The notes below the pieces were generated by a model. That model did not search any database. It saw only the letters and a program-made list of their open reading frames with translations, and had not been told where the DNA came from. This document shows positions 1 to 64,000 of a DNA stretch of 64,000 nt, one piece after another. The translations under genes were made by a program, and so were the position numbers. The first letter of the stretch is position 1; each line of letters begins with the position of its first letter. The stretch is taken from assembly GCA_009694735.1 (NCBI GenBank), contig SHUG01000001.1:45449-109448 (forward strand), written 5' to 3'. This stretch comes from Acidobacteriota bacterium (GTDB taxonomy: Bacteria > Acidobacteriota > Vicinamibacteria > Vicinamibacterales > UBA2999).

Positions 1-442
1 TCCCCGAGCGGATGGAGCCGGCCGACGGGCCGAACAGCATCTTCCCGTCTTCGAAGCGGAAGTAGCGCGTTTGTTCGGTGCCCACGTAATCAGGCCGCCA
101 TGCCGCATCGACCTTCAAGGTGACGCTGCCGGCGGCGTCGTTGACCACACAGGATCCGGAGTACGCGATGTAGGTGCTGAGCAGCGCCGCCCGCATCTGC
201 TCGCCGACCGGAGGGCTGGTCGCGGAGAACGACGGCACATCGCCCGACATGATCTGCACGTAGCAATGTCCGTCCTGGACGACGATCGAGCCGAGTGGCC
301 GCAGGCCCCAGGGGTGGCGCGCCACCGACCCGTCGGCCCGCAAGTCTTCGGCCTTGAGCAGGGTCCACCGGCCCTGAATGGTTTGCGCCGCGGCCGACGC
401 CGACAACCCGAGCCACAACAATGCGGTGACCGCAGCTCTCAC
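1..442 (-). CDS. Lipocalin-like domain secreted protein, partial (3' end outside window)
   Basis: Manual minus-strand reading from GTG at 442: VRAAVTALLWLGLSASAAAQTIQGRWTLLKAEDLRADGSVARHPWG; signal peptide plus lipocalin-like GRW start; open to the window edge. Confidence 0.7.
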   Translation of the reverse strand, partial: MRAAVTALLWLGLSASAAAQTIQGRWTLLKAEDLRADGSVARHPWGLRPLGSIVVQDGHCYVQIMSGDVPSFSATSPPVGEQMRAALLSTYIAYSGSCVVNDAAGSVTLKVDAAWRPDYVGTEQTRYFRFEDGKMLFGPSAGSIRSG

Positions 443-459
443 GGTGTCCCCCGGAAAAC

Positions 460-1821
460 TCAGCGCACCCACAATTGGCGTGTGATGGTGGGCGAGCCGC
501 AGGCTTCGAACCAATCGACGCCTTCACTGACCAGGTCGAACTTCAGGGCATAGCGTCCTGGCGTCTCCGGGATCGGTACCTCAATATGCACCGACGTTTC
601 CGCACCGGGCGCCAGATCTTCTGGCAACCACGCGCGGGCGTGATCGCGGTTGATCAGCTCGCCGCCGGCACCCATCAGTTGCGCGCCGAGCCTGACGAGG
701 CGCCGGCCCGAACTGGTCTGCTTCCGGAACGCGCGTCCCGAGAGGTTGCGCACCTTGGTAGTCAGCGCCAGGGTTGAGGCGGCCCGCACCAGGAACGGCA
801 GGCCGGGCAGTGCGGTATGCACGTCGATTTCGGCGCGCGGTGTCATGCCTGGAATGGCGTTGCCGAGCCCGCTGTTGTCCCAGATCTCGTTTCGGATTCG
901 CGCGTTGCCGTCAGAACCCGGCTTGAAGCGCTGCGAGAACGAATCTTCGGGATGGTCAGTAATTTCCCAGCACAGACGGTCGATGCCGATCTCGGCGGCC
1001 AACTGCCGTGCCCGGTCCATCTCCTCGTCCTGGTCGTTCCAGTTGAAGAGGATGTAGCGCCAGTTGACGAACGGCAGTTCACGTCCACCCTTGTCGCGTT
1101 CATCGACCAGCGCACGCAGGTTGGCGATCGCCTTATCGAAGTTGCCGCGTTGCCGGTAGCGCACGTAGGTGTCCTGCGACGCGCCGTCGATCGAGAACGT
1201 CACTTCGTCGATGCCCGAGCGCGCCAACTGGCGCACCTTCTCGTCGGTGAAGGCCAGGCCGTTGGTGCTGGTGTAGAGGTAGATGTGCGGAAAGCGCGTC
1301 TTGATGTAGTCGCACATCTCGACCGCGCGCTTGTGCAGGAACGCTTCACCGTAGTTGAAGAAGTCGATGCGGCCGAGTGACGGCCCGGCTTCATCCACCA
1401 CGCGGGTGAACAGGTCCCAGTCGAGCATGCCGGCCTGACGCGTGCGCGTGATGCCGGTCTCAGGAGCGCAGCACGCCTGGAAGCACGAGATGTTACACGC
1501 CGCCGTGGTCTCGATGTAGAGGCGGCCGGGCAGGGCGCCGGCGTTCAGGTCGCGCTGCGGTGGCTCCTGGCCCGGTGGCAACGGCAGCTTGAGCGGACAG
1601 TCGCCGCAAAAATCAGAGCCGCCGGCGTTCATGTCGATGCGCAGCTGGCTGGCGGCGGCGCCTCGCCAGATCTCCGCGACCGCCGAGGTGCGGGTGTCAC
1701 CCAGGACCCGTTTGGCATAGGGGTCGGCGCAGCCGCAGACCATGCGGCCGTCGCACAGCAAGACCCCGATCGACCAGGGCCACGAACACGTGTAGCGGTT
1801 GGCGAGGTGGTTGAGTGACAT
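460..1821 (-). CDS. Radical SAM protein with N-terminal SPASM-like Cys segment and C-terminal Wzt-C-like beta domain
   Basis: ORF 453 aa; TTAACNISCFQACC, FFNYGEAFLH, STNGLAFTDEKVRQLARSGIDEVTFSIDGASQDTYVRYR. Confidence 0.85.
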   Translation of the reverse strand: MSLNHLANRYTCSWPWSIGVLLCDGRMVCGCADPYAKRVLGDTRTSAVAEIWRGAAASQLRIDMNAGGSDFCGDCPLKLPLPPGQEPPQRDLNAGALPGRLYIETTAACNISCFQACCAPETGITRTRQAGMLDWDLFTRVVDEAGPSLGRIDFFNYGEAFLHKRAVEMCDYIKTRFPHIYLYTSTNGLAFTDEKVRQLARSGIDEVTFSIDGASQDTYVRYRQRGNFDKAIANLRALVDERDKGGRELPFVNWRYILFNWNDQDEEMDRARQLAAEIGIDRLCWEITDHPEDSFSQRFKPGSDGNARIRNEIWDNSGLGNAIPGMTPRAEIDVHTALPGLPFLVRAASTLALTTKVRNLSGRAFRKQTSSGRRLVRLGAQLMGAGGELINRDHARAWLPEDLAPGAETSVHIEVPIPETPGRYALKFDLVSEGVDWFEACGSPTITRQLWVR

Positions 1822-1823
1822 CG

Positions 1824-2090
1824 CTACGGCTTGCCGATCTTCCTCATGTACGCCTCGAGCTTGTCGTTCTCGTACTTCACCTGGTTCAGGAACAGGCTTT
1901 CGGCGAGGTAGGCGCGCCGTTCCTCGTCCGTCAGCTGGCCGATCAGGTGATTGATCTCCCGGTTCAGGTCCTCGAATGAACGCCCCAACTCCCGCTTGGC
2001 AGTCACTTCGTGGAACAGGGCCTCGAGAACGGCGAGCAAGTCGCCATCCAGAAGGAGGTCGGCGCCGGACGTGGTCTTGATGCTTCTCAT
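1824..2090 (-). CDS. Small conserved-looking hypothetical protein (88 aa)
   Basis: ORF immediately upstream of the radical SAM gene in the same orientation; charged, helical composition. Confidence 0.55.
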   Translation of the reverse strand: MRSIKTTSGADLLLDGDLLAVLEALFHEVTAKRELGRSFEDLNREINHLIGQLTDEERRAYLAESLFLNQVKYENDKLEAYMRKIGKP

Positions 2091-2121
2091 GGCCAGATTC
2101 CCATCTGTGTCATCTGTGGCC

Positions 2122-2463
2122 CTAGCTCCCGAAGCTCTGAAGCGCGGCCGCCTCGTCTGGGAACATCTTGAGAAAGTTGTGCGCGCCGGCCATGGTGAGC
2201 ATGGTCTCGACCCGTTTGTTGACGCCGGCCAGCCGCAGCTCGCCGCCGGCCGCCGAGGTCTGGCGATACAGGTCCATCAGGCAGCCGATGGTGGCCGAGT
2301 CCACGTAGGTGACCTTCGACAGGTCGATCATCACCTTCTTGTCGCCGGCGGTGAGCAGCGACATGACCGCGCCGGAGAAATCGGCCAGCAGCGGATACAT
2401 CAGTCGCGTTTCGCCAATGCGAACAATGGCGACACCTTGAGCACGGTCGGTCGTGAGATTCAT
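2122..2463 (-). CDS. STAS-domain anti-sigma factor antagonist
   Basis: MNLTTDRAQGVAIVRIGETRL...KVMIDLSKVTYVDSATIGCLMDLYR; start overlaps the stop of the upstream sigma factor. Confidence 0.85.
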   Translation of the reverse strand: MNLTTDRAQGVAIVRIGETRLMYPLLADFSGAVMSLLTAGDKKVMIDLSKVTYVDSATIGCLMDLYRQTSAAGGELRLAGVNKRVETMLTMAGAHNFLKMFPDEAAALQSFGS

Positions 2464-3059
2464 CCGGTTACCCTTTCGTCTTCCTCTCGAATGCGTTGCA
2501 CCTGGCGAGCAAGTTCCGTGCGGCCGCGATTGATGCGCGATTTCACGGTGCCTTCCGGCAAGTTCAGCCGATCGGCGATTTCCTGGTACGACAGCTCCTG
2601 GATATCGCGTTTGACCACCGCTTCGCGCAGCGACGGCGGCAGTTCCGCCATGGCCTTGCGCAGCAGCTCGACGCGGTCGGCCTGTTCGAGCGCCTGGTAG
2701 GCGGTCTGGCCGGGCGCCGCCGGCGTCAGCTCGCCGGCATCGACGTCGCGGTCGATGGTTTCGCGCTCCTTGCGGACGCTGCGGTAGTGGTCGATGCACC
2801 GGTTGCGGCTCACGCTGACCAGCCAGGTCTGGAAATTCGCGCGGCGGTCGAAGGTGTGCAGTGAATTGAAAATCTTCAGGAAGACGTCCTGCGTCAGGTC
2901 TTCCGCTTCGTCGTGCCGGCCGGTGTACTTATAGGCGATGTTGAAGACCTTGCGCCGGTGCTGGCGCACGATCTCCTCCCACGCAATCTGATCGCCACCC
3001 AGGCAGCTCGCGATGAGCGTGTCGATGGCCTCAGTGGGCGCTGGCGAGGGATCAGGCAT
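2460..3059 (-). CDS. ECF RNA polymerase sigma factor (RpoE-like)
   Basis: 199 aa; sigma70 r2 YTGRHDEAEDLTQDVFLKIFNSL and r4 LPPSLREAVVKRDIQELSYQEIADRLNLPEGTVKSRINRGR. Confidence 0.93.
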   Translation of the reverse strand: MPDPSPAPTEAIDTLIASCLGGDQIAWEEIVRQHRRKVFNIAYKYTGRHDEAEDLTQDVFLKIFNSLHTFDRRANFQTWLVSVSRNRCIDHYRSVRKERETIDRDVDAGELTPAAPGQTAYQALEQADRVELLRKAMAELPPSLREAVVKRDIQELSYQEIADRLNLPEGTVKSRINRGRTELARQVQRIREEDERVTG

Positions 3060-3071
3060 GTGTCAGGAGGC

Positions 3072-3090
3072 CGGGGACGAGGCGTCCCCG
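3072..3090. repeat. Perfect 8-bp hairpin cggggacg-agg-cgtccccg in divergent intergenic gap
   Basis: Direct reading. Confidence 0.7.
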
Positions 3091-3152
3091 ACCCGGAATC
3101 ATATCATCCCGTCACTGCCGGGTTGCGCGGCGGACGGGATAGAATTAAGGCA

Positions 3153-4394
3153 GTGGCCTTCACCACTCCTTCGACTTCCTCAGAAGCAGCAACCGCCCGG
3201 CTCCAGGACATCGCTGCCGCCGTCGGTACGCCCTGCTACGTCTACGATGCGGACATGATCGGCGCCGCCTACGCCACGCTGGACCAGGCCTTCGCCGGCT
3301 ACCCGCATGCCATTCACTACGCGCTGAAGGCCAATTCGGCGCTGGCCATTGTCCGCCTGCTCCAGGCGCTTGGCGCGCACGCCGACGCCAACTCCCTTGG
3401 CGAAGTCGACGTCGCGACGCGGTGCGGGTTCCGGCCCGACCAGGTGATTTTCACCGGCGTGGGCAAGAGCGCGGCCGAGATCGATCGCGCGGTCTCACTC
3501 GGTTTGCAGGCGATCAATGTCGAATCGCCCGGTGAGCTCGATCGCATCGATCAACGCGCGATGGCACAGGGAACGGTCGCCCGTGTCGCGTTGCGCGTCA
3601 ACCCCGACATCGACGCGAAGAGCCATCCGCACATTTCCACGGGGTTGCGATCGAATAAATTCGGGGTGCCGATTGATGAGGCGCCGGCACTGTTCCGCGA
3701 GATGGCCCACCGCCAGGGCCTGACCCCGGTTGGTGCCCACGTGCACATCGGGTCCCAGATTACGACGCTCGACCCGTTGAGCCGAGCGGCCGAAGCGGTG
3801 GTCGCGCTCGCCCATTCGCTGCGCGACGAAGGCATCACCCTTCAGCATCTCGACCTGGGCGGCGGGCTTGGCATTTCCTACGATGGCGGCCCGGTCGTGG
3901 ACCCGGCCGACTACGTCCGTGCACTCGTGGCCGCGACCAGAGACAGTGGCCTCAAGATCGCGATCGAACCCGGACGGGTGCTCGTCGGTCCCGCCGGCCT
4001 GCTGCTGACCACCGTCGTCGACGTGAAGCAGTTCCCCGGAGCGAAACGCTTCGTCGTCGTCGATGCCGGCATGACCGAGCTGATGCGGCCGGCTCTCTAT
4101 AACGCGTTCCATCGGATTGAGCCGGTGCTGCTACGGGCGGGCGACTCCGGGCCCGTCGACGTGGTGGGTCCGATCTGCGAAAGCACGGACTCGTACGCGC
4201 GCGACCGCCAGCTGGCCCCGGTGGCGGTCGGCGATCTCCTGGTCGTGCGTGACGTTGGCGCCTACGGGGCGGTCATGGCCCACACCTACTTGCGCCGGCC
4301 GCTGTCGCCGGAGGTGATGGTGGAACGCGGCGAGTGGCGCGTCATCCGCCGCCGCCAAACCCTCGACGAACTGCTCGCCCTCGAGACCGAATGA
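3153..4394 (+). CDS. lysA: Diaminopimelate decarboxylase
   Basis: GTG start at 3153; HYALKANSALAIVRLL, VGAHVHIGSQI, LDLGGGLGISYDGG, CESTDSYARDR. Confidence 0.93.
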   Translation: MAFTTPSTSSEAATARLQDIAAAVGTPCYVYDADMIGAAYATLDQAFAGYPHAIHYALKANSALAIVRLLQALGAHADANSLGEVDVATRCGFRPDQVIFTGVGKSAAEIDRAVSLGLQAINVESPGELDRIDQRAMAQGTVARVALRVNPDIDAKSHPHISTGLRSNKFGVPIDEAPALFREMAHRQGLTPVGAHVHIGSQITTLDPLSRAAEAVVALAHSLRDEGITLQHLDLGGGLGISYDGGPVVDPADYVRALVAATRDSGLKIAIEPGRVLVGPAGLLLTTVVDVKQFPGAKRFVVVDAGMTELMRPALYNAFHRIEPVLLRAGDSGPVDVVGPICESTDSYARDRQLAPVAVGDLLVVRDVGAYGAVMAHTYLRRPLSPEVMVERGEWRVIRRRQTLDELLALETE

Positions 4395-5050
4395 CACTCA
4401 AGTCCCAAGCCCCCCACCTTCGCCAAGGCTCCGGTGGGCAAGCAAGCCCCAAGCCGCGGGGGCACTTGATCGTTTTCGAAGGCCTCGATCAAAGCGGCAA
4501 GCAGACCCAGGCCGAGCGGCTGCTGGCGGCCTTTCGCGCGGCTGGGCTCGGCGCCGAGTTCCTGACGTTCCCCGAATACACCACGGCCATTGGCACCGAG
4601 ATCGGCCACGCGCTGCAGGGCGAGCGCCACTACGACCCCGACACCCTGCAACTGCTCTACATCGCCAATCGCTTCGAGTTCCGCCCGCGCATCAGGCAGT
4701 GGCTGGATGAGGGGCGAATGGTGGTGTGCGATCGCTACCTCGCCTCCAGCATTGCCTACGGCGAAGCCCAGGGCCTCGACGCCGCGTGGCTGACGGAGAT
4801 TCAATGCCGCTTGCCGCAACCGTCACTGACGTTGCTACTCGACATCCCGCCCGCCGCGTCGCTCACTCGCAAGCAGGTGGCGCGCGACAAGTTCGAGCGC
4901 GACTTGCCGCTGCTTGGCCGCGTGCGCGAAAGTTACCTTCGCCAGGCCGGGCGAGAGGCCGGCTGGGTGCACCTCGACGGCGCTCGCGACAAGGATGCCG
5001 TGTCGGCAGAGGTGCTTAGCGCCGTCCGGTCACGACTCGGGCTGCTGTAA
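4391..5050 (+). CDS. tmk: dTMP kinase
   Basis: LIVFEGLDQSGKQTQAERLLAAF, VCDRYLASSIAYGEAQGL; N-terminus carries repeat-encoded HLRQGSGGQ. Confidence 0.92.
   Translation: MTLKSQAPHLRQGSGGQASPKPRGHLIVFEGLDQSGKQTQAERLLAAFRAAGLGAEFLTFPEYTTAIGTEIGHALQGERHYDPDTLQLLYIANRFEFRPRIRQWLDEGRMVVCDRYLASSIAYGEAQGLDAAWLTEIQCRLPQPSLTLLLDIPPAASLTRKQVARDKFERDLPLLGRVRESYLRQAGREAGWVHLDGARDKDAVSAEVLSAVRSRLGLL
4411..4445 (-). repeat. Family-1 hairpin element, within tmk 5' coding region and inside a 7-bp-period array
   Basis: ccaccttcgccaaggctccggtgg core at 4414-4437. Confidence 0.75.
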
Positions 5051-5720
5051 GGGCCCGCACTTCTTTCACTCCCGCGGCCTTCAACACCCGCGCGCAGGCG
5101 TCCAGCGTCGCGCCGGTGGTCGACACGTCATCCACCAGCACGACGACTGCAGGAATGTGGCGTCCGGCTTCTTGAGCGCCGTAGCCTTGGCGGAGGCGGT
5201 TAGCCGGACCGTTCGCCACGACAAATGCGTCACGCACATTGTGGTGACGTTCGTCCGCGGGCAGTTCGATTTGAGAGACCGTGTAGCGAACGCGGCGCAG
5301 AAGGGGAGCCACCGGCAAGCCGAGTTGGCGCGCCAGGTCGTCGGCCTGGTTGAAGCCGCGGGCGCGCTCGCGGCGCGGATGCAGCGGCACGGGCACCGCC
5401 AGATCGGCGGTTGCCAACATCGCCGTGCCGCTCTCCCGCATCAGCCCGCCGAGCGGCTTCGCGATCGAGCGCCGCCGCTCGTACTTCAGCGCGTGAATGA
5501 TGTCGCGGAGGCGGCCTTCATACAGGTCGACTGCGCACGCCCAGTCCACGGCGTGACGGCCGCGCGGGTGCTCGTTCAACGACGTGCCGCGACGAATCGA
5601 CGCCCAGCAGCGCTCGCACACCGCGCCGTTCAGCGGCTGCAACAGCACCTGCGAACAGGCGGCACACGTCGGCTCGAAAAGGGAAGAGAGGAGAGAGTTG
5701 GCGAGGGCGCTCAGGGTCAT
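5016..5720 (-). CDS. comF: ComF family phosphoribosyltransferase-like protein
   Basis: CAACSQVLLQPLNGAVCERC zinc-finger-like start, VVLVDDVSTTGATLDAC PRPP motif; repeat-encoded insert NRLRQGYGAQEAGRHI. Confidence 0.88.
   Translation of the reverse strand: MTLSALANSLLSSLFEPTCAACSQVLLQPLNGAVCERCWASIRRGTSLNEHPRGRHAVDWACAVDLYEGRLRDIIHALKYERRRSIAKPLGGLMRESGTAMLATADLAVPVPLHPRRERARGFNQADDLARQLGLPVAPLLRRVRYTVSQIELPADERHHNVRDAFVVANGPANRLRQGYGAQEAGRHIPAVVVLVDDVSTTGATLDACARVLKAAGVKEVRALTAARVVTGRR
5152..5210 (+). repeat. Composite repeat: family-1 element in the loop of a REP-like hairpin, in-frame in comF
   Basis: ggaatgtggcgtccggctt-cttgagcgccgtagccttggcggaggcgg-ttagccggacc; 55/59 identical to 13775-13833. 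Confidence 0.85.
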
Positions 5721-5750
5721 CAGGCGGACCCAGTCCCGGGCCTTCTGGCA

Positions 5751-6272
5751 CTAATCCTGGTCTGGTAATTCGTGGCGCACGGCGCTGCCCCACAGGCGAT
5801 CGAGCGCGTAGAAGTCCCGTGCGTGCTTCGAGAACACGTGGACGACGAAGTCGAAATAGTCGAGCAGCACCCATTCCGCCCGCGCGTAACCTTCCACGAG
5901 CGACGGACGCTGCTTCTGCGACTTGAGCGCTTCTTCCACCGAATCAGCAATGGCCTGCACCTGCCGCGGATTGGCACCTGAACAGATCACGAAGTAATCC
6001 GTGAACGCGCCCGCCTTCTTCAGGTCGAGCACCACCACGCCGGTGGCCTTTTTGTCCTGCGCCGCCTCAATCACTGCCTGGATCGACTTCGGCAACTTGG
6101 GCAAGCGCGGCGATGCCGCCTTCGTGCTTGCCGCGCCGGAGCCCGATGACTTGTCCACCGTAGCCTTGGCGAAGGTGGAAGCTTTGGCGGAGGCGGGGCG
6201 AAGGCGGGTCGTTTTTGGTTTCCGCGAACTCAGAGTCTTTGCCATGCAAGGTGCTTTCCAGTTGTCGGGCAA
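5751..6272 (-). CDS. rsfS: Ribosome silencing factor
   Basis: KKATGVVVLDLKKAGAFTDYFVICSGANPRQVQAIADSVEEALK...GYARAEWVLLDYFDFVVHVFSKHARDFYALDRLWG; alternative start at 6245. Confidence 0.93.
   Translation of the reverse strand: MPDNWKAPCMAKTLSSRKPKTTRLRPASAKASTFAKATVDKSSGSGAASTKAASPRLPKLPKSIQAVIEAAQDKKATGVVVLDLKKAGAFTDYFVICSGANPRQVQAIADSVEEALKSQKQRPSLVEGYARAEWVLLDYFDFVVHVFSKHARDFYALDRLWGSAVRHELPDQD
6149..6200 (+). repeat. Family-1 element, in-frame in rsfS N-terminal region
   Basis: acttgtccaccgtagccttggcgaaggtggaagctttggcggaggcgg. Confidence 0.8.
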
Positions 6273-6274
6273 CC

Positions 6275-6934
6275 CTAATGGGCGGCCCCCACATACAAAC
6301 GATGGGTCGAAACGTAGGCGGCAACGGATGCGGGAACCAGGTCGCCAATGCTCTCACCCGCGCGAACGCGTCGCCGAATCTCCGTAGACGACACGTCGGG
6401 GGTCGCGGTTTCAATCAAAATGACGCGGGTTTTTCCGTCAGGCGTGGGGCTTGGGGCTTGAGGCTTGAATAGATCCGGTGTCGTCATGCGGTCGGCAAGG
6501 TCGGGGACACGCGCTTGCAGTGAGTGTAGCGTGATTCCGGGCCGTGCGACGACGGCGAAGTGAGCGAGGTCGAGGACGGCGGGGTAGCGCGACCAGGTGG
6601 CAATTTCTGCGAACGCATCGGCTCCGATGATGAAGAAAAACTGAGACGTCGATGTGGCGCGCAGCGCGGTCAGCGTGTCGAACGTATAGGACGGGCCGTT
6701 GCGCGTCAGCTCGATGTCCGACGCGGTCCAACCCTGCTGTTCGGCGGCCGCCAGTTCGGCCATCGCCAAGCGCGCCTCGGGCGAGGCGCTGGCCGCCGTG
6801 GCGCGATGGGGCGGGATGCGAGACGGCACCAGCATCACGCGGTCGAGGCGCAGCGCGGCCTGGGCGCGCAGCCCGGCCGTGATGTGACCGTTGTGAATGG
6901 GATCGAAGGTGCCGCCGAGGACGCCGAGCGTCAT
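6275..6934 (-). CDS. nadD: Nicotinate-nucleotide adenylyltransferase
   Basis: MTLGVLGGTFDPIHNGHI; VSSTEIRRRVRAGESIGDLVP. Confidence 0.95.
   Translation of the reverse strand: MTLGVLGGTFDPIHNGHITAGLRAQAALRLDRVMLVPSRIPPHRATAASASPEARLAMAELAAAEQQGWTASDIELTRNGPSYTFDTLTALRATSTSQFFFIIGADAFAEIATWSRYPAVLDLAHFAVVARPGITLHSLQARVPDLADRMTTPDLFKPQAPSPTPDGKTRVILIETATPDVSSTEIRRRVRAGESIGDLVPASVAAYVSTHRLYVGAAH
6441..6468. repeat. 7-bp-period array inside nadD
   Basis: ggcgtgg ggcttgg ggcttga ggcttga. Confidence 0.7.
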
Positions 6935-8115
6935 CGCTTCTTGGGTGTGCCGCTGCGAAGGGGTGGCATCAGCGCGGGGTTGTAATCCGCCGGCACCTCC
7001 GCCTCCGCCAAGGCTTCCACCTTCGCCAAGGCTACGGTGGACAGGCCGGCGGACAAGTCGCCGGTCGCGTCCTCGCCTAGCGCAAGGGCCTTGGCTTCGA
7101 GCTCGCGCGCCTTGGCAATGATCGGCCAGGCGGCTTCAATCAGTTCCTTCACGCCCGTGCCGGCGACCGCGGAGATCTGGAAGAACTTCAGCTTCAATTT
7201 CTTCGCGCGTTTCTCGAGGGCGGTGACGCGCTTCGGATCGTCGACGGCGTCGATCTTGTTCGCGGCGACGAGGTGCGGCTTGGCGAGCAGCTCGGGATTG
7301 TAGAGTTCGAGCTCCTGGCGGATGGTGTCGAGGTCTTCCACCGGGTCGCGACCCGAGGCGCCGGACACATCGACCATGTGGATGATCACCTTCGTGCGCT
7401 CGATGTGGCGCAGAAACTGGTGACCGAGACCGTGCCCTTCGTGCGCGCCTTCGATCAAACCCGGAACGTCGGCCACCACGAAGTCGCGGTCGCCGCTGAG
7501 CGCCACGACGCCAAGGTTCGGCGTGAGCGTCGTGAACGGGTAGGCGGCAATCTTTGGTTTCGCCGCGGAGATGACCGAGATCAGCGTCGACTTTCCCGCG
7601 TTGGGATAGCCGACCAGGCCGACATCCGCCAACAGCTTCAGCTTGAGGTGAAGGTCGAACTGCTGCCCTGGCTCGCCCGGCTGCACCTTGCGCGGCGCGC
7701 GATTGGTCGCGGTGGCAAAGTGCGCGTTGCCGAGGCCGCCTCGTCCGCCCTGAGCGAGCAACACGCGCTGGCCGACAATCGTGAGGTCCGCCGCCTGTTG
7801 CTTCTCGCCGGTCTCCGGATCGATCTTGAACACCAGCGTGCCGACCGGGACTGGAATTTCCATGTCGCGGCCACCGCGGCCAGTGCGCAGGGCGCCCGCG
7901 CCGTTGCCGCCGCGCTGGGCCTTGTAGTCGGGGTTGAAGCGGAAGTGGACGAGCGTGTTGCGGTGGGGGTCGGCGACGAGGAAGACGGAACCGCCCGCAC
8001 CGCCGTTGCCGCCATCAGGTCCGCCCTTGGGGACGAACTTCTCGCGACGGAAGCTGAGCGATCCGCTGCCTCCGTCGCCTGCCTTGATGTGGATGTCGAC
8101 TTCGTCGACGAACAC
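6931..8115 (-). CDS. obgE: GTPase ObgE/CgtA
   Basis: MFVDEVDIHIKAGDGGSGSLSFRREKFVPKGGPDGG; VGYPNAGKSTLISVISAAKPKIAAYPFTTLTPNLG. Confidence 0.97.
   Translation of the reverse strand: MFVDEVDIHIKAGDGGSGSLSFRREKFVPKGGPDGGNGGAGGSVFLVADPHRNTLVHFRFNPDYKAQRGGNGAGALRTGRGGRDMEIPVPVGTLVFKIDPETGEKQQAADLTIVGQRVLLAQGGRGGLGNAHFATATNRAPRKVQPGEPGQQFDLHLKLKLLADVGLVGYPNAGKSTLISVISAAKPKIAAYPFTTLTPNLGVVALSGDRDFVVADVPGLIEGAHEGHGLGHQFLRHIERTKVIIHMVDVSGASGRDPVEDLDTIRQELELYNPELLAKPHLVAANKIDAVDDPKRVTALEKRAKKLKLKFFQISAVAGTGVKELIEAAWPIIAKARELEAKALALGEDATGDLSAGLSTVALAKVEALAEAEVPADYNPALMPPLRSGTPKKR
7001..7058 (-). repeat. Family-1 element, in-frame in obgE C-terminal extension
   Basis: gcctccgccaaggcttccaccttcgccaaggctacggtggacaggcc. 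Confidence 0.8.
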
Positions 8116-8122
8116 TTACTTG

Positions 8123-8380
8123 TTACTCGACCGGGTGAACGGAGATGAACCGTCCGCGCTGACCGTGGTCTTCGAACTTCACCTTGCCGGTGACCTTCGC
8201 GAACAGCGTATCGTCCTTGCCGAGGCCGACATTCAGCCCGGGTTGATACTTGCGGCCACGCTGGCGCACCAGGATTGACCCGCCGGTGACGAGGTTGCCT
8301 TCGAAGCGTTTGACGCCGAGCCGCTGCGAGTTGCTGTCGCGGCCGTTACGAGACGATCCTTGACCTTTTTTGGTAGCCAT
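8123..8380 (-). CDS. rpmA: 50S ribosomal protein L27
   Basis: [42 protein letters not shown]. Confidence 0.98.
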
Positions 8381-8396
8381 TACAGGGGCTCTATCT

Positions 8397-8714
8397 CTAA
8401 ACCTGGATGTCGGTGATGCGGACGCGCGTCAGGAGGCTCCGGTGGCCCTTCGTCCGACGGTACTGCTTGCGCCGCTTTTTCTTGAACACGCGGATCTTCT
8501 TGGTCTTGTCGAGTTCGCCGATGACGCCGACCACCTTGGCGCCCGACACGAACGGGGTGCCCGCGGTCACGTCGCCCGCGTCATTGCTGACGAGGAGAAC
8601 CTGGTCGAACGACACTTCGCCGCCGGCTTCACCGGCGTTGTGTCCGTCGATGGCGATAATGGCGCCCGGCTCGACACGGAACTGGCGGCCCGAGGCCTGA
8701 ATGATTGCAAACAC
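8397..8714 (-). CDS. rplU: 50S ribosomal protein L21
   Basis: GTG start at 8714: [19 protein letters not shown]...[27 protein letters not shown]. Confidence 0.97.
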
Positions 8715-8786
8715 GGTCAAATCTCCGATTCGGACAGCGGAACTGAATTTCCGCGCCACAGGAACTACAAAGGATACCACATGGGT

Positions 8787-8848
8787 TCGGTCCGCCTAAA
8801 GGCGGACGCTACATTGATGCCGATGTGGCGTCCTGCTTCAGCCGGACC
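8787..8848. repeat. Head-to-head pair of REP-like elements (BIME-like)
   Basis: ggtccgcctaaaggcggacgctacat ... atgtggcgtcctgcttcagccggacc; arms match at 21/26 positions when inverted. Confidence 0.8.
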
Positions 8849-8852
8849 ATGC

Positions 8853-9695
8853 CTACTTGAGAAGGGTCCTGGTTCCCTTTATCTTCTGTGCGCTCAACGT
8901 GTTAAGGAACGCTGGCAGCAGCCGGTCCATGAGCTCGAAATAGGACGACAGCGCCGGGGTCTGCTGGCTGGCGTTGTAGAGAATCTCTTCCCGAAACGTC
9001 TCGGTGTGCAGGGTTTCGCCCGTCCGGCCGTCGATGAAAATGAAGGTGGGGCGCAGCACGAACCCCTTGCGCTCCATGTAGGTGCGGACCGGCACGACCT
9101 GCCGGCGGCCAAACGAGTCGTAGACTTCCTGTTCGCGCTGGACGAAACCAGAGCGTTGTTGCGGCGCGAACAGCACCGAGCCGGTGACGATCAGCGGCTG
9201 CTGAAACTCCTCGCCGATGCGCTTCCAGTAGGCGACGTTCGCGAAGATGTGGTTGTAGGGCTCGAGGTCTTTCTCTTCGTTGAAGACCGGCGGCTTGCTG
9301 GGACCGGGTTCCTGCGCGGGCGCCGCCGCCTGCTGATCGGGAACCGGCGGCGTGCTCGTGCCGTCACCGCTCTGCTCGGCCACTTCGAGCAGTGGCAGCG
9401 TATCGGCGTCGATCACGCGCATGATGGCCTTGTTACGCAGCTGGCTGCGCAGCAGGCGCACCGTTTCCATGTTGGCGTCGACATCCTCGTTGGCGCCGGC
9501 AATGAAGCCGGCAATGAAGATGCGCTGGAAGGCCGAGACATCCAGCTTGGGCTGGATCGGGGTTTCAATCGGGATCTCGATGTAGCTGGTGCACGCCACG
9601 AGGGCGGCCACTAGCGCCAGGCACAGCGTTGCCTTTGCCCGGCCTCCGGCCGTGCGCCTAAAGCTGTCGACCGTCTTTCTGAGTCGCGCGGTCAT
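8853..9695 (-). CDS. Putative lipoprotein of unknown function
   Basis: MTARLRKTVDSFRR...LCLALVAALVACTSYIEIPIETPIQPKL; lipobox LVAC. Confidence 0.7.
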   Translation of the reverse strand: MTARLRKTVDSFRRTAGGRAKATLCLALVAALVACTSYIEIPIETPIQPKLDVSAFQRIFIAGFIAGANEDVDANMETVRLLRSQLRNKAIMRVIDADTLPLLEVAEQSGDGTSTPPVPDQQAAAPAQEPGPSKPPVFNEEKDLEPYNHIFANVAYWKRIGEEFQQPLIVTGSVLFAPQQRSGFVQREQEVYDSFGRRQVVPVRTYMERKGFVLRPTFIFIDGRTGETLHTETFREEILYNASQQTPALSSYFELMDRLLPAFLNTLSAQKIKGTRTLLK

Positions 9696-10020
9696 TGATT
9701 TCCTTGAACAGGTCGTAGTTCTGCCTGACGAGCGCATTGTTAGGTTCGAGCGCGAGCGCTTTCTCGTACGCCTCTCGTGCCTTTGCCAACTGACCCGCGT
9801 GCTCGTAGGCCACCGCGAGGTTGTTGAACGCTGCGGCATAAGTAGGATCGAGCTGGGCGGCGCGCTCCCAGCGGTAGATCGCTTCTTTCCACAGACCGCG
9901 CTGTGCCACCTGGATGCCGAATTCGATTTGTTCCTTGGCCTGACCCCGCTGCTCGGCCCACGCATGTGGAGCCGACGCCATGACCACGAACAGTGCCAAA
10001 ACCAGAGGGCAGACAGACAT
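9658..10020 (-). CDS. TPR-repeat secreted protein
   Basis: Signal peptide; KEAIYRWERAAQLDPTYAAAFNNLAVAYEHAGQLAKAREAYEKALALEPNNALVRQNYDLF. Confidence 0.8.
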   Translation of the reverse strand: MSVCPLVLALFVVMASAPHAWAEQRGQAKEQIEFGIQVAQRGLWKEAIYRWERAAQLDPTYAAAFNNLAVAYEHAGQLAKAREAYEKALALEPNNALVRQNYDLFKEINDRATQKDGRQL

Positions 10021-10113
10021 GGTTACTACTCCGCACTATATCGGCCTACCCCTAGGGCGGCAAGTGAGTTATCGTCGTCCTCAGGTCAGGCCGCCGTCAG
10101 CCGAGGTTTCCCC

Positions 10114-10944
10114 ATGGATACCATCAGGCTCGGCTCGTCTCGTTTCCCGCCACTCCTGGCCGAAATACCCGATCCGCCCCGCGTGCTGTGGTTCCGCGGC
10201 GACCTCTCGATTTGTGACAAGACGGTGGTGGCGGTCGTCGGCGCCCGCAAGGCCTCGCGTGACGGCGTCGCGGCGGCCGCGGCCATTGCCAGCGATCTGG
10301 CCAGGGCAGGAATTGTTATTGCGAGCGGGCTCGCCCGTGGAATTGATTCCGCCGCTCACACCGGTGCGCTCGATGCCGGGGGCACCACCATTGCGGTGCT
10401 GGGGACAGGCATCGATCAGGTCTATCCGCCCGAGAACAAGGCGCTGTTCGAGCGCATCGCCAGCCACGGGTTGCTGATGACCGAGTTCCCTCCAGGCGCG
10501 CCGCCGCACATGGGGCACTTCCCCAGGCGCAACCGCATCATCAGCGGGCTGTCGCGCGCGGTGCTGGTCGTCGAAGCGGCCGAGAAAAGTGGTTCGTTGA
10601 TCACGGCTCGGCTCGCCGCGGACCAGGGCCGCGACGTCATGGCCATGCCCGGCCTCACCGCCGGCGGTCGCAACCGAGGCGCGCACGCCTTGTTGAGGGA
10701 TGGGGCAAAGCTCGTCGAGTCCGCGGTCGATATCCTGCAAGAGCTGGGAATCTCCGGCGCCGGGGCATTGGTGCGAGAAACGCCGGAAACCGTTGAATTC
10801 ACAGTCGATGACATTGCCGCGGAGCTGAAGATACCGCCCGGCGATGCGCTTGCCCGGTTGCTCGAATGGGAGCTGACCGGGCAGATTCGGAGAATTGGCT
10901 CGGGCCGGTTCATTCGGACACAGATGGCCCAGGGCCGCGGATGA
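10114..10944 (+). CDS. dprA: DNA-processing protein DprA
   Basis: VAVVGARKASRDG, IASGLARGIDSAAHTGALDAGGTTIAVLGTGIDQVYP, HFPRRNRIISGLSRAVLVVEAAEKSGSLITARLA. Confidence 0.95.
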   Translation: MDTIRLGSSRFPPLLAEIPDPPRVLWFRGDLSICDKTVVAVVGARKASRDGVAAAAAIASDLARAGIVIASGLARGIDSAAHTGALDAGGTTIAVLGTGIDQVYPPENKALFERIASHGLLMTEFPPGAPPHMGHFPRRNRIISGLSRAVLVVEAAEKSGSLITARLAADQGRDVMAMPGLTAGGRNRGAHALLRDGAKLVESAVDILQELGISGAGALVRETPETVEFTVDDIAAELKIPPGDALARLLEWELTGQIRRIGSGRFIRTQMAQGRG

Positions 10945-11035
10945 GTCAGGGCCGCGGATGACACAGATGACGCAGAAATCTTGTCGAAAAATTGGGCCGT
11001 GCTAACGTTAGGCCTTTCCAGAACCCAAAAAGTCG

Positions 11036-13741
11036 ATGCCGATACCGCTAGTTATTGTTGAGTCGCCCGCCAAGGCCCGGACGCTTGCTCGCTTTCTCGG
11101 GAAGAAGTACCGGGTGGAGGCCAGTTACGGCCACATCCGGGATCTACCTGAGTCCGCGGCCGAGGTTCCGGCTGAAATCAAGGGCAAATCCTGGGGCCGG
11201 CTCGGCATCGACACCGACGGTGACTTCACGCCGTACTACGTGGTGCCCGGCGACAAGAAGAAGAACGTCACGGCGCTCAAGGCCGCGATGAAGGACGCGT
11301 CGGAACTGATTCTGGCGACCGACCCCGACCGCGAAGGCGAGGCGATCAGCTGGCACTTGAAAGAGTTGCTGAAACCCAAGGTCAAGGTTCGCCGCATTGT
11401 TTTTCACGAGATCACGGAAGAAGCCGTGAAGGCGGCGTTGGCCGAACAACACGACGTAGACGAGAACCTGGTCCGCGCGCAAGAGAGCCGTCGCATTCTC
11501 GATCGGCTCTACGGCTACACGCTGTCGCCAGTGTTGTGGAAAAAAGTGCAGACCGGCCTCAGCGCCGGCCGCGTGCAGAGCGTGGCGGTGCGCGTGATCG
11601 TCGAGCGCGAAGAGGAACGCCTGGCTTTCCGCACTGCGAGCTATTGGGATCTCGAGGCCAAGCTGCGCGGCGGCGCGATCGAGTTCCCCGCGACGCTCGC
11701 CAAGATTGGCGGCCAGCGCGTGGCCACCGGCAAGGACTTCGACAGCAAGGGTGTGCTCGAATCGAGCACGGTCAAGTTGCTGGACGAAACCGACGCGCGG
11801 GGCCTGCGCGAAACGCTGATGCGCAAGTTGCCGTGGTCGGTGACCAGCGTTGAAGAGAAGCCGTACAGCCAACGGCCGGCGCCGCCGTTCACCACCTCCA
11901 CCCTGCAGCAGGAAGCGAACCGCAAGCTCGGGTTCTCGTCCGAGCGCACCATGCAGATCGCGCAGCGGCTGTTCCAGGGCATGGACCTTGGCGGCGGCGA
12001 TCTCGAGGGCTTGATTTCGTATCACCGAACCGACTCGACGACGCTGAGCAACAAGGCGCTGGTCGAAGCACAGCACGCGGTGGTGGAGCTGTACGGCGCC
12101 GACTATCACAAGGGTCCGCGTCAGTACCAGACCAAGGTGCGCAACGCGCAGGAAGCGCACGAGGCGATTCGCCCCACCGACTTCCGCCGCACCCCCGCGT
12201 CGCTCGAGCGCGCGCTCGAAAGCGACGAGATGCGGATCTATGACCTGGTCTGGAAGCGCGCCGTCGCCTCGCAGATGGCCGACGCCAAGCTGTTGCGCAC
12301 GTCGGTGGAGATCACCGGCGAGACCAGCAACGGCGTGCCCGCCACCTTCAACGCCAGCGGCAAGGCGATTGAGTTCGCCGGCTACCTCCGCGCCTATGTC
12401 GAAGGCTCCGACGATCCGTCGGCCGAGCTGCTCGAGCAAGACACCGTGCTGCCGAAGCTGTCGGTCGGCGATCAGGTGTGGTCGCCCGACAAGCTGGAGC
12501 AGGATCTGATCCTCCTGGCGCTCGATGCGAAGGGCCACCAGACCTCGCCGCCCGCTCGTTATACCGAAGCGTCGCTGGTGAAGAAGCTCGAAGAAGAAGG
12601 CATTGGCCGTCCGTCGACGTACGCGCCGACCGTGGCCACCATTCAGCGTCGCGGCTACATCTCGCACCAGGGTAAGGCGCTCGTGCCCAGCTTCACGGCG
12701 TTTGCCGTCACGCGGCTGCTGCGTAATCACTTCGCCGACTACGTTGACCTCGCGTTCACCGCCGAGATGGAAGAGATTCTCGATAAGATCTCGAACGGCG
12801 AGAAGGACTGGCTCGAGTTCCTCGCCGAGTTCTATCGCGGCGATGGCAAGCACCCCGGCCTCGAACACCTGGTCGAGGACAAGGGCCAGGCGATTGAATA
12901 CCCGATCATCGAGCTCGGCATCGATCCCGAAAGCAACCTGCCGATTCGGGTGCGCATTGGCCGCTACGGCCCGTTCCTGCAGATGGGATCGCAGGCCGAC
13001 AACGGTCCGCGCGCGTCGCTGCCGGAAGAACTGGCGCCGGCCGACCTGACACTTGAGAAAGCGATCGCGCTGCTCAAGGCCAAGGCGCAAGGACCGAAGT
13101 CGCTCGGCGTTGATCCAGTGAGCGGCCAGCACGTTTACATCATGCACGGCCGCTTCGGTGCCTACGTCCAACTGGGTGAAACACCGGAAGACCGCGAGAT
13201 CAAGCCGCGCCGCGCGTCGCTTGGCCGCGATCACACCGAAGAGACCGTCACCATCGACGTGGCGCTCAAGCTGCTGTCGCTACCGCGCGAACTGGGCATC
13301 GGCGAAGACGGCGAAGCGATCCTGTCCAACGTCGGCCGCTTCGGCCCGTACGTGAAGCAGGGCACCGAGTTCCGCTCCCTCGAAGAGACCGACGATGTCT
13401 ATACGATTGCGCTGGCGCGCGCGAAAGAACTGCTCGCGCAGCCGAAGAAGTCGAGCCGGCGCACGCGCGCCGAACCGAAAGAACTCAAGGCGCTCGGCAA
13501 GCACCCGACCAGCGGCGAGAACGTCCGCATTCTCGACGGCCGTTACGGACCCTACGTGACCGACGGCACCACCAACGCCTCCGTGCCGAAGGGCACGCAG
13601 GTCGAAGCGGTGACGATGGCCGCGGCGGTCGAGTTGCTGAACGCGCGCGAAGGCATGTCGAAGTCGAAGACGCCGGCCCGCGGCCGCAAGGCGGCAAAGG
13701 CGCCAGCGAAGAAGAAGACCGCAGCGAAGAAGGCGAAGTAA
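11036..13741 (+). CDS. topA: DNA topoisomerase I (type IA) with Lys/Ala-rich C-terminal tail
   Basis: PLVIVESPAKARTLARFLGKKY, ATDPDREGEAISWHL, YHRTDSTTLSNKAL; tail KTPARGRKAAKAPAKKKTAAKKAK. Confidence 0.97.
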   Translation: MPIPLVIVESPAKARTLARFLGKKYRVEASYGHIRDLPESAAEVPAEIKGKSWGRLGIDTDGDFTPYYVVPGDKKKNVTALKAAMKDASELILATDPDREGEAISWHLKELLKPKVKVRRIVFHEITEEAVKAALAEQHDVDENLVRAQESRRILDRLYGYTLSPVLWKKVQTGLSAGRVQSVAVRVIVEREEERLAFRTASYWDLEAKLRGGAIEFPATLAKIGGQRVATGKDFDSKGVLESSTVKLLDETDARGLRETLMRKLPWSVTSVEEKPYSQRPAPPFTTSTLQQEANRKLGFSSERTMQIAQRLFQGMDLGGGDLEGLISYHRTDSTTLSNKALVEAQHAVVELYGADYHKGPRQYQTKVRNAQEAHEAIRPTDFRRTPASLERALESDEMRIYDLVWKRAVASQMADAKLLRTSVEITGETSNGVPATFNASGKAIEFAGYLRAYVEGSDDPSAELLEQDTVLPKLSVGDQVWSPDKLEQDLILLALDAKGHQTSPPARYTEASLVKKLEEEGIGRPSTYAPTVATIQRRGYISHQGKALVPSFTAFAVTRLLRNHFADYVDLAFTAEMEEILDKISNGEKDWLEFLAEFYRGDGKHPGLEHLVEDKGQAIEYPIIELGIDPESNLPIRVRIGRYGPFLQMGSQADNGPRASLPEELAPADLTLEKAIALLKAKAQGPKSLGVDPVSGQHVYIMHGRFGAYVQLGETPEDREIKPRRASLGRDHTEETVTIDVALKLLSLPRELGIGEDGEAILSNVGRFGPYVKQGTEFRSLEETDDVYTIALARAKELLAQPKKSSRRTRAEPKELKALGKHPTSGENVRILDGRYGPYVTDGTTNASVPKGTQVEAVTMAAAVELLNAREGMSKSKTPARGRKAAKAPAKKKTAAKKAK

Positions 13742-13774
13742 GCGAGTTAGCCGCTTTCTTGGCGCCTGACTCTC

Positions 13775-13833
13775 GGAATGTGGCGTCCGGCTTCTTGACC
13801 ACCGTAGCCTTGGCGAAGGTGGTTAGCCGGACC
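13775..13833 (+). repeat. Composite repeat: family-1 element in the loop of a REP-like hairpin, topA/Uma2 convergent gap
   Basis: ggaatgtggcgtccggctt-cttgaccaccgtagccttggcgaaggtgg-ttagccggacc. Confidence 0.85.
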
Positions 13834-14429
13834 TACTTTGCAAACAGGCGTTCCAGCGACAGCTCCCACCCCGGCAGCAGCGGCGTCGTTAGCGTGCTGG
13901 CATCCTTGGCTGCGAGTGTCATCGCCACGGGAAACGATCCATCGCCGGCCCGGCGATAGACCGCGATGCTCTGGCGGTCGGGATCAACAATCCAATATTC
14001 ACGCACCCCTTCGCGGTCGAAGAGCTGCCGCTTGATCGTCAGGTCACGCTTGCGGGTGCTGGGTGAGAGCACTTCAACCACAATTCCCGGGGCACCGTGA
14101 ACATGCTTCGCCGTCAGAATGTCCCGCTGATCGCCAAGCGCGACCAGAACATCTGGCTCAACGACGTCGTGCGGAGTGAGAATTACGTCGAGAGGCGCGG
14201 CGAAGGCCTCGCCCTGGTCCGGGTGGGCTTCGAGGTGAGCGCCAATGGAGACGGCCAGCCGCCACACGAGGCGCTGGTGGGGTACCAACGGCGAGGGCGT
14301 CACAAACAGCTCCCCGTCGATGAGCTCGCGCCGCACACCGTCCTCGTCTGGAAACATCGCGACCAGATCGTCGTAGGTGAGCTTGGGTGTGGAACGAACC
14401 GCGTCAGGCATCGCGTCTCTCCCCTCCAT
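13833..14429 (-). CDS. Uma2 family (DUF820) putative endonuclease
   Basis: TYDDLVAMFPDEDGVRRELIDGELFVTPSPLVPHQRLV...VVEPDVLVAL...GIVVEVLSPSTRKRDLTIKRQLFDREGVREYWIVDPDRQSI. Confidence 0.9.
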   Translation of the reverse strand: MEGRDAMPDAVRSTPKLTYDDLVAMFPDEDGVRRELIDGELFVTPSPLVPHQRLVWRLAVSIGAHLEAHPDQGEAFAAPLDVILTPHDVVEPDVLVALGDQRDILTAKHVHGAPGIVVEVLSPSTRKRDLTIKRQLFDREGVREYWIVDPDRQSIAVYRRAGDGSFPVAMTLAAKDASTLTTPLLPGWELSLERLFAK

Positions 14430-14611
14430 TCGGCCATCCTACCATCGTCGTGCGACATGCCATTTGTTCCTGCGAACGGTGTGCCGCTGGAGTTTCGGCC
14501 TGATCTCGGTAAAGTGGGTCATCGAGATCGCAGAATCTGCGTCATCGGCCGCGCAGGCATTGCGAAAGTTCTGACACCTCCGTTCAGTGTGCGAGACTCG
14601 TTGGTCGTGTC

Positions 14612-15997
14612 ATGAAGCGCTACTGGTCTCTCGTCCGTGAAGCGGTTCGCGGCTCTGACCGTGACTATACGGCGGGCCCAGTCGGGTCCGCCCTCGTCCT
14701 GCTGTCGGTGCCCATGGTGCTCGAAATGGCCATGGAGTCGCTGTTCGCGGTGGTCGACGTGTTCTTCGTCTCGCGCGTGAGCGCCGACGCGGTGGCCACG
14801 ATCGGCGTCACCGAGTCGATGTTGACCATCGTCTACACGGTGGCGCTGGGCCTGGGCATTGGCGCGACGGCGGTCGTGGCCCGGCGGATCGGCGAAAAGG
14901 ATGACGATGGGGCGGCGCAGGCGGCGGCGCAGGCGATCGCGCTTGGCCTGATCATCTCGACGGTAATCGGCGTGGCGGGGTGGTTCAACGCCGAGCGGCT
15001 GCTGCGGCTGATGGGCGCCACGCCGTCGATGATCGAATCGTCGCTCGGTTACGCGCAGGTGATGTTTGCCGGCAACGCCACGGTGACGCTGCTGTTCCTG
15101 AACAACGCGATCTTCCGCGGCGCCGGCGACCCGGCCATCGCCATGCGGGTGCTGGGGATTGGCAACGCCATCAACATGGTGGTCGATCCGATCCTGATCT
15201 TCGGCCTCGGCCCGTTTCCCGAACTGGGCGTGACCGGCGCCGCCATCGCCACCAACACCGGGCGTGGCATCGCCGTGGCCATTCAGTTCTGGACGCTGGC
15301 GTCGGGCAAGAGCCGCATTCACATCACGCGGCGGCACCTCGAGCTGGTGCCGGCGGTGATGTGGAACGTCTGTCGCCTGAGCGGATCTGGCTTCCTGCAG
15401 ATTCTCATCGATACCAGCAGCTACATTGGCCTGGTGCGGGTGATCGCCACCTTCGGCAGCGACGCGCTGGCCGGCTACACGATTGCGATTCGGCTTGTGC
15501 TTTTCGCAATCATGCCGGCGTGGGGGCTGAGCAACGCGGCGGCGACCATGGTGGGGCAGGCGCTTGGGGCCGGCAAGCCCGATCGCGCGGAGCAGGCAGT
15601 GTGGACGGCGGCCAAGTACAACGCGATCGTGTTGGGCGCGGTCGGCGCGCTGTTCGTGGTGTTTGCGCCGCAGATCGTGGCGATTTTCACCGCCGATGCC
15701 GCGGTGGCTCCCAACGCCGTTGACTGCCTCCGCATTGTCAGCGCCGGCTTTGTATTCTTTGCCTACGGGCTGGTGTTCACGCAGTCGTTCAATGGCGCGG
15801 GCGACACGTGGACGCCCACCTGGATCAACCTCGGTTGCTTCTGGGCGTGGCAGATTCCGCTGGCCTGGCTACTGGCGATCAAGCTGGGGATGGGGCCGCG
15901 CGGCGTCTACATCGCGATGACGGTGGCGTTCTCGACGCTGGCCGTGGTCAGCGGCATCATCTTTCGCAAGGGCTGGTGGAAGGCGCGCACGGTCTAA
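14612..15997 (+). CDS. MATE family efflux transporter
   Basis: 461 aa; PVGSALVLLSVPMVLEMAMESLFAVVDVFFVSRVSADAVATIGVTES. Confidence 0.93.
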   Translation: MKRYWSLVREAVRGSDRDYTAGPVGSALVLLSVPMVLEMAMESLFAVVDVFFVSRVSADAVATIGVTESMLTIVYTVALGLGIGATAVVARRIGEKDDDGAAQAAAQAIALGLIISTVIGVAGWFNAERLLRLMGATPSMIESSLGYAQVMFAGNATVTLLFLNNAIFRGAGDPAIAMRVLGIGNAINMVVDPILIFGLGPFPELGVTGAAIATNTGRGIAVAIQFWTLASGKSRIHITRRHLELVPAVMWNVCRLSGSGFLQILIDTSSYIGLVRVIATFGSDALAGYTIAIRLVLFAIMPAWGLSNAAATMVGQALGAGKPDRAEQAVWTAAKYNAIVLGAVGALFVVFAPQIVAIFTADAAVAPNAVDCLRIVSAGFVFFAYGLVFTQSFNGAGDTWTPTWINLGCFWAWQIPLAWLLAIKLGMGPRGVYIAMTVAFSTLAVVSGIIFRKGWWKARTV

Positions 15998-16009
15998 CGG
16001 CGGTATCCT

Positions 16010-17359
16010 GTGTGCGTGATTCACATCATCGGCGGCGGCCTGGCTGGTTGCGAAGCGGCCTGGCAGGCCGCTGAGACCGGCGCCGACGTCACCATTCACG
16101 AGATGCGGCCGGTGCGGCCGACGGCCGTGCACCAGACCGACGGGCTCGCCGAGTTGGTCTGCAGCAATTCCTTCCGCGCCGACAAGGTCGACAACGCGGT
16201 GGGGCTGATCAAAGAAGAAATGCGTCGGCTCGGCTCTCTCGTCATGCGAGCAGCCGATGCCACGCGCGTGCCGGCGGGCGCGGCGTTGGCGGTGGATCGT
16301 CATGCCTTCTCCAAGGCCATGACCAATGCCGTGCAGGCGCATCCGCGCATCCGCGTCGATCGTGAGGAAGTCGTGAAGGTGCCGGGCACCGAATGGTCGC
16401 CGGTGATTATCGCCACCGGCCCGCTGACCTCCGAGGCGTTGTCGCAGGACATCCAGGCGATGGTCGGCGAGGAGCACCTGTCGTTCTACGACGCGATCAG
16501 CCCGATCGTGCTGGCCGAATCGATCGACATGTCCAAGGTCTTTCGTGCCTCGCGGTGGGGCCGCAACGTGTGGAGTGCCGACCCCGGTGAGGCACTCGAG
16601 ACGACCGCGGAAGGCGACTACCTGAACTGTCCGATGAGCAAGGCGGAGTACGACGCGTTCCATGCGGCGCTGGTCTCGGCCGAGTCGGCCACCGTCCACG
16701 ACTTCGATAACACAAAATTCTTTGAGGGTTGCCTGCCGATCGAAGTGATGGCGCACCGCGGCGAGGGCACGCTGCGGTTTGGGCCCATGAAGCCGGTCGG
16801 CCTCAAGGATCCGCGCACCGGCCAATTGCCCTACGCGGTCGTCCAATTGCGCCAGGACACCCTGGCCGGCGATCACTACAGCCTCGTCGGCTTCCAGACC
16901 CAGATCAAGTGGGGCGATCAATCGCGCTTGCTCAAGCTGATCCCAGGGCTCGAGAATGCCGAGTTCGTCCGCTTCGGCATGGTCCACCGCAACACCTACA
17001 TCCGCGGTCCCAAGGTGTTATTGCCAACGTGGCAGACGCGCGATCGCGCCGATCTGTTCTTCGCCGGACAGGTGTCGGGGGTCGAGGGCTACGTCGAATC
17101 TGCCGCGTCGGGCCTGGTCGCCGGCCGCAATGCCGCCGCTCTCGCGCGCGGCGAAACGCCACAAGCGCCACCGCGAACGACGGCGATCGGGTCGCTGGCG
17201 TATTACGTGTCGCACGCGGATCCGAAGACGTATCAGCCTACCAACATCACGCACGGCATCATGCCGCCGCTCGACAATCCGCCGCGCGACAAGATGAAGA
17301 AGAAGCTGATGATTGCCGAGCGCGCGCTGGCTGACCTCAACAGGTGGCTTGAGGCGTGA
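16010..17359 (+). CDS. trmFO: Methylenetetrahydrofolate-tRNA-(uracil-5-)-methyltransferase
   Basis: IHIIGGGLAGCEAAWQAAETGADVTIHEMRPVRPTAVHQTDGLAELVCSNSFR. Confidence 0.96.
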   Translation: MCVIHIIGGGLAGCEAAWQAAETGADVTIHEMRPVRPTAVHQTDGLAELVCSNSFRADKVDNAVGLIKEEMRRLGSLVMRAADATRVPAGAALAVDRHAFSKAMTNAVQAHPRIRVDREEVVKVPGTEWSPVIIATGPLTSEALSQDIQAMVGEEHLSFYDAISPIVLAESIDMSKVFRASRWGRNVWSADPGEALETTAEGDYLNCPMSKAEYDAFHAALVSAESATVHDFDNTKFFEGCLPIEVMAHRGEGTLRFGPMKPVGLKDPRTGQLPYAVVQLRQDTLAGDHYSLVGFQTQIKWGDQSRLLKLIPGLENAEFVRFGMVHRNTYIRGPKVLLPTWQTRDRADLFFAGQVSGVEGYVESAASGLVAGRNAAALARGETPQAPPRTTAIGSLAYYVSHADPKTYQPTNITHGIMPPLDNPPRDKMKKKLMIAERALADLNRWLEA

Positions 17360-17413
17360 GGCTTGCCTGCCCGCCGAAGCCTTGGCGTAGGTGGGGGGCT
17401 TGAGGCTTGGGAG
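17346..17413 (+). repeat. Family-1 element flanked by 7-bp-period ggcttga units, trmFO 3' end
   Basis: ggcttga ggcgtga ggcttg-cctgcccgccgaagccttggcgtaggtgg-ggggcttgaggcttggg. Confidence 0.75.
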
Positions 17414-17462
17414 AATCTGTGACTAATCTGTGTCTAATCCGTGGCTGCATTTTCGGTGGCCC

Positions 17463-18422
17463 GTGCGCGAACATCTAAAAGACTTCCTGGCCTATCTGAA
17501 ACTGAATCGGCACGTCTCGCCGCACACCGTGCGCGCCTACGACAGCGACATCACCCAGTACCTCGCGTGGGTGGCCGCCGACAAGCAGCGGAAGATGTCG
17601 ACGCTGACGCCGGCCGACCTCGACCTCTCCTCTGTTCGCACCCACCTGGCAGAATTGAACAAGGCCGGGAAGGCGCGCTCGTCGGTGGCGCGCAAGCTGT
17701 CGGCGCTGCGGACGTTCGTGAAGTACCTGCGCCGCGAAGAGTTGATCGAGCACGACCCAACGGCCATGGCCGTGGCGCCCAAGCGCGACCAGACCATTCC
17801 CACGCACTTGTCGGAACCCGAGATGGCCCGGCTGATCGAAACGCCCAGCACGGCCGATCCGCTCGGCCGCCGCGATCGCGCCATGCTCGAGCTGTTCTAC
17901 GCCTCGGGACTGCGCTTGAGCGAACTCGTCGGGATCGACCTGGAAGACTTGAATCTCCCTGGGCGCATGGTCCGCGTGATGGGCAAGGGCGGCAAGGAAC
18001 GGCTGTTGCCCTTCAACCAGAGCGCGCTGACGGCGCTGCGCGCGTGGATGGCCGACCGCGCCGTCATCCTGGCCGATCGCTCACGACGCAAGGTGGCCAT
18101 CCGGCGCGCGCCGGCTCGGCGGCCGAAGGTGGCCGACCCGCTGTTTCTCAACGCGCGCGGCACCCGGCTCACCGGCCGGAGCGTCGACCGCATGCTGCGC
18201 TGCTACGTGGCGCTCTGCAGCACGCGGTTGGGCATCAGCCCGCACGCGCTGCGTCACTCGTTTGCGACCCACCTGTTACAGCGCGGCGCCGACCTGCGGG
18301 CGATCCAGGAGTTGCTTGGCCACTCGCGCCTCAGCACGACCCAGCGCTACACGCACGTCAACGCCGCGCAGCTCATCGAGGTGTACCGCAAATCGCACCC
18401 GCGCGCCGCCAAGAGCGAGTAG
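17463..18422 (+). CDS. xerC: Tyrosine recombinase XerC/XerD family
   Basis: LFYASGLRLSELVGIDLEDL, PHALRHSFATHLLQRGADLRAIQELLGHSRLSTTQRYTHV; ORF track opens at 17430. Confidence 0.92.
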   Translation: MREHLKDFLAYLKLNRHVSPHTVRAYDSDITQYLAWVAADKQRKMSTLTPADLDLSSVRTHLAELNKAGKARSSVARKLSALRTFVKYLRREELIEHDPTAMAVAPKRDQTIPTHLSEPEMARLIETPSTADPLGRRDRAMLELFYASGLRLSELVGIDLEDLNLPGRMVRVMGKGGKERLLPFNQSALTALRAWMADRAVILADRSRRKVAIRRAPARRPKVADPLFLNARGTRLTGRSVDRMLRCYVALCSTRLGISPHALRHSFATHLLQRGADLRAIQELLGHSRLSTTQRYTHVNAAQLIEVYRKSHPRAAKSE

Positions 18423-18433
18423 AATCCCGTCAG

Positions 18434-19834
18434 GTGCCTGTCTCGAAAGTGTTCGTCCAACCCCAATCGCTTCGCACGGCGATCGCGTTCTTCACCCTCC
18501 TCATCGCCACGCCAGCCTTCGCGCAGCAGACCGCGCCGGCGTCGGCTCCGCCCTCCGAAGCAATTGATTTCTTCGGCTTCAAGTTTTCGCAAAGCGAGCG
18601 CTTCAAGTTTGGCGGCGAGCTGGTGGCCGGCTGGTCGCACGACGGCGCCCAGGCGACACTCGGATTCGAGAAACAGGGCCGCGTCGGCATGGCGATCTTG
18701 AGCGTGGCCGGCACGGTCATCGACCATGTGCGCTATTTCGTGTCGGTCAACCCGGTCAGCGAAACCACCGCGCGTCCGGCGTGCGGCGAGAAGGACTTCT
18801 TCTTCCCCAACGACCCCAGTCTGGTGGCCGCCATCGGTCCCCTCGTCAAGTGCGATGTCGAAGACGGCCTCAAGCGCGTCGACACCTACAACACCTTCTC
18901 GCTCGACTACATCACGCAGCAGGGCATTCTGCGCGAGGGTTACGTCGACTGGGGGATTTCGGATTTCGTCTCGTTGCGCGGCGGCCGTTTCATTCTGCCG
19001 ATTGGCCTCGCGCCCCGTGAAGTAGGCGCCGCGACCGCCAAGGACATGACCCGCATTACGCGGCTCAATGCCGAGGCCAACTTCGGTGCGATGCTCGCGG
19101 TGACCGCCCGGCGCGGTGACCACTCGCTGTTTGACGCCGGCCTGATGGCGGTGCTCGGCGACGGCAACCGCGAGAAAGACTACGACTGGTTCTACTTCGT
19201 CAACACCTCGCTCGACACCAACAGCGCCGTCACGCTGGTGGCGTCGGCCCGCCTCACGCCGATCAAGGCGCTTGATGTCCGTGCCGCCTACAAAAAGGGC
19301 TACACCGGTTCGAAGGTCGAGCGCCTGCCCAGCTACTGGGCGTCGAAGCGCAATGACGATGCGCTCGTGGTGAGCGTCAAGTTGTCGCCGACGTCATGGG
19401 CATCGGTGTTTGGCGAATACGCCAAGTACAAGTGGGGACCGACGGTGACCTCCGGCGAGTTGGTCGGTCTTCCCGACCTGGCCGCCATCGACAAGCCCGG
19501 CTACTTCGTGGGCGCCATGCTCGACGCGCCGATCGCCGGCAAGGTCCGCGCCGGCGGCAGCGTCGTGCGCGAGGAACTCACGCGCGACGACAGCCTGATC
19601 CAGTACCTGACGCTCAACCGCCTGTACGGGGTGTCGATGGGCAAAAAGGATCGCGCCTTGGTGGTCCGCGGCTTCGTGGACGTCAATCGCCTCGTCAACA
19701 TCAGCTTCTTCTGGATGGGCGTGTCGAACCCGTTCCCCTGGGTCAGTGGCAGCTGGCCGGTCACCGGTCCAGCCGCGTTCACCGGCCGCGAACCCGACCG
19801 CATTGGTGTCTCGGTCACCGTTCGCACGCCATGA
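18434..19834 (+). CDS. Porin-like outer membrane beta-barrel protein
   Basis: GTG 18434; signal peptide TAIAFFTLLIATPAFAQQ; beta-strand-rich, FKFGGELVAGWSHDGAQATLGFEKQ. Confidence 0.65.
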   Translation: MPVSKVFVQPQSLRTAIAFFTLLIATPAFAQQTAPASAPPSEAIDFFGFKFSQSERFKFGGELVAGWSHDGAQATLGFEKQGRVGMAILSVAGTVIDHVRYFVSVNPVSETTARPACGEKDFFFPNDPSLVAAIGPLVKCDVEDGLKRVDTYNTFSLDYITQQGILREGYVDWGISDFVSLRGGRFILPIGLAPREVGAATAKDMTRITRLNAEANFGAMLAVTARRGDHSLFDAGLMAVLGDGNREKDYDWFYFVNTSLDTNSAVTLVASARLTPIKALDVRAAYKKGYTGSKVERLPSYWASKRNDDALVVSVKLSPTSWASVFGEYAKYKWGPTVTSGELVGLPDLAAIDKPGYFVGAMLDAPIAGKVRAGGSVVREELTRDDSLIQYLTLNRLYGVSMGKKDRALVVRGFVDVNRLVNISFFWMGVSNPFPWVSGSWPVTGPAAFTGREPDRIGVSVTVRTP

Positions 19835-19873
19835 CGAACCGGCACAAGGCGCGCTACAGTGTAGGACGTTGCG

Positions 19874-20708
19874 ATGACGCCCCCCATGCCCGCGCCTTCG
19901 ACGTCGACGGTGACTCGTGCCATCTACCTGGGCACCCTGGCAGCGCTGCTCGTTTTTGGCACCCTCAGCGTTCTCATTTACCGGTCCACCGTCAACGCTG
20001 CGGTCGAGCAGCACTCGACGCAGCAACTCACCATGGTCCGCACGGCTGCGGCGGCGATCCAGGGAGAGCTGCGCGGCCTCGCGGCGCTGTTGCGGCAGTT
20101 CAACAGCATCCCGAGCGTGCAGAACCTCGATGTGCCCTTTCTGGCCCAACGCATCGCGGCGGCCTTCGGGCAAAATCCCAACCGCATCGTCCGCTACATC
20201 GGCGTGACGTCAGCGCCGGGACTCGGCACGTCGATCGAATTGCTGTTGCCGCGCGCGCCCGACATGGCGCCGGCCACCACCACGCCGACCCCGACACCGC
20301 CGCTGGCAGACGGCCTGAAAGAGACCGTGCTGGTCGTGGAAGACGAGGACGCGGTGCGCATGCTGGTGGTCGAGTTGCTCACACGTGGCGGCTACCTGGT
20401 GATCCAGGCCGCCAGCGGCGAAGAAGCCCAGCGCGTGGCCGATGCGTTCGAGGGCACCATCCACGTGCTGTTGAGCGATGTGGTGATGCCCAGGGATGAA
20501 AGGCCCGGAACTGGCGGCCCGGTTGCGCGCGGCGCGGCCGTCCATCCGCGTCCTGCTGATGTCGGGCGACGCGGCCGATGTCGTCACCAAAGACGACCTC
20601 AAGGAGGCGACGTTGCTGTCGAAGCCGTTGGCGCCGGCCGTGCTGACCAAGGCCGTGCGAAAAATCCTCGACCAGCCCCTTTCGCCGAGACCGCTTCCGA
20701 AGGGATAA
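19874..20708 (+). pseudogene. Hybrid sensor histidine kinase remnant: N-terminal TM/sensor joined to a HATPase C-terminal end and a frameshifted receiver
   Basis: PGLGTSIELLLPRAP resembles only the end of a HATPase; no HisKA H-box; receiver switches frame at ~20492 (ORFs 19874..20737 and 20496..20708). Confidence 0.75.
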
Positions 20709-20736
20709 TTGCCGGATATTCTCTGGAGGAGATCTG

Positions 20737-21393
20737 ATGATTCGTGTGACGACCGTTGCGCTCGCCTTTACCGCCCTTGCCGCCCTCACCTCGCTGCCCG
20801 TTGAGGTTGCCGCCCAGGCGCCATCGCTCAAGAATCCCGCGTCGCTCAAGGAGCAGGCGCCGGCCACCTACAAAGTGAAGTTCGACACCAGCGTGGGCGT
20901 GTTCGTGCTCCAGGTGAACCGCGACTGGGCGCCGCTCGGCGCCGACCGGTTCTACAACCTGGTGAAGACTGGCTTCTATGACGAGGCGCGGTTCTTCCGA
21001 GCCATCCCGGGCTTCATGGTGCAGTTCGGCATCAACGCCGACCCGGCCGTCTCGACGCCGTGGCGCGCGGCCCGCATCGGTGTCGACCCCGTGAAGCAGA
21101 GTAACAAGCCCATGTTCATCACGTTTGCGATGGGCGGCACGCCCGATACCCGGACGACGCAGGTGTTCATCAACTTTGGCAACAACGCCAACCTCGACGC
21201 CATGGGCTTCGCGCCGTTCGGCGAGGTGATTGAAGGCAAGGACGTGGTGAACAAGATTTACACCGGCTACGGTGAAGGTGCGCCGCGCGGCAAGGGCCCT
21301 GACCAAGGACGGGTCCAGGCCGAGGGTAACGCCTACCTGACCAAGGAATTCCCGAAGCTGGACTTCATCAAGAAAGCGACGATCGAGAAGTAA
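20737..21393 (+). CDS. Cyclophilin-type peptidyl-prolyl cis-trans isomerase, secreted
   Basis: FYNLVKTGFYDEARFFRAIPGFMVQFGI...FITFAMGGTPDTRTTQVFINFGNNANLDAMGFAPFGEV. Confidence 0.92.
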   Translation: MIRVTTVALAFTALAALTSLPVEVAAQAPSLKNPASLKEQAPATYKVKFDTSVGVFVLQVNRDWAPLGADRFYNLVKTGFYDEARFFRAIPGFMVQFGINADPAVSTPWRAARIGVDPVKQSNKPMFITFAMGGTPDTRTTQVFINFGNNANLDAMGFAPFGEVIEGKDVVNKIYTGYGEGAPRGKGPDQGRVQAEGNAYLTKEFPKLDFIKKATIEK

Positions 21394-21394
21394 C

Positions 21395-23266
21395 ATGCGC
21401 CACCTGCTCCTTGCGACGGCACTGTTTGTCGGTATTTCGAGTGGAGCAGGTTTCGGCCAGGTGCCGATCCAGGACCGGCAGCCCGCCGGTTCCGCGCTGA
21501 GGCCAGCGGTGATGGGGCCGACCGGTGGCGTGTCCACCGGTCATCCCCTGACCACCGCGTCGGCTTTCGCCATTCTGCTCAAGGGCGGCAACGCCTTCGA
21601 TGCCGGCGTCGCTTCGCTGCTGGCCGGCGGCGTGCTCGAACAGGATCTCTACAGCCTCGGCGGCGAGGCGCTCGTGCTGGTCTATCCCAAGAACGACGCC
21701 AAGGTCACCTCAATCGTCGGCCAGGGCTGGGCGCCCAAGGCGGTGGACGTCGACTGGTACTTGTCGCGCAAGAAGGATCTGCAAGGCGAGGGACTCGACC
21801 CGGCGGTGGTGCCCGGAGCGCTGCATGCCTCGCTGACCGTGCTCGAGAAGTGGGGAACCATGACCTTCGAGCAGGTAGCTGCGTCAGCCATTGGCTATGC
21901 CGAGAACGGCTTCCCGATGCGCACGAGTACCTATCGGGCGATCCAGAATCAACTCAAGTTCTTCGAAAAGTGGCCCGGCAACAAGACCTATTGGCTGAAG
22001 GCGGATGGCTCGCCGTACAAGCCCGGTGAAACCATCAAGCTGCCGACGCTGGCGCGCACGCTCAAGCGGATGGTGGCGGCGGAACGTGCCGCGAAGGGCC
22101 AAGGCCGCGTTGCCGGCATCGTCGCCGCCCGCGATCGCTTCTACAAGGGCGACATCGCCAAGGAGATGGTGGCCTTCCTGCAGCAGCACGGCGCCCCGTT
22201 CGACGCCTCTGACTTCGCGGACTATTACGCGCGCATCGAGGAGCCGGCCAAGACCACGTATCGCGGCTACACCGTCTACAAGCACGGGTTCGGCAGCCAG
22301 GGCCCCGTGATGCTGCAGGCGCTCAACATCCTCGAGAACTTCGATCTCCACTCGATGGGCTACGGTAGTGCCGACTATCTTCATACCGTGATCGAGGCGA
22401 TTAAGCTGGCCTACGCCGACCGTGACACCTACTACGCGGATCCCGCCTTCGTGCAGACGCCGGCTGAAGGACTGCTCTCGAAGGCCTATGCCAAGGAGCG
22501 CGCGGCGCTGATCGATCCGAAAAAATCATCGACCTCGTTCATCGCCGGTGATCCGTTGAAGTACGACACCAAGGTGAAGCAGTGGCCGTTCTGGAAGGCG
22601 AACGTCGAGAACGGCGCCACCCCGCGTAGCGACAAGCCGGGTTTGTCCGATGACTCCTCCGGCGTCGTCAAAGACACGACCCACATGGCGATCATCGACA
22701 AAGACGGCAACATCTTCGACGTGACGCCGAGCGGCGGCTGGGTGCCCGGTGCGGTGATTCTCGGCGACACTGGCATCGGCATGAGCGTGCGCGGCGAACA
22801 GTTCTGGCTCGACAAGACCCACGCCAATCAGATCCGTCCGCGCGCGCGACCGCGTTACACGCTGACGCCGAGCCTGGTGTTCAAGGGTGACACGCCGATG
22901 ATGGGCCTCGGCACGCCCGGCGGCGACAACCAGGACCAGACCATCCTGCAGGCCTTTCTGAGCATCGTCGAGTTCTGGGACGAGTGGTATCCGAACCTGC
23001 ACGCCGCGCTCGAGCGCCCGCGTGCACAGACGATGCACTTCTACGGATCGTTCTGGCCGCACACGGCTGGGTTCAATCAGCTGAACGTGGAAGCGACGAT
23101 TCCGGATGCGGTCTACAACGAACTGAAAGCGCGCGGACACGATGTGAGTCGCTTGCGTCCGTTCGGGATGTCGGGGTGCGCGACCGCGGTGATGATCGAC
23201 CCGGCGACGGGCAATCGCTTCGCGGCCGCTGATCCGCGGAGGGATTGCTATGCCATTGCGTATTAG
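21395..23266 (+). CDS. Gamma-glutamyltransferase family protein
   Basis: GGVSTGHPLTTASAFAILLKGGNAFDAGVA; DTTHMAIIDKDGNIFDVTPSGG. Confidence 0.92.
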   Translation: MRHLLLATALFVGISSGAGFGQVPIQDRQPAGSALRPAVMGPTGGVSTGHPLTTASAFAILLKGGNAFDAGVASLLAGGVLEQDLYSLGGEALVLVYPKNDAKVTSIVGQGWAPKAVDVDWYLSRKKDLQGEGLDPAVVPGALHASLTVLEKWGTMTFEQVAASAIGYAENGFPMRTSTYRAIQNQLKFFEKWPGNKTYWLKADGSPYKPGETIKLPTLARTLKRMVAAERAAKGQGRVAGIVAARDRFYKGDIAKEMVAFLQQHGAPFDASDFADYYARIEEPAKTTYRGYTVYKHGFGSQGPVMLQALNILENFDLHSMGYGSADYLHTVIEAIKLAYADRDTYYADPAFVQTPAEGLLSKAYAKERAALIDPKKSSTSFIAGDPLKYDTKVKQWPFWKANVENGATPRSDKPGLSDDSSGVVKDTTHMAIIDKDGNIFDVTPSGGWVPGAVILGDTGIGMSVRGEQFWLDKTHANQIRPRARPRYTLTPSLVFKGDTPMMGLGTPGGDNQDQTILQAFLSIVEFWDEWYPNLHAALERPRAQTMHFYGSFWPHTAGFNQLNVEATIPDAVYNELKARGHDVSRLRPFGMSGCATAVMIDPATGNRFAAADPRRDCYAIAY

Positions 23267-23397
23267 GGCACTCGCGACGAGCGTGCAGGTAGCGTCGCAG
23301 CAGGCTGACAATCTTTGTCGTGAGGTAGGACTTCACCGGAATTTGTGAGGGCAGGATACATCTTCCCAGCGACCCACGCCGAGCGAAGCGAGGCGCC

Positions 23398-24795
<1,398 letters not shown>

Positions 24796-24822
24796 GTCCT
24801 GGGGTCTCCGTCTGTCTTCGCG

Positions 24823-25989
24823 TTAGTGGTGCGGGCCGTGTTTGTAGGGTTCCACCGGCAGCGTGACGCGGAACCGCGTGCCGCGTCCGTCGGCGGTGGT
24901 CATGTCGATGCGGCCTTCGTGCGCGTCCACGATCTTGCGGACGATCGCCAGCCCGAGGCCGGAGCCCTGGGCCTTGGTCGTGAAGAACGGGTTGAAGATC
25001 TTTTCCGCCACCTCCGGCATCATCCCCGGCCCATCGTCGGCCACATCCACGACGACCGTCGCCACCGGCTGGTGGCCATCAGGCAGCAGCGCGCCTTCGG
25101 CGGCCGTCGTCGCCAGCACGGCGGAAATGGCGATGCGGCCACGGCCCTCGAGCGCTTCGTAGGCGTTGATCAGAAGGTTGGCAAACACTTGGGTGAGTTG
25201 ATACTGGTCGGCGCCGAGTAGCGGCAGGTGCGCGGGCAGCGAGGTGTCCACCTGGATGCTGCCACGCTTGGCCTCGCCGTCGGCGAGGACCACCGCGCTG
25301 GCGAGTGCCTCGGCGAGCGATGTGCGATCCACCTGCAGGCGCACTGGTCGCACGAACGCCAGTACTTCCTGGACGATGGCGTTGGCCATCTTCGCCTCGC
25401 TGATGATGTCCTTTACCAGCGTCTGCACCTCCTCGTTCCGCGGCGCCTTGCGCCTCAGCAGGCCAGCCACCACTTCAATGGCCGCGAGCGGATTCTTGAT
25501 TTCATGCGCCATCACGGCCGCCATCGCGCCGACCGCGGCCAGGCGATCGCGCAGGCGCTCGCGCTCTTCGATCTGCTCGACGTGGGTGAGGTCCTTGAAG
25601 AACAGCGCCGCGCCCACCGTGGCGCCCGCCTCATCGCGCACGAGCGAGAGCGTGTAGCCAATCACGGTGTCGGTGGACTTGAGGCGCAGCTCCGCGCGAT
25701 TGGGGAGCGCCGCCATCTCGAACGCGCCGCCGAGCACGCGGACGATGTCGGGGTGATGGCGAAGGACGTCGCCGAAGGGCTGGCCGACGAGGGTCTGGCC
25801 GGGCGGGAGCGCGAATAGGCGGCAGGCCTCATCGTTGACCAGCACCACGCCGCCATCACGCGCGATGGCGAGCACGCCATTGCGCATGTTGCCCACCATG
25901 TGGCGGAAAAACACGTCGGTGAGTCGCGAGGGTTTCGCTGCGCGCTTCGGCATGTGCATGACGCCGGCACGAGGGGGAGCAAGGCTCAT
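24823..25989 (-). CDS. PAS-domain sensor histidine kinase (NtrB-like)
   Basis: MAHEIKNPLAAIEVVAGLL; VVDVADDGPGMMPEVAEKIFNPFFTTKAQGSGLGLAIVRKIVDAHEG. Confidence 0.95.
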   Translation of the reverse strand: MSLAPPRAGVMHMPKRAAKPSRLTDVFFRHMVGNMRNGVLAIARDGGVVLVNDEACRLFALPPGQTLVGQPFGDVLRHHPDIVRVLGGAFEMAALPNRAELRLKSTDTVIGYTLSLVRDEAGATVGAALFFKDLTHVEQIEERERLRDRLAAVGAMAAVMAHEIKNPLAAIEVVAGLLRRKAPRNEEVQTLVKDIISEAKMANAIVQEVLAFVRPVRLQVDRTSLAEALASAVVLADGEAKRGSIQVDTSLPAHLPLLGADQYQLTQVFANLLINAYEALEGRGRIAISAVLATTAAEGALLPDGHQPVATVVVDVADDGPGMMPEVAEKIFNPFFTTKAQGSGLGLAIVRKIVDAHEGRIDMTTADGRGTRFRVTLPVEPYKHGPHH

Positions 25990-26088
25990 GCCTCGAACTG
26001 AGTGAACGAGGTAACGCTCTAAGTCGTTGCGATTACAGAATACGGATTATTACCTGGGCTGGACCGATTCGACAAAAATGTAATTGGG

Positions 26089-28062
<1,974 letters not shown>

Positions 28063-28074
28063 GTCGGGCTCGGC

Positions 28075-28112
28075 GCTTCCACCTTCGCCTCGGCTACGGC
28101 GGACAAGCCGCG
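28075..28112 (-). repeat. Family-1 element (left member of inverted pair)
   Basis: gcttccaccttcgcctcggctacggcggacaagccgcg. Confidence 0.75.
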
Positions 28113-28212
28113 CTTCGTGGCGCTCGCCGCTTCTCGGCTCGTGGGGCTCACTTGCGTTCGTGGGGTTCGAAACCTAAGACCTACGAGGCGGCGTAGCCGC
28201 CGAGCCCGACAA

Positions 28213-28256
28213 GGCGCGACTTGTCCGCCGTAGCCCTGGCGAAGGCGGAAGCCGCG
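28213..28256 (+). repeat. Family-1 element (right member of inverted pair)
   Basis: ggcgcgacttgtccgccgtagccctggcgaaggcggaagccgcg. Confidence 0.8.
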
Positions 28257-28260
28257 ACCC

Positions 28261-28857
28261 CTATTCTCCGAGCGCGCGCGCAGCTGCCGCGAGCACCTGC
28301 GGCACGCGGAACGGCTTGGTCAGGTACCCTGCCACACCGAGGTTGACCGCCTCGATGGCGCTCGACTCCGTGGAGAAGCCGGTGATGATGATCACCGGCA
28401 TGTCGGCCTTCAGGCGCTTGGCCTCGCGGATCAGTGTGAGGCCGTCCATGCCAGGCATCTTGAGGTCGGCGATTAGCAGGTCGTAGTGCCCCAGCCGAAG
28501 CCGTTCGACCGCCGCCCGGCCATCCGGGACCGTGTCGACGTCGTACTCCGCGAGGGCCAGGGTCTTGGCCAGCAGTTCCCGAATGCTCGACTCGTCGTCC
28601 ACCACCAGGACGCGCGGGCGACCGTCACGGGTCTGCGGCTTGTCTGAAACCGACACCTGAAGCATCCGCTCACCCCCGGGGCGCTGGGTGTCCAACCAGG
28701 CGTCGATGTCACGTTTACGGAAGCGCCACTGCCGGCCCACCCTGACCGCAGGGATTTTCCCGGCCTTGATCAGCCGGTAAACCGTACGAAGGTTGACCTG
28801 GAGGTACTCCAGGACTTCTTCAGTGGTGAGAAAGATTTCGTCGTTTGGAAAGTTCAC
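28261..28857 (-). CDS. Excisionase-type HTH (HTH_17) fused to response-regulator receiver
   Basis: GTG 28857; FLTTEEVLEYLQVNLRTVYRLIKAGKIPAVRVGRQWRFRKRDIDAWL then RVLVVDDESSIRELLAKTL...LLIADLKMPGMDGL. Confidence 0.88.
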   Translation of the reverse strand: MNFPNDEIFLTTEEVLEYLQVNLRTVYRLIKAGKIPAVRVGRQWRFRKRDIDAWLDTQRPGGERMLQVSVSDKPQTRDGRPRVLVVDDESSIRELLAKTLALAEYDVDTVPDGRAAVERLRLGHYDLLIADLKMPGMDGLTLIREAKRLKADMPVIIITGFSTESSAIEAVNLGVAGYLTKPFRVPQVLAAAARALGE

Positions 28858-28905
28858 GCCCAACAAGTGTCTCTGGAACCGGTATCTTACCCCAATAGGA
28901 CCGCC

Positions 28906-28960
28906 CGGCGACTTGTCCACCGTAGCTTTGGCGAAGGTGGAAACCTTGGCGACGGCGGGC
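28906..28960 (+). repeat. Family-1 element upstream of the HTH-REC gene
   Basis: cggcgacttgtccaccgtagctttggcgaaggtggaaaccttggcgacggcggg. Confidence 0.8.
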
Positions 28961-29025
28961 CTGTGCCGACTTTCGGGGCATACCTGCCGTCTTAGACAAT
29001 AGCGAGTGAGATTGGCCAAACGGTC

Positions 29026-29619
29026 TTGATGGTTGCGACAGACGAGGAACTCGTCGCCCGGTCGATGGCCGGCGACGCCGAGAGCTTCAACCAGCTGGTG
29101 TTGCGCTGGGAACGGCCGATCCATGCCTTGGCGTACCGCGTCATCGGACGGGACGAGGATGCCCGGGATGTGGCCCAGGAAACCTTCCTGCGGGCCTTCC
29201 GGGCCCTGCCCGGGTTCAAGGGCCAGGCGAAATTCTCATCCTGGCTCTACCGAATTGCCCTGAACCTGTGCCGGGACTGGATCCGCCGCAAGAAGCGGAC
29301 CCCGATCGTCGACATGCCTGAAGATGTCGACTTCATCGAGATGGCGGCCGATCACGGACCGGTCGAATCGATCGAGGACCTGGTCGCCCGAAACGAGATG
29401 AGCCGCATGGTCGCCGACGGGATGAAGCTGTTGCCCGATGAGCAGCGCACGGCGATCGTCCTGAAGGAGTACCACGGCCTGACGTTTCAGGAGATTGCCG
29501 ACTTGCAGGGGTGTCCGTTGAGCACCGTCAAGACGCGGCTGTATCAAGGGTTGAGCGTGTTACGGAAGCACCTGGAGAGCCAGGGCGTGACCAGTTTTGC
29601 GAGTGGAAGATCATCATGA
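29026..29619 (+). CDS. ECF RNA polymerase sigma factor
   Basis: DEDARDVAQETFLRAFRALPGFKGQAKFSSWLYRIALNLCRDWIRR; YHGLTFQEIADLQGCPLSTVKTRLYQGL. Confidence 0.95.
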   Translation: MMVATDEELVARSMAGDAESFNQLVLRWERPIHALAYRVIGRDEDARDVAQETFLRAFRALPGFKGQAKFSSWLYRIALNLCRDWIRRKKRTPIVDMPEDVDFIEMAADHGPVESIEDLVARNEMSRMVADGMKLLPDEQRTAIVLKEYHGLTFQEIADLQGCPLSTVKTRLYQGLSVLRKHLESQGVTSFASGRSS

Positions 29620-30401
29620 GCCTCATCTTTACGTGTGACGACAAAGCCACGCTGGTGGCCTACCTCTACGACGAGGTGGACGCCCAGGATCGGCAGCGGG
29701 TGGACGAACACCTCCAGCACTGTGCGGCATGTGCCGGCGAAGTGGCCGCCCTGTCGCGGGTGCGAACCGAGTTGACGCAGTGGGCGCCGCCGGAAGCCGA
29801 ACTTGGCTTCACCATCATTCGGAGAGACGCCCTCCACAAGCAGGCGGCCCCGCCACCCGCCACGGTGCTGCGTCCGGCGCAGTGGTGGAACACGGCGCCG
29901 GTGCGGGCGCAAGCGGTGGCGGCGATCCTGGTGTTGGCGGTCAGCGCGGCGATTGCCAATGTGCAGGTCAAATCCGGTCCCGACGGGTTCGTGGTGTCGA
30001 CCGGTTGGATGACGCCGGCGCCCGCCACGACGCCGGCCGCGCCACTGGTCGCCACCGGTGGCAACGGCGAAGCGTGGCAGCCAGCCCTGATCGCCCTCGA
30101 GCAGCAGCTGCGTGAAGAAATCCGCGCCAACCGGGAGACCGGAGTGGTTCGCGCGGCGTCGAGATCACAGGCGGATTATGCGACGCTGCGGCGCATTCGC
30201 GAATTGCTGGAAGCGAGCGAGTCGCGGCAGAAAGGCGAGCTCGCCCTCCGCGTGACGCAGCTGGCGCGCGACATGAACATCCAGAGGCGCGCCGACTTGC
30301 TCCGTGTCGAGCAGGCCATTGGCCACACCGGCGTCGAGATAGCGAAGCAGCGACAGACGGTGAACTACTTGATCCGGGCGTCGGCGACGCCGCGGCAGTG
30401 A
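29616..30401 (+). CDS. Anti-sigma factor with putative zinc finger (zf-HC2)
   Basis: LVAYLYDEVDAQDRQRVDEHLQHCAACAGEVAAL; overlaps the sigma factor stop; TM segment AVAAILVLAVSAAIANV. Confidence 0.88.
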   Translation: MSLIFTCDDKATLVAYLYDEVDAQDRQRVDEHLQHCAACAGEVAALSRVRTELTQWAPPEAELGFTIIRRDALHKQAAPPPATVLRPAQWWNTAPVRAQAVAAILVLAVSAAIANVQVKSGPDGFVVSTGWMTPAPATTPAAPLVATGGNGEAWQPALIALEQQLREEIRANRETGVVRAASRSQADYATLRRIRELLEASESRQKGELALRVTQLARDMNIQRRADLLRVEQAIGHTGVEIAKQRQTVNYLIRASATPRQ

Positions 30402-30420
30402 CCTAAGACCTGGGACCTGA
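30400..30420. repeat. Short 7-bp-period array after the anti-sigma gene
   Basis: gacctaa gacctgg gacctga. Confidence 0.6.
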
Positions 30421-30427
30421 GAAGACG

Positions 30428-31294
30428 TTGAGAAGAGCCATGAAGAATCAGTTAAGCACGTGGATTGTCCTGTCGGCCCTGGTCGTAGCGGTGCCCGCTT
30501 CGGCGCAGGAGGCAGCGACCGCGAAGCCGGTCAACCTGAGCGACATTCGCCATCACATCTACGTGATGGAAGGCGCGCTGGCACGGGCCGTCGACTACGG
30601 CGCCAAGAACCTGAACCGCGAGATCCTGGCCGTGATGCCGGGCGTCTTCATCCTGGCCGGTGAAGCGCAGGCCCGGGGTGTCTACCTGGACGGCTACGGC
30701 GTCTACTTCGACGTGCAGGTGCCGATGATGCGACAGAGCATGATGTGGAGCCTGCGCACCTTGCTCGACCAGGACAATACGGCCGCGCAGATGGCGATCA
30801 GTGACATGCGCAAGATCGGCCAGTCGATCACCGACCCGGCCGCCCGGGCGGCGTTCGAGCGGTCGCTCAAGCAGCTCGAAACCCAGGCCGCGCCAAACAC
30901 GCCGTATGCCCGCACCGGCAATCCGGCCAATCCCCCGGTGACCCCTGGCGTGATCATCCCTGACAGTGCCGCCGCCGGTGTCGTGCCGCCGCGAACGCCG
31001 GTCATCGACAAGGCGTGGGCGCAGGATCCGAATCGCGCCTACACCGAAGCGGTGACGCGCGCGCTGGTGGACGCGATCATCGACTACAGCACGCCGATGG
31101 CGCTTGGTCCCGACCAGTGGCTGACCGTGGCCGCGCGCGACAACGAGGGTCGCGACACCCTCGCACCGCAGGACCCGCTCGAAGAAGTGGTGACGATGAT
31201 TTATCGCATCAAGGGCGCCGACCTGATTGCCTATCGGGCCGGCAAGATCGACCGTGACGAGGCCCGCAAGCGCGTTCAAGTGAGCCAGTTCTAA
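30428..31294 (+). CDS. Secreted hypothetical protein
   Basis: Signal peptide; 288 aa ORF co-directional with the anti-sigma gene. Confidence 0.6.
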   Translation: MRRAMKNQLSTWIVLSALVVAVPASAQEAATAKPVNLSDIRHHIYVMEGALARAVDYGAKNLNREILAVMPGVFILAGEAQARGVYLDGYGVYFDVQVPMMRQSMMWSLRTLLDQDNTAAQMAISDMRKIGQSITDPAARAAFERSLKQLETQAAPNTPYARTGNPANPPVTPGVIIPDSAAAGVVPPRTPVIDKAWAQDPNRAYTEAVTRALVDAIIDYSTPMALGPDQWLTVAARDNEGRDTLAPQDPLEEVVTMIYRIKGADLIAYRAGKIDRDEARKRVQVSQF

Positions 31295-31358
31295 AGGAAC
31301 CTTCTCCGGGTGCTGGTGTCTTAGAATAGCGAAGGCGGATGAAGCCGCCGCGACAGCC

Positions 31359-31895
31359 ATGGAAACCACAACTCCCCGCGTCCCCGTAGTCACCCTCATC
31401 GGTGGCTTGCTGGCCTTCGCCGCCATCATGGCCGGCGTCGTCACCCTGTTGTCCTACGGCTGCGGCGCCTCCGTGGACGCGGTCGCCGCGCTCGAGCCGG
31501 TGGACGTCGTCACCGGCTGGTTCGACGAAGGCATTCTCGAGGACGGCAAGAACAAGCTGGTGCCCAGCGTCAAGTTGAAGCTCCGCAACAAGTCGAACGA
31601 AGAGCTCAAGTCGATCCAGATCAACGCCATTTTCAAGCGCGTCGGCGAGCAGGAAACGTGGGGCGAACATTTTGGCTGGGCCGTGCCCCGCCAGCCGGTG
31701 CTGGCCGGCGGCGCCGAAACCGGTTCGATGGTCATGCGCTCGGCGCTCGGCTACACCGGCGTGCAGCCGCGCATGCAGATGCTGCAGAACAAGGAGTTTG
31801 TCGACGCCAAGGTCGAGATCTTCCTGAAGCAGGGTTCGAAGGTCTGGGCCAAGCTCGCCGAATACCCGATTCAACGACAGCTGCTAACGCGCTAG
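31359..31895 (+). CDS. Membrane-anchored hypothetical protein
   Basis: N-terminal TM TLIGGLLAFAAIMAGVVTLLSYGC; 178 aa. Confidence 0.6.
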   Translation: METTTPRVPVVTLIGGLLAFAAIMAGVVTLLSYGCGASVDAVAALEPVDVVTGWFDEGILEDGKNKLVPSVKLKLRNKSNEELKSIQINAIFKRVGEQETWGEHFGWAVPRQPVLAGGAETGSMVMRSALGYTGVQPRMQMLQNKEFVDAKVEIFLKQGSKVWAKLAEYPIQRQLLTR

Positions 31896-31924
31896 GCAAA
31901 AAACCTCGCCTATAATCGGCGGCT

Positions 31925-33298
31925 ATGGCGAGCTCCGCTGCTTCTTCCACTCTTGAACGCCGCCTCGGTCCGCTTGATGCGGCGGCGATCATCGTCTCCA
32001 ACGTGATCGGCGGAGGCATTCTCTTCACGCCGCCCCTGATCGCGGCCGGCGTGCCCAATCCCTGGCTGTTCCTGGGGATCTGGGTCGCCGGAGGCATCCT
32101 CGCCTTCTGCGGCGCATCCGCCTACGCGGAACTGGCGGCCCTAAGGCCGCGAGCGGGTGGCGAGTACGTTTACCTGCGCGCCGCGTATGGACAGCTCGCC
32201 GGCTTTCTCACCGGCTGGGTGTCGTTCGTCGCCGGCTTTGCCGGGGCCATCGCCGCCCAGTCGATCGTGATGGTGTTCTATCTCGATCGATTCTTCCCCG
32301 GCGCCGCCAATCACACACCGTTCCTGGTGATTCCGCTGCCGTATTTTCCGCTCACCATTTCCCGGCGGACGCTGCTGGCCATTACCGCGGTGGTCGCGCT
32401 GTCGTACGTGCACTACCGCGGGGTCGGTCCTGGCCGGCTGCTGGTGAACTTCCTGGCGGTCCTGAAGGTGTCGGCGCTGCTGATTTTCATTGCCGCCGGC
32501 TTCTCGCTGGGGGCCGGATCGGCGGCCAACATGCAGCAGGTGGCGGGACCGGTGACGGGCTCGTCGTGGCTGTTGGCGCTGCTGGCGGTGATGTTCACGT
32601 ATTCGGGGTGGAACGCCGCGTCGTACATGGCCGAAGAGATTCGCGATCCGGGCCGCAACGTGCCGAAGGCGCTCGCCCTCGGCACCGGCGCGGTGATTGT
32701 GGTCTACCTGCTGTTGAACACCCTGTACTTGTACGTGATGCCGGTCGGTGAACTGGCCCAGGTGCAGGGCAGCGTGCTCGACGTGGTGGCCGACAAGGTG
32801 CTGGGGTCGGCCGCCGGCAACATCATGGGCGTGGTGTCGATCATCAGCCTGCTCGCGAGCGTCAGCGCCAATATCTTTGCCGGGCCGCGTGTCTACTACG
32901 CCATGGCTCGTGACGGGGTGTTCCTGCCGGCCGCCGCGAGAATCCATCCGAGCTACCGCACCCCGTCGACGGCCATCATCGCGCAGGCGATCTGGGCCAG
33001 CATCCTGATCATGTCGGGCTCGGCGGACACGCTGACGACTTACACCGGGTTTGCGGTCACGCTGTTTGCCACCATCGCCGTCGCGGCCGTGTTCGTGCTA
33101 CGCAGCCGCGAGCCGACCGCCGAGCGTCCGTATAGCGCGTGGGGGTATCCGTTCACGCCCGCGCTGTTTGTGGCCGTCGGTACCGCCACGGTGCTGAACG
33201 CGGTCTACACCGCGCCCTACACAACTCTCGCTGGCCTTGCGGTGATGGCCGCTGGCATCCCCCTATACCTCTACTTCGGGCGGCAGAGCTCGAACTAA
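31925..33298 (+). CDS. APC family amino acid permease
   Basis: LDAAAIIVSNVIGGGILFTPPLIA; MFTYSGWNAASYMAEEIRDPGRNVPKAL. Confidence 0.92.
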   Translation: MASSAASSTLERRLGPLDAAAIIVSNVIGGGILFTPPLIAAGVPNPWLFLGIWVAGGILAFCGASAYAELAALRPRAGGEYVYLRAAYGQLAGFLTGWVSFVAGFAGAIAAQSIVMVFYLDRFFPGAANHTPFLVIPLPYFPLTISRRTLLAITAVVALSYVHYRGVGPGRLLVNFLAVLKVSALLIFIAAGFSLGAGSAANMQQVAGPVTGSSWLLALLAVMFTYSGWNAASYMAEEIRDPGRNVPKALALGTGAVIVVYLLLNTLYLYVMPVGELAQVQGSVLDVVADKVLGSAAGNIMGVVSIISLLASVSANIFAGPRVYYAMARDGVFLPAAARIHPSYRTPSTAIIAQAIWASILIMSGSADTLTTYTGFAVTLFATIAVAAVFVLRSREPTAERPYSAWGYPFTPALFVAVGTATVLNAVYTAPYTTLAGLAVMAAGIPLYLYFGRQSSN

Positions 33299-33350
33299 AC
33301 CGGCTGAAACCGCGTCCGATCGACTCCGGGGGGTGTGAGACACTACGGAG

Positions 33351-33887
33351 ATGGAGTCGACGTTCCACGCCACGACGATCCTGGCGGTGCGCCGGGACGG
33401 TCTGGCGGTGCTCGCCGGGGACGGGCAGGTCACGCTCGGCAACACCGTCGTGAAGCAGAATGCCCGCAAGATCCGGCGGCTCTACAACGACAGCATTCTC
33501 GCCGGGTTTGCCGGGTCGGCGGCCGACTCGTTCGCGTTGTTTGCCCGGTTCGAGGCCAAGCTCGAGCAGTATCGCGGCAACCTCGAGCGGTCCGCCGTGG
33601 AGCTGGCCAAGGACTGGCGCACCGATCGCGCGTTGCGCCGGCTCGAAGCCATGCTGATCGTGCTCGACCGCAAGTCGATGTTCCTGCTCTCTGGCACCGG
33701 TGACTTGATCGAACCAGACGATGGCGTCATCGGGATTGGATCGGGCGGCGTCTTCGCGCAGGCCGCGGCGCAGGCGCTGGTGCGCAACACCACGCTGACC
33801 CCCCGGGAGATCGCCGAGCGATCGATGATCATCGCCTCCGAAATCTGCATCTACACGAACAGCAATCTGACGATCGAAGAAATTTAG
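33351..33887 (+). CDS. hslV: ATP-dependent protease subunit HslV
   Basis: [44 protein letters not shown]. Confidence 0.97.
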
Positions 33888-35264
33888 ATGTCGATTCCCT
33901 TGCCCGAGCGTTCGGCCACGTTCATCGACTCGCTCACGCCCCAGCAGATCGTCGCCGAACTCGACAAGTACGTCGTCGGTCAGGCCAAGGCGAAGCGGGC
34001 GGTGGCGATCGCCTTGCGCAATCGGCTGCGCCGGCAGAAGCTGCCCGCCGAATTGGCGGAAGACGTGGCGCCCAAGAACATTCTGATGATCGGACCGACC
34101 GGGGTCGGCAAGACCGAGATTGCCCGGCGGCTGGCGCGGCTGGCACAGTCGCCGTTCATCAAGGTGGAAGCGTCGAAGTTCACCGAGGTGGGCTATGTCG
34201 GCCGTGACGTCGAGTCGATGGTCCGCGACCTGGTCGAACTCGCCGTCAAAATGGTGCGCGACGAGCGGATTGAAGAGGTCCGCGTCAAGGCAGAGTTGAA
34301 CACCGAAGAGCGGCTGCTGGACCTGCTGCTGCCGCCGCGACCCGCGGCGCCCGACGAAGACCCCGGCCGCATTCGCGACGAGATGCATGGCACCCGCCAG
34401 CGAATGCGCGAGCAGTTGCGCGAGGGCAAGCTCGACGAACGCGCGGTCGAGATCGACGTGCAGGAGAAGTCGTTCCCGTCGATCGAGTTGATCAGCGGCT
34501 CGTCGATGGAAGAAGTCGGCGTCAACCTCCGCGACATGATGCCGGGGCTGTTCCAGGGCCGGTCCAAGCGGCGGCGCGTGACCGTCGCCGACGCCCGCGA
34601 GCGGCTGACGGGCGAGGAAGAGCAGAAGCTGATCGACATGGAGGCGGTGTCGGCCGCCGCGGTCGAGCGCGTCGAGCAGGCCGGCATCATCTTCGTCGAC
34701 GAGATTGACAAGATCGCCGGCCGCGAGGGCAGTCACGGTCCCGAAGTGAGCCGCGAAGGCGTGCAGCGCGACATTCTGCCGATCGTTGAAGGCACCACCG
34801 TCAACACCAAGCACGGCATGGTGCGCACCGACCACATCCTGTTTATTGCCGCCGGCGCCTTTCACGTCTCGAAGCCGTCGGACCTCATTCCCGAGCTCCA
34901 GGGCCGCTTCCCGATTCGCGTCGAACTCGATGCCCTCGGCCAAGCGGAGTTCGTCCGCATTCTGACCGAACCGAAGAGCGCGCTGATCAAGCAGTACGTC
35001 GCGCTGTTGGCCACCGAGGGCGTCGACCTGAAGTTCACCGAGGACGGCGTCGCCGCGATCGCCGAGTTTGCGACCATCGTCAACGAGCGCACCGAGAACA
35101 TCGGCGCCCGCCGGCTGCACACGGTGATGGAGCGCCTGCTGGACGAAGTGTCGTTCGACGCGCCGACGCTCGCGGACAAGTCGGTTACCATTGATGCAAT
35201 CTACGTGCATCGCATGCTGGCCGATATCGTCAAGAACGAAGACCTGTCCCGATACATCCTGTGA
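33888..35264 (+). CDS. hslU: ATP-dependent protease ATPase subunit HslU
   Basis: [85 protein letters not shown]. Confidence 0.98.
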
Positions 35265-35386
35265 CCCTTTCGACTCGCGTCGCCGCAGCGTTACTGCGCC
35301 AACGCTCGCTCAAGGCGGGCGATTCGACTCGCGTCGTCGTGACGCCACTGCGTCGACTCTCACTGAGAGCGAGCGGAGCAGCGGTC

Positions 35387-36793
35387 GTGATCGTAATCAT
35401 GGCCGCCGCCGGGTGCGGCAAGAAGGGCCCGCCGCTGGCGCCATTCGCGCGGGTGCCGGCGCCGGTCGCGTCGGTGGCCGGCGTGCGAATCGGTAGCGAG
35501 GTGTATCTGTCGTTTCCGGTGCCGCAGACCAATGCCGACGGGGAAAAGCCGGTCGAGATTGCCTCGCTGGAGGTCTACGCGGTCACGGCGGTCAAGGCCC
35601 CTGATCCCAGCGACAAGAGGCACCTTGCGCTCGCGACCCTGGTCGCGAGCGTGCCGGTCAGGCCAATCCTGCCTGAGTTGCCTCCCGTGCCGGAGGGCTC
35701 GCCGCTGGTGGCCATCGCTCTGCCGCCAGGAGTAGACCGCGCGGCCACCGCCGTCGTCAGGGAAGAAATTAACACGGCAGCACTGGCGCCCATCGAGTTG
35801 CCATTGACGAAGGCCGAGCAAGCGTTGCGGAAAGCGCTGGCAGAAACGCCGCAAGCGGAGACCGAGATGGTCGCCGGGCCCCTGGTGGCGCCGCCGCCGA
35901 CCGAGCTGCCGCATCGCTATTACTTTGTGGTGGGGATCAGTCCCAGGGGCCGCAAGTCGGCCGCGTCGACGCCGATCGCGGTGCCGCTTGATACCGGCAG
36001 CTCCGCTCCCGGCGCGCCCGTGGTGACCTACACGGAATCGGCGATGACGATCGTGTGGGTACCGCCACCGGACGCGCGCCAGTCAACGATGCCGCTGCCA
36101 GGCGCTGTGGTGCCCGCCAGTGTTTCGCCCGCCAATGTTTCGCCCGGAAACACGAGTCCGGCGGCCGTTCCGGCCGGTGGCCCGGTCACTGCCGTGGCGG
36201 TGAACCTGACGCCAGCGGCACCCGTTCGGCCCGTGTTGCCAGCCAAGTCCTTGAGTTTCGATACTGAAGCCACGACCTATCAACTCTACGAGGTGCCGAC
36301 AGTCACTGAGGAGCCCGATCCGTTTGGGCTGACGCTGCCGAAGCCGCTCACGCCGGCCGCACTGGCGGTGACCGAACATGTCCTTCCGGCCATGACTTTT
36401 GGGGTGGAGCGGTGTTTCTTTGTTCGCGGAGTGGACAAGGTGTTTGGCGTCGTCGTGCAGAGTGCGGCGTCACCGACGACCTGCGTGACCCCGACTGATA
36501 CGTTCCCGCCCGCCGCGCCGCTTTCGCTGGCGGCGATCGTCGGCGACGGCATCATCAGCCTGATCTGGGAACCCAATAGCGAGAGCGACCTTGCCGGGTA
36601 CCTGGTCTTGCGCGGCGACGCGCCTGGTGACACACTCCGGGCGGTCACGCCGGAGCCGGTGATCGCCACCACCTGGCGCGACACGACCGTGCGCCCGGGC
36701 TCACGCTATGTGTACGTGGTGGTGGCGGTCGATCGCGCCACTCCGCGGAATGTCAGCGCGCAGTCAAACCGGGTCGAAGAGACCGCGCGATAA
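35387..36793 (+). CDS. Lipoprotein with LptM/YifL-like CGKKGPP N-terminus and C-terminal fibronectin type III-like domain
   Basis: VIVIMAAAGCGKKGPPLAPFARVPAP; ISLIWEPNSESDLAGYLVLRG...YVYVVVAVDRATPRNVSAQSN; ORF track opens at 35261. Confidence 0.7.
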   Translation: MIVIMAAAGCGKKGPPLAPFARVPAPVASVAGVRIGSEVYLSFPVPQTNADGEKPVEIASLEVYAVTAVKAPDPSDKRHLALATLVASVPVRPILPELPPVPEGSPLVAIALPPGVDRAATAVVREEINTAALAPIELPLTKAEQALRKALAETPQAETEMVAGPLVAPPPTELPHRYYFVVGISPRGRKSAASTPIAVPLDTGSSAPGAPVVTYTESAMTIVWVPPPDARQSTMPLPGAVVPASVSPANVSPGNTSPAAVPAGGPVTAVAVNLTPAAPVRPVLPAKSLSFDTEATTYQLYEVPTVTEEPDPFGLTLPKPLTPAALAVTEHVLPAMTFGVERCFFVRGVDKVFGVVVQSAASPTTCVTPTDTFPPAAPLSLAAIVGDGIISLIWEPNSESDLAGYLVLRGDAPGDTLRAVTPEPVIATTWRDTTVRPGSRYVYVVVAVDRATPRNVSAQSNRVEETAR

Positions 36794-36800
36794 ACAAGAA

Positions 36801-36856
36801 GGCTTGAGACTTGAGGCTTGAAAGCCAAGCCCCAGGCCCCAGGTCCCAAGACGTGA
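36801..36856. repeat. 7-bp-period array upstream of the FAH-family gene
   Basis: ggcttga gacttga ggcttga aagccaa gccccag gccccag gtcccaa gacgtga. Confidence 0.75.
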
Positions 36857-36861
36857 GGAAC

Positions 36862-37617
36862 ATGGATCGCATCTATCGAGTGAAGCAGGGGATGGGCGGG
36901 CGCTACGCGGTTGAGCGGGGCGGCAACCTGTTCTGGTTGCAAGGCGAGGTCTTCGGCACCTATCAACCCGGGGAAGAAATTCCGGCGGGCGCGGCGCTCA
37001 AGTTCCTGGCGCCGGTACAGCCGTCGATCGTGGTTTGCATCGGCTTGAACTACAAGGACCACGCCGCGGAGATGAAGAAGAAGCTCCCCGACGAGCCGCT
37101 GGTGTTCCTGAAGCCAGCGACGACTGTGATCGGGCCGGATGAACCGATTCGGCTCCCGGACTGGGCCGGCCGGATTGAGCATGAAGCCGAAATGGCGGTG
37201 GTGATCGGCAAGCGCGCCTCGCAGGTGAAGGCCGTTGACGCCATGGCTTACATTCTCGGTGTTACCTGCCTGTGCGACGTGACGGCGCGCGAGCTGCAAG
37301 TCACGGACGTGCAGTATTCGCGCGCCAAAGGCTTCGACACCTTTGCTCCCCTCGGCCCCTGCATTGCGGTGGGCCTCGATCCGTCCGCGCTCGAGATCGA
37401 AGGCTGGGTGAACGGCGAGCGGCGTCACCACTCGAACACCCGCGAGTTGATCTTCCCGGTGCCGTACCTGGTTGAACACGTCTCGCGCTTCATGACCCTG
37501 CAGCCGGGCGACGTGATCACGACGGGCACGCCGTCCGGGGTCGGCCCGCTGGTGCCCGGCGACCGCATGATGGTGAAGCTCGAAGGCGTGGGCTCGCTCA
37601 GCAACCCCTGCCGATGA
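36862..37617 (+). CDS. Fumarylacetoacetate hydrolase family protein
   Basis: [42 protein letters not shown]...[14 protein letters not shown]. Confidence 0.94.
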
Positions 37618-39155
37618 ACCCTGTCGATCGACTGCGAGAACGCGAGCGCCTGGCGGAACTTGGTGGCGGCGAAGCCCGGCTCCAGAAGCAGCACGAGCAG
37701 GGCAAGCTCACCGCGCGCGAACGCATGACCCGGCTGTTCGATCCTGGCACGTTCGAGGAGGTCGACAAGTTGGTCACGCACCGCTGCCAGGACTTCGGCA
37801 TGGAACAGCAGATCGTGCCCGGCGACGGCGTGGTCACCGGCCACGGCCGCATCCATGGCCGCGTGGCCTACGCCTTCGCGCAGGACTTCACGGTGTTCGG
37901 CGGCTCGCTCTCGGAAACCAACGCCGCGAAAATCTGCAAGGTCATGGACATGGCGGTCCGCAACGGCGCGCCGGTCGTTGGCCTGAACGACTCCGGCGGA
38001 GCGCGCATCCAGGAGGGCGTGGTCTCGCTCGGCGGCTACTCGGATATTTTCCTGCGCAACACGCTGGCTTCGGGCGTCGTGCCGCAGATTTCCGCCATCA
38101 TGGGCCCCTGCGCCGGTGGCGCGGTCTATTCGCCGGCCATCACCGACTTCATCGTGATGGTCAAGCACACCAGTTACATGTTCGTGACCGGGCCGGACGT
38201 GATCAAGACCGTCACCCACGAGGACGTCACCAAGGAAGACCTGGGCGGCGCGATGACGCACAACGAGAAGAGCGGCGTCGCGCACTTCGCAGTGGAGGAT
38301 GATGCCGAATGTCTGGCGCTGATCCGCGAGCTGCTGTCATTCATGCCCGGCAACAACCTCGACGATCCGCCACGCCAGCCCACCGACGATCCCGACGACC
38401 GCGAAGACGACGCTCTCGACACGCTCGTACCGGCGGCACCCAACCAGCCGTACGACATGCTGGACCTGATCCACACAATTGCGGATGACGGCTACTTCCT
38501 GGAAGTGCATCAGCACTACGCCCGCAACCTGCTGGTCGGGTTCGCGCGACTGGGCGGACGGCCAGTCGGCATTGTCGCCAACCAGCCCGCGTACCTCGCG
38601 GGGACGCTCGACATCAACGCCTCGGTCAAGGGCGCGCGCTTCGTCCGGTTCTGCGACGCCTTCAACATTCCGCTGATCACCTTCGAGGACGTGCCCGGGT
38701 TCCTGCCCGGCACGGTGCAGGAGTACGGCGGCATCATTCGTCACGGCGCCAAGCTGCTCTACGCCTTTGCCGAAGCCACGGTGCCAAAGATCACGGTGAT
38801 CACGCGCAAGGCCTATGGCGGGGCGTATTGCGTGATGGCCAGCAAGCACCTCCGCACCGACTTCAACTACGCGTGGCCGAGCGCGGAGATTGCCGTGATG
38901 GGCGCCGAAGGCGCGGTCAACATCCTCTACAAGCGCGAGATCGAGAAAGCAGCCGACCCCGCCGCCATGCGGGCGCAGAAGATCGCCGAGTTCCGCGAAC
39001 GATTCGCCAGCCCGTACGTGGCCGCCGAGCGTGGCTATGTCGACGAAGTGATCCTGCCGCGGACGACGCGCGCCAAGCTGGTGCAGGCGCTGGCGACGCT
39101 CGACCACAAGCGTGACAAGAACCCGCCGAAGAAACATGGCAACATTCCGCTCTAG
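37614..39155 (+). CDS. Acyl-CoA carboxylase carboxyltransferase subunit (propionyl/methylmalonyl-CoA type)
   Basis: [66 protein letters not shown]. Confidence 0.95.
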
Positions 39156-39537
39156 CGTTCTGGTTGCGATCATCTTCGCGAATTTGGCCTGCGTGCGCGC
39201 GGCAGATACGCCCGAATCGCCCCCGGCGGGCGCTGGTCCCCAGCCATCGGTCACGACGCAGCCGTCGATTGAGCATGTCTCGCCCCGGCGCGACTCGGTC
39301 GGCCCTCAGCCGAAGGCGTTCGAGTGGACGGCCGTCTCAGGCGCCGAGGGCTATGCCTTGTTGTTGGTCAATGAGATCGACATCGAGCAGTGGGAAGTGA
39401 CGGTTCAGGGCACATCGGTGGGAGTGCCGAAGGAACTCGTCCTCGACTCCGGCACGTACTACTGGGCCGTCGGTGCATTCCGAGAGGGTCGCCAAGTGGC
39501 CTATTCCGGGCGGTCGGCGTTCGTCGTGTTGAAGTAA
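39136..39537 (+). CDS. Secreted or lipoprotein hypothetical
   Basis: [44 protein letters not shown]...[11 protein letters not shown]. Confidence 0.6.
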
Positions 39538-39540
39538 CGG

Positions 39541-40203
39541 ATGCGGTTTCGCCCTCGCGCCGTGATCCTCGACATCGACGGCACCATCGTCGACAACATG
39601 GCGCTGCACGCGGAGGCCTTCGCCGTGTTCGCGCAGCGGCACGGCTTGCCGGCGTTAACGCCAGCCGATCGCGCTCGGCTTGATGGCCGGCGCAACAGCG
39701 AGATCTTTCCGATTCTCTTCGCCCGCGACGTGCCGCGTGGCGAGTGGCAGGCGTATGAGGCCGAGAAAGAAGGTCTCTATCGCGAGCTGTCGCGCGGCCG
39801 CTTGCAGCCCATGACGGGACTGTCGCGCCTGCTGGCGCGGCTGGCCGCCGCCGCCATTCCGCTGGCGCTGGCGACGTCAGCGCCAGAGCCAAACGTCGTG
39901 CACACCCTCGCCGAGATCGGCCTCGCCGGCGAGTTCCCGATCATCGTCCGCGGTGACCAGGTGGCGCGCGGCAAGCCGGCTCCGGACGTGTTCGCAGAGG
40001 CCGCCCGCCGGCTCGACGTCGCTCCGGGCGATTGCCTGGTATTCGAAGACGCGCCGATGGGGATCGTGGCGGCGCAGGCGGCCGGCATGCCAGTGGTGGC
40101 GTTGACCACCAGCTTCACGGCCGCGCATTTCGCGACACTGCAGCCGCCCCCCTCGGCGATCTGCGTCGACTTCGACGACTTTCTCGACCGTCACTACTCG
40201 TAG
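39541..40203 (+). CDS. HAD superfamily hydrolase (beta-phosphoglucomutase-like)
   Basis: RAVILDIDGTIVDNMALHAEAFAVFAQRHG; CLVFEDAPMGIVAAQAAGMPVVAL. Confidence 0.9.
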   Translation: MRFRPRAVILDIDGTIVDNMALHAEAFAVFAQRHGLPALTPADRARLDGRRNSEIFPILFARDVPRGEWQAYEAEKEGLYRELSRGRLQPMTGLSRLLARLAAAAIPLALATSAPEPNVVHTLAEIGLAGEFPIIVRGDQVARGKPAPDVFAEAARRLDVAPGDCLVFEDAPMGIVAAQAAGMPVVALTTSFTAAHFATLQPPPSAICVDFDDFLDRHYS

Positions 40204-40313
40204 CAGCTGCCGATTTCGCGCGGCGCACCGCCGCCCGCGCGCCCCATTCTTCAGCTGCCGGCAGCCCTGCCAGTACAACCTCTAACTGATAGAATCGGGA
40301 GCGGTTCGGTCTG

Positions 40314-41825
40314 ATGAAGAAAATTCTAATCGCCAATCGGGGTGAGATCGCCGTGCGAGTGATCCGCGCCTGCCGCGACATGGGCATTGACACGGTGGCC
40401 ATTTATTCCGAATGCGATCGCGCGGCCCTGCACGTGCGGCTCGCGGACGAGGCGTGGCCCGTCGGTCCGAGCGCGCCGCGCGAGAGCTACCTCCGCATCG
40501 ACACGATTATCGACGTGGCCAAAAAGTCCGGCGCCGACGGCGTGCATCCCGGGTACGGCTTTCTTGCCGAGAACCACGACTTCGCCGCGGCTTGCCGAGG
40601 GGCGGGATTGGTGTTCATCGGTCCGTCGCCCGAAGCGATTACCCTGATGGGTAGCAAGACCGCCGCCCGTCAGGCGGCGATCAAGGCCGGTGTGCCGGTC
40701 GTGCCGGGAACGGAGGAGCCGCTCAACGAGCAGACCTCCGATGCCGAAGTGTTGGCCGTGGCTGAGCGGATTGGCTACCCGCTCATGCTCAAGGCCGTCG
40801 CCGGTGGCGGCGGCAAGGGCATGCGCATGGTAGCGATGGCGGCCGAACTGCCGGCGGCGTTGCGCGCGGCCCGGTCGGAAGCGCTGTCGGCCTTTGGCGA
40901 CGGCGCCGTGTATCTCGAGCGCCGCATTCTCGCGCCCCGGCACATCGAAGTGCAACTGCTCGGCGATCACTACGGCACCGTGCTCCCGTTTGTCGAGCGC
41001 GAATGTTCCATCCAGCGTCGCCACCAGAAAGTGGTCGAAGAAAGCCCGTCGCTGTCGGTGTCGCCGGAGTTGCGCCGGCGGATGACGTCGGCCGCGGCGG
41101 CCGTGGCCAGGACGGTGGGCTACACCAATGCCGGAACCATTGAGTTCCTGCTTGACGCTGACGGGTCGTTCTACTTCCTCGAGATGAACACCCGGCTCCA
41201 GGTGGAGCATCCGGTTACCGAGATGGTGACGGGCGTGGATCTCGTTCAGTGGCAGATTCGCATCGCCCGTGGCGAGCGGTTGGACCTGATTCCCGAATCG
41301 TTGCTGGTGCCCAGGGCGCACGCGATCGAATGCCGCATCTATGCCGAGGATCCCGACAACGGCTTCCTGCCGTCGCCTGGCCGCATTCAGGGTCTGCGCG
41401 TGCCGCAGGGTCCCGGCGTGCGCGACGACAGCGGCGCGTATGAAGGCGGCGAGGTGCCGATTTTCTACGACCCGATGATCTCCAAGCTGATTACCTGGGG
41501 TGAGACGCGCGACCATGCCATTGCGCGAATGAAGCGGGCGCTGGCGGAATACCAGGTGCGCGGCATTCGGACCACCATCCCGTTCTTCCAGTGGCTCCTG
41601 GAAGACGAGGATTTCAAGGCCGCGCGTTTCGACACCACCTTTATCGATCGCAAGATGGGCACGCCTGGCAGCGGTCCGCTGCAGGCGATCGCTGCCGCGC
41701 ACGAAGAGCTGGCGGTGATTGCCGCAGCCGTGCACATGTTCGCCCGCTCCCCGGCCACCGTTGCTGCCAGCTCGGCGCCGGTGAGCCGGTGGCAGCAGGC
41801 CGGCCGCGAGGAGGCGTTGCGATGA
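40314..41825 (+). CDS. accC: Biotin carboxylase subunit of acyl/acetyl-CoA carboxylase
   Basis: KKILIANRGEIAVRVIRACRDMGIDTVAIYSECDR; FYFLEMNTRLQVEHPVTEMVTGVDLVQWQIRIA. Confidence 0.95.
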   Translation: MKKILIANRGEIAVRVIRACRDMGIDTVAIYSECDRAALHVRLADEAWPVGPSAPRESYLRIDTIIDVAKKSGADGVHPGYGFLAENHDFAAACRGAGLVFIGPSPEAITLMGSKTAARQAAIKAGVPVVPGTEEPLNEQTSDAEVLAVAERIGYPLMLKAVAGGGGKGMRMVAMAAELPAALRAARSEALSAFGDGAVYLERRILAPRHIEVQLLGDHYGTVLPFVERECSIQRRHQKVVEESPSLSVSPELRRRMTSAAAAVARTVGYTNAGTIEFLLDADGSFYFLEMNTRLQVEHPVTEMVTGVDLVQWQIRIARGERLDLIPESLLVPRAHAIECRIYAEDPDNGFLPSPGRIQGLRVPQGPGVRDDSGAYEGGEVPIFYDPMISKLITWGETRDHAIARMKRALAEYQVRGIRTTIPFFQWLLEDEDFKAARFDTTFIDRKMGTPGSGPLQAIAAAHEELAVIAAAVHMFARSPATVAASSAPVSRWQQAGREEALR

Positions 41826-42349
41826 GGTTCGAGATCGCCGCCGGCAACAATATTCACACCGTGACCATCGCGCGGAAAGGCGCCGTGCTGCACGTCGCCA
41901 TCGGCGACCGCACCGTGATCGTCGATGCCCGGCGGGTGGGCGAGATGGCGTGGTCGCTGCTGGTGGCGCCCGAGGGCAGCGCCGAGCCGGTGCAGGGCGT
42001 CGACGCCGCGCTGGCCGCCCACCGGACCGCCGGTGACTTCGACGTGCACCTGGCCGGCCGCACCATTCCCGTCCAGGTCCGCCTGGCCGGCGGGTTTGGA
42101 CGTCAGAAGAAGGCGGGCGCCGCGGCGGGCACCGGTCCACAGCGCATCACCGCGCCCATGCCCGGCAAGATCGCGCGGGTACTCGTCACCGCCGGCGACG
42201 AGGTGAAGGCACGGCAGGGGCTGGTGGTGGTCGAGGCCATGAAGATGGAGAACGAGCTGCGCGCCGCCCGCGACGGGCGCGTGCGCGAGGTGTCGGTGGT
42301 TGAAGGCCAGTCGGTCGACGCGGGCGCGATCCTGTTGGTCGTGGAGTAA
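41822..42349 (+). CDS. Biotin carboxyl carrier protein-like subunit
   Basis: ITAPMPGKIARVLVTAGDEVKARQGLVVVEAMKMENELRA. Confidence 0.92.
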   Translation: MRFEIAAGNNIHTVTIARKGAVLHVAIGDRTVIVDARRVGEMAWSLLVAPEGSAEPVQGVDAALAAHRTAGDFDVHLAGRTIPVQVRLAGGFGRQKKAGAAAGTGPQRITAPMPGKIARVLVTAGDEVKARQGLVVVEAMKMENELRAARDGRVREVSVVEGQSVDAGAILLVVE

Positions 42350-42357
42350 CGGCCCGC

Positions 42358-45300
42358 ATGACCCAGACGGCGCCGATTACCAGCAGGCTGCGTTCGGCGT
42401 TCACGTTGATGTACCGCCTCGCACGTCGCTTCGCCCTGGTGATTGGCGTCGTCGTGGCGGTCCTCCTGGTTTCCACCCTCACCATCGATCTGGGACCGGC
42501 GGTCAGGACGCGCGCCGAGATGGCGGGCAGCAACTGGCTTGAGCGCAAGCTGACCATTGGCCGGTTGGGTATTCACCTCGGGCGTGGGAAGTTCGTGGTC
42601 GAGGACCTCCGTGTCGACGGGATGCTGCCGGGCGAGCCGCCCTGGCTGGTCGCCAAACACATTGAGGTGTCGTTGACTTGGGGCGCGCTGCTCGGCCGCG
42701 AGGTGTTGCTGGACGATATCGAGATGACCGACTGGCGCATGGTCGTCGAGTCGTTTCCCGATGGCCGGCAGACAATTCCGCGCCTGTCCGGTCCGCCGCG
42801 CCCGCCGCGCGACGGTCCGAGGCTGGTGGTGACCACGCTGCAATATGTCCGCGCGCATCGCGGTGAGCTGGTCGTCAACGACTACGGCTCAGACTGGTTT
42901 GCGGTGCTCCCCAACTTCGACGTCACTGTTGCCAGGGCCGGCGAGTACCGTGGCACGCTCAAGTTCAACGGCGGCACCATCGCCATCCAGAAATATGTGC
43001 CGATGGCGGCCGAGCTGAGCTCCACCTTCAGGCTGACCGACGGCAAGATCGTGTTCGACCGCATGGACCTGATTACCGACGGCGCCGTGTCGCAGCTGTC
43101 GGGGGTCATCAATCCGGCGTTATGGCCCGAGCAGTTGTATCGGGTGAAATCGCGCATGCAGTTTCCACGGCTGCGCGAAATTTTCTTCGCCAACGACCAG
43201 TTCAGCCTGTCAGGCGAGGGACTGTTCGCCGGCACGTTTCACATGTTCAAAGGCGGCCGCGAGCTGAAGGGCGACTTCTCCAGCGCGGCGGCCGGCGTCA
43301 ATGATTTCCGTTTTCCCAACCTGTCCGGATCGGTGGTGTGGGTGCGGGATCGGATGGAAGTGACGCGCGCGACGGCGGGGTTCCACGGCGGCACGGCCCG
43401 CTTCCACTACGTCATGTCGCCGCTCGGCAACGGCGCGATACCGGCGCGGGCGCACTTCGACGCCGAGTACAGCGAGGTCGATCTCAGCGCGTTGTCGGAC
43501 TTCTTTGAGATGCGCGGCCTCCGGGTGGCTGGGCGGGCCTCGGGCCGCAACGAAATGGGCTGGCCGCTCGGCCGGTTCGCCGACCGCGCCGGGGCAGGCA
43601 CCGTGACGTTTGCCGCGCCCGCGTCGGCGACTTTACAGGGCCCGCAACTGGCGGCGACCGCCGCCGCGGTCGCCCGCGATCGCTACCTGGTGCAGGGGCC
43701 GTTCAGCAATCACACGCCAATGACACCGCTGGCCGTGGCCGGCAATCTCACCTATGCGTTCGATCCCGAAGCCATTCGCTTCGAGCCCAGCCAGGTGTTT
43801 ACCGAGGACACCTACGTCGCGTTTGAAGGCGCCACCGCCTACGGCGAGCGGTCGAAGATCCCGTTCCGTGTCACCAGCCGCAACTGGCAGGAAAGCGATC
43901 GGATGCTGGCGGGCATCATGACGGCCTTTGGCGCGGGCACCAAGGCGATCGCGATCGACGGCGTCGGCCGGTTCGAGGGCGTGTTGCTGGGCGCGTTCCG
44001 GCGGCCGCGCATTGAAGGCCGGCTGGTCGGATCGGAGATCTACGCCTACGACGTCAACTGGGGCGACGTTGACGGCGACTTCGTGGTCGAGAATTCGTAC
44101 GCCAACGTCAGCCGATCCGTCATTCGCTCAGGGCTCTCGCGGCTGGACGTGACCGGCCAGTTTTCGCTGGGCTACCCGCGGGCCGACGGCGGTGAAGAAC
44201 TCGATGCCCGCATTCGCGTCACCGAACGCGCCATGGTCGATTTCCGCGAAGCCTTCGACTTGCAGGACTACCGGGTCGACGGCAGCCTGTCTGGCGACTT
44301 CCACGTCTACGGCCGATACGAAGGACCGCTCGGGTTCGGCCGCATGACCATTGCCCGCGGCATCGCCTACGACGAGCCGTTTGCCGAGGCCGAGACCGCA
44401 CTGCGCTTCGAGGGCACCGGCGTGCGGCTCGACGCCATCCAGATGTCCAAGGGCGGCGGCCAGGTCACCGGTGCGGCGTATGTCGGCTGGAATGGCACCT
44501 ACTCGTTCAATGCCGACGGCCGGAACGTTGCCGTCGAGACCCTGGCGTTGACCGCCTACCCCGGCTACCCCACGGTCTTTGGGTCGCTCGACTTCAGCGC
44601 GACCGGCGCCGGTACCTTCGAGTTACCGCGCTACGACGTGCGGTTCAGCGCCAGCGACCTGTTCTTCGGCGACGAAGGGGTCGGCGAGATGTCGGGCCGG
44701 CTGTCGATGCGCGGCTTGTTGCTGACCTACGAGATGGAAGTGGCGTCGACGCGACTGGCGGTGTCGGGCACCGGCCGCGTCGAGTTGAACGACGAGATGG
44801 ATGCCGAGATGTCGTTCCGCGTGAGCGACACGTCGATCGATCCGTTCCTCCGCGCGTTTCAGCCGTCGTTCTCGCCGTTCACCGCCGCCATCGCCAGCGG
44901 CACGATTCGCGTGGCCGGCGAACTGTACAACCCGGACGCGTTGCGCATCGATGCCGCGATCGAGTTGGTGGACTTGCGGCTGGTCGACTACCGCCTTCGC
45001 AACGCCGCGCCGATCCGCTTGAGCGTCGAGGGCCAGAACCTGGAGGTGGAGTCGCTGCGCATGGTGGGTGACGGCACCTCGCTCGACCTGTCGGGCAGCA
45101 TCGATCTTCGCGACCAGTCGCTCGCGCTGCAAGCCAACGGCGCGGCGAATCTCGCCGTGCTGCAGGGCTTTCTCGCCGATGTCCGCAGCTCGGGGCGCGC
45201 GGAGGTGACCGCTCGCATCACCGGCACGGCGCGCGAGCCGGTGGTCGTCGGCAACGCGCTGGTGACCGCTGGCCGCATTCGCCAGTTGTCGTTCCCACAT

Positions 45301-46464
45301 GCGCTCGAAGACCTGAATGGCATGGTCACCTTTGATGTCAGCGGCGTCCGGCTCGACGGCCTGTCGGCGCGCCTGGGCGGTGGCCCGGTGCGGTTTGGCG
45401 GCCGCATCGGCCTGGCCGCTTATCAACTGAGCGAGTTCGATGTCACGGTGGTCGGCCAGGACATGCGGCTGCGCTATCCGGAGGGGATGCGTTCGCTGGT
45501 GGATGGCACGCTGGCGTTGCAGGGACCGGCGGCGTTGCCGGTCGTCACCGGCACGGTGATGGTCAAGAACGCGATCTGGACGCGTGGCATCGATACCTCG
45601 GGCGGGCTGTTCAGCGGCCTGACGGGCGGCGACCCTGCGCTACCGACCGTTGAGGGCCAGTTGGCCGCCGCGTCGGCGCTGCGGTTCGACCTGCGCCTGC
45701 TCGCGCCCGCGACCTTGCGCATCGACAACGACCAGGCGCGCATCGTCGCCAGTGCCGACCTCACGTTGCGAGGAACGCTCGACCGCCCGCTGATCTTCGG
45801 CCGTGCCGAGATCGTGCGGGGCGAGGTGGAGTTCGAGGGCCGGCGCTATGCGGTCACGCGCGGCAGCCTGGATTTTGCCAACCCCGATCGCATCCAGCCG
45901 TTCTTCGACATCGAGGCCGAAACGCGCGTCCGAGTGCCGCGCCAGACCTATCGCGTCACCATGCGCATGGCCGGCACCACCGAGCGCTTGCAGCCGCAGT
46001 TCCAGTCGGATCCGCCACTGCAGACCCTGGACATCCTGTCACTGTTGTTCAGCGACCAGGCGCCGAGCGGCGACATGGAGCTGGCCGCGCTACAGCGGCC
46101 AAACGAGCGCGAGCAACGCCTGGTCGAGGCCCGCGCCACCCGCGCGCTGACCGGCGCCCTGTCGGCGGAAGTCGGCCGGGTCGTCGAGCAGACCTTCAGG
46201 GTCGATACCTTTCAGATCACGCCGCTGCTCAATGACCCGTATCAGCAGTCGTCGCGAGTCAACCTGAACCCGACCGCGCGCGTGACCATTGGCAAGCGCA
46301 TCTCCAATCGCATCTTCCTGACCTATGCGCGCAGCCTGTCGTCGGCGACCCACGACGAGATCATCCTCCTCGAGTTCGATGAGAGCGACACGCTGGCCTG
46401 GGTGCTGTCGCAGAACGAGGACCGCACCTACGCGCTCGAAGTCCGCAAGAGGCACGCCTTCTGA
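42358..46464 (+). CDS. tamB: TamB-like translocation/assembly module protein
   Basis: 1368 aa; N-terminal TM; C-terminal GRAEIVRGEVEFEGRRYAVTRGSLDFANPDRIQPFFDIEAETRV. Confidence 0.88.
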   Translation: MTQTAPITSRLRSAFTLMYRLARRFALVIGVVVAVLLVSTLTIDLGPAVRTRAEMAGSNWLERKLTIGRLGIHLGRGKFVVEDLRVDGMLPGEPPWLVAKHIEVSLTWGALLGREVLLDDIEMTDWRMVVESFPDGRQTIPRLSGPPRPPRDGPRLVVTTLQYVRAHRGELVVNDYGSDWFAVLPNFDVTVARAGEYRGTLKFNGGTIAIQKYVPMAAELSSTFRLTDGKIVFDRMDLITDGAVSQLSGVINPALWPEQLYRVKSRMQFPRLREIFFANDQFSLSGEGLFAGTFHMFKGGRELKGDFSSAAAGVNDFRFPNLSGSVVWVRDRMEVTRATAGFHGGTARFHYVMSPLGNGAIPARAHFDAEYSEVDLSALSDFFEMRGLRVAGRASGRNEMGWPLGRFADRAGAGTVTFAAPASATLQGPQLAATAAAVARDRYLVQGPFSNHTPMTPLAVAGNLTYAFDPEAIRFEPSQVFTEDTYVAFEGATAYGERSKIPFRVTSRNWQESDRMLAGIMTAFGAGTKAIAIDGVGRFEGVLLGAFRRPRIEGRLVGSEIYAYDVNWGDVDGDFVVENSYANVSRSVIRSGLSRLDVTGQFSLGYPRADGGEELDARIRVTERAMVDFREAFDLQDYRVDGSLSGDFHVYGRYEGPLGFGRMTIARGIAYDEPFAEAETALRFEGTGVRLDAIQMSKGGGQVTGAAYVGWNGTYSFNADGRNVAVETLALTAYPGYPTVFGSLDFSATGAGTFELPRYDVRFSASDLFFGDEGVGEMSGRLSMRGLLLTYEMEVASTRLAVSGTGRVELNDEMDAEMSFRVSDTSIDPFLRAFQPSFSPFTAAIASGTIRVAGELYNPDALRIDAAIELVDLRLVDYRLRNAAPIRLSVEGQNLEVESLRMVGDGTSLDLSGSIDLRDQSLALQANGAANLAVLQGFLADVRSSGRAEVTARITGTAREPVVVGNALVTAGRIRQLSFPHALEDLNGMVTFDVSGVRLDGLSARLGGGPVRFGGRIGLAAYQLSEFDVTVVGQDMRLRYPEGMRSLVDGTLALQGPAALPVVTGTVMVKNAIWTRGIDTSGGLFSGLTGGDPALPTVEGQLAAASALRFDLRLLAPATLRIDNDQARIVASADLTLRGTLDRPLIFGRAEIVRGEVEFEGRRYAVTRGSLDFANPDRIQPFFDIEAETRVRVPRQTYRVTMRMAGTTERLQPQFQSDPPLQTLDILSLLFSDQAPSGDMELAALQRPNEREQRLVEARATRALTGALSAEVGRVVEQTFRVDTFQITPLLNDPYQQSSRVNLNPTARVTIGKRISNRIFLTYARSLSSATHDEIILLEFDESDTLAWVLSQNEDRTYALEVRKRHAF

Positions 46465-49436
46465 TGGTGCCGATGTGGCGTCCGGCGTTAGCCGGACCGA
46501 TGGGGTCTCGCGTCGCCGTCCTCGTGGCGGCGCTCTTGCTGGCGGGCGTCACGACGGCCCGTGCCGAACAGTACCTGGGGCGTACGGTGGCCGACGTGCG
46601 GGTCGACGTGGCCGGCGTGGTGCTCGCCGACCCGGCGGTGATCGACCTGGTCGAGACCCGCATCGGCGAGCCGCTCACCATGATCAACATCCGCTCGACG
46701 ATCGATCACCTCGTGGGCCTCGGACGTTTCGAGGACGTGCGGGTGTTTGCGTCGCCGTCGGATCAGGGCGTGATCGTGCGCTGGCTGTTGACGCCGGTGC
46801 GCCGCATCGGCACGGTCGAGGTCGACGGGGATGCCCAGCTGCCTGATGCGGCGATTCGCGCGGAACTGGCCGACCGTTTTGGCGCGCAGCCGTCGGTGAG
46901 CCGGGTGGCCGACATGGTCGGCGCTCTCGAGGCGTTCTATGCCGACCGCGGCTTTCGCCGGGCAGCCATCCTGTCCCGGCTCGAAGAGGACGAGCCGCAA
47001 CCCGAACGGGTGACGCTGGTGTTGACCGTGAGCGCCGGCACGCGCGTCCCGGTTCGCGTCGTCACCGTGACGACGACGGCCCTGGTGCCCGAGGCGGAAG
47101 TGTTGCGGCGCCTCAATCTCCAGGCCGGGCGGCCATTCGATCGCACGGCCCTCGACACCCGGATCGCCGGCTACGAGGAAGAACTGCGTGGGCGTGGCTA
47201 CTACGAGGCGCGCGTGCGGCAGTCCCACGACTTTTCCGCCGATGGCACCGGCGTCGACGTGCGAGTTGAAGTGGAGGTCGGTCCGCACGTACGGGTCGTG
47301 TTCGCGGGTGATCCGCTGGCCGGCGATGCCGAGACCCTGGTGCCGATTCGCGAGGAACGCTCGGTCGACGAGGACCTGCTCGAAGACGCCAGCCGCCGCA
47401 TTGAAGACGCCCTGCGACGCGAGGGCTACCGGGCGGCGCAGGCGCCATACGTCCGCCGCCAGGATGGCGACCAGGTGGTGGTCACCTTCACCGTCACGCG
47501 CGGACTGCAACATCGCGTCGGCACGGTCGATGTGGCCGGCCTGTCGGGACTCGTTCGCGCGGAACTCGCGCCGCTGTTGCAAGTGAGGACCGGTGAGGCG
47601 TTTGTGGAGGCGCGGGTCGGCGCGGTGGCGGCCGCCATCACCGAGTTGTACCGTGTCCGTGGTTTCACGCAGGCGGCGGTCAAGCCGGCGATCCAGGTGC
47701 TGCCCGCGGAGACGCGCGGCGGCGCGTCGTTCCGGCCCGTCGACGTCAGATTCGACATCCAGGAAGGGCCCCAGACCCTCGTTTCCGTGGTTGCCTTTGA
47801 AGGCACCAATGCCATCCGCCCCGCCCAACTCGCCGCGCGGATGGCGCTGGCGGCGGGCCGTCCCTTTTATCGACCGCGGCTGGCGGCTGATCGCGACGCT
47901 TTGCAGCGCGTGTATCGCAGCTTGGGCTACCAGAGCGTGTCAGTCATCTCGCAGCTCGCGTTCTCGAACGAGCGGAGCCGGGTGGCCATTACGTGGACGG
48001 TCGCCGAAGGGCCGCGGATTCTCGTCGACCGCGTGTTGATCAAGGGCAATCGACGAACCGGCATCGATCTCATCCGGCGGGAACTCACCATTCGCTCCGG
48101 CAGCCCGATCAGTGATGATGCGTTGGTCGAGAGCCAGCGGCAGCTGGCCGCCACCGGCCTGTTCCGGCGGGTGCGGGTCAGCGAGTTGCCGCGCACCGGA
48201 TCCAACACCCGCGATGTGCTGGTCGATCTCGAGGAAGCGCCATCGACGACGGTCAGTTATGGTGGCGGTCTCGAAGTCGGGCGGATCGGCGCGCGGGATG
48301 CCAATGGTCAGGTCGGCGACGCGCTGGACGTGGCGCCCCGCGGGTTCTTTGACATCAGCCGTCGCAACCTCTGGGGTAAGAACCGGTCGGTGACCCTGTT
48401 CGCCCGTGTCACGTTGCGCAAGAACGGCTCCGCCGGCGCGGGCGGCGAGCGCACCTACGGGTTCAACGACTACCGCGGCCTCTTCACCTTTCGCGAGCCG
48501 CGTGCGTTTGGCACGACCGGCGACGCGCAGCTGACCGCGTTTGTCGAGCAGGGATTGCGAACCAGCTTCGACTTCAACCGCAGGGGCGTGACCGCCGACT
48601 ACGCGAAGCGGTTCGGATCGTTCACGACCACCGCTCGCTACACCTTCGACTACACGAAGCTCTTCAACGAAGAGATCGCCGCCGGCGATCAGCTGCTGAT
48701 CGATCGGCTGTTCCCGCAGGTCAAGCTGTCGAAGGTGTTCGCGTCGATCCTGCGCGACTCGCGCGACGATGTGCTCGATCCGCACAAGGGTGCGGTGGTG
48801 GGGGTCGACGCGTCGGTCGCCGCGAAGGTGATGGGATCGGAGGTGGGGTTCGTGAAGACCTTCGCCCAGGGCTTCATTTACCGCCGCCTGCCGGGCCGCG
48901 GGTTTGTGCTGGCGGCCGGCGCGCGCGTTGGCGTGGCGGTCGGCTTCAAGCAGACCGTGCCCCCGGTGGACGAAATCGCGGCAGTGGCGAGGGGACCGGT
49001 CGCGCGGGGCACCTCGCGGGCGGCTGTGTTCCCGACGGTGATTCGCGAACTGCCAGCCAGTGAGCGGTTTTTCGCGGGTGGCGACACCACGGTGCGCGGC
49101 TTTGCGCTGGACCGGCTCGGCACCCCAGAAACCCTGGACCGGCAGGGCTTCCCGCAAGGCGGCAACGGGCTGGCAGTGTTCAATCTCGAGGCGCGTGCGC
49201 CGTATTGGAACAACCTGCAGTTTGTCTGGTTCACCGATGCCGGCAATGTGTTCAAGACCGCGTCTGACCTCCGCCTTGACGAACTGCGCTTCAGCAGTGG
49301 CCTGGGCTTTCGTTACCGTTCGCCGATTGGCCCACTGCGGGTCGATTGGGGATTCAAACTAGGCACGCGCCTGCTGCTGACCGGTGGTCGCGAACGCTCC
49401 AACGTCTTGCACATTTCACTGGGGCAGGCGTTCTGA
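46464..49436 (+). CDS. BamA/TamA-like outer membrane protein with POTRA repeats
   Basis: 990 aa; POTRA-like segments then barrel; GGDTTVRGFALDRLGT, FTDAGNVFKTASDLRLDELRFSSGLGFRYRSPIGPLRVDWGFKLG; first codons repeat-derived, alternative start at 46500. Confidence 0.92.
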   Translation: MVPMWRPALAGPMGSRVAVLVAALLLAGVTTARAEQYLGRTVADVRVDVAGVVLADPAVIDLVETRIGEPLTMINIRSTIDHLVGLGRFEDVRVFASPSDQGVIVRWLLTPVRRIGTVEVDGDAQLPDAAIRAELADRFGAQPSVSRVADMVGALEAFYADRGFRRAAILSRLEEDEPQPERVTLVLTVSAGTRVPVRVVTVTTTALVPEAEVLRRLNLQAGRPFDRTALDTRIAGYEEELRGRGYYEARVRQSHDFSADGTGVDVRVEVEVGPHVRVVFAGDPLAGDAETLVPIREERSVDEDLLEDASRRIEDALRREGYRAAQAPYVRRQDGDQVVVTFTVTRGLQHRVGTVDVAGLSGLVRAELAPLLQVRTGEAFVEARVGAVAAAITELYRVRGFTQAAVKPAIQVLPAETRGGASFRPVDVRFDIQEGPQTLVSVVAFEGTNAIRPAQLAARMALAAGRPFYRPRLAADRDALQRVYRSLGYQSVSVISQLAFSNERSRVAITWTVAEGPRILVDRVLIKGNRRTGIDLIRRELTIRSGSPISDDALVESQRQLAATGLFRRVRVSELPRTGSNTRDVLVDLEEAPSTTVSYGGGLEVGRIGARDANGQVGDALDVAPRGFFDISRRNLWGKNRSVTLFARVTLRKNGSAGAGGERTYGFNDYRGLFTFREPRAFGTTGDAQLTAFVEQGLRTSFDFNRRGVTADYAKRFGSFTTTARYTFDYTKLFNEEIAAGDQLLIDRLFPQVKLSKVFASILRDSRDDVLDPHKGAVVGVDASVAAKVMGSEVGFVKTFAQGFIYRRLPGRGFVLAAGARVGVAVGFKQTVPPVDEIAAVARGPVARGTSRAAVFPTVIRELPASERFFAGGDTTVRGFALDRLGTPETLDRQGFPQGGNGLAVFNLEARAPYWNNLQFVWFTDAGNVFKTASDLRLDELRFSSGLGFRYRSPIGPLRVDWGFKLGTRLLLTGGRERSNVLHISLGQAF
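46473..46499 (+). repeat. REP-like hairpin at the start of the BamA-like ORF
   Basis: gatgtggcgtccggcgttagccggacc. Confidence 0.75.
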
Positions 49437-50059
49437 TGCGCTTCATGCTGTGCGCGCTGCTGGCCGCCTGGCTGGGGCGCGGGCTTGATGCCCAGGCACC
49501 GAGGGGCGACCTGATCGAGCGCACCCTCGCCATTGTCGGCACGCAGGTGATCACGCTGAGCGATGCGCGTGCCGCGATTCGGCTCGGCTTGATCGAGGCC
49601 GGGGGAGAAGCTGATCCGGTGTCAGTGACCCAGCTACTCGTCGACCGCGAGCTGGTCCTGCGCGAAGTGCAACGCTACGCGCCGCCCGCGCCGTCCGAGG
49701 GTGCGGTGGACGCGGGAATGGAAGAGATCCGGACGCGCCTGCCTGGCGCGGACGAGCTGTCGCGAGTGCTCGACGAGGCCGGCTTCACCGAGTCGCGCCT
49801 CCGCGCGTGGGTGCGCGACGACTTGCGCGTCGTGGCCTACTTGGCGCAGCGGTTTGCGTCGGCCAGCACGCCGACCGACACCGAGGTGACCGCCGCTTTT
49901 GCGCAGCAGCGCGCTGACTTCGAGCGCTCGGGTACCACCTTCGAGCAGGCCGCGCCCACCCTGCGTGAGCGACTGGTGGCGTCACGGCGCCGTGAGCTGA
50001 TTTCAGATTGGCTGTCAGACCTCCGTCGCCGCACGGCAGTCGTCATCCTGCCGCAATAA
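49436..50059 (+). CDS. SurA-N-like periplasmic protein
   Basis: RTLAIVGTQVITLSDARAAIRL...LLVDRELVLREVQRYAPP; no parvulin domain seen; start overlaps upstream stop. Confidence 0.7.
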   Translation: MRFMLCALLAAWLGRGLDAQAPRGDLIERTLAIVGTQVITLSDARAAIRLGLIEAGGEADPVSVTQLLVDRELVLREVQRYAPPAPSEGAVDAGMEEIRTRLPGADELSRVLDEAGFTESRLRAWVRDDLRVVAYLAQRFASASTPTDTEVTAAFAQQRADFERSGTTFEQAAPTLRERLVASRRRELISDWLSDLRRRTAVVILPQ

Positions 50060-50118
50060 GTGAACCGGCTTCACTTTTACACTTTTACGCAAACCGTAAA
50101 AGTGAAGCCGGTTCACTT
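50058..50118. terminator. 23-bp perfect inverted repeat between convergent genes, candidate bidirectional terminator
   Basis: aagtgaaccggcttcacttttac (50058-50080) and gtaaaagtgaagccggttcactt (50096-50118), 15-nt loop. Confidence 0.75.
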
Positions 50119-50913
50119 TCAGCGCAGGAACGCCCGCAGTAATTCCCCGGTATTGAACAGGCTGTGGCTGACGATCGGAGCGATCGCGCTGCCGCGGGTC
50201 AAGTAGATCAAGCCCCAGGTCGCGCCGAGCGCGCCGGTGAGGATGGCCGCGTCCCACCCTTGCAGCGTATGACCGAGGCCGAACGCCACACTGGTAACCA
50301 CCAGCCCGGCGCCGGTCTGCCCGAGGTCGTGACGGAACCGATGGAGCAGGAATGCGCGCTGCAGCTCTTCTCTCAAGCCACCGGCCACAATCACCACGAC
50401 CAGGAACGCCAGCAGGCCGGTCTGCGTGCCCAGCAACCCATCGAGTGGATTGGCCGGCACGTTGTGGAGAAAGGGGAGGAACGCACGGATGAGCAGCGAC
50501 AGCGCGACCACGAGCGCGACCACGAACGGCACCGAGAGCAGGCCCACGGCGGCTTCCGCGCTGGCCCGCCGCCGGCCCAGGAAGACCGCTCGCGGCGACT
50601 CGCCGCCGCGGATCAACAGCCACACCATCAGCGTGACCAGCACCACCGTGTCGCCCAGGGACAACGCGAAGACAAACGTCGCCGACAACGAGCCATCGGC
50701 GGTGAGCGGAGCAATGCCGGCATCCTTCAGCAGCTCGCCCAGCACGATCTGCGTGGGATACCCGGAGCACAGCAGAATCTCCGCCCACGGCTGCCAGGGG
50801 CGGCGCGCGGGCTCGGCCGGACGCGCGGGCGCTGCCGCCGCAAACGCGGCGGGTTCGATGTCAGTCGGGGTGACAGGCAGCACGGTCGTTGGTCTCCGTT
50901 CGACTACGCTCAC
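50119..50913 (-). CDS. CPBP family intramembrane metalloprotease
   Basis: GGLREELQRAFLLHRFRHDLG (EExxR); FGLGHTLQGWDAAILTGALGATWGLIYL. Confidence 0.92.
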   Translation of the reverse strand: MSVVERRPTTVLPVTPTDIEPAAFAAAAPARPAEPARRPWQPWAEILLCSGYPTQIVLGELLKDAGIAPLTADGSLSATFVFALSLGDTVVLVTLMVWLLIRGGESPRAVFLGRRRASAEAAVGLLSVPFVVALVVALSLLIRAFLPFLHNVPANPLDGLLGTQTGLLAFLVVVIVAGGLREELQRAFLLHRFRHDLGQTGAGLVVTSVAFGLGHTLQGWDAAILTGALGATWGLIYLTRGSAIAPIVSHSLFNTGELLRAFLR

Positions 50914-50947
50914 GGCAGGCGCTCAAGCCGATGGTACACTCGAAACA

Positions 50948-52363
<1,416 letters not shown>

Positions 52364-52414
52364 GGCATGGCGACGGCTAAAGCCATCGCCCTCCGCACCT
52401 GACGCACTAGAGTC

Positions 52415-53872
52415 ATGCATCTTTCCATCAAGCAGCAGCAGGTCCTGGGCGTCACCGCCATGGTGGCGATCGTCGTCACCGCCCTTAGCCTGCTCCACCT
52501 CGTGAATCTCGCGCGGGTGTTGCTGGAAGAAAGCCGGGCGCGCGCCGAGTTGCTGTCCAACGGCGTCTATCTCCAGGCGCGCGACGTGGTGACGAGCCGC
52601 GACGCGGCGGCCAGCGAACTGCGGTCGAGCCGCAACGTGCACTCCGCACTCGAAGCGACCATCTATTCCCAGGACGTGGTCGACGCCGTGATCGTCGATG
52701 CCGCCAACACGGTGCTGGCGTCGAGCGACCCGGCGCAGGTGGGGAAGAGCGTGCCGTCGCGCGTGCCCCTCAACAACATCCTCGCCGCGAGTGGCCTCGC
52801 CCAGCTGCGCGCCGTCTACGCCACCGAGCAAACGCTCGAGTGGAGCCAGCCGATGGCGCTTGGCGACGAGCCGTTCGGCGAAATCCGCATCGGCTTCTCG
52901 ACCCTGCTGGTTCGCGACGACCTCAATGAATCACTGGCCCCCGCGGCACTGGCGGCCGGTATCTCGTTGCTGGTGGCGGTGGCGGTCGCCATGCTGCTGG
53001 CCCAACTGGTGCTGCGACCCATGCATGTCATCCGCAGCAGCCTCACCCGGCTGGGCCGCGGGGATCTCGGCGCGACGCTCGATCTTCGCGACGATGAGGA
53101 GTTGCGCGACCTGGGGGATGTCTTCGACCAGGTGAGCGCGCAGCTGCGCGCGGCGTCACCGGGCGGGCTCAAGCCCGCGCAACTGGCGGAGATGTCCCGG
53201 CGCATCACGCGCGTCGGCCGGTTATTCACCGGCGTGGCGCACGAGATGAAGAACCCGTTGAACGCGATGACCATCCACATCGAGTTGTTGCGCGCGAAGT
53301 TGACGGCCGCCAGTCCGGCGTTCCCGCACCTTGATGTCATTGCCGGCGAGATCCGCAAGCTGGACGACCGCATCCAGGGCTTCCTGAAGTTCGTACGGCC
53401 CGAGGAGGTGTCGTTCGGCCCGGTGCCGCTGGCGCCGCTGGTCGCCAACGTGCTGGCGGCGGTGAAGCCCGAGGCCGAGCGGGCCGGCGTCACCGTGCAT
53501 TCAGGATGCGCCGATGCGACGCTGGTCGTCGAAGGCGATGCGGCGCAGCTGCGCGACGTGTTCCTGAACCTGGCGCAGAACGCGATTCAGGCCATGCCGA
53601 AAGGGGGCCGGCTGTCGATCAATTGCGCGGCGCTGGCCGACCGCCGCGTCCGCGTCCGCGTCGAAGATACCGGGGTCGGCATTCCGGCCGAGAATCTCGA
53701 GCGGATCTTCGAGCTGTACTTCACGACCAAGGATCGCGGGTCGGGGATGGGGCTCGCCCTGGTCTTTCGCGCGGTGCAGATTCACAACGGCACCATCGAC
53801 GTCGAATCGACCGTCGGCTGCGGGACGGCATTCGTGGTCGTGTTGCCGGCAGGTTCAGCTGGTCCCCCATAG
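52415..53872 (+). CDS. Membrane sensor histidine kinase
   Basis: HAMP-like region, GVAHEMKNPLNAMTIHIELL, GVGIPAENLERIFELYFTTKDRGSGMGLALVFRAVQIHNG. Confidence 0.95.
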   Translation: MHLSIKQQQVLGVTAMVAIVVTALSLLHLVNLARVLLEESRARAELLSNGVYLQARDVVTSRDAAASELRSSRNVHSALEATIYSQDVVDAVIVDAANTVLASSDPAQVGKSVPSRVPLNNILAASGLAQLRAVYATEQTLEWSQPMALGDEPFGEIRIGFSTLLVRDDLNESLAPAALAAGISLLVAVAVAMLLAQLVLRPMHVIRSSLTRLGRGDLGATLDLRDDEELRDLGDVFDQVSAQLRAASPGGLKPAQLAEMSRRITRVGRLFTGVAHEMKNPLNAMTIHIELLRAKLTAASPAFPHLDVIAGEIRKLDDRIQGFLKFVRPEEVSFGPVPLAPLVANVLAAVKPEAERAGVTVHSGCADATLVVEGDAAQLRDVFLNLAQNAIQAMPKGGRLSINCAALADRRVRVRVEDTGVGIPAENLERIFELYFTTKDRGSGMGLALVFRAVQIHNGTIDVESTVGCGTAFVVVLPAGSAGPP

Positions 53873-53910
53873 CTCGCGGCGAGGCAGGAACGGCGGGGGA
53901 TACAATCGTG

Positions 53911-54456
53911 ATGATGAGAGTGGGACGGCTCGCGACGCTCGTGCTGCTGACGGTGTCGCTCGGTGCGTGTGCCGCCAAGGCGCAGGTGCGTACCGAGGTC
54001 GAGTTGCCGCTGCTCGATCCGCCGCCCCCGCCGCCTCGGGTGGTCACCATCTACCAGGACGAACCTGAGGTGGTGCCGATCACCCCAGCGGTGGAGGCCG
54101 TACCCGCCCGGCCACCCGCGCGGCCCGCCAGAACCGAGTCTCGGCCGGAGCCGCCCGCGCCTCTGGAGCCCGCCGTCGAAGTCGTGAAGCCGGCGGCCGC
54201 GCCGTCGCTCACGCTCACACCGTCGCCGGGGTCCGAGGCCCAAACCGCCGTGGCGATCCGAGAGTTGATCGCCAGGGCGGCCCGCGATCTCTCGCGCGTA
54301 AATACGGGCTCGCTCAACGCCGATGGCCGCGCCCAGGTCGAGACCGCCCGGCGCTTACTGCAGCAGGCTGAGGAGGCGCTCAGGGCGCGCAACGTGGTGT
54401 TTGCCGGCAAGCTTGCCGACAAGGCCGCGACCATGGCCGCGGTGCTGGTCCGCTGA
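53911..54456 (+). CDS. Proline-rich putative lipoprotein
   Basis: MMRVGRLATLVLLTVSLGACAAKAQ lipobox; Pro-rich linker; helical C-terminus. Confidence 0.65.
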   Translation: MMRVGRLATLVLLTVSLGACAAKAQVRTEVELPLLDPPPPPPRVVTIYQDEPEVVPITPAVEAVPARPPARPARTESRPEPPAPLEPAVEVVKPAAAPSLTLTPSPGSEAQTAVAIRELIARAARDLSRVNTGSLNADGRAQVETARRLLQQAEEALRARNVVFAGKLADKAATMAAVLVR

Positions 54457-54646
54457 CGCCTTTCGCCCTCACTGACATTTAATCTTTAGCGATCGCAGTT
54501 GCACAGCCCTGCACCGCGGCTGTTGTTGACGTTGCCGAAAAACTTTCGTTAAGCGAAAATAGAGCGAATGAAAGTTTTTTGGCGTGAATCCGCGAGATAT
54601 TGCGGACGCCCTAAAAGAAAAGCGCAATATGTTGTGCCTAAGGTGC

Positions 54647-54675
54647 TTGACAACAAATAGTTACAGGCGCATATT
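54647..54675 (+). promoter_or_regulatory. Candidate sigma70-type promoter upstream of nrdJ
   Basis: ttgaca-N17-catatt, in an AT-richer ~420-bp gap. Confidence 0.45.
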
Positions 54676-54879
54676 TGGCTCCGCGCTCGAAGATGACTTT
54701 CAATCGCCAGACACCTCCCGGCGTCAAAACGATTGAGGCTGAATCGGAGCCGAGTACGAAACGAAGAAGAGCCGATTTAGAGACGTCAGACCGCGCGTAC
54801 CAACCAACTTTAGAAGCACTTTGTTTAGATAGGGCGTCCGCCCCATAGGGGAGGGGTGTCGCCATTCGGAGGAAGAAGC

Positions 54880-57807
<2,928 letters not shown>

Positions 57808-57818
57808 TCAACCGTAGT

Positions 57819-57871
57819 GGCGGGTCTTTCTTGTCCGCCGCAGCGCTCCGCGCGAAGGCGGAAGACCCGCC
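57819..57871 (+). repeat. Variant family-1 element inside a 9-bp outer stem downstream of nrdJ
   Basis: ggcgggtct ... cttgtccgccgcagcgctccgcgcgaaggcggaa ... agacccgcc. Confidence 0.75.
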
Positions 57872-57891
57872 TGGTGAGACGGACTAGCGAG

Positions 57892-57921
57892 GGGCCGGGA
57901 GCAATCCCGGCCCTTTCTTTT
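57892..57921 (+). terminator. Rho-independent terminator downstream of nrdJ
   Basis: gggccggga-gcaa-tcccggccc followed by tttctttt. Confidence 0.85.
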
Positions 57922-57977
57922 GATCGATGAGCGTCGTGCCCTCAGGAACCACTGATACAGGTCCTCGCGTGAATCCG

Positions 57978-60490
<2,513 letters not shown>

Positions 60491-60531
60491 GTTCAACTTT
60501 CAACTTTCAACTACAATGCGTCGACCCCTGA

Positions 60532-61347
60532 ATGACGCGCCAGTACTGTCACATCGGCTCCAGCACGATCGCCTATCTTGATTCGGCGCCCGGCGACAGC
60601 ACCTTGCGGACCTACGTGCTGCTGCACGCGTTTCCGTTGGGCGCCAACCAGTGGGAGCCGCAGATGCGGAGCATTCCGGCCGGGTGGCGGCTGATCGCGC
60701 CCGATCTCCGCGGGTTCGGCGGTTCGACCGAGCTCGATTCGCTGAGCGCGTTGGCCATCTCCGACTATGCCGACGACGTGGTGGGTTTACTGGAAGAGCT
60801 GGCGGTGCCACGGGCCGTGATTGGCGGACTGTCGATGGGCGGTTACGCCGCGCTGGCGTTGCTCCAGAGCGCGCCGCGGATCATCGAGGCCCTCGTGCTG
60901 GCCGACACCCGCGCCACCGCGGATTCCCCGGAAGGGCGCGCCAACCGGCGCAACATGCTCGCGCTGGTCGATCGCGAAGGACCGTCGGGCGTGGCGCGCG
61001 AGATGATGCCCAAGCTGCTCGGCAAGACGACGCGCGAGCTGAACCCGAGCGCCGAAGCGCAGGTGCGCCTGCTGATCAAGCAGCAGGCGCCGGTGGCTAT
61101 TCGCAGCGCGATTCATCGCATGATGCACCGCCCCGACTCCACCGCCCTGTTGCCGCAGGTCACCGTGCCCACGCTGGTGATTGTCGGCGAGGAAGACGAG
61201 CTGACGCCGCCAGAGGATTCCCGTCGCATTGCCGAGGCGGTTCCAGGTGCGCTGCTGGTGACCATTCCCGGCGCCGGCCACCTCTCGAACCTTGAGCAGC
61301 CCGATGCATTCAACGCGGCGTTGAATGGATTCTTGGCTAAGCTTTAG
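60532..61347 (+). CDS. Alpha/beta hydrolase
   Basis: VLLHAFPLGANQWEPQM; VIGGLSMGGYAALALLQ; VPTLVIVGEEDELTPP. Confidence 0.92.
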   Translation: MTRQYCHIGSSTIAYLDSAPGDSTLRTYVLLHAFPLGANQWEPQMRSIPAGWRLIAPDLRGFGGSTELDSLSALAISDYADDVVGLLEELAVPRAVIGGLSMGGYAALALLQSAPRIIEALVLADTRATADSPEGRANRRNMLALVDREGPSGVAREMMPKLLGKTTRELNPSAEAQVRLLIKQQAPVAIRSAIHRMMHRPDSTALLPQVTVPTLVIVGEEDELTPPEDSRRIAEAVPGALLVTIPGAGHLSNLEQPDAFNAALNGFLAKL

Positions 61348-61353
61348 GGCACG

Positions 61354-62187
61354 ATGAGGCGCCTCAGTGTTGTTCTGCTCCTGCTGATCACCACGGCCCT
61401 GCCATTCGCGCAGGAACCGTCGGTGGTCGCCGTTGATCCGCTCCACAAACCGTTTGACGAGATGCTCGACATCTACGTCCGAGACGGCCTCGTGTACTAC
61501 TACGCGCTCAGGCAGGAACGGGCCAGGTTCGATCGCTACGTCCTCGCACTCGGCGAGGTCAGCGCCGACACCATCGCCAAGTGGCCGCAGCCACGCCAGC
61601 TGGCATACTGGATCAACGCCTACAACGCCTTTGTGTTGCGGACGGTGATCGACGGTTATCCCCTTCGCGGCAAGGCGCCCGACTATCCGGCCAACAGCAT
61701 TCGACAGATACCCGGCGCGTTCGATCGGCGCACCTTCCGCGCCGGTGGGCGCCCGCTCACGCTCGACGCGATCGAGCGCGATGTGATCGGCGGTTTCGAT
61801 GACCCGCGCGCATTGCTGGCGCTCAGCCGAGGCGCCGTGGGCGGCAGCCGTCTCAAGAGCGAAGCCTTTACCGGCGATCGCCTCGATCGGCAGCTGTCGA
61901 CGATGACGAGCGAGCTGGTGACGCGCCGCGTGCTGGTGCAGGTGGATGCCGCCAACAACCGGCTGTCGGTGAACCCGATGTTCTCCTGGCGCGAGGCATT
62001 ATTTACCCGCACCCTGGCCGGCCGGGCACCCGCGCTGTACGCCTCGCGGAGCCCGCTCGAGCGCGCCGTGCTGGCGCTGATCGAGCCGCTGATTGTGCCG
62101 AACGAAGCCGAGTTCCTGCGACGGAACGAGTTCAACATGGTCTTTCATGACTTCGATTGGCGTCTCAACGACCTGACGGGTCGTTGA
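61354..62187 (+). CDS. DUF547 domain protein, secreted
   Basis: WPQPRQLAYWINAYNAFVLRTVIDGYPL; FDDPRALLALSRGAVGGSRLKSEAF. Confidence 0.85.
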   Translation: MRRLSVVLLLLITTALPFAQEPSVVAVDPLHKPFDEMLDIYVRDGLVYYYALRQERARFDRYVLALGEVSADTIAKWPQPRQLAYWINAYNAFVLRTVIDGYPLRGKAPDYPANSIRQIPGAFDRRTFRAGGRPLTLDAIERDVIGGFDDPRALLALSRGAVGGSRLKSEAFTGDRLDRQLSTMTSELVTRRVLVQVDAANNRLSVNPMFSWREALFTRTLAGRAPALYASRSPLERAVLALIEPLIVPNEAEFLRRNEFNMVFHDFDWRLNDLTGR

Positions 62188-62191
62188 ATAG

Positions 62192-62236
62192 GGTGCGTAC
62201 GGTGCGTACAGTGCCTGGGGTGCGTACGGTGCGATC
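62192..62236. repeat. 9-bp-period array upstream of the SDR gene
   Basis: ggtgcgtac ggtgcgtac agtgcctgg ggtgcgtac ggtgcgatc. Confidence 0.8.
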
Positions 62237-62245
62237 GGGTGATTT

Positions 62246-63019
62246 ATGGATTTGGGACTGACAGGAAAAGTGGCGATCGTCACCGGCGGCAGCCGCGGCA
62301 TTGGGTTGGCGGCCGCGCAGGCGCTGATTGCTGAGGGCGCGCATGTCGTGGTGTGCGCGCGGGGAGCGCAGCAGCTTCAGAAGTCGGTGGAGCAGTTGCG
62401 CGCGTCCGCGGTGAATGGGGCCAGGGCCGAGGGCGTGGCGGCCGATGTGTCCACCGAAGCCGGCGTTGCGTTGGTGATTGACGCGGCCGTGAAGAGGTTC
62501 GGGCGGCTTGATGTGCTCGTCAATAACGTCGGGGTCGCGAAGGGCGCCGATCTCGAAGGCACCAGCGACGCCGAGTGGCAAGCCGCCTTCGACCAGACCT
62601 TGTTTCCGGCCATCCGCGCGTCACGGCTGGCGGCGCCTCACTTGCGCAGGCAAGGCGGTGCGATCGTAATCGTGTCGTCGATTTTCGGCCGCGAGGCGGG
62701 CGGCCGCATGACCTACAACGCGGTGAAGGCCGCGGAAATCAGCCTGACCAAGTCGCTCGCGCAGCAACTGGCGAAGGACCAGATTCGCGTGGTGTCGGTG
62801 GCGCCCGGGTCGATCCTGTTCGAAGGCGGCTCATGGTGGAAGCGTCAGCAGTCCGATCCCAAGGGCATTGCCGAGTTCATCACGCGCGAGTTGCCGTGGG
62901 GCCGCTTCGGCCGGCCCGAAGAAGTGGCTGCCACCATCGCTTTCCTCGCCTCGCCCAAGGCGAGCTGGGTCAGCGGCACTACCGTGGTGGTCGACGGCTG
63001 TCAGTCGCGGATGTTCTGA
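62246..63019 (+). CDS. SDR family oxidoreductase
   Basis: LTGKVAIVTGGSRGIGLAAAQALIAEGAHVVVCAR; YNAVKAAEISLTKSLAQQLAKDQIRVVSVAPGSI. Confidence 0.94.
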   Translation: MDLGLTGKVAIVTGGSRGIGLAAAQALIAEGAHVVVCARGAQQLQKSVEQLRASAVNGARAEGVAADVSTEAGVALVIDAAVKRFGRLDVLVNNVGVAKGADLEGTSDAEWQAAFDQTLFPAIRASRLAAPHLRRQGGAIVIVSSIFGREAGGRMTYNAVKAAEISLTKSLAQQLAKDQIRVVSVAPGSILFEGGSWWKRQQSDPKGIAEFITRELPWGRFGRPEEVAATIAFLASPKASWVSGTTVVVDGCQSRMF

Positions 63020-64000
63020 ACCACAGGTAATAGACTGGCAACCCCAGCAGCACCACCGCGAACGTGATCGACGTCCACACCGGATCGTTGATCAGCGCGT
63101 TGACGACCAGGTAGAGTGCGGCGGCGATGAACACTGCGGGTACGAACGGATACCCCACCACCTTGTACGGGCGATGCAGGTTCGGCTGCGACTTGCGCAG
63201 CGTGTAGATGGCGCCCACGCTCAAGGCGTAGAACGGCCACATCGCCAGCACGAACGTATCCGTCAGTTGCTCGAAGGTCTGTGTCATGACCATGGCGACA
63301 CCAAGCACGCTGGCGAGGCTGATAGCCACGTAGGGTGTGTGCCAGGTGGGATGCACCTTCGCGATGGGCGCGAACAGCAGCTTGTCGTCAGCCATGGCGA
63401 AGAAGATGCGCGGTGACGCGAGCATGCTGCCCATCAGGGATCCGAACGTCGACACCATCACCACCACGGCGATGAACGAGACGCCGGCCTGCCCGAACAG
63501 TGCGCCCATGGTGTCGGCGGCAATCAGCCGCGAGCTGGCCATCTTTTCAATTGGACTCACATACAAGTAGGCGGCGTTGGCGAGCACGTAGATGGCGATG
63601 ATCATCACGGTGCCGATGATGATCGAGCGCGGCAGGTTGCGTTGGGGGTCCTTCACCTCGCCGCTGGCAAACGTCAGGTCCGCGAACCCGTCGTAGGCCC
63701 ACATCACTGAAATCAGCGCCAGACCAAACACCCCGGCGTCGACCGCGGCGCCGTTCGAGGCCAGGTGGCTGAAGGATGCGCCGGCATCACCGCCCAGCAG
63801 GAACGAGGCGGCGACGAGCAGCGTCAGCGCGCCGAATTTGGTCACGGTGGAAATGCCGGCGAACAGCGCTCCCAACTGAACGCCGACGATGTTTGTCAGG
63901 CCGGCGAAGATGATCGCGCCGGCGGCAAGATAGTCGGCCCAGGCCGGATGGGCGATGGGATCGAGGCCGAACACCCGCATGAAGTACTCGCCGAACACCG
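62979..64000 (-). CDS. APC family amino acid permease, partial (5' end outside window)
   Basis: GLALISVMWAYDGFADLTFASGEVKDPQRNLPRSIIIGTVMIIAIYVLANAAYLYVSP. Confidence 0.92.
   Translation of the reverse strand, partial: VFGEYFMRVFGLDPIAHPAWADYLAAGAIIFAGLTNIVGVQLGALFAGISTVTKFGALTLLVAASFLLGGDAGASFSHLASNGAAVDAGVFGLALISVMWAYDGFADLTFASGEVKDPQRNLPRSIIIGTVMIIAIYVLANAAYLYVSPIEKMASSRLIAADTMGALFGQAGVSFIAVVVMVSTFGSLMGSMLASPRIFFAMADDKLLFAPIAKVHPTWHTPYVAISLASVLGVAMVMTQTFEQLTDTFVLAMWPFYALSVGAIYTLRKSQPNLHRPYKVVGYPFVPAVFIAAALYLVVNALINDPVWTSITFAVVLLGLPVYYLWFRTSATDSRRPPR

Follow-up and report, generated by a model that had tools for sequence, protein, structure and literature searches.

A probable REP-type mobile hairpin, itself carrying a nested 30-nt hairpin, in a variable loop of acidobacterial ComF

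Introduction

The comF reading frame of an Acidobacteriota bacterium (Vicinamibacterales) contains a short hairpin within a hairpin. What is this DNA, how did it come to lie in a coding sequence, and why does the reading frame survive it? We studied the locus in a window of 64,000 nt (the whole stretch of DNA that was analysed), in the rest of the genome and in related genomes. The first-pass annotation had read the segment as a composite mobile repeat inside an intact comF gene, tolerated in a loop of the protein in the manner of Rickettsia palindromic elements (RPEs).

Repetitive extragenic palindromes (REPs) with GTAG or GTGG heads, associated with the transposases known as RAYTs, have been described (Nunvar 2010, PMC2817692; Di Nocera 2013, PMC3733652), and inverted REPs flanking a RAYT gene are the arrangement that defines REP/RAYT systems (PMC2817692). 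GTAG REPs inside genes, and RAYTs in Acidobacteria, have also been reported (PMC3733652), so that an intragenic REP is of a kind already known. We argue here, with a probability of roughly 0.85, that the comF insert is a non-autonomous REP-type mobile hairpin that landed in a variable loop of ComF and persisted there.

Results

An intact comF gene encloses a composite repeat

The gene and the parts of the repeat are as follows.

5016..5720, minus strand: comF, phosphoribosyltransferase-type ComF/GntX-like protein, intact (ORF, Pfam, NCBIfam, orthologues)
5155..5210, plus strand: composite R1[R2], 56 nt, encoding GPANRLRQGYGAQEAGRHI in comF (genome repeat matches)
5155..5170, plus strand: left half of R1 with its GTGG head (ATGTGGCGTCCGGCTT), stem arm 5162-5169 (consensus and stem of 120 R1 copies)
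5171..5200, plus strand: nested 30-nt R2 hairpin in the R1 loop (CTTGAGCGCCGTAGCCTTGGCGGAGGCGGT) (exactly absent from the R1 copy in G005 comF; half-to-half gaps of 1, 31 and 61)
5201..5210, plus strand: right half of R1 (TAGCCGGACC), stem arm 5202-5209 (consensus and stem of 120 R1 copies)

The comF ORF is stop-free over 234 codons. It matched PF00156 (Pribosyltran; E 1.8e-8) and two NCBIfam comF/GntX models (TIGR00201 at E 4e-22, a second at E 1e-20), both under the strict NCBI cut-offs. ComF orthologues were found in 38 of 40 relatives; the named relatives of the protein are from Acidobacteriota metagenome-assembled genomes (MAGs), one of them labelled Vicinamibacterales. A PDB search with the single ComF protein gave no match, and a profile search returned only generic phosphoribosyltransferases. 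Genes were called with a codon model that allowed wide overlaps. The reading frames of comF and tmk overlap tail to tail by 35 nt (5016-5050).

R1 is the outer hairpin, GTRGCGTCCGGCTT|TAGCCGGACC, with the consensus ATGTRGYGTCCGGCTTNAGCCGGACC over 120 copies and a GTRG head beside a short-loop palindrome. R2 is a 30-nt unit, or ten codons, consisting of CTTGTCCNCCGTAGCCTTGGCGAAGGNGG plus one base (also seen as the pattern CTTGTCCNCCGTAGCCTTGGCGAAGGNGGA), and in the composite it forms the tip of the R1 stem-loop. Minimum-energy folding predicts two nested stems for the comF composite. The repeat had been placed at 5152-5210 (59 nt); its end was right, and its start was 3 nt too generous. The encoded peptide, GPANRLRQGYGAQEAGRHI, lies as originally described between NVRDAF and the PRPP motif VVVLVDDVSTTGATL, and the catalytic motifs are intact. 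QGYGAQEAGR and LRQGYGAQEAGR are peptides predicted for the same protein; a literature search for LRQGYGGQ gave no match.

An AlphaFold2 model of ComF, built from 21 sequences, had a mean pLDDT of 89.9. Residues 173-185 of the insert fell below 50 while nearby residues reached at least 90; this is the sole segment of three or more residues below 50, and confident strands stand on either side. Low pLDDT is consistent with disorder and is not proof of it; the loop, in which the hairpin is tolerated, is probably disordered.

The repeat belongs to high-copy families with maintained hairpins

An 86-nt query matched the genome at 41 sites (E up to 1e-3). The R1 palindrome with at most two mismatches occurs in at least 170 copies in the assembly, and R2 in about 80-100 (100 places at up to three mismatches, composite-internal R2 included). 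The R1[R2] pattern with at most three mismatches was found in 22 places here and 15 in a congener. The controls for all three patterns gave 0, so that the repeat stands far above chance. R1 copies numbered about 248 in the congener G005 and 437, 361 and 127 in G028, G021 and G036, respectively; R2-like units have a patchy distribution in the class, being present in 76 of 193 genomes. Further copies in the window are listed below.

4414..4442, minus strand: R2, 5' end of tmk, within heptad-like repeats
6150..6178, plus strand: R2, near the N-terminus of the rsfS ORF
7017..7045, minus strand: R2, 3' coding region of obgE
13778..13833, plus strand: second composite R1[R2] of the window (repeat matches, gap analysis)
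17366..17394, plus strand: R2, intergenic, in GGCTTGG-type repeats
28079..28107, minus strand: R2, inverted partner of the copy at 28220..28248
28220..28248, plus strand: R2, partner of the inverted copy at 28079..28107
28912..28940, plus strand: R2
46473..46498, plus strand: simple R1

Heptad-like repeats of GGCTTGGGGCTTG enclose the R2 copies at 4399-4455 and 17353-17409, with several further cases in the genome. The window also holds two direct copies of a 104-nt sequence (26629-26732 and 27472-27575; 71% identical, 843 nt apart).

The stems have been kept through compensatory changes. Among 76 distinct R1 copies, stem pair 12-19 was paired in 100%, against 57% after shuffling, and showed 24 changes on both sides. 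Pair 7-24 was paired in 99%, against 75% after shuffling, and showed 13 such changes. For R2, pair 7-26 was paired in 92%, against 62% after shuffling. These copies are paralogous, and the cells of the comparison are not independent events. Covarying stems would also be expected if the element were selected as an RNA or DNA structure in the comF mRNA, for instance for mRNA stability or as a gyrase site, rather than merely tolerated, and functions of this sort have been suggested for the REPs of other bacteria (PMC3733652). However, covariation between paralogues is explained equally well by a mobile element's need for its hairpin, Rfam gave no match, and R1, R2 and composite B (described below) are all lacking from five of nine congener comF loops. 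We regard such selection as improbable.

One ComF loop carries different repeats in different congeners

We compared the segment between NVRDAF and the PRPP strand in nine congeners, G000 being the genome of the window. The loop holds R1[R2] in G000 and R1 alone in G005, where it is shorter by exactly the 30-nt R2 unit and identical to G000 in its R1 part. In G006 it holds R2 alone. In G002 it holds an unrelated composite, B, in which GGACAAACCTT...AAGGTTTGTCC encloses a core like R2; B has about 30 more close copies in that genome, at scattered places and up to 98% identical over 58 nt. The loops of G003, G008, G001, G007 and G004 contain a short direct-repeat-like sequence. The alignment shows orthologues whose loop is without the composite or carries other repeats, and we found no set of orthologues sharing the segment while lacking homology to repeats elsewhere. 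In G002, a second copy of B lies about 600 nt from the comF copy, near the 5' side of comF (L015, about 1431 in comF orientation).

In the ComF tree, G002 groups with G001, apart from G000 (98/96), and composites A (that of G000) and B therefore look like separate events. G000, G005, G006 and G003 are not separated in this tree, which is compatible with more than one order of insertion at comF.

Could the loop peptide instead be a functional, selected part of ComF, its likeness to a repeat being secondary? The insert is kept in frame and its R1 part is exactly common to G000 and G005, as such selection would have it. Against this, the loops of eight congeners are unrelated or different in sequence (about 13-25 residues, from various repeats and frames) while the flanking motifs are conserved and intact, the same repeat DNA is read in several frames in other genes, and the insert is predicted with the low confidence that disorder would give. 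We consider a selected peptide very improbable.

Composites grow in steps of 30 nt

The distance between the two R1 halves peaked at 1 nt (n=88), 31 nt (n=21) and 61 nt (n=2), with a few scattered single values and one more 61-nt gap in a stem variant; the same scan of a reversed-sequence control was empty. The 61-nt cases proved to be R2 inside R2 inside R1. R2 within R2 was found 16 times with an identical 13-nt gap, and the hosts of R2 include R1, R2 itself and a different palindrome. From these steps and contents we conclude that each nested unit adds 30 nt, or ten codons. We also asked whether every lone R2 copy lies within a variable outer stem. This was unsupported overall (mean stem 4.84, versus 4.53 in shuffled sequence); it held only for particular hosts, namely R1, R2 and the heptad repeats.

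Junctions and orientation are the same in almost every composite. The fixed junctions favour spread of the composite as a unit, while the G000/G005 pair at comF allows R2 to have invaded R1 repeatedly. On the latter account R2 would be the primary mobile unit, outer palindromes its preferred hairpin-loop targets, and R1[R2] the outcome of many separate R2 insertions rather than of one spreading composite. R2 or R2-like cores do occur in R1, in R2 (with its identical gap), in composite B of G002 and in a comparable element of G010, and the same comF site carries the composite in one genome and simple R1 in another. Near-uniform junctions and orientation are, however, what a single spreading composite predicts, and the closely similar, scattered copies of B also fit spread as a unit. 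We therefore hold many separate R2 insertions to be unlikely, though deserving real weight.

We further propose, tentatively and at somewhat less than even odds, that R2 is a distinct, frame-neutral 30-nt hairpin with a fixed insertion point at the tip of hairpins, its own among them, that REPs carrying R2 grow in 30-nt steps, and that such elements together repeatedly rewrite permissive protein loops across Vicinamibacterales.

R1 is linked to a RAYT gene

The genome has three Y1_Tnp genes. One, an intact gene on contig C66, matched PF01797 (E 4.8e-9), lies above the NCBIfam cut-off for the REP-associated tyrosine transposase REP_Tyr_transpos (NF047646), and keeps the HVH motif and a downstream Tyr. 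Two R1 copies lie close upstream of this gene, and an R1 and a composite close downstream of it, all four facing inward. The closest RAYTs elsewhere, 47-50% identical and from other genera or families (C123 of G028, C59 of G021, C273 of G036), are flanked by R1 too, and those of G022 (C114) and G020 (C10) by REPs with changed stems. Three R1-flanked RAYTs passed the motif filter for the RAYT tree, in which they form one group (92/88). None of the six RAYTs of G005 is closely flanked by R1 on both sides despite its abundant R1 copies. No RAYT flanked by R2 as its own repeat was found; among the 23 RAYT loci scanned in the genus, R2 lay within 1 kb at C66 only, inside a composite.

R1 is high-copy, dispersed and mostly extragenic, and by the features tested it is a RAYT-associated REP. 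The likeness to RPEs drawn at first holds as an analogy; as to family, the tested features are those of RAYT-associated REPs.

Could these patterns come from faulty assembly or binning of metagenome-derived genomes? The draft is fragmented (182 contigs, 86% complete), and the related named records are MAGs. Yet the same families, junctions and RAYT arrangement recur in separate genomes, some with far fewer contigs, and the frames are open, so that we give such an artefact next to no credence.

Several other REP-like elements came to light. At 50058-50118 the window has an inverted repeat, AAGTGAACCGGCTTCACTTTTAC.../...GTAAAAGTGAAGCCGGTTCACTT, closely like one around another RAYT of the genome (C21; L129, about 5690-6400). 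At 52323-52407 a long hairpin, GGAGGGCGACGGCTT.../...AGCCATCGCCCTCC, resembles REPs beside the RAYTs G005_C2b and G008_C10 and represents a further REP family in the window. The RAYT C37b of G010 (L196, about 4379-4624) is flanked by GTAGTGCTCGGCTT[CTCTGGCTCGCCGTAGCGCAGCAGCGCGAAGGCGGC]AGCCGAGC. This is a third composite whose core is like R2, and it looks independent of the others.

Other proteins accommodate the repeats

Copies inside genes were counted in 1.33 Mb of the genome (about 41%, read as stretches chosen for bearing copies), taking at least 45 nt inside called genes as intragenic; the gene calls, made in this analysis, are approximate. Within coding sequences lay 26 of 121 R1 copies, 37 of 80 R2 copies and 8 of 22 composites, at a coding density of about 91%; the remaining R1 copies were intergenic or at gene ends. 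R1 thus mostly avoids gene interiors, and the comF insertion is not typical of it.

All eight insert-bearing proteins scanned (composite or R2) keep open frames and recognisable Pfam domains: PriA, a PLP enzyme, a thiolase, an FAD-binding dehydrogenase, an ABC transporter, an FAD oxidase, an S9 peptidase and an M16 peptidase. Some of these sites are empty in relatives. The in-frame composite of the PLP-enzyme gene is absent from seven congeners; those of G000 and G005 are related but unequal. In the S9 peptidase gene, one R2 insert makes the sequence exactly 30 nt longer than that of the closest congener. At another site of this gene, G000 has R2, G003 an oppositely oriented R2-like unit, and G002 and G004 a third repeat, whereas G005, G008, G007 and G001 are free of repeats there. 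The repeat of G002 and G004 (L297, L298) is a candidate mobile repeat of about CCTTCGACTTCRYTCAGGGCAGG, with the peptide SPSTSLRAG.

Discussion

The reading we prefer, a mobile hairpin that landed in ComF and stayed, can be put as a sequence of steps. R1 would be a REP served in trans by a RAYT, an HUH/Y1 single-strand transposase such as that encoded by C66. Cleavage of single-stranded REPs by RAYTs has been shown in the E. coli, Stenotrophomonas and Marinomonas systems (PMC8266576), and by analogy the same mechanism may apply to R1 and C66. Insertion of R2 into the tip of an R1 hairpin would have produced a larger, still-pairing R1[R2] that could spread as a unit. A composite copy, or R1 and then R2, would have landed in the variable comF loop between the NVRDAF segment and the PRPP strand. 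There it would have persisted because its length keeps the frame, the frame is stop-free, and the loop is probably disordered and tolerates almost any sequence; the insert may be neutral for ComF function.

R1 resembles RAYT-associated REPs in its GTRG head, its short, near-perfect palindrome, its more than 100 copies, its inverted copies around a Y1 transposase gene, its compensatory stem changes and its mostly intergenic or gene-end positions with some in-gene copies. It differs in that an appreciable share of its copies have a further hairpin unit of 30 nt in the loop, which lengthens them in steps of +30 or +60. REPs within other palindromes are known as GTAG-15 of A. variabilis, GTAG-23 of T. 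roseum and CGTC-1 of H. neapolitanus (PMC3733652, section 7). R1[R2] is likewise a hairpin in a hairpin, but R2 is also found within R2 and within several different outer palindromes, and inside genes the composite is frame-neutral.

Like RPEs, the composite is palindromic, lies in frame in many genes and is tolerated by the protein; in comF and in the eight scanned proteins the product remains intact. The likeness drawn here is one of behaviour; R1 has a GTRG head and flanks a RAYT. RPE-4 and RPE-6 have been equated with CGTC-tagged REPs, and CGTC repeats were reported without transposase association (PMC3733652).

Different REPs at about the same site were reported in recB of X. campestris and X. 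oryzae (PMC3733652, section 15). The ComF loop is like this case, with different REPs at one site of orthologous genes, and goes beyond it: nine congeners show some five kinds of insert, and the pattern recurs in the S9 peptidase gene. In the open-access literature we found no description of a 30-nt self-nesting unit or of one loop occupied by several kinds of repeat in one genus; the nesting unit and the repeated occupation of one loop are apparently new.

Intragenic REPs are known mostly as lists. The genus-level series at one loop (R1, R1[R2], R2, another composite, other repeats) opens both insertion and tolerance to direct test. A hairpin-nesting unit of exactly ten codons offers a simple reason for the survival of repeats in genes. 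It is also a source from which a large group of environmental bacteria gains new protein segments of low complexity, and small DNA parasites can rewrite one spot of a protein repeatedly.
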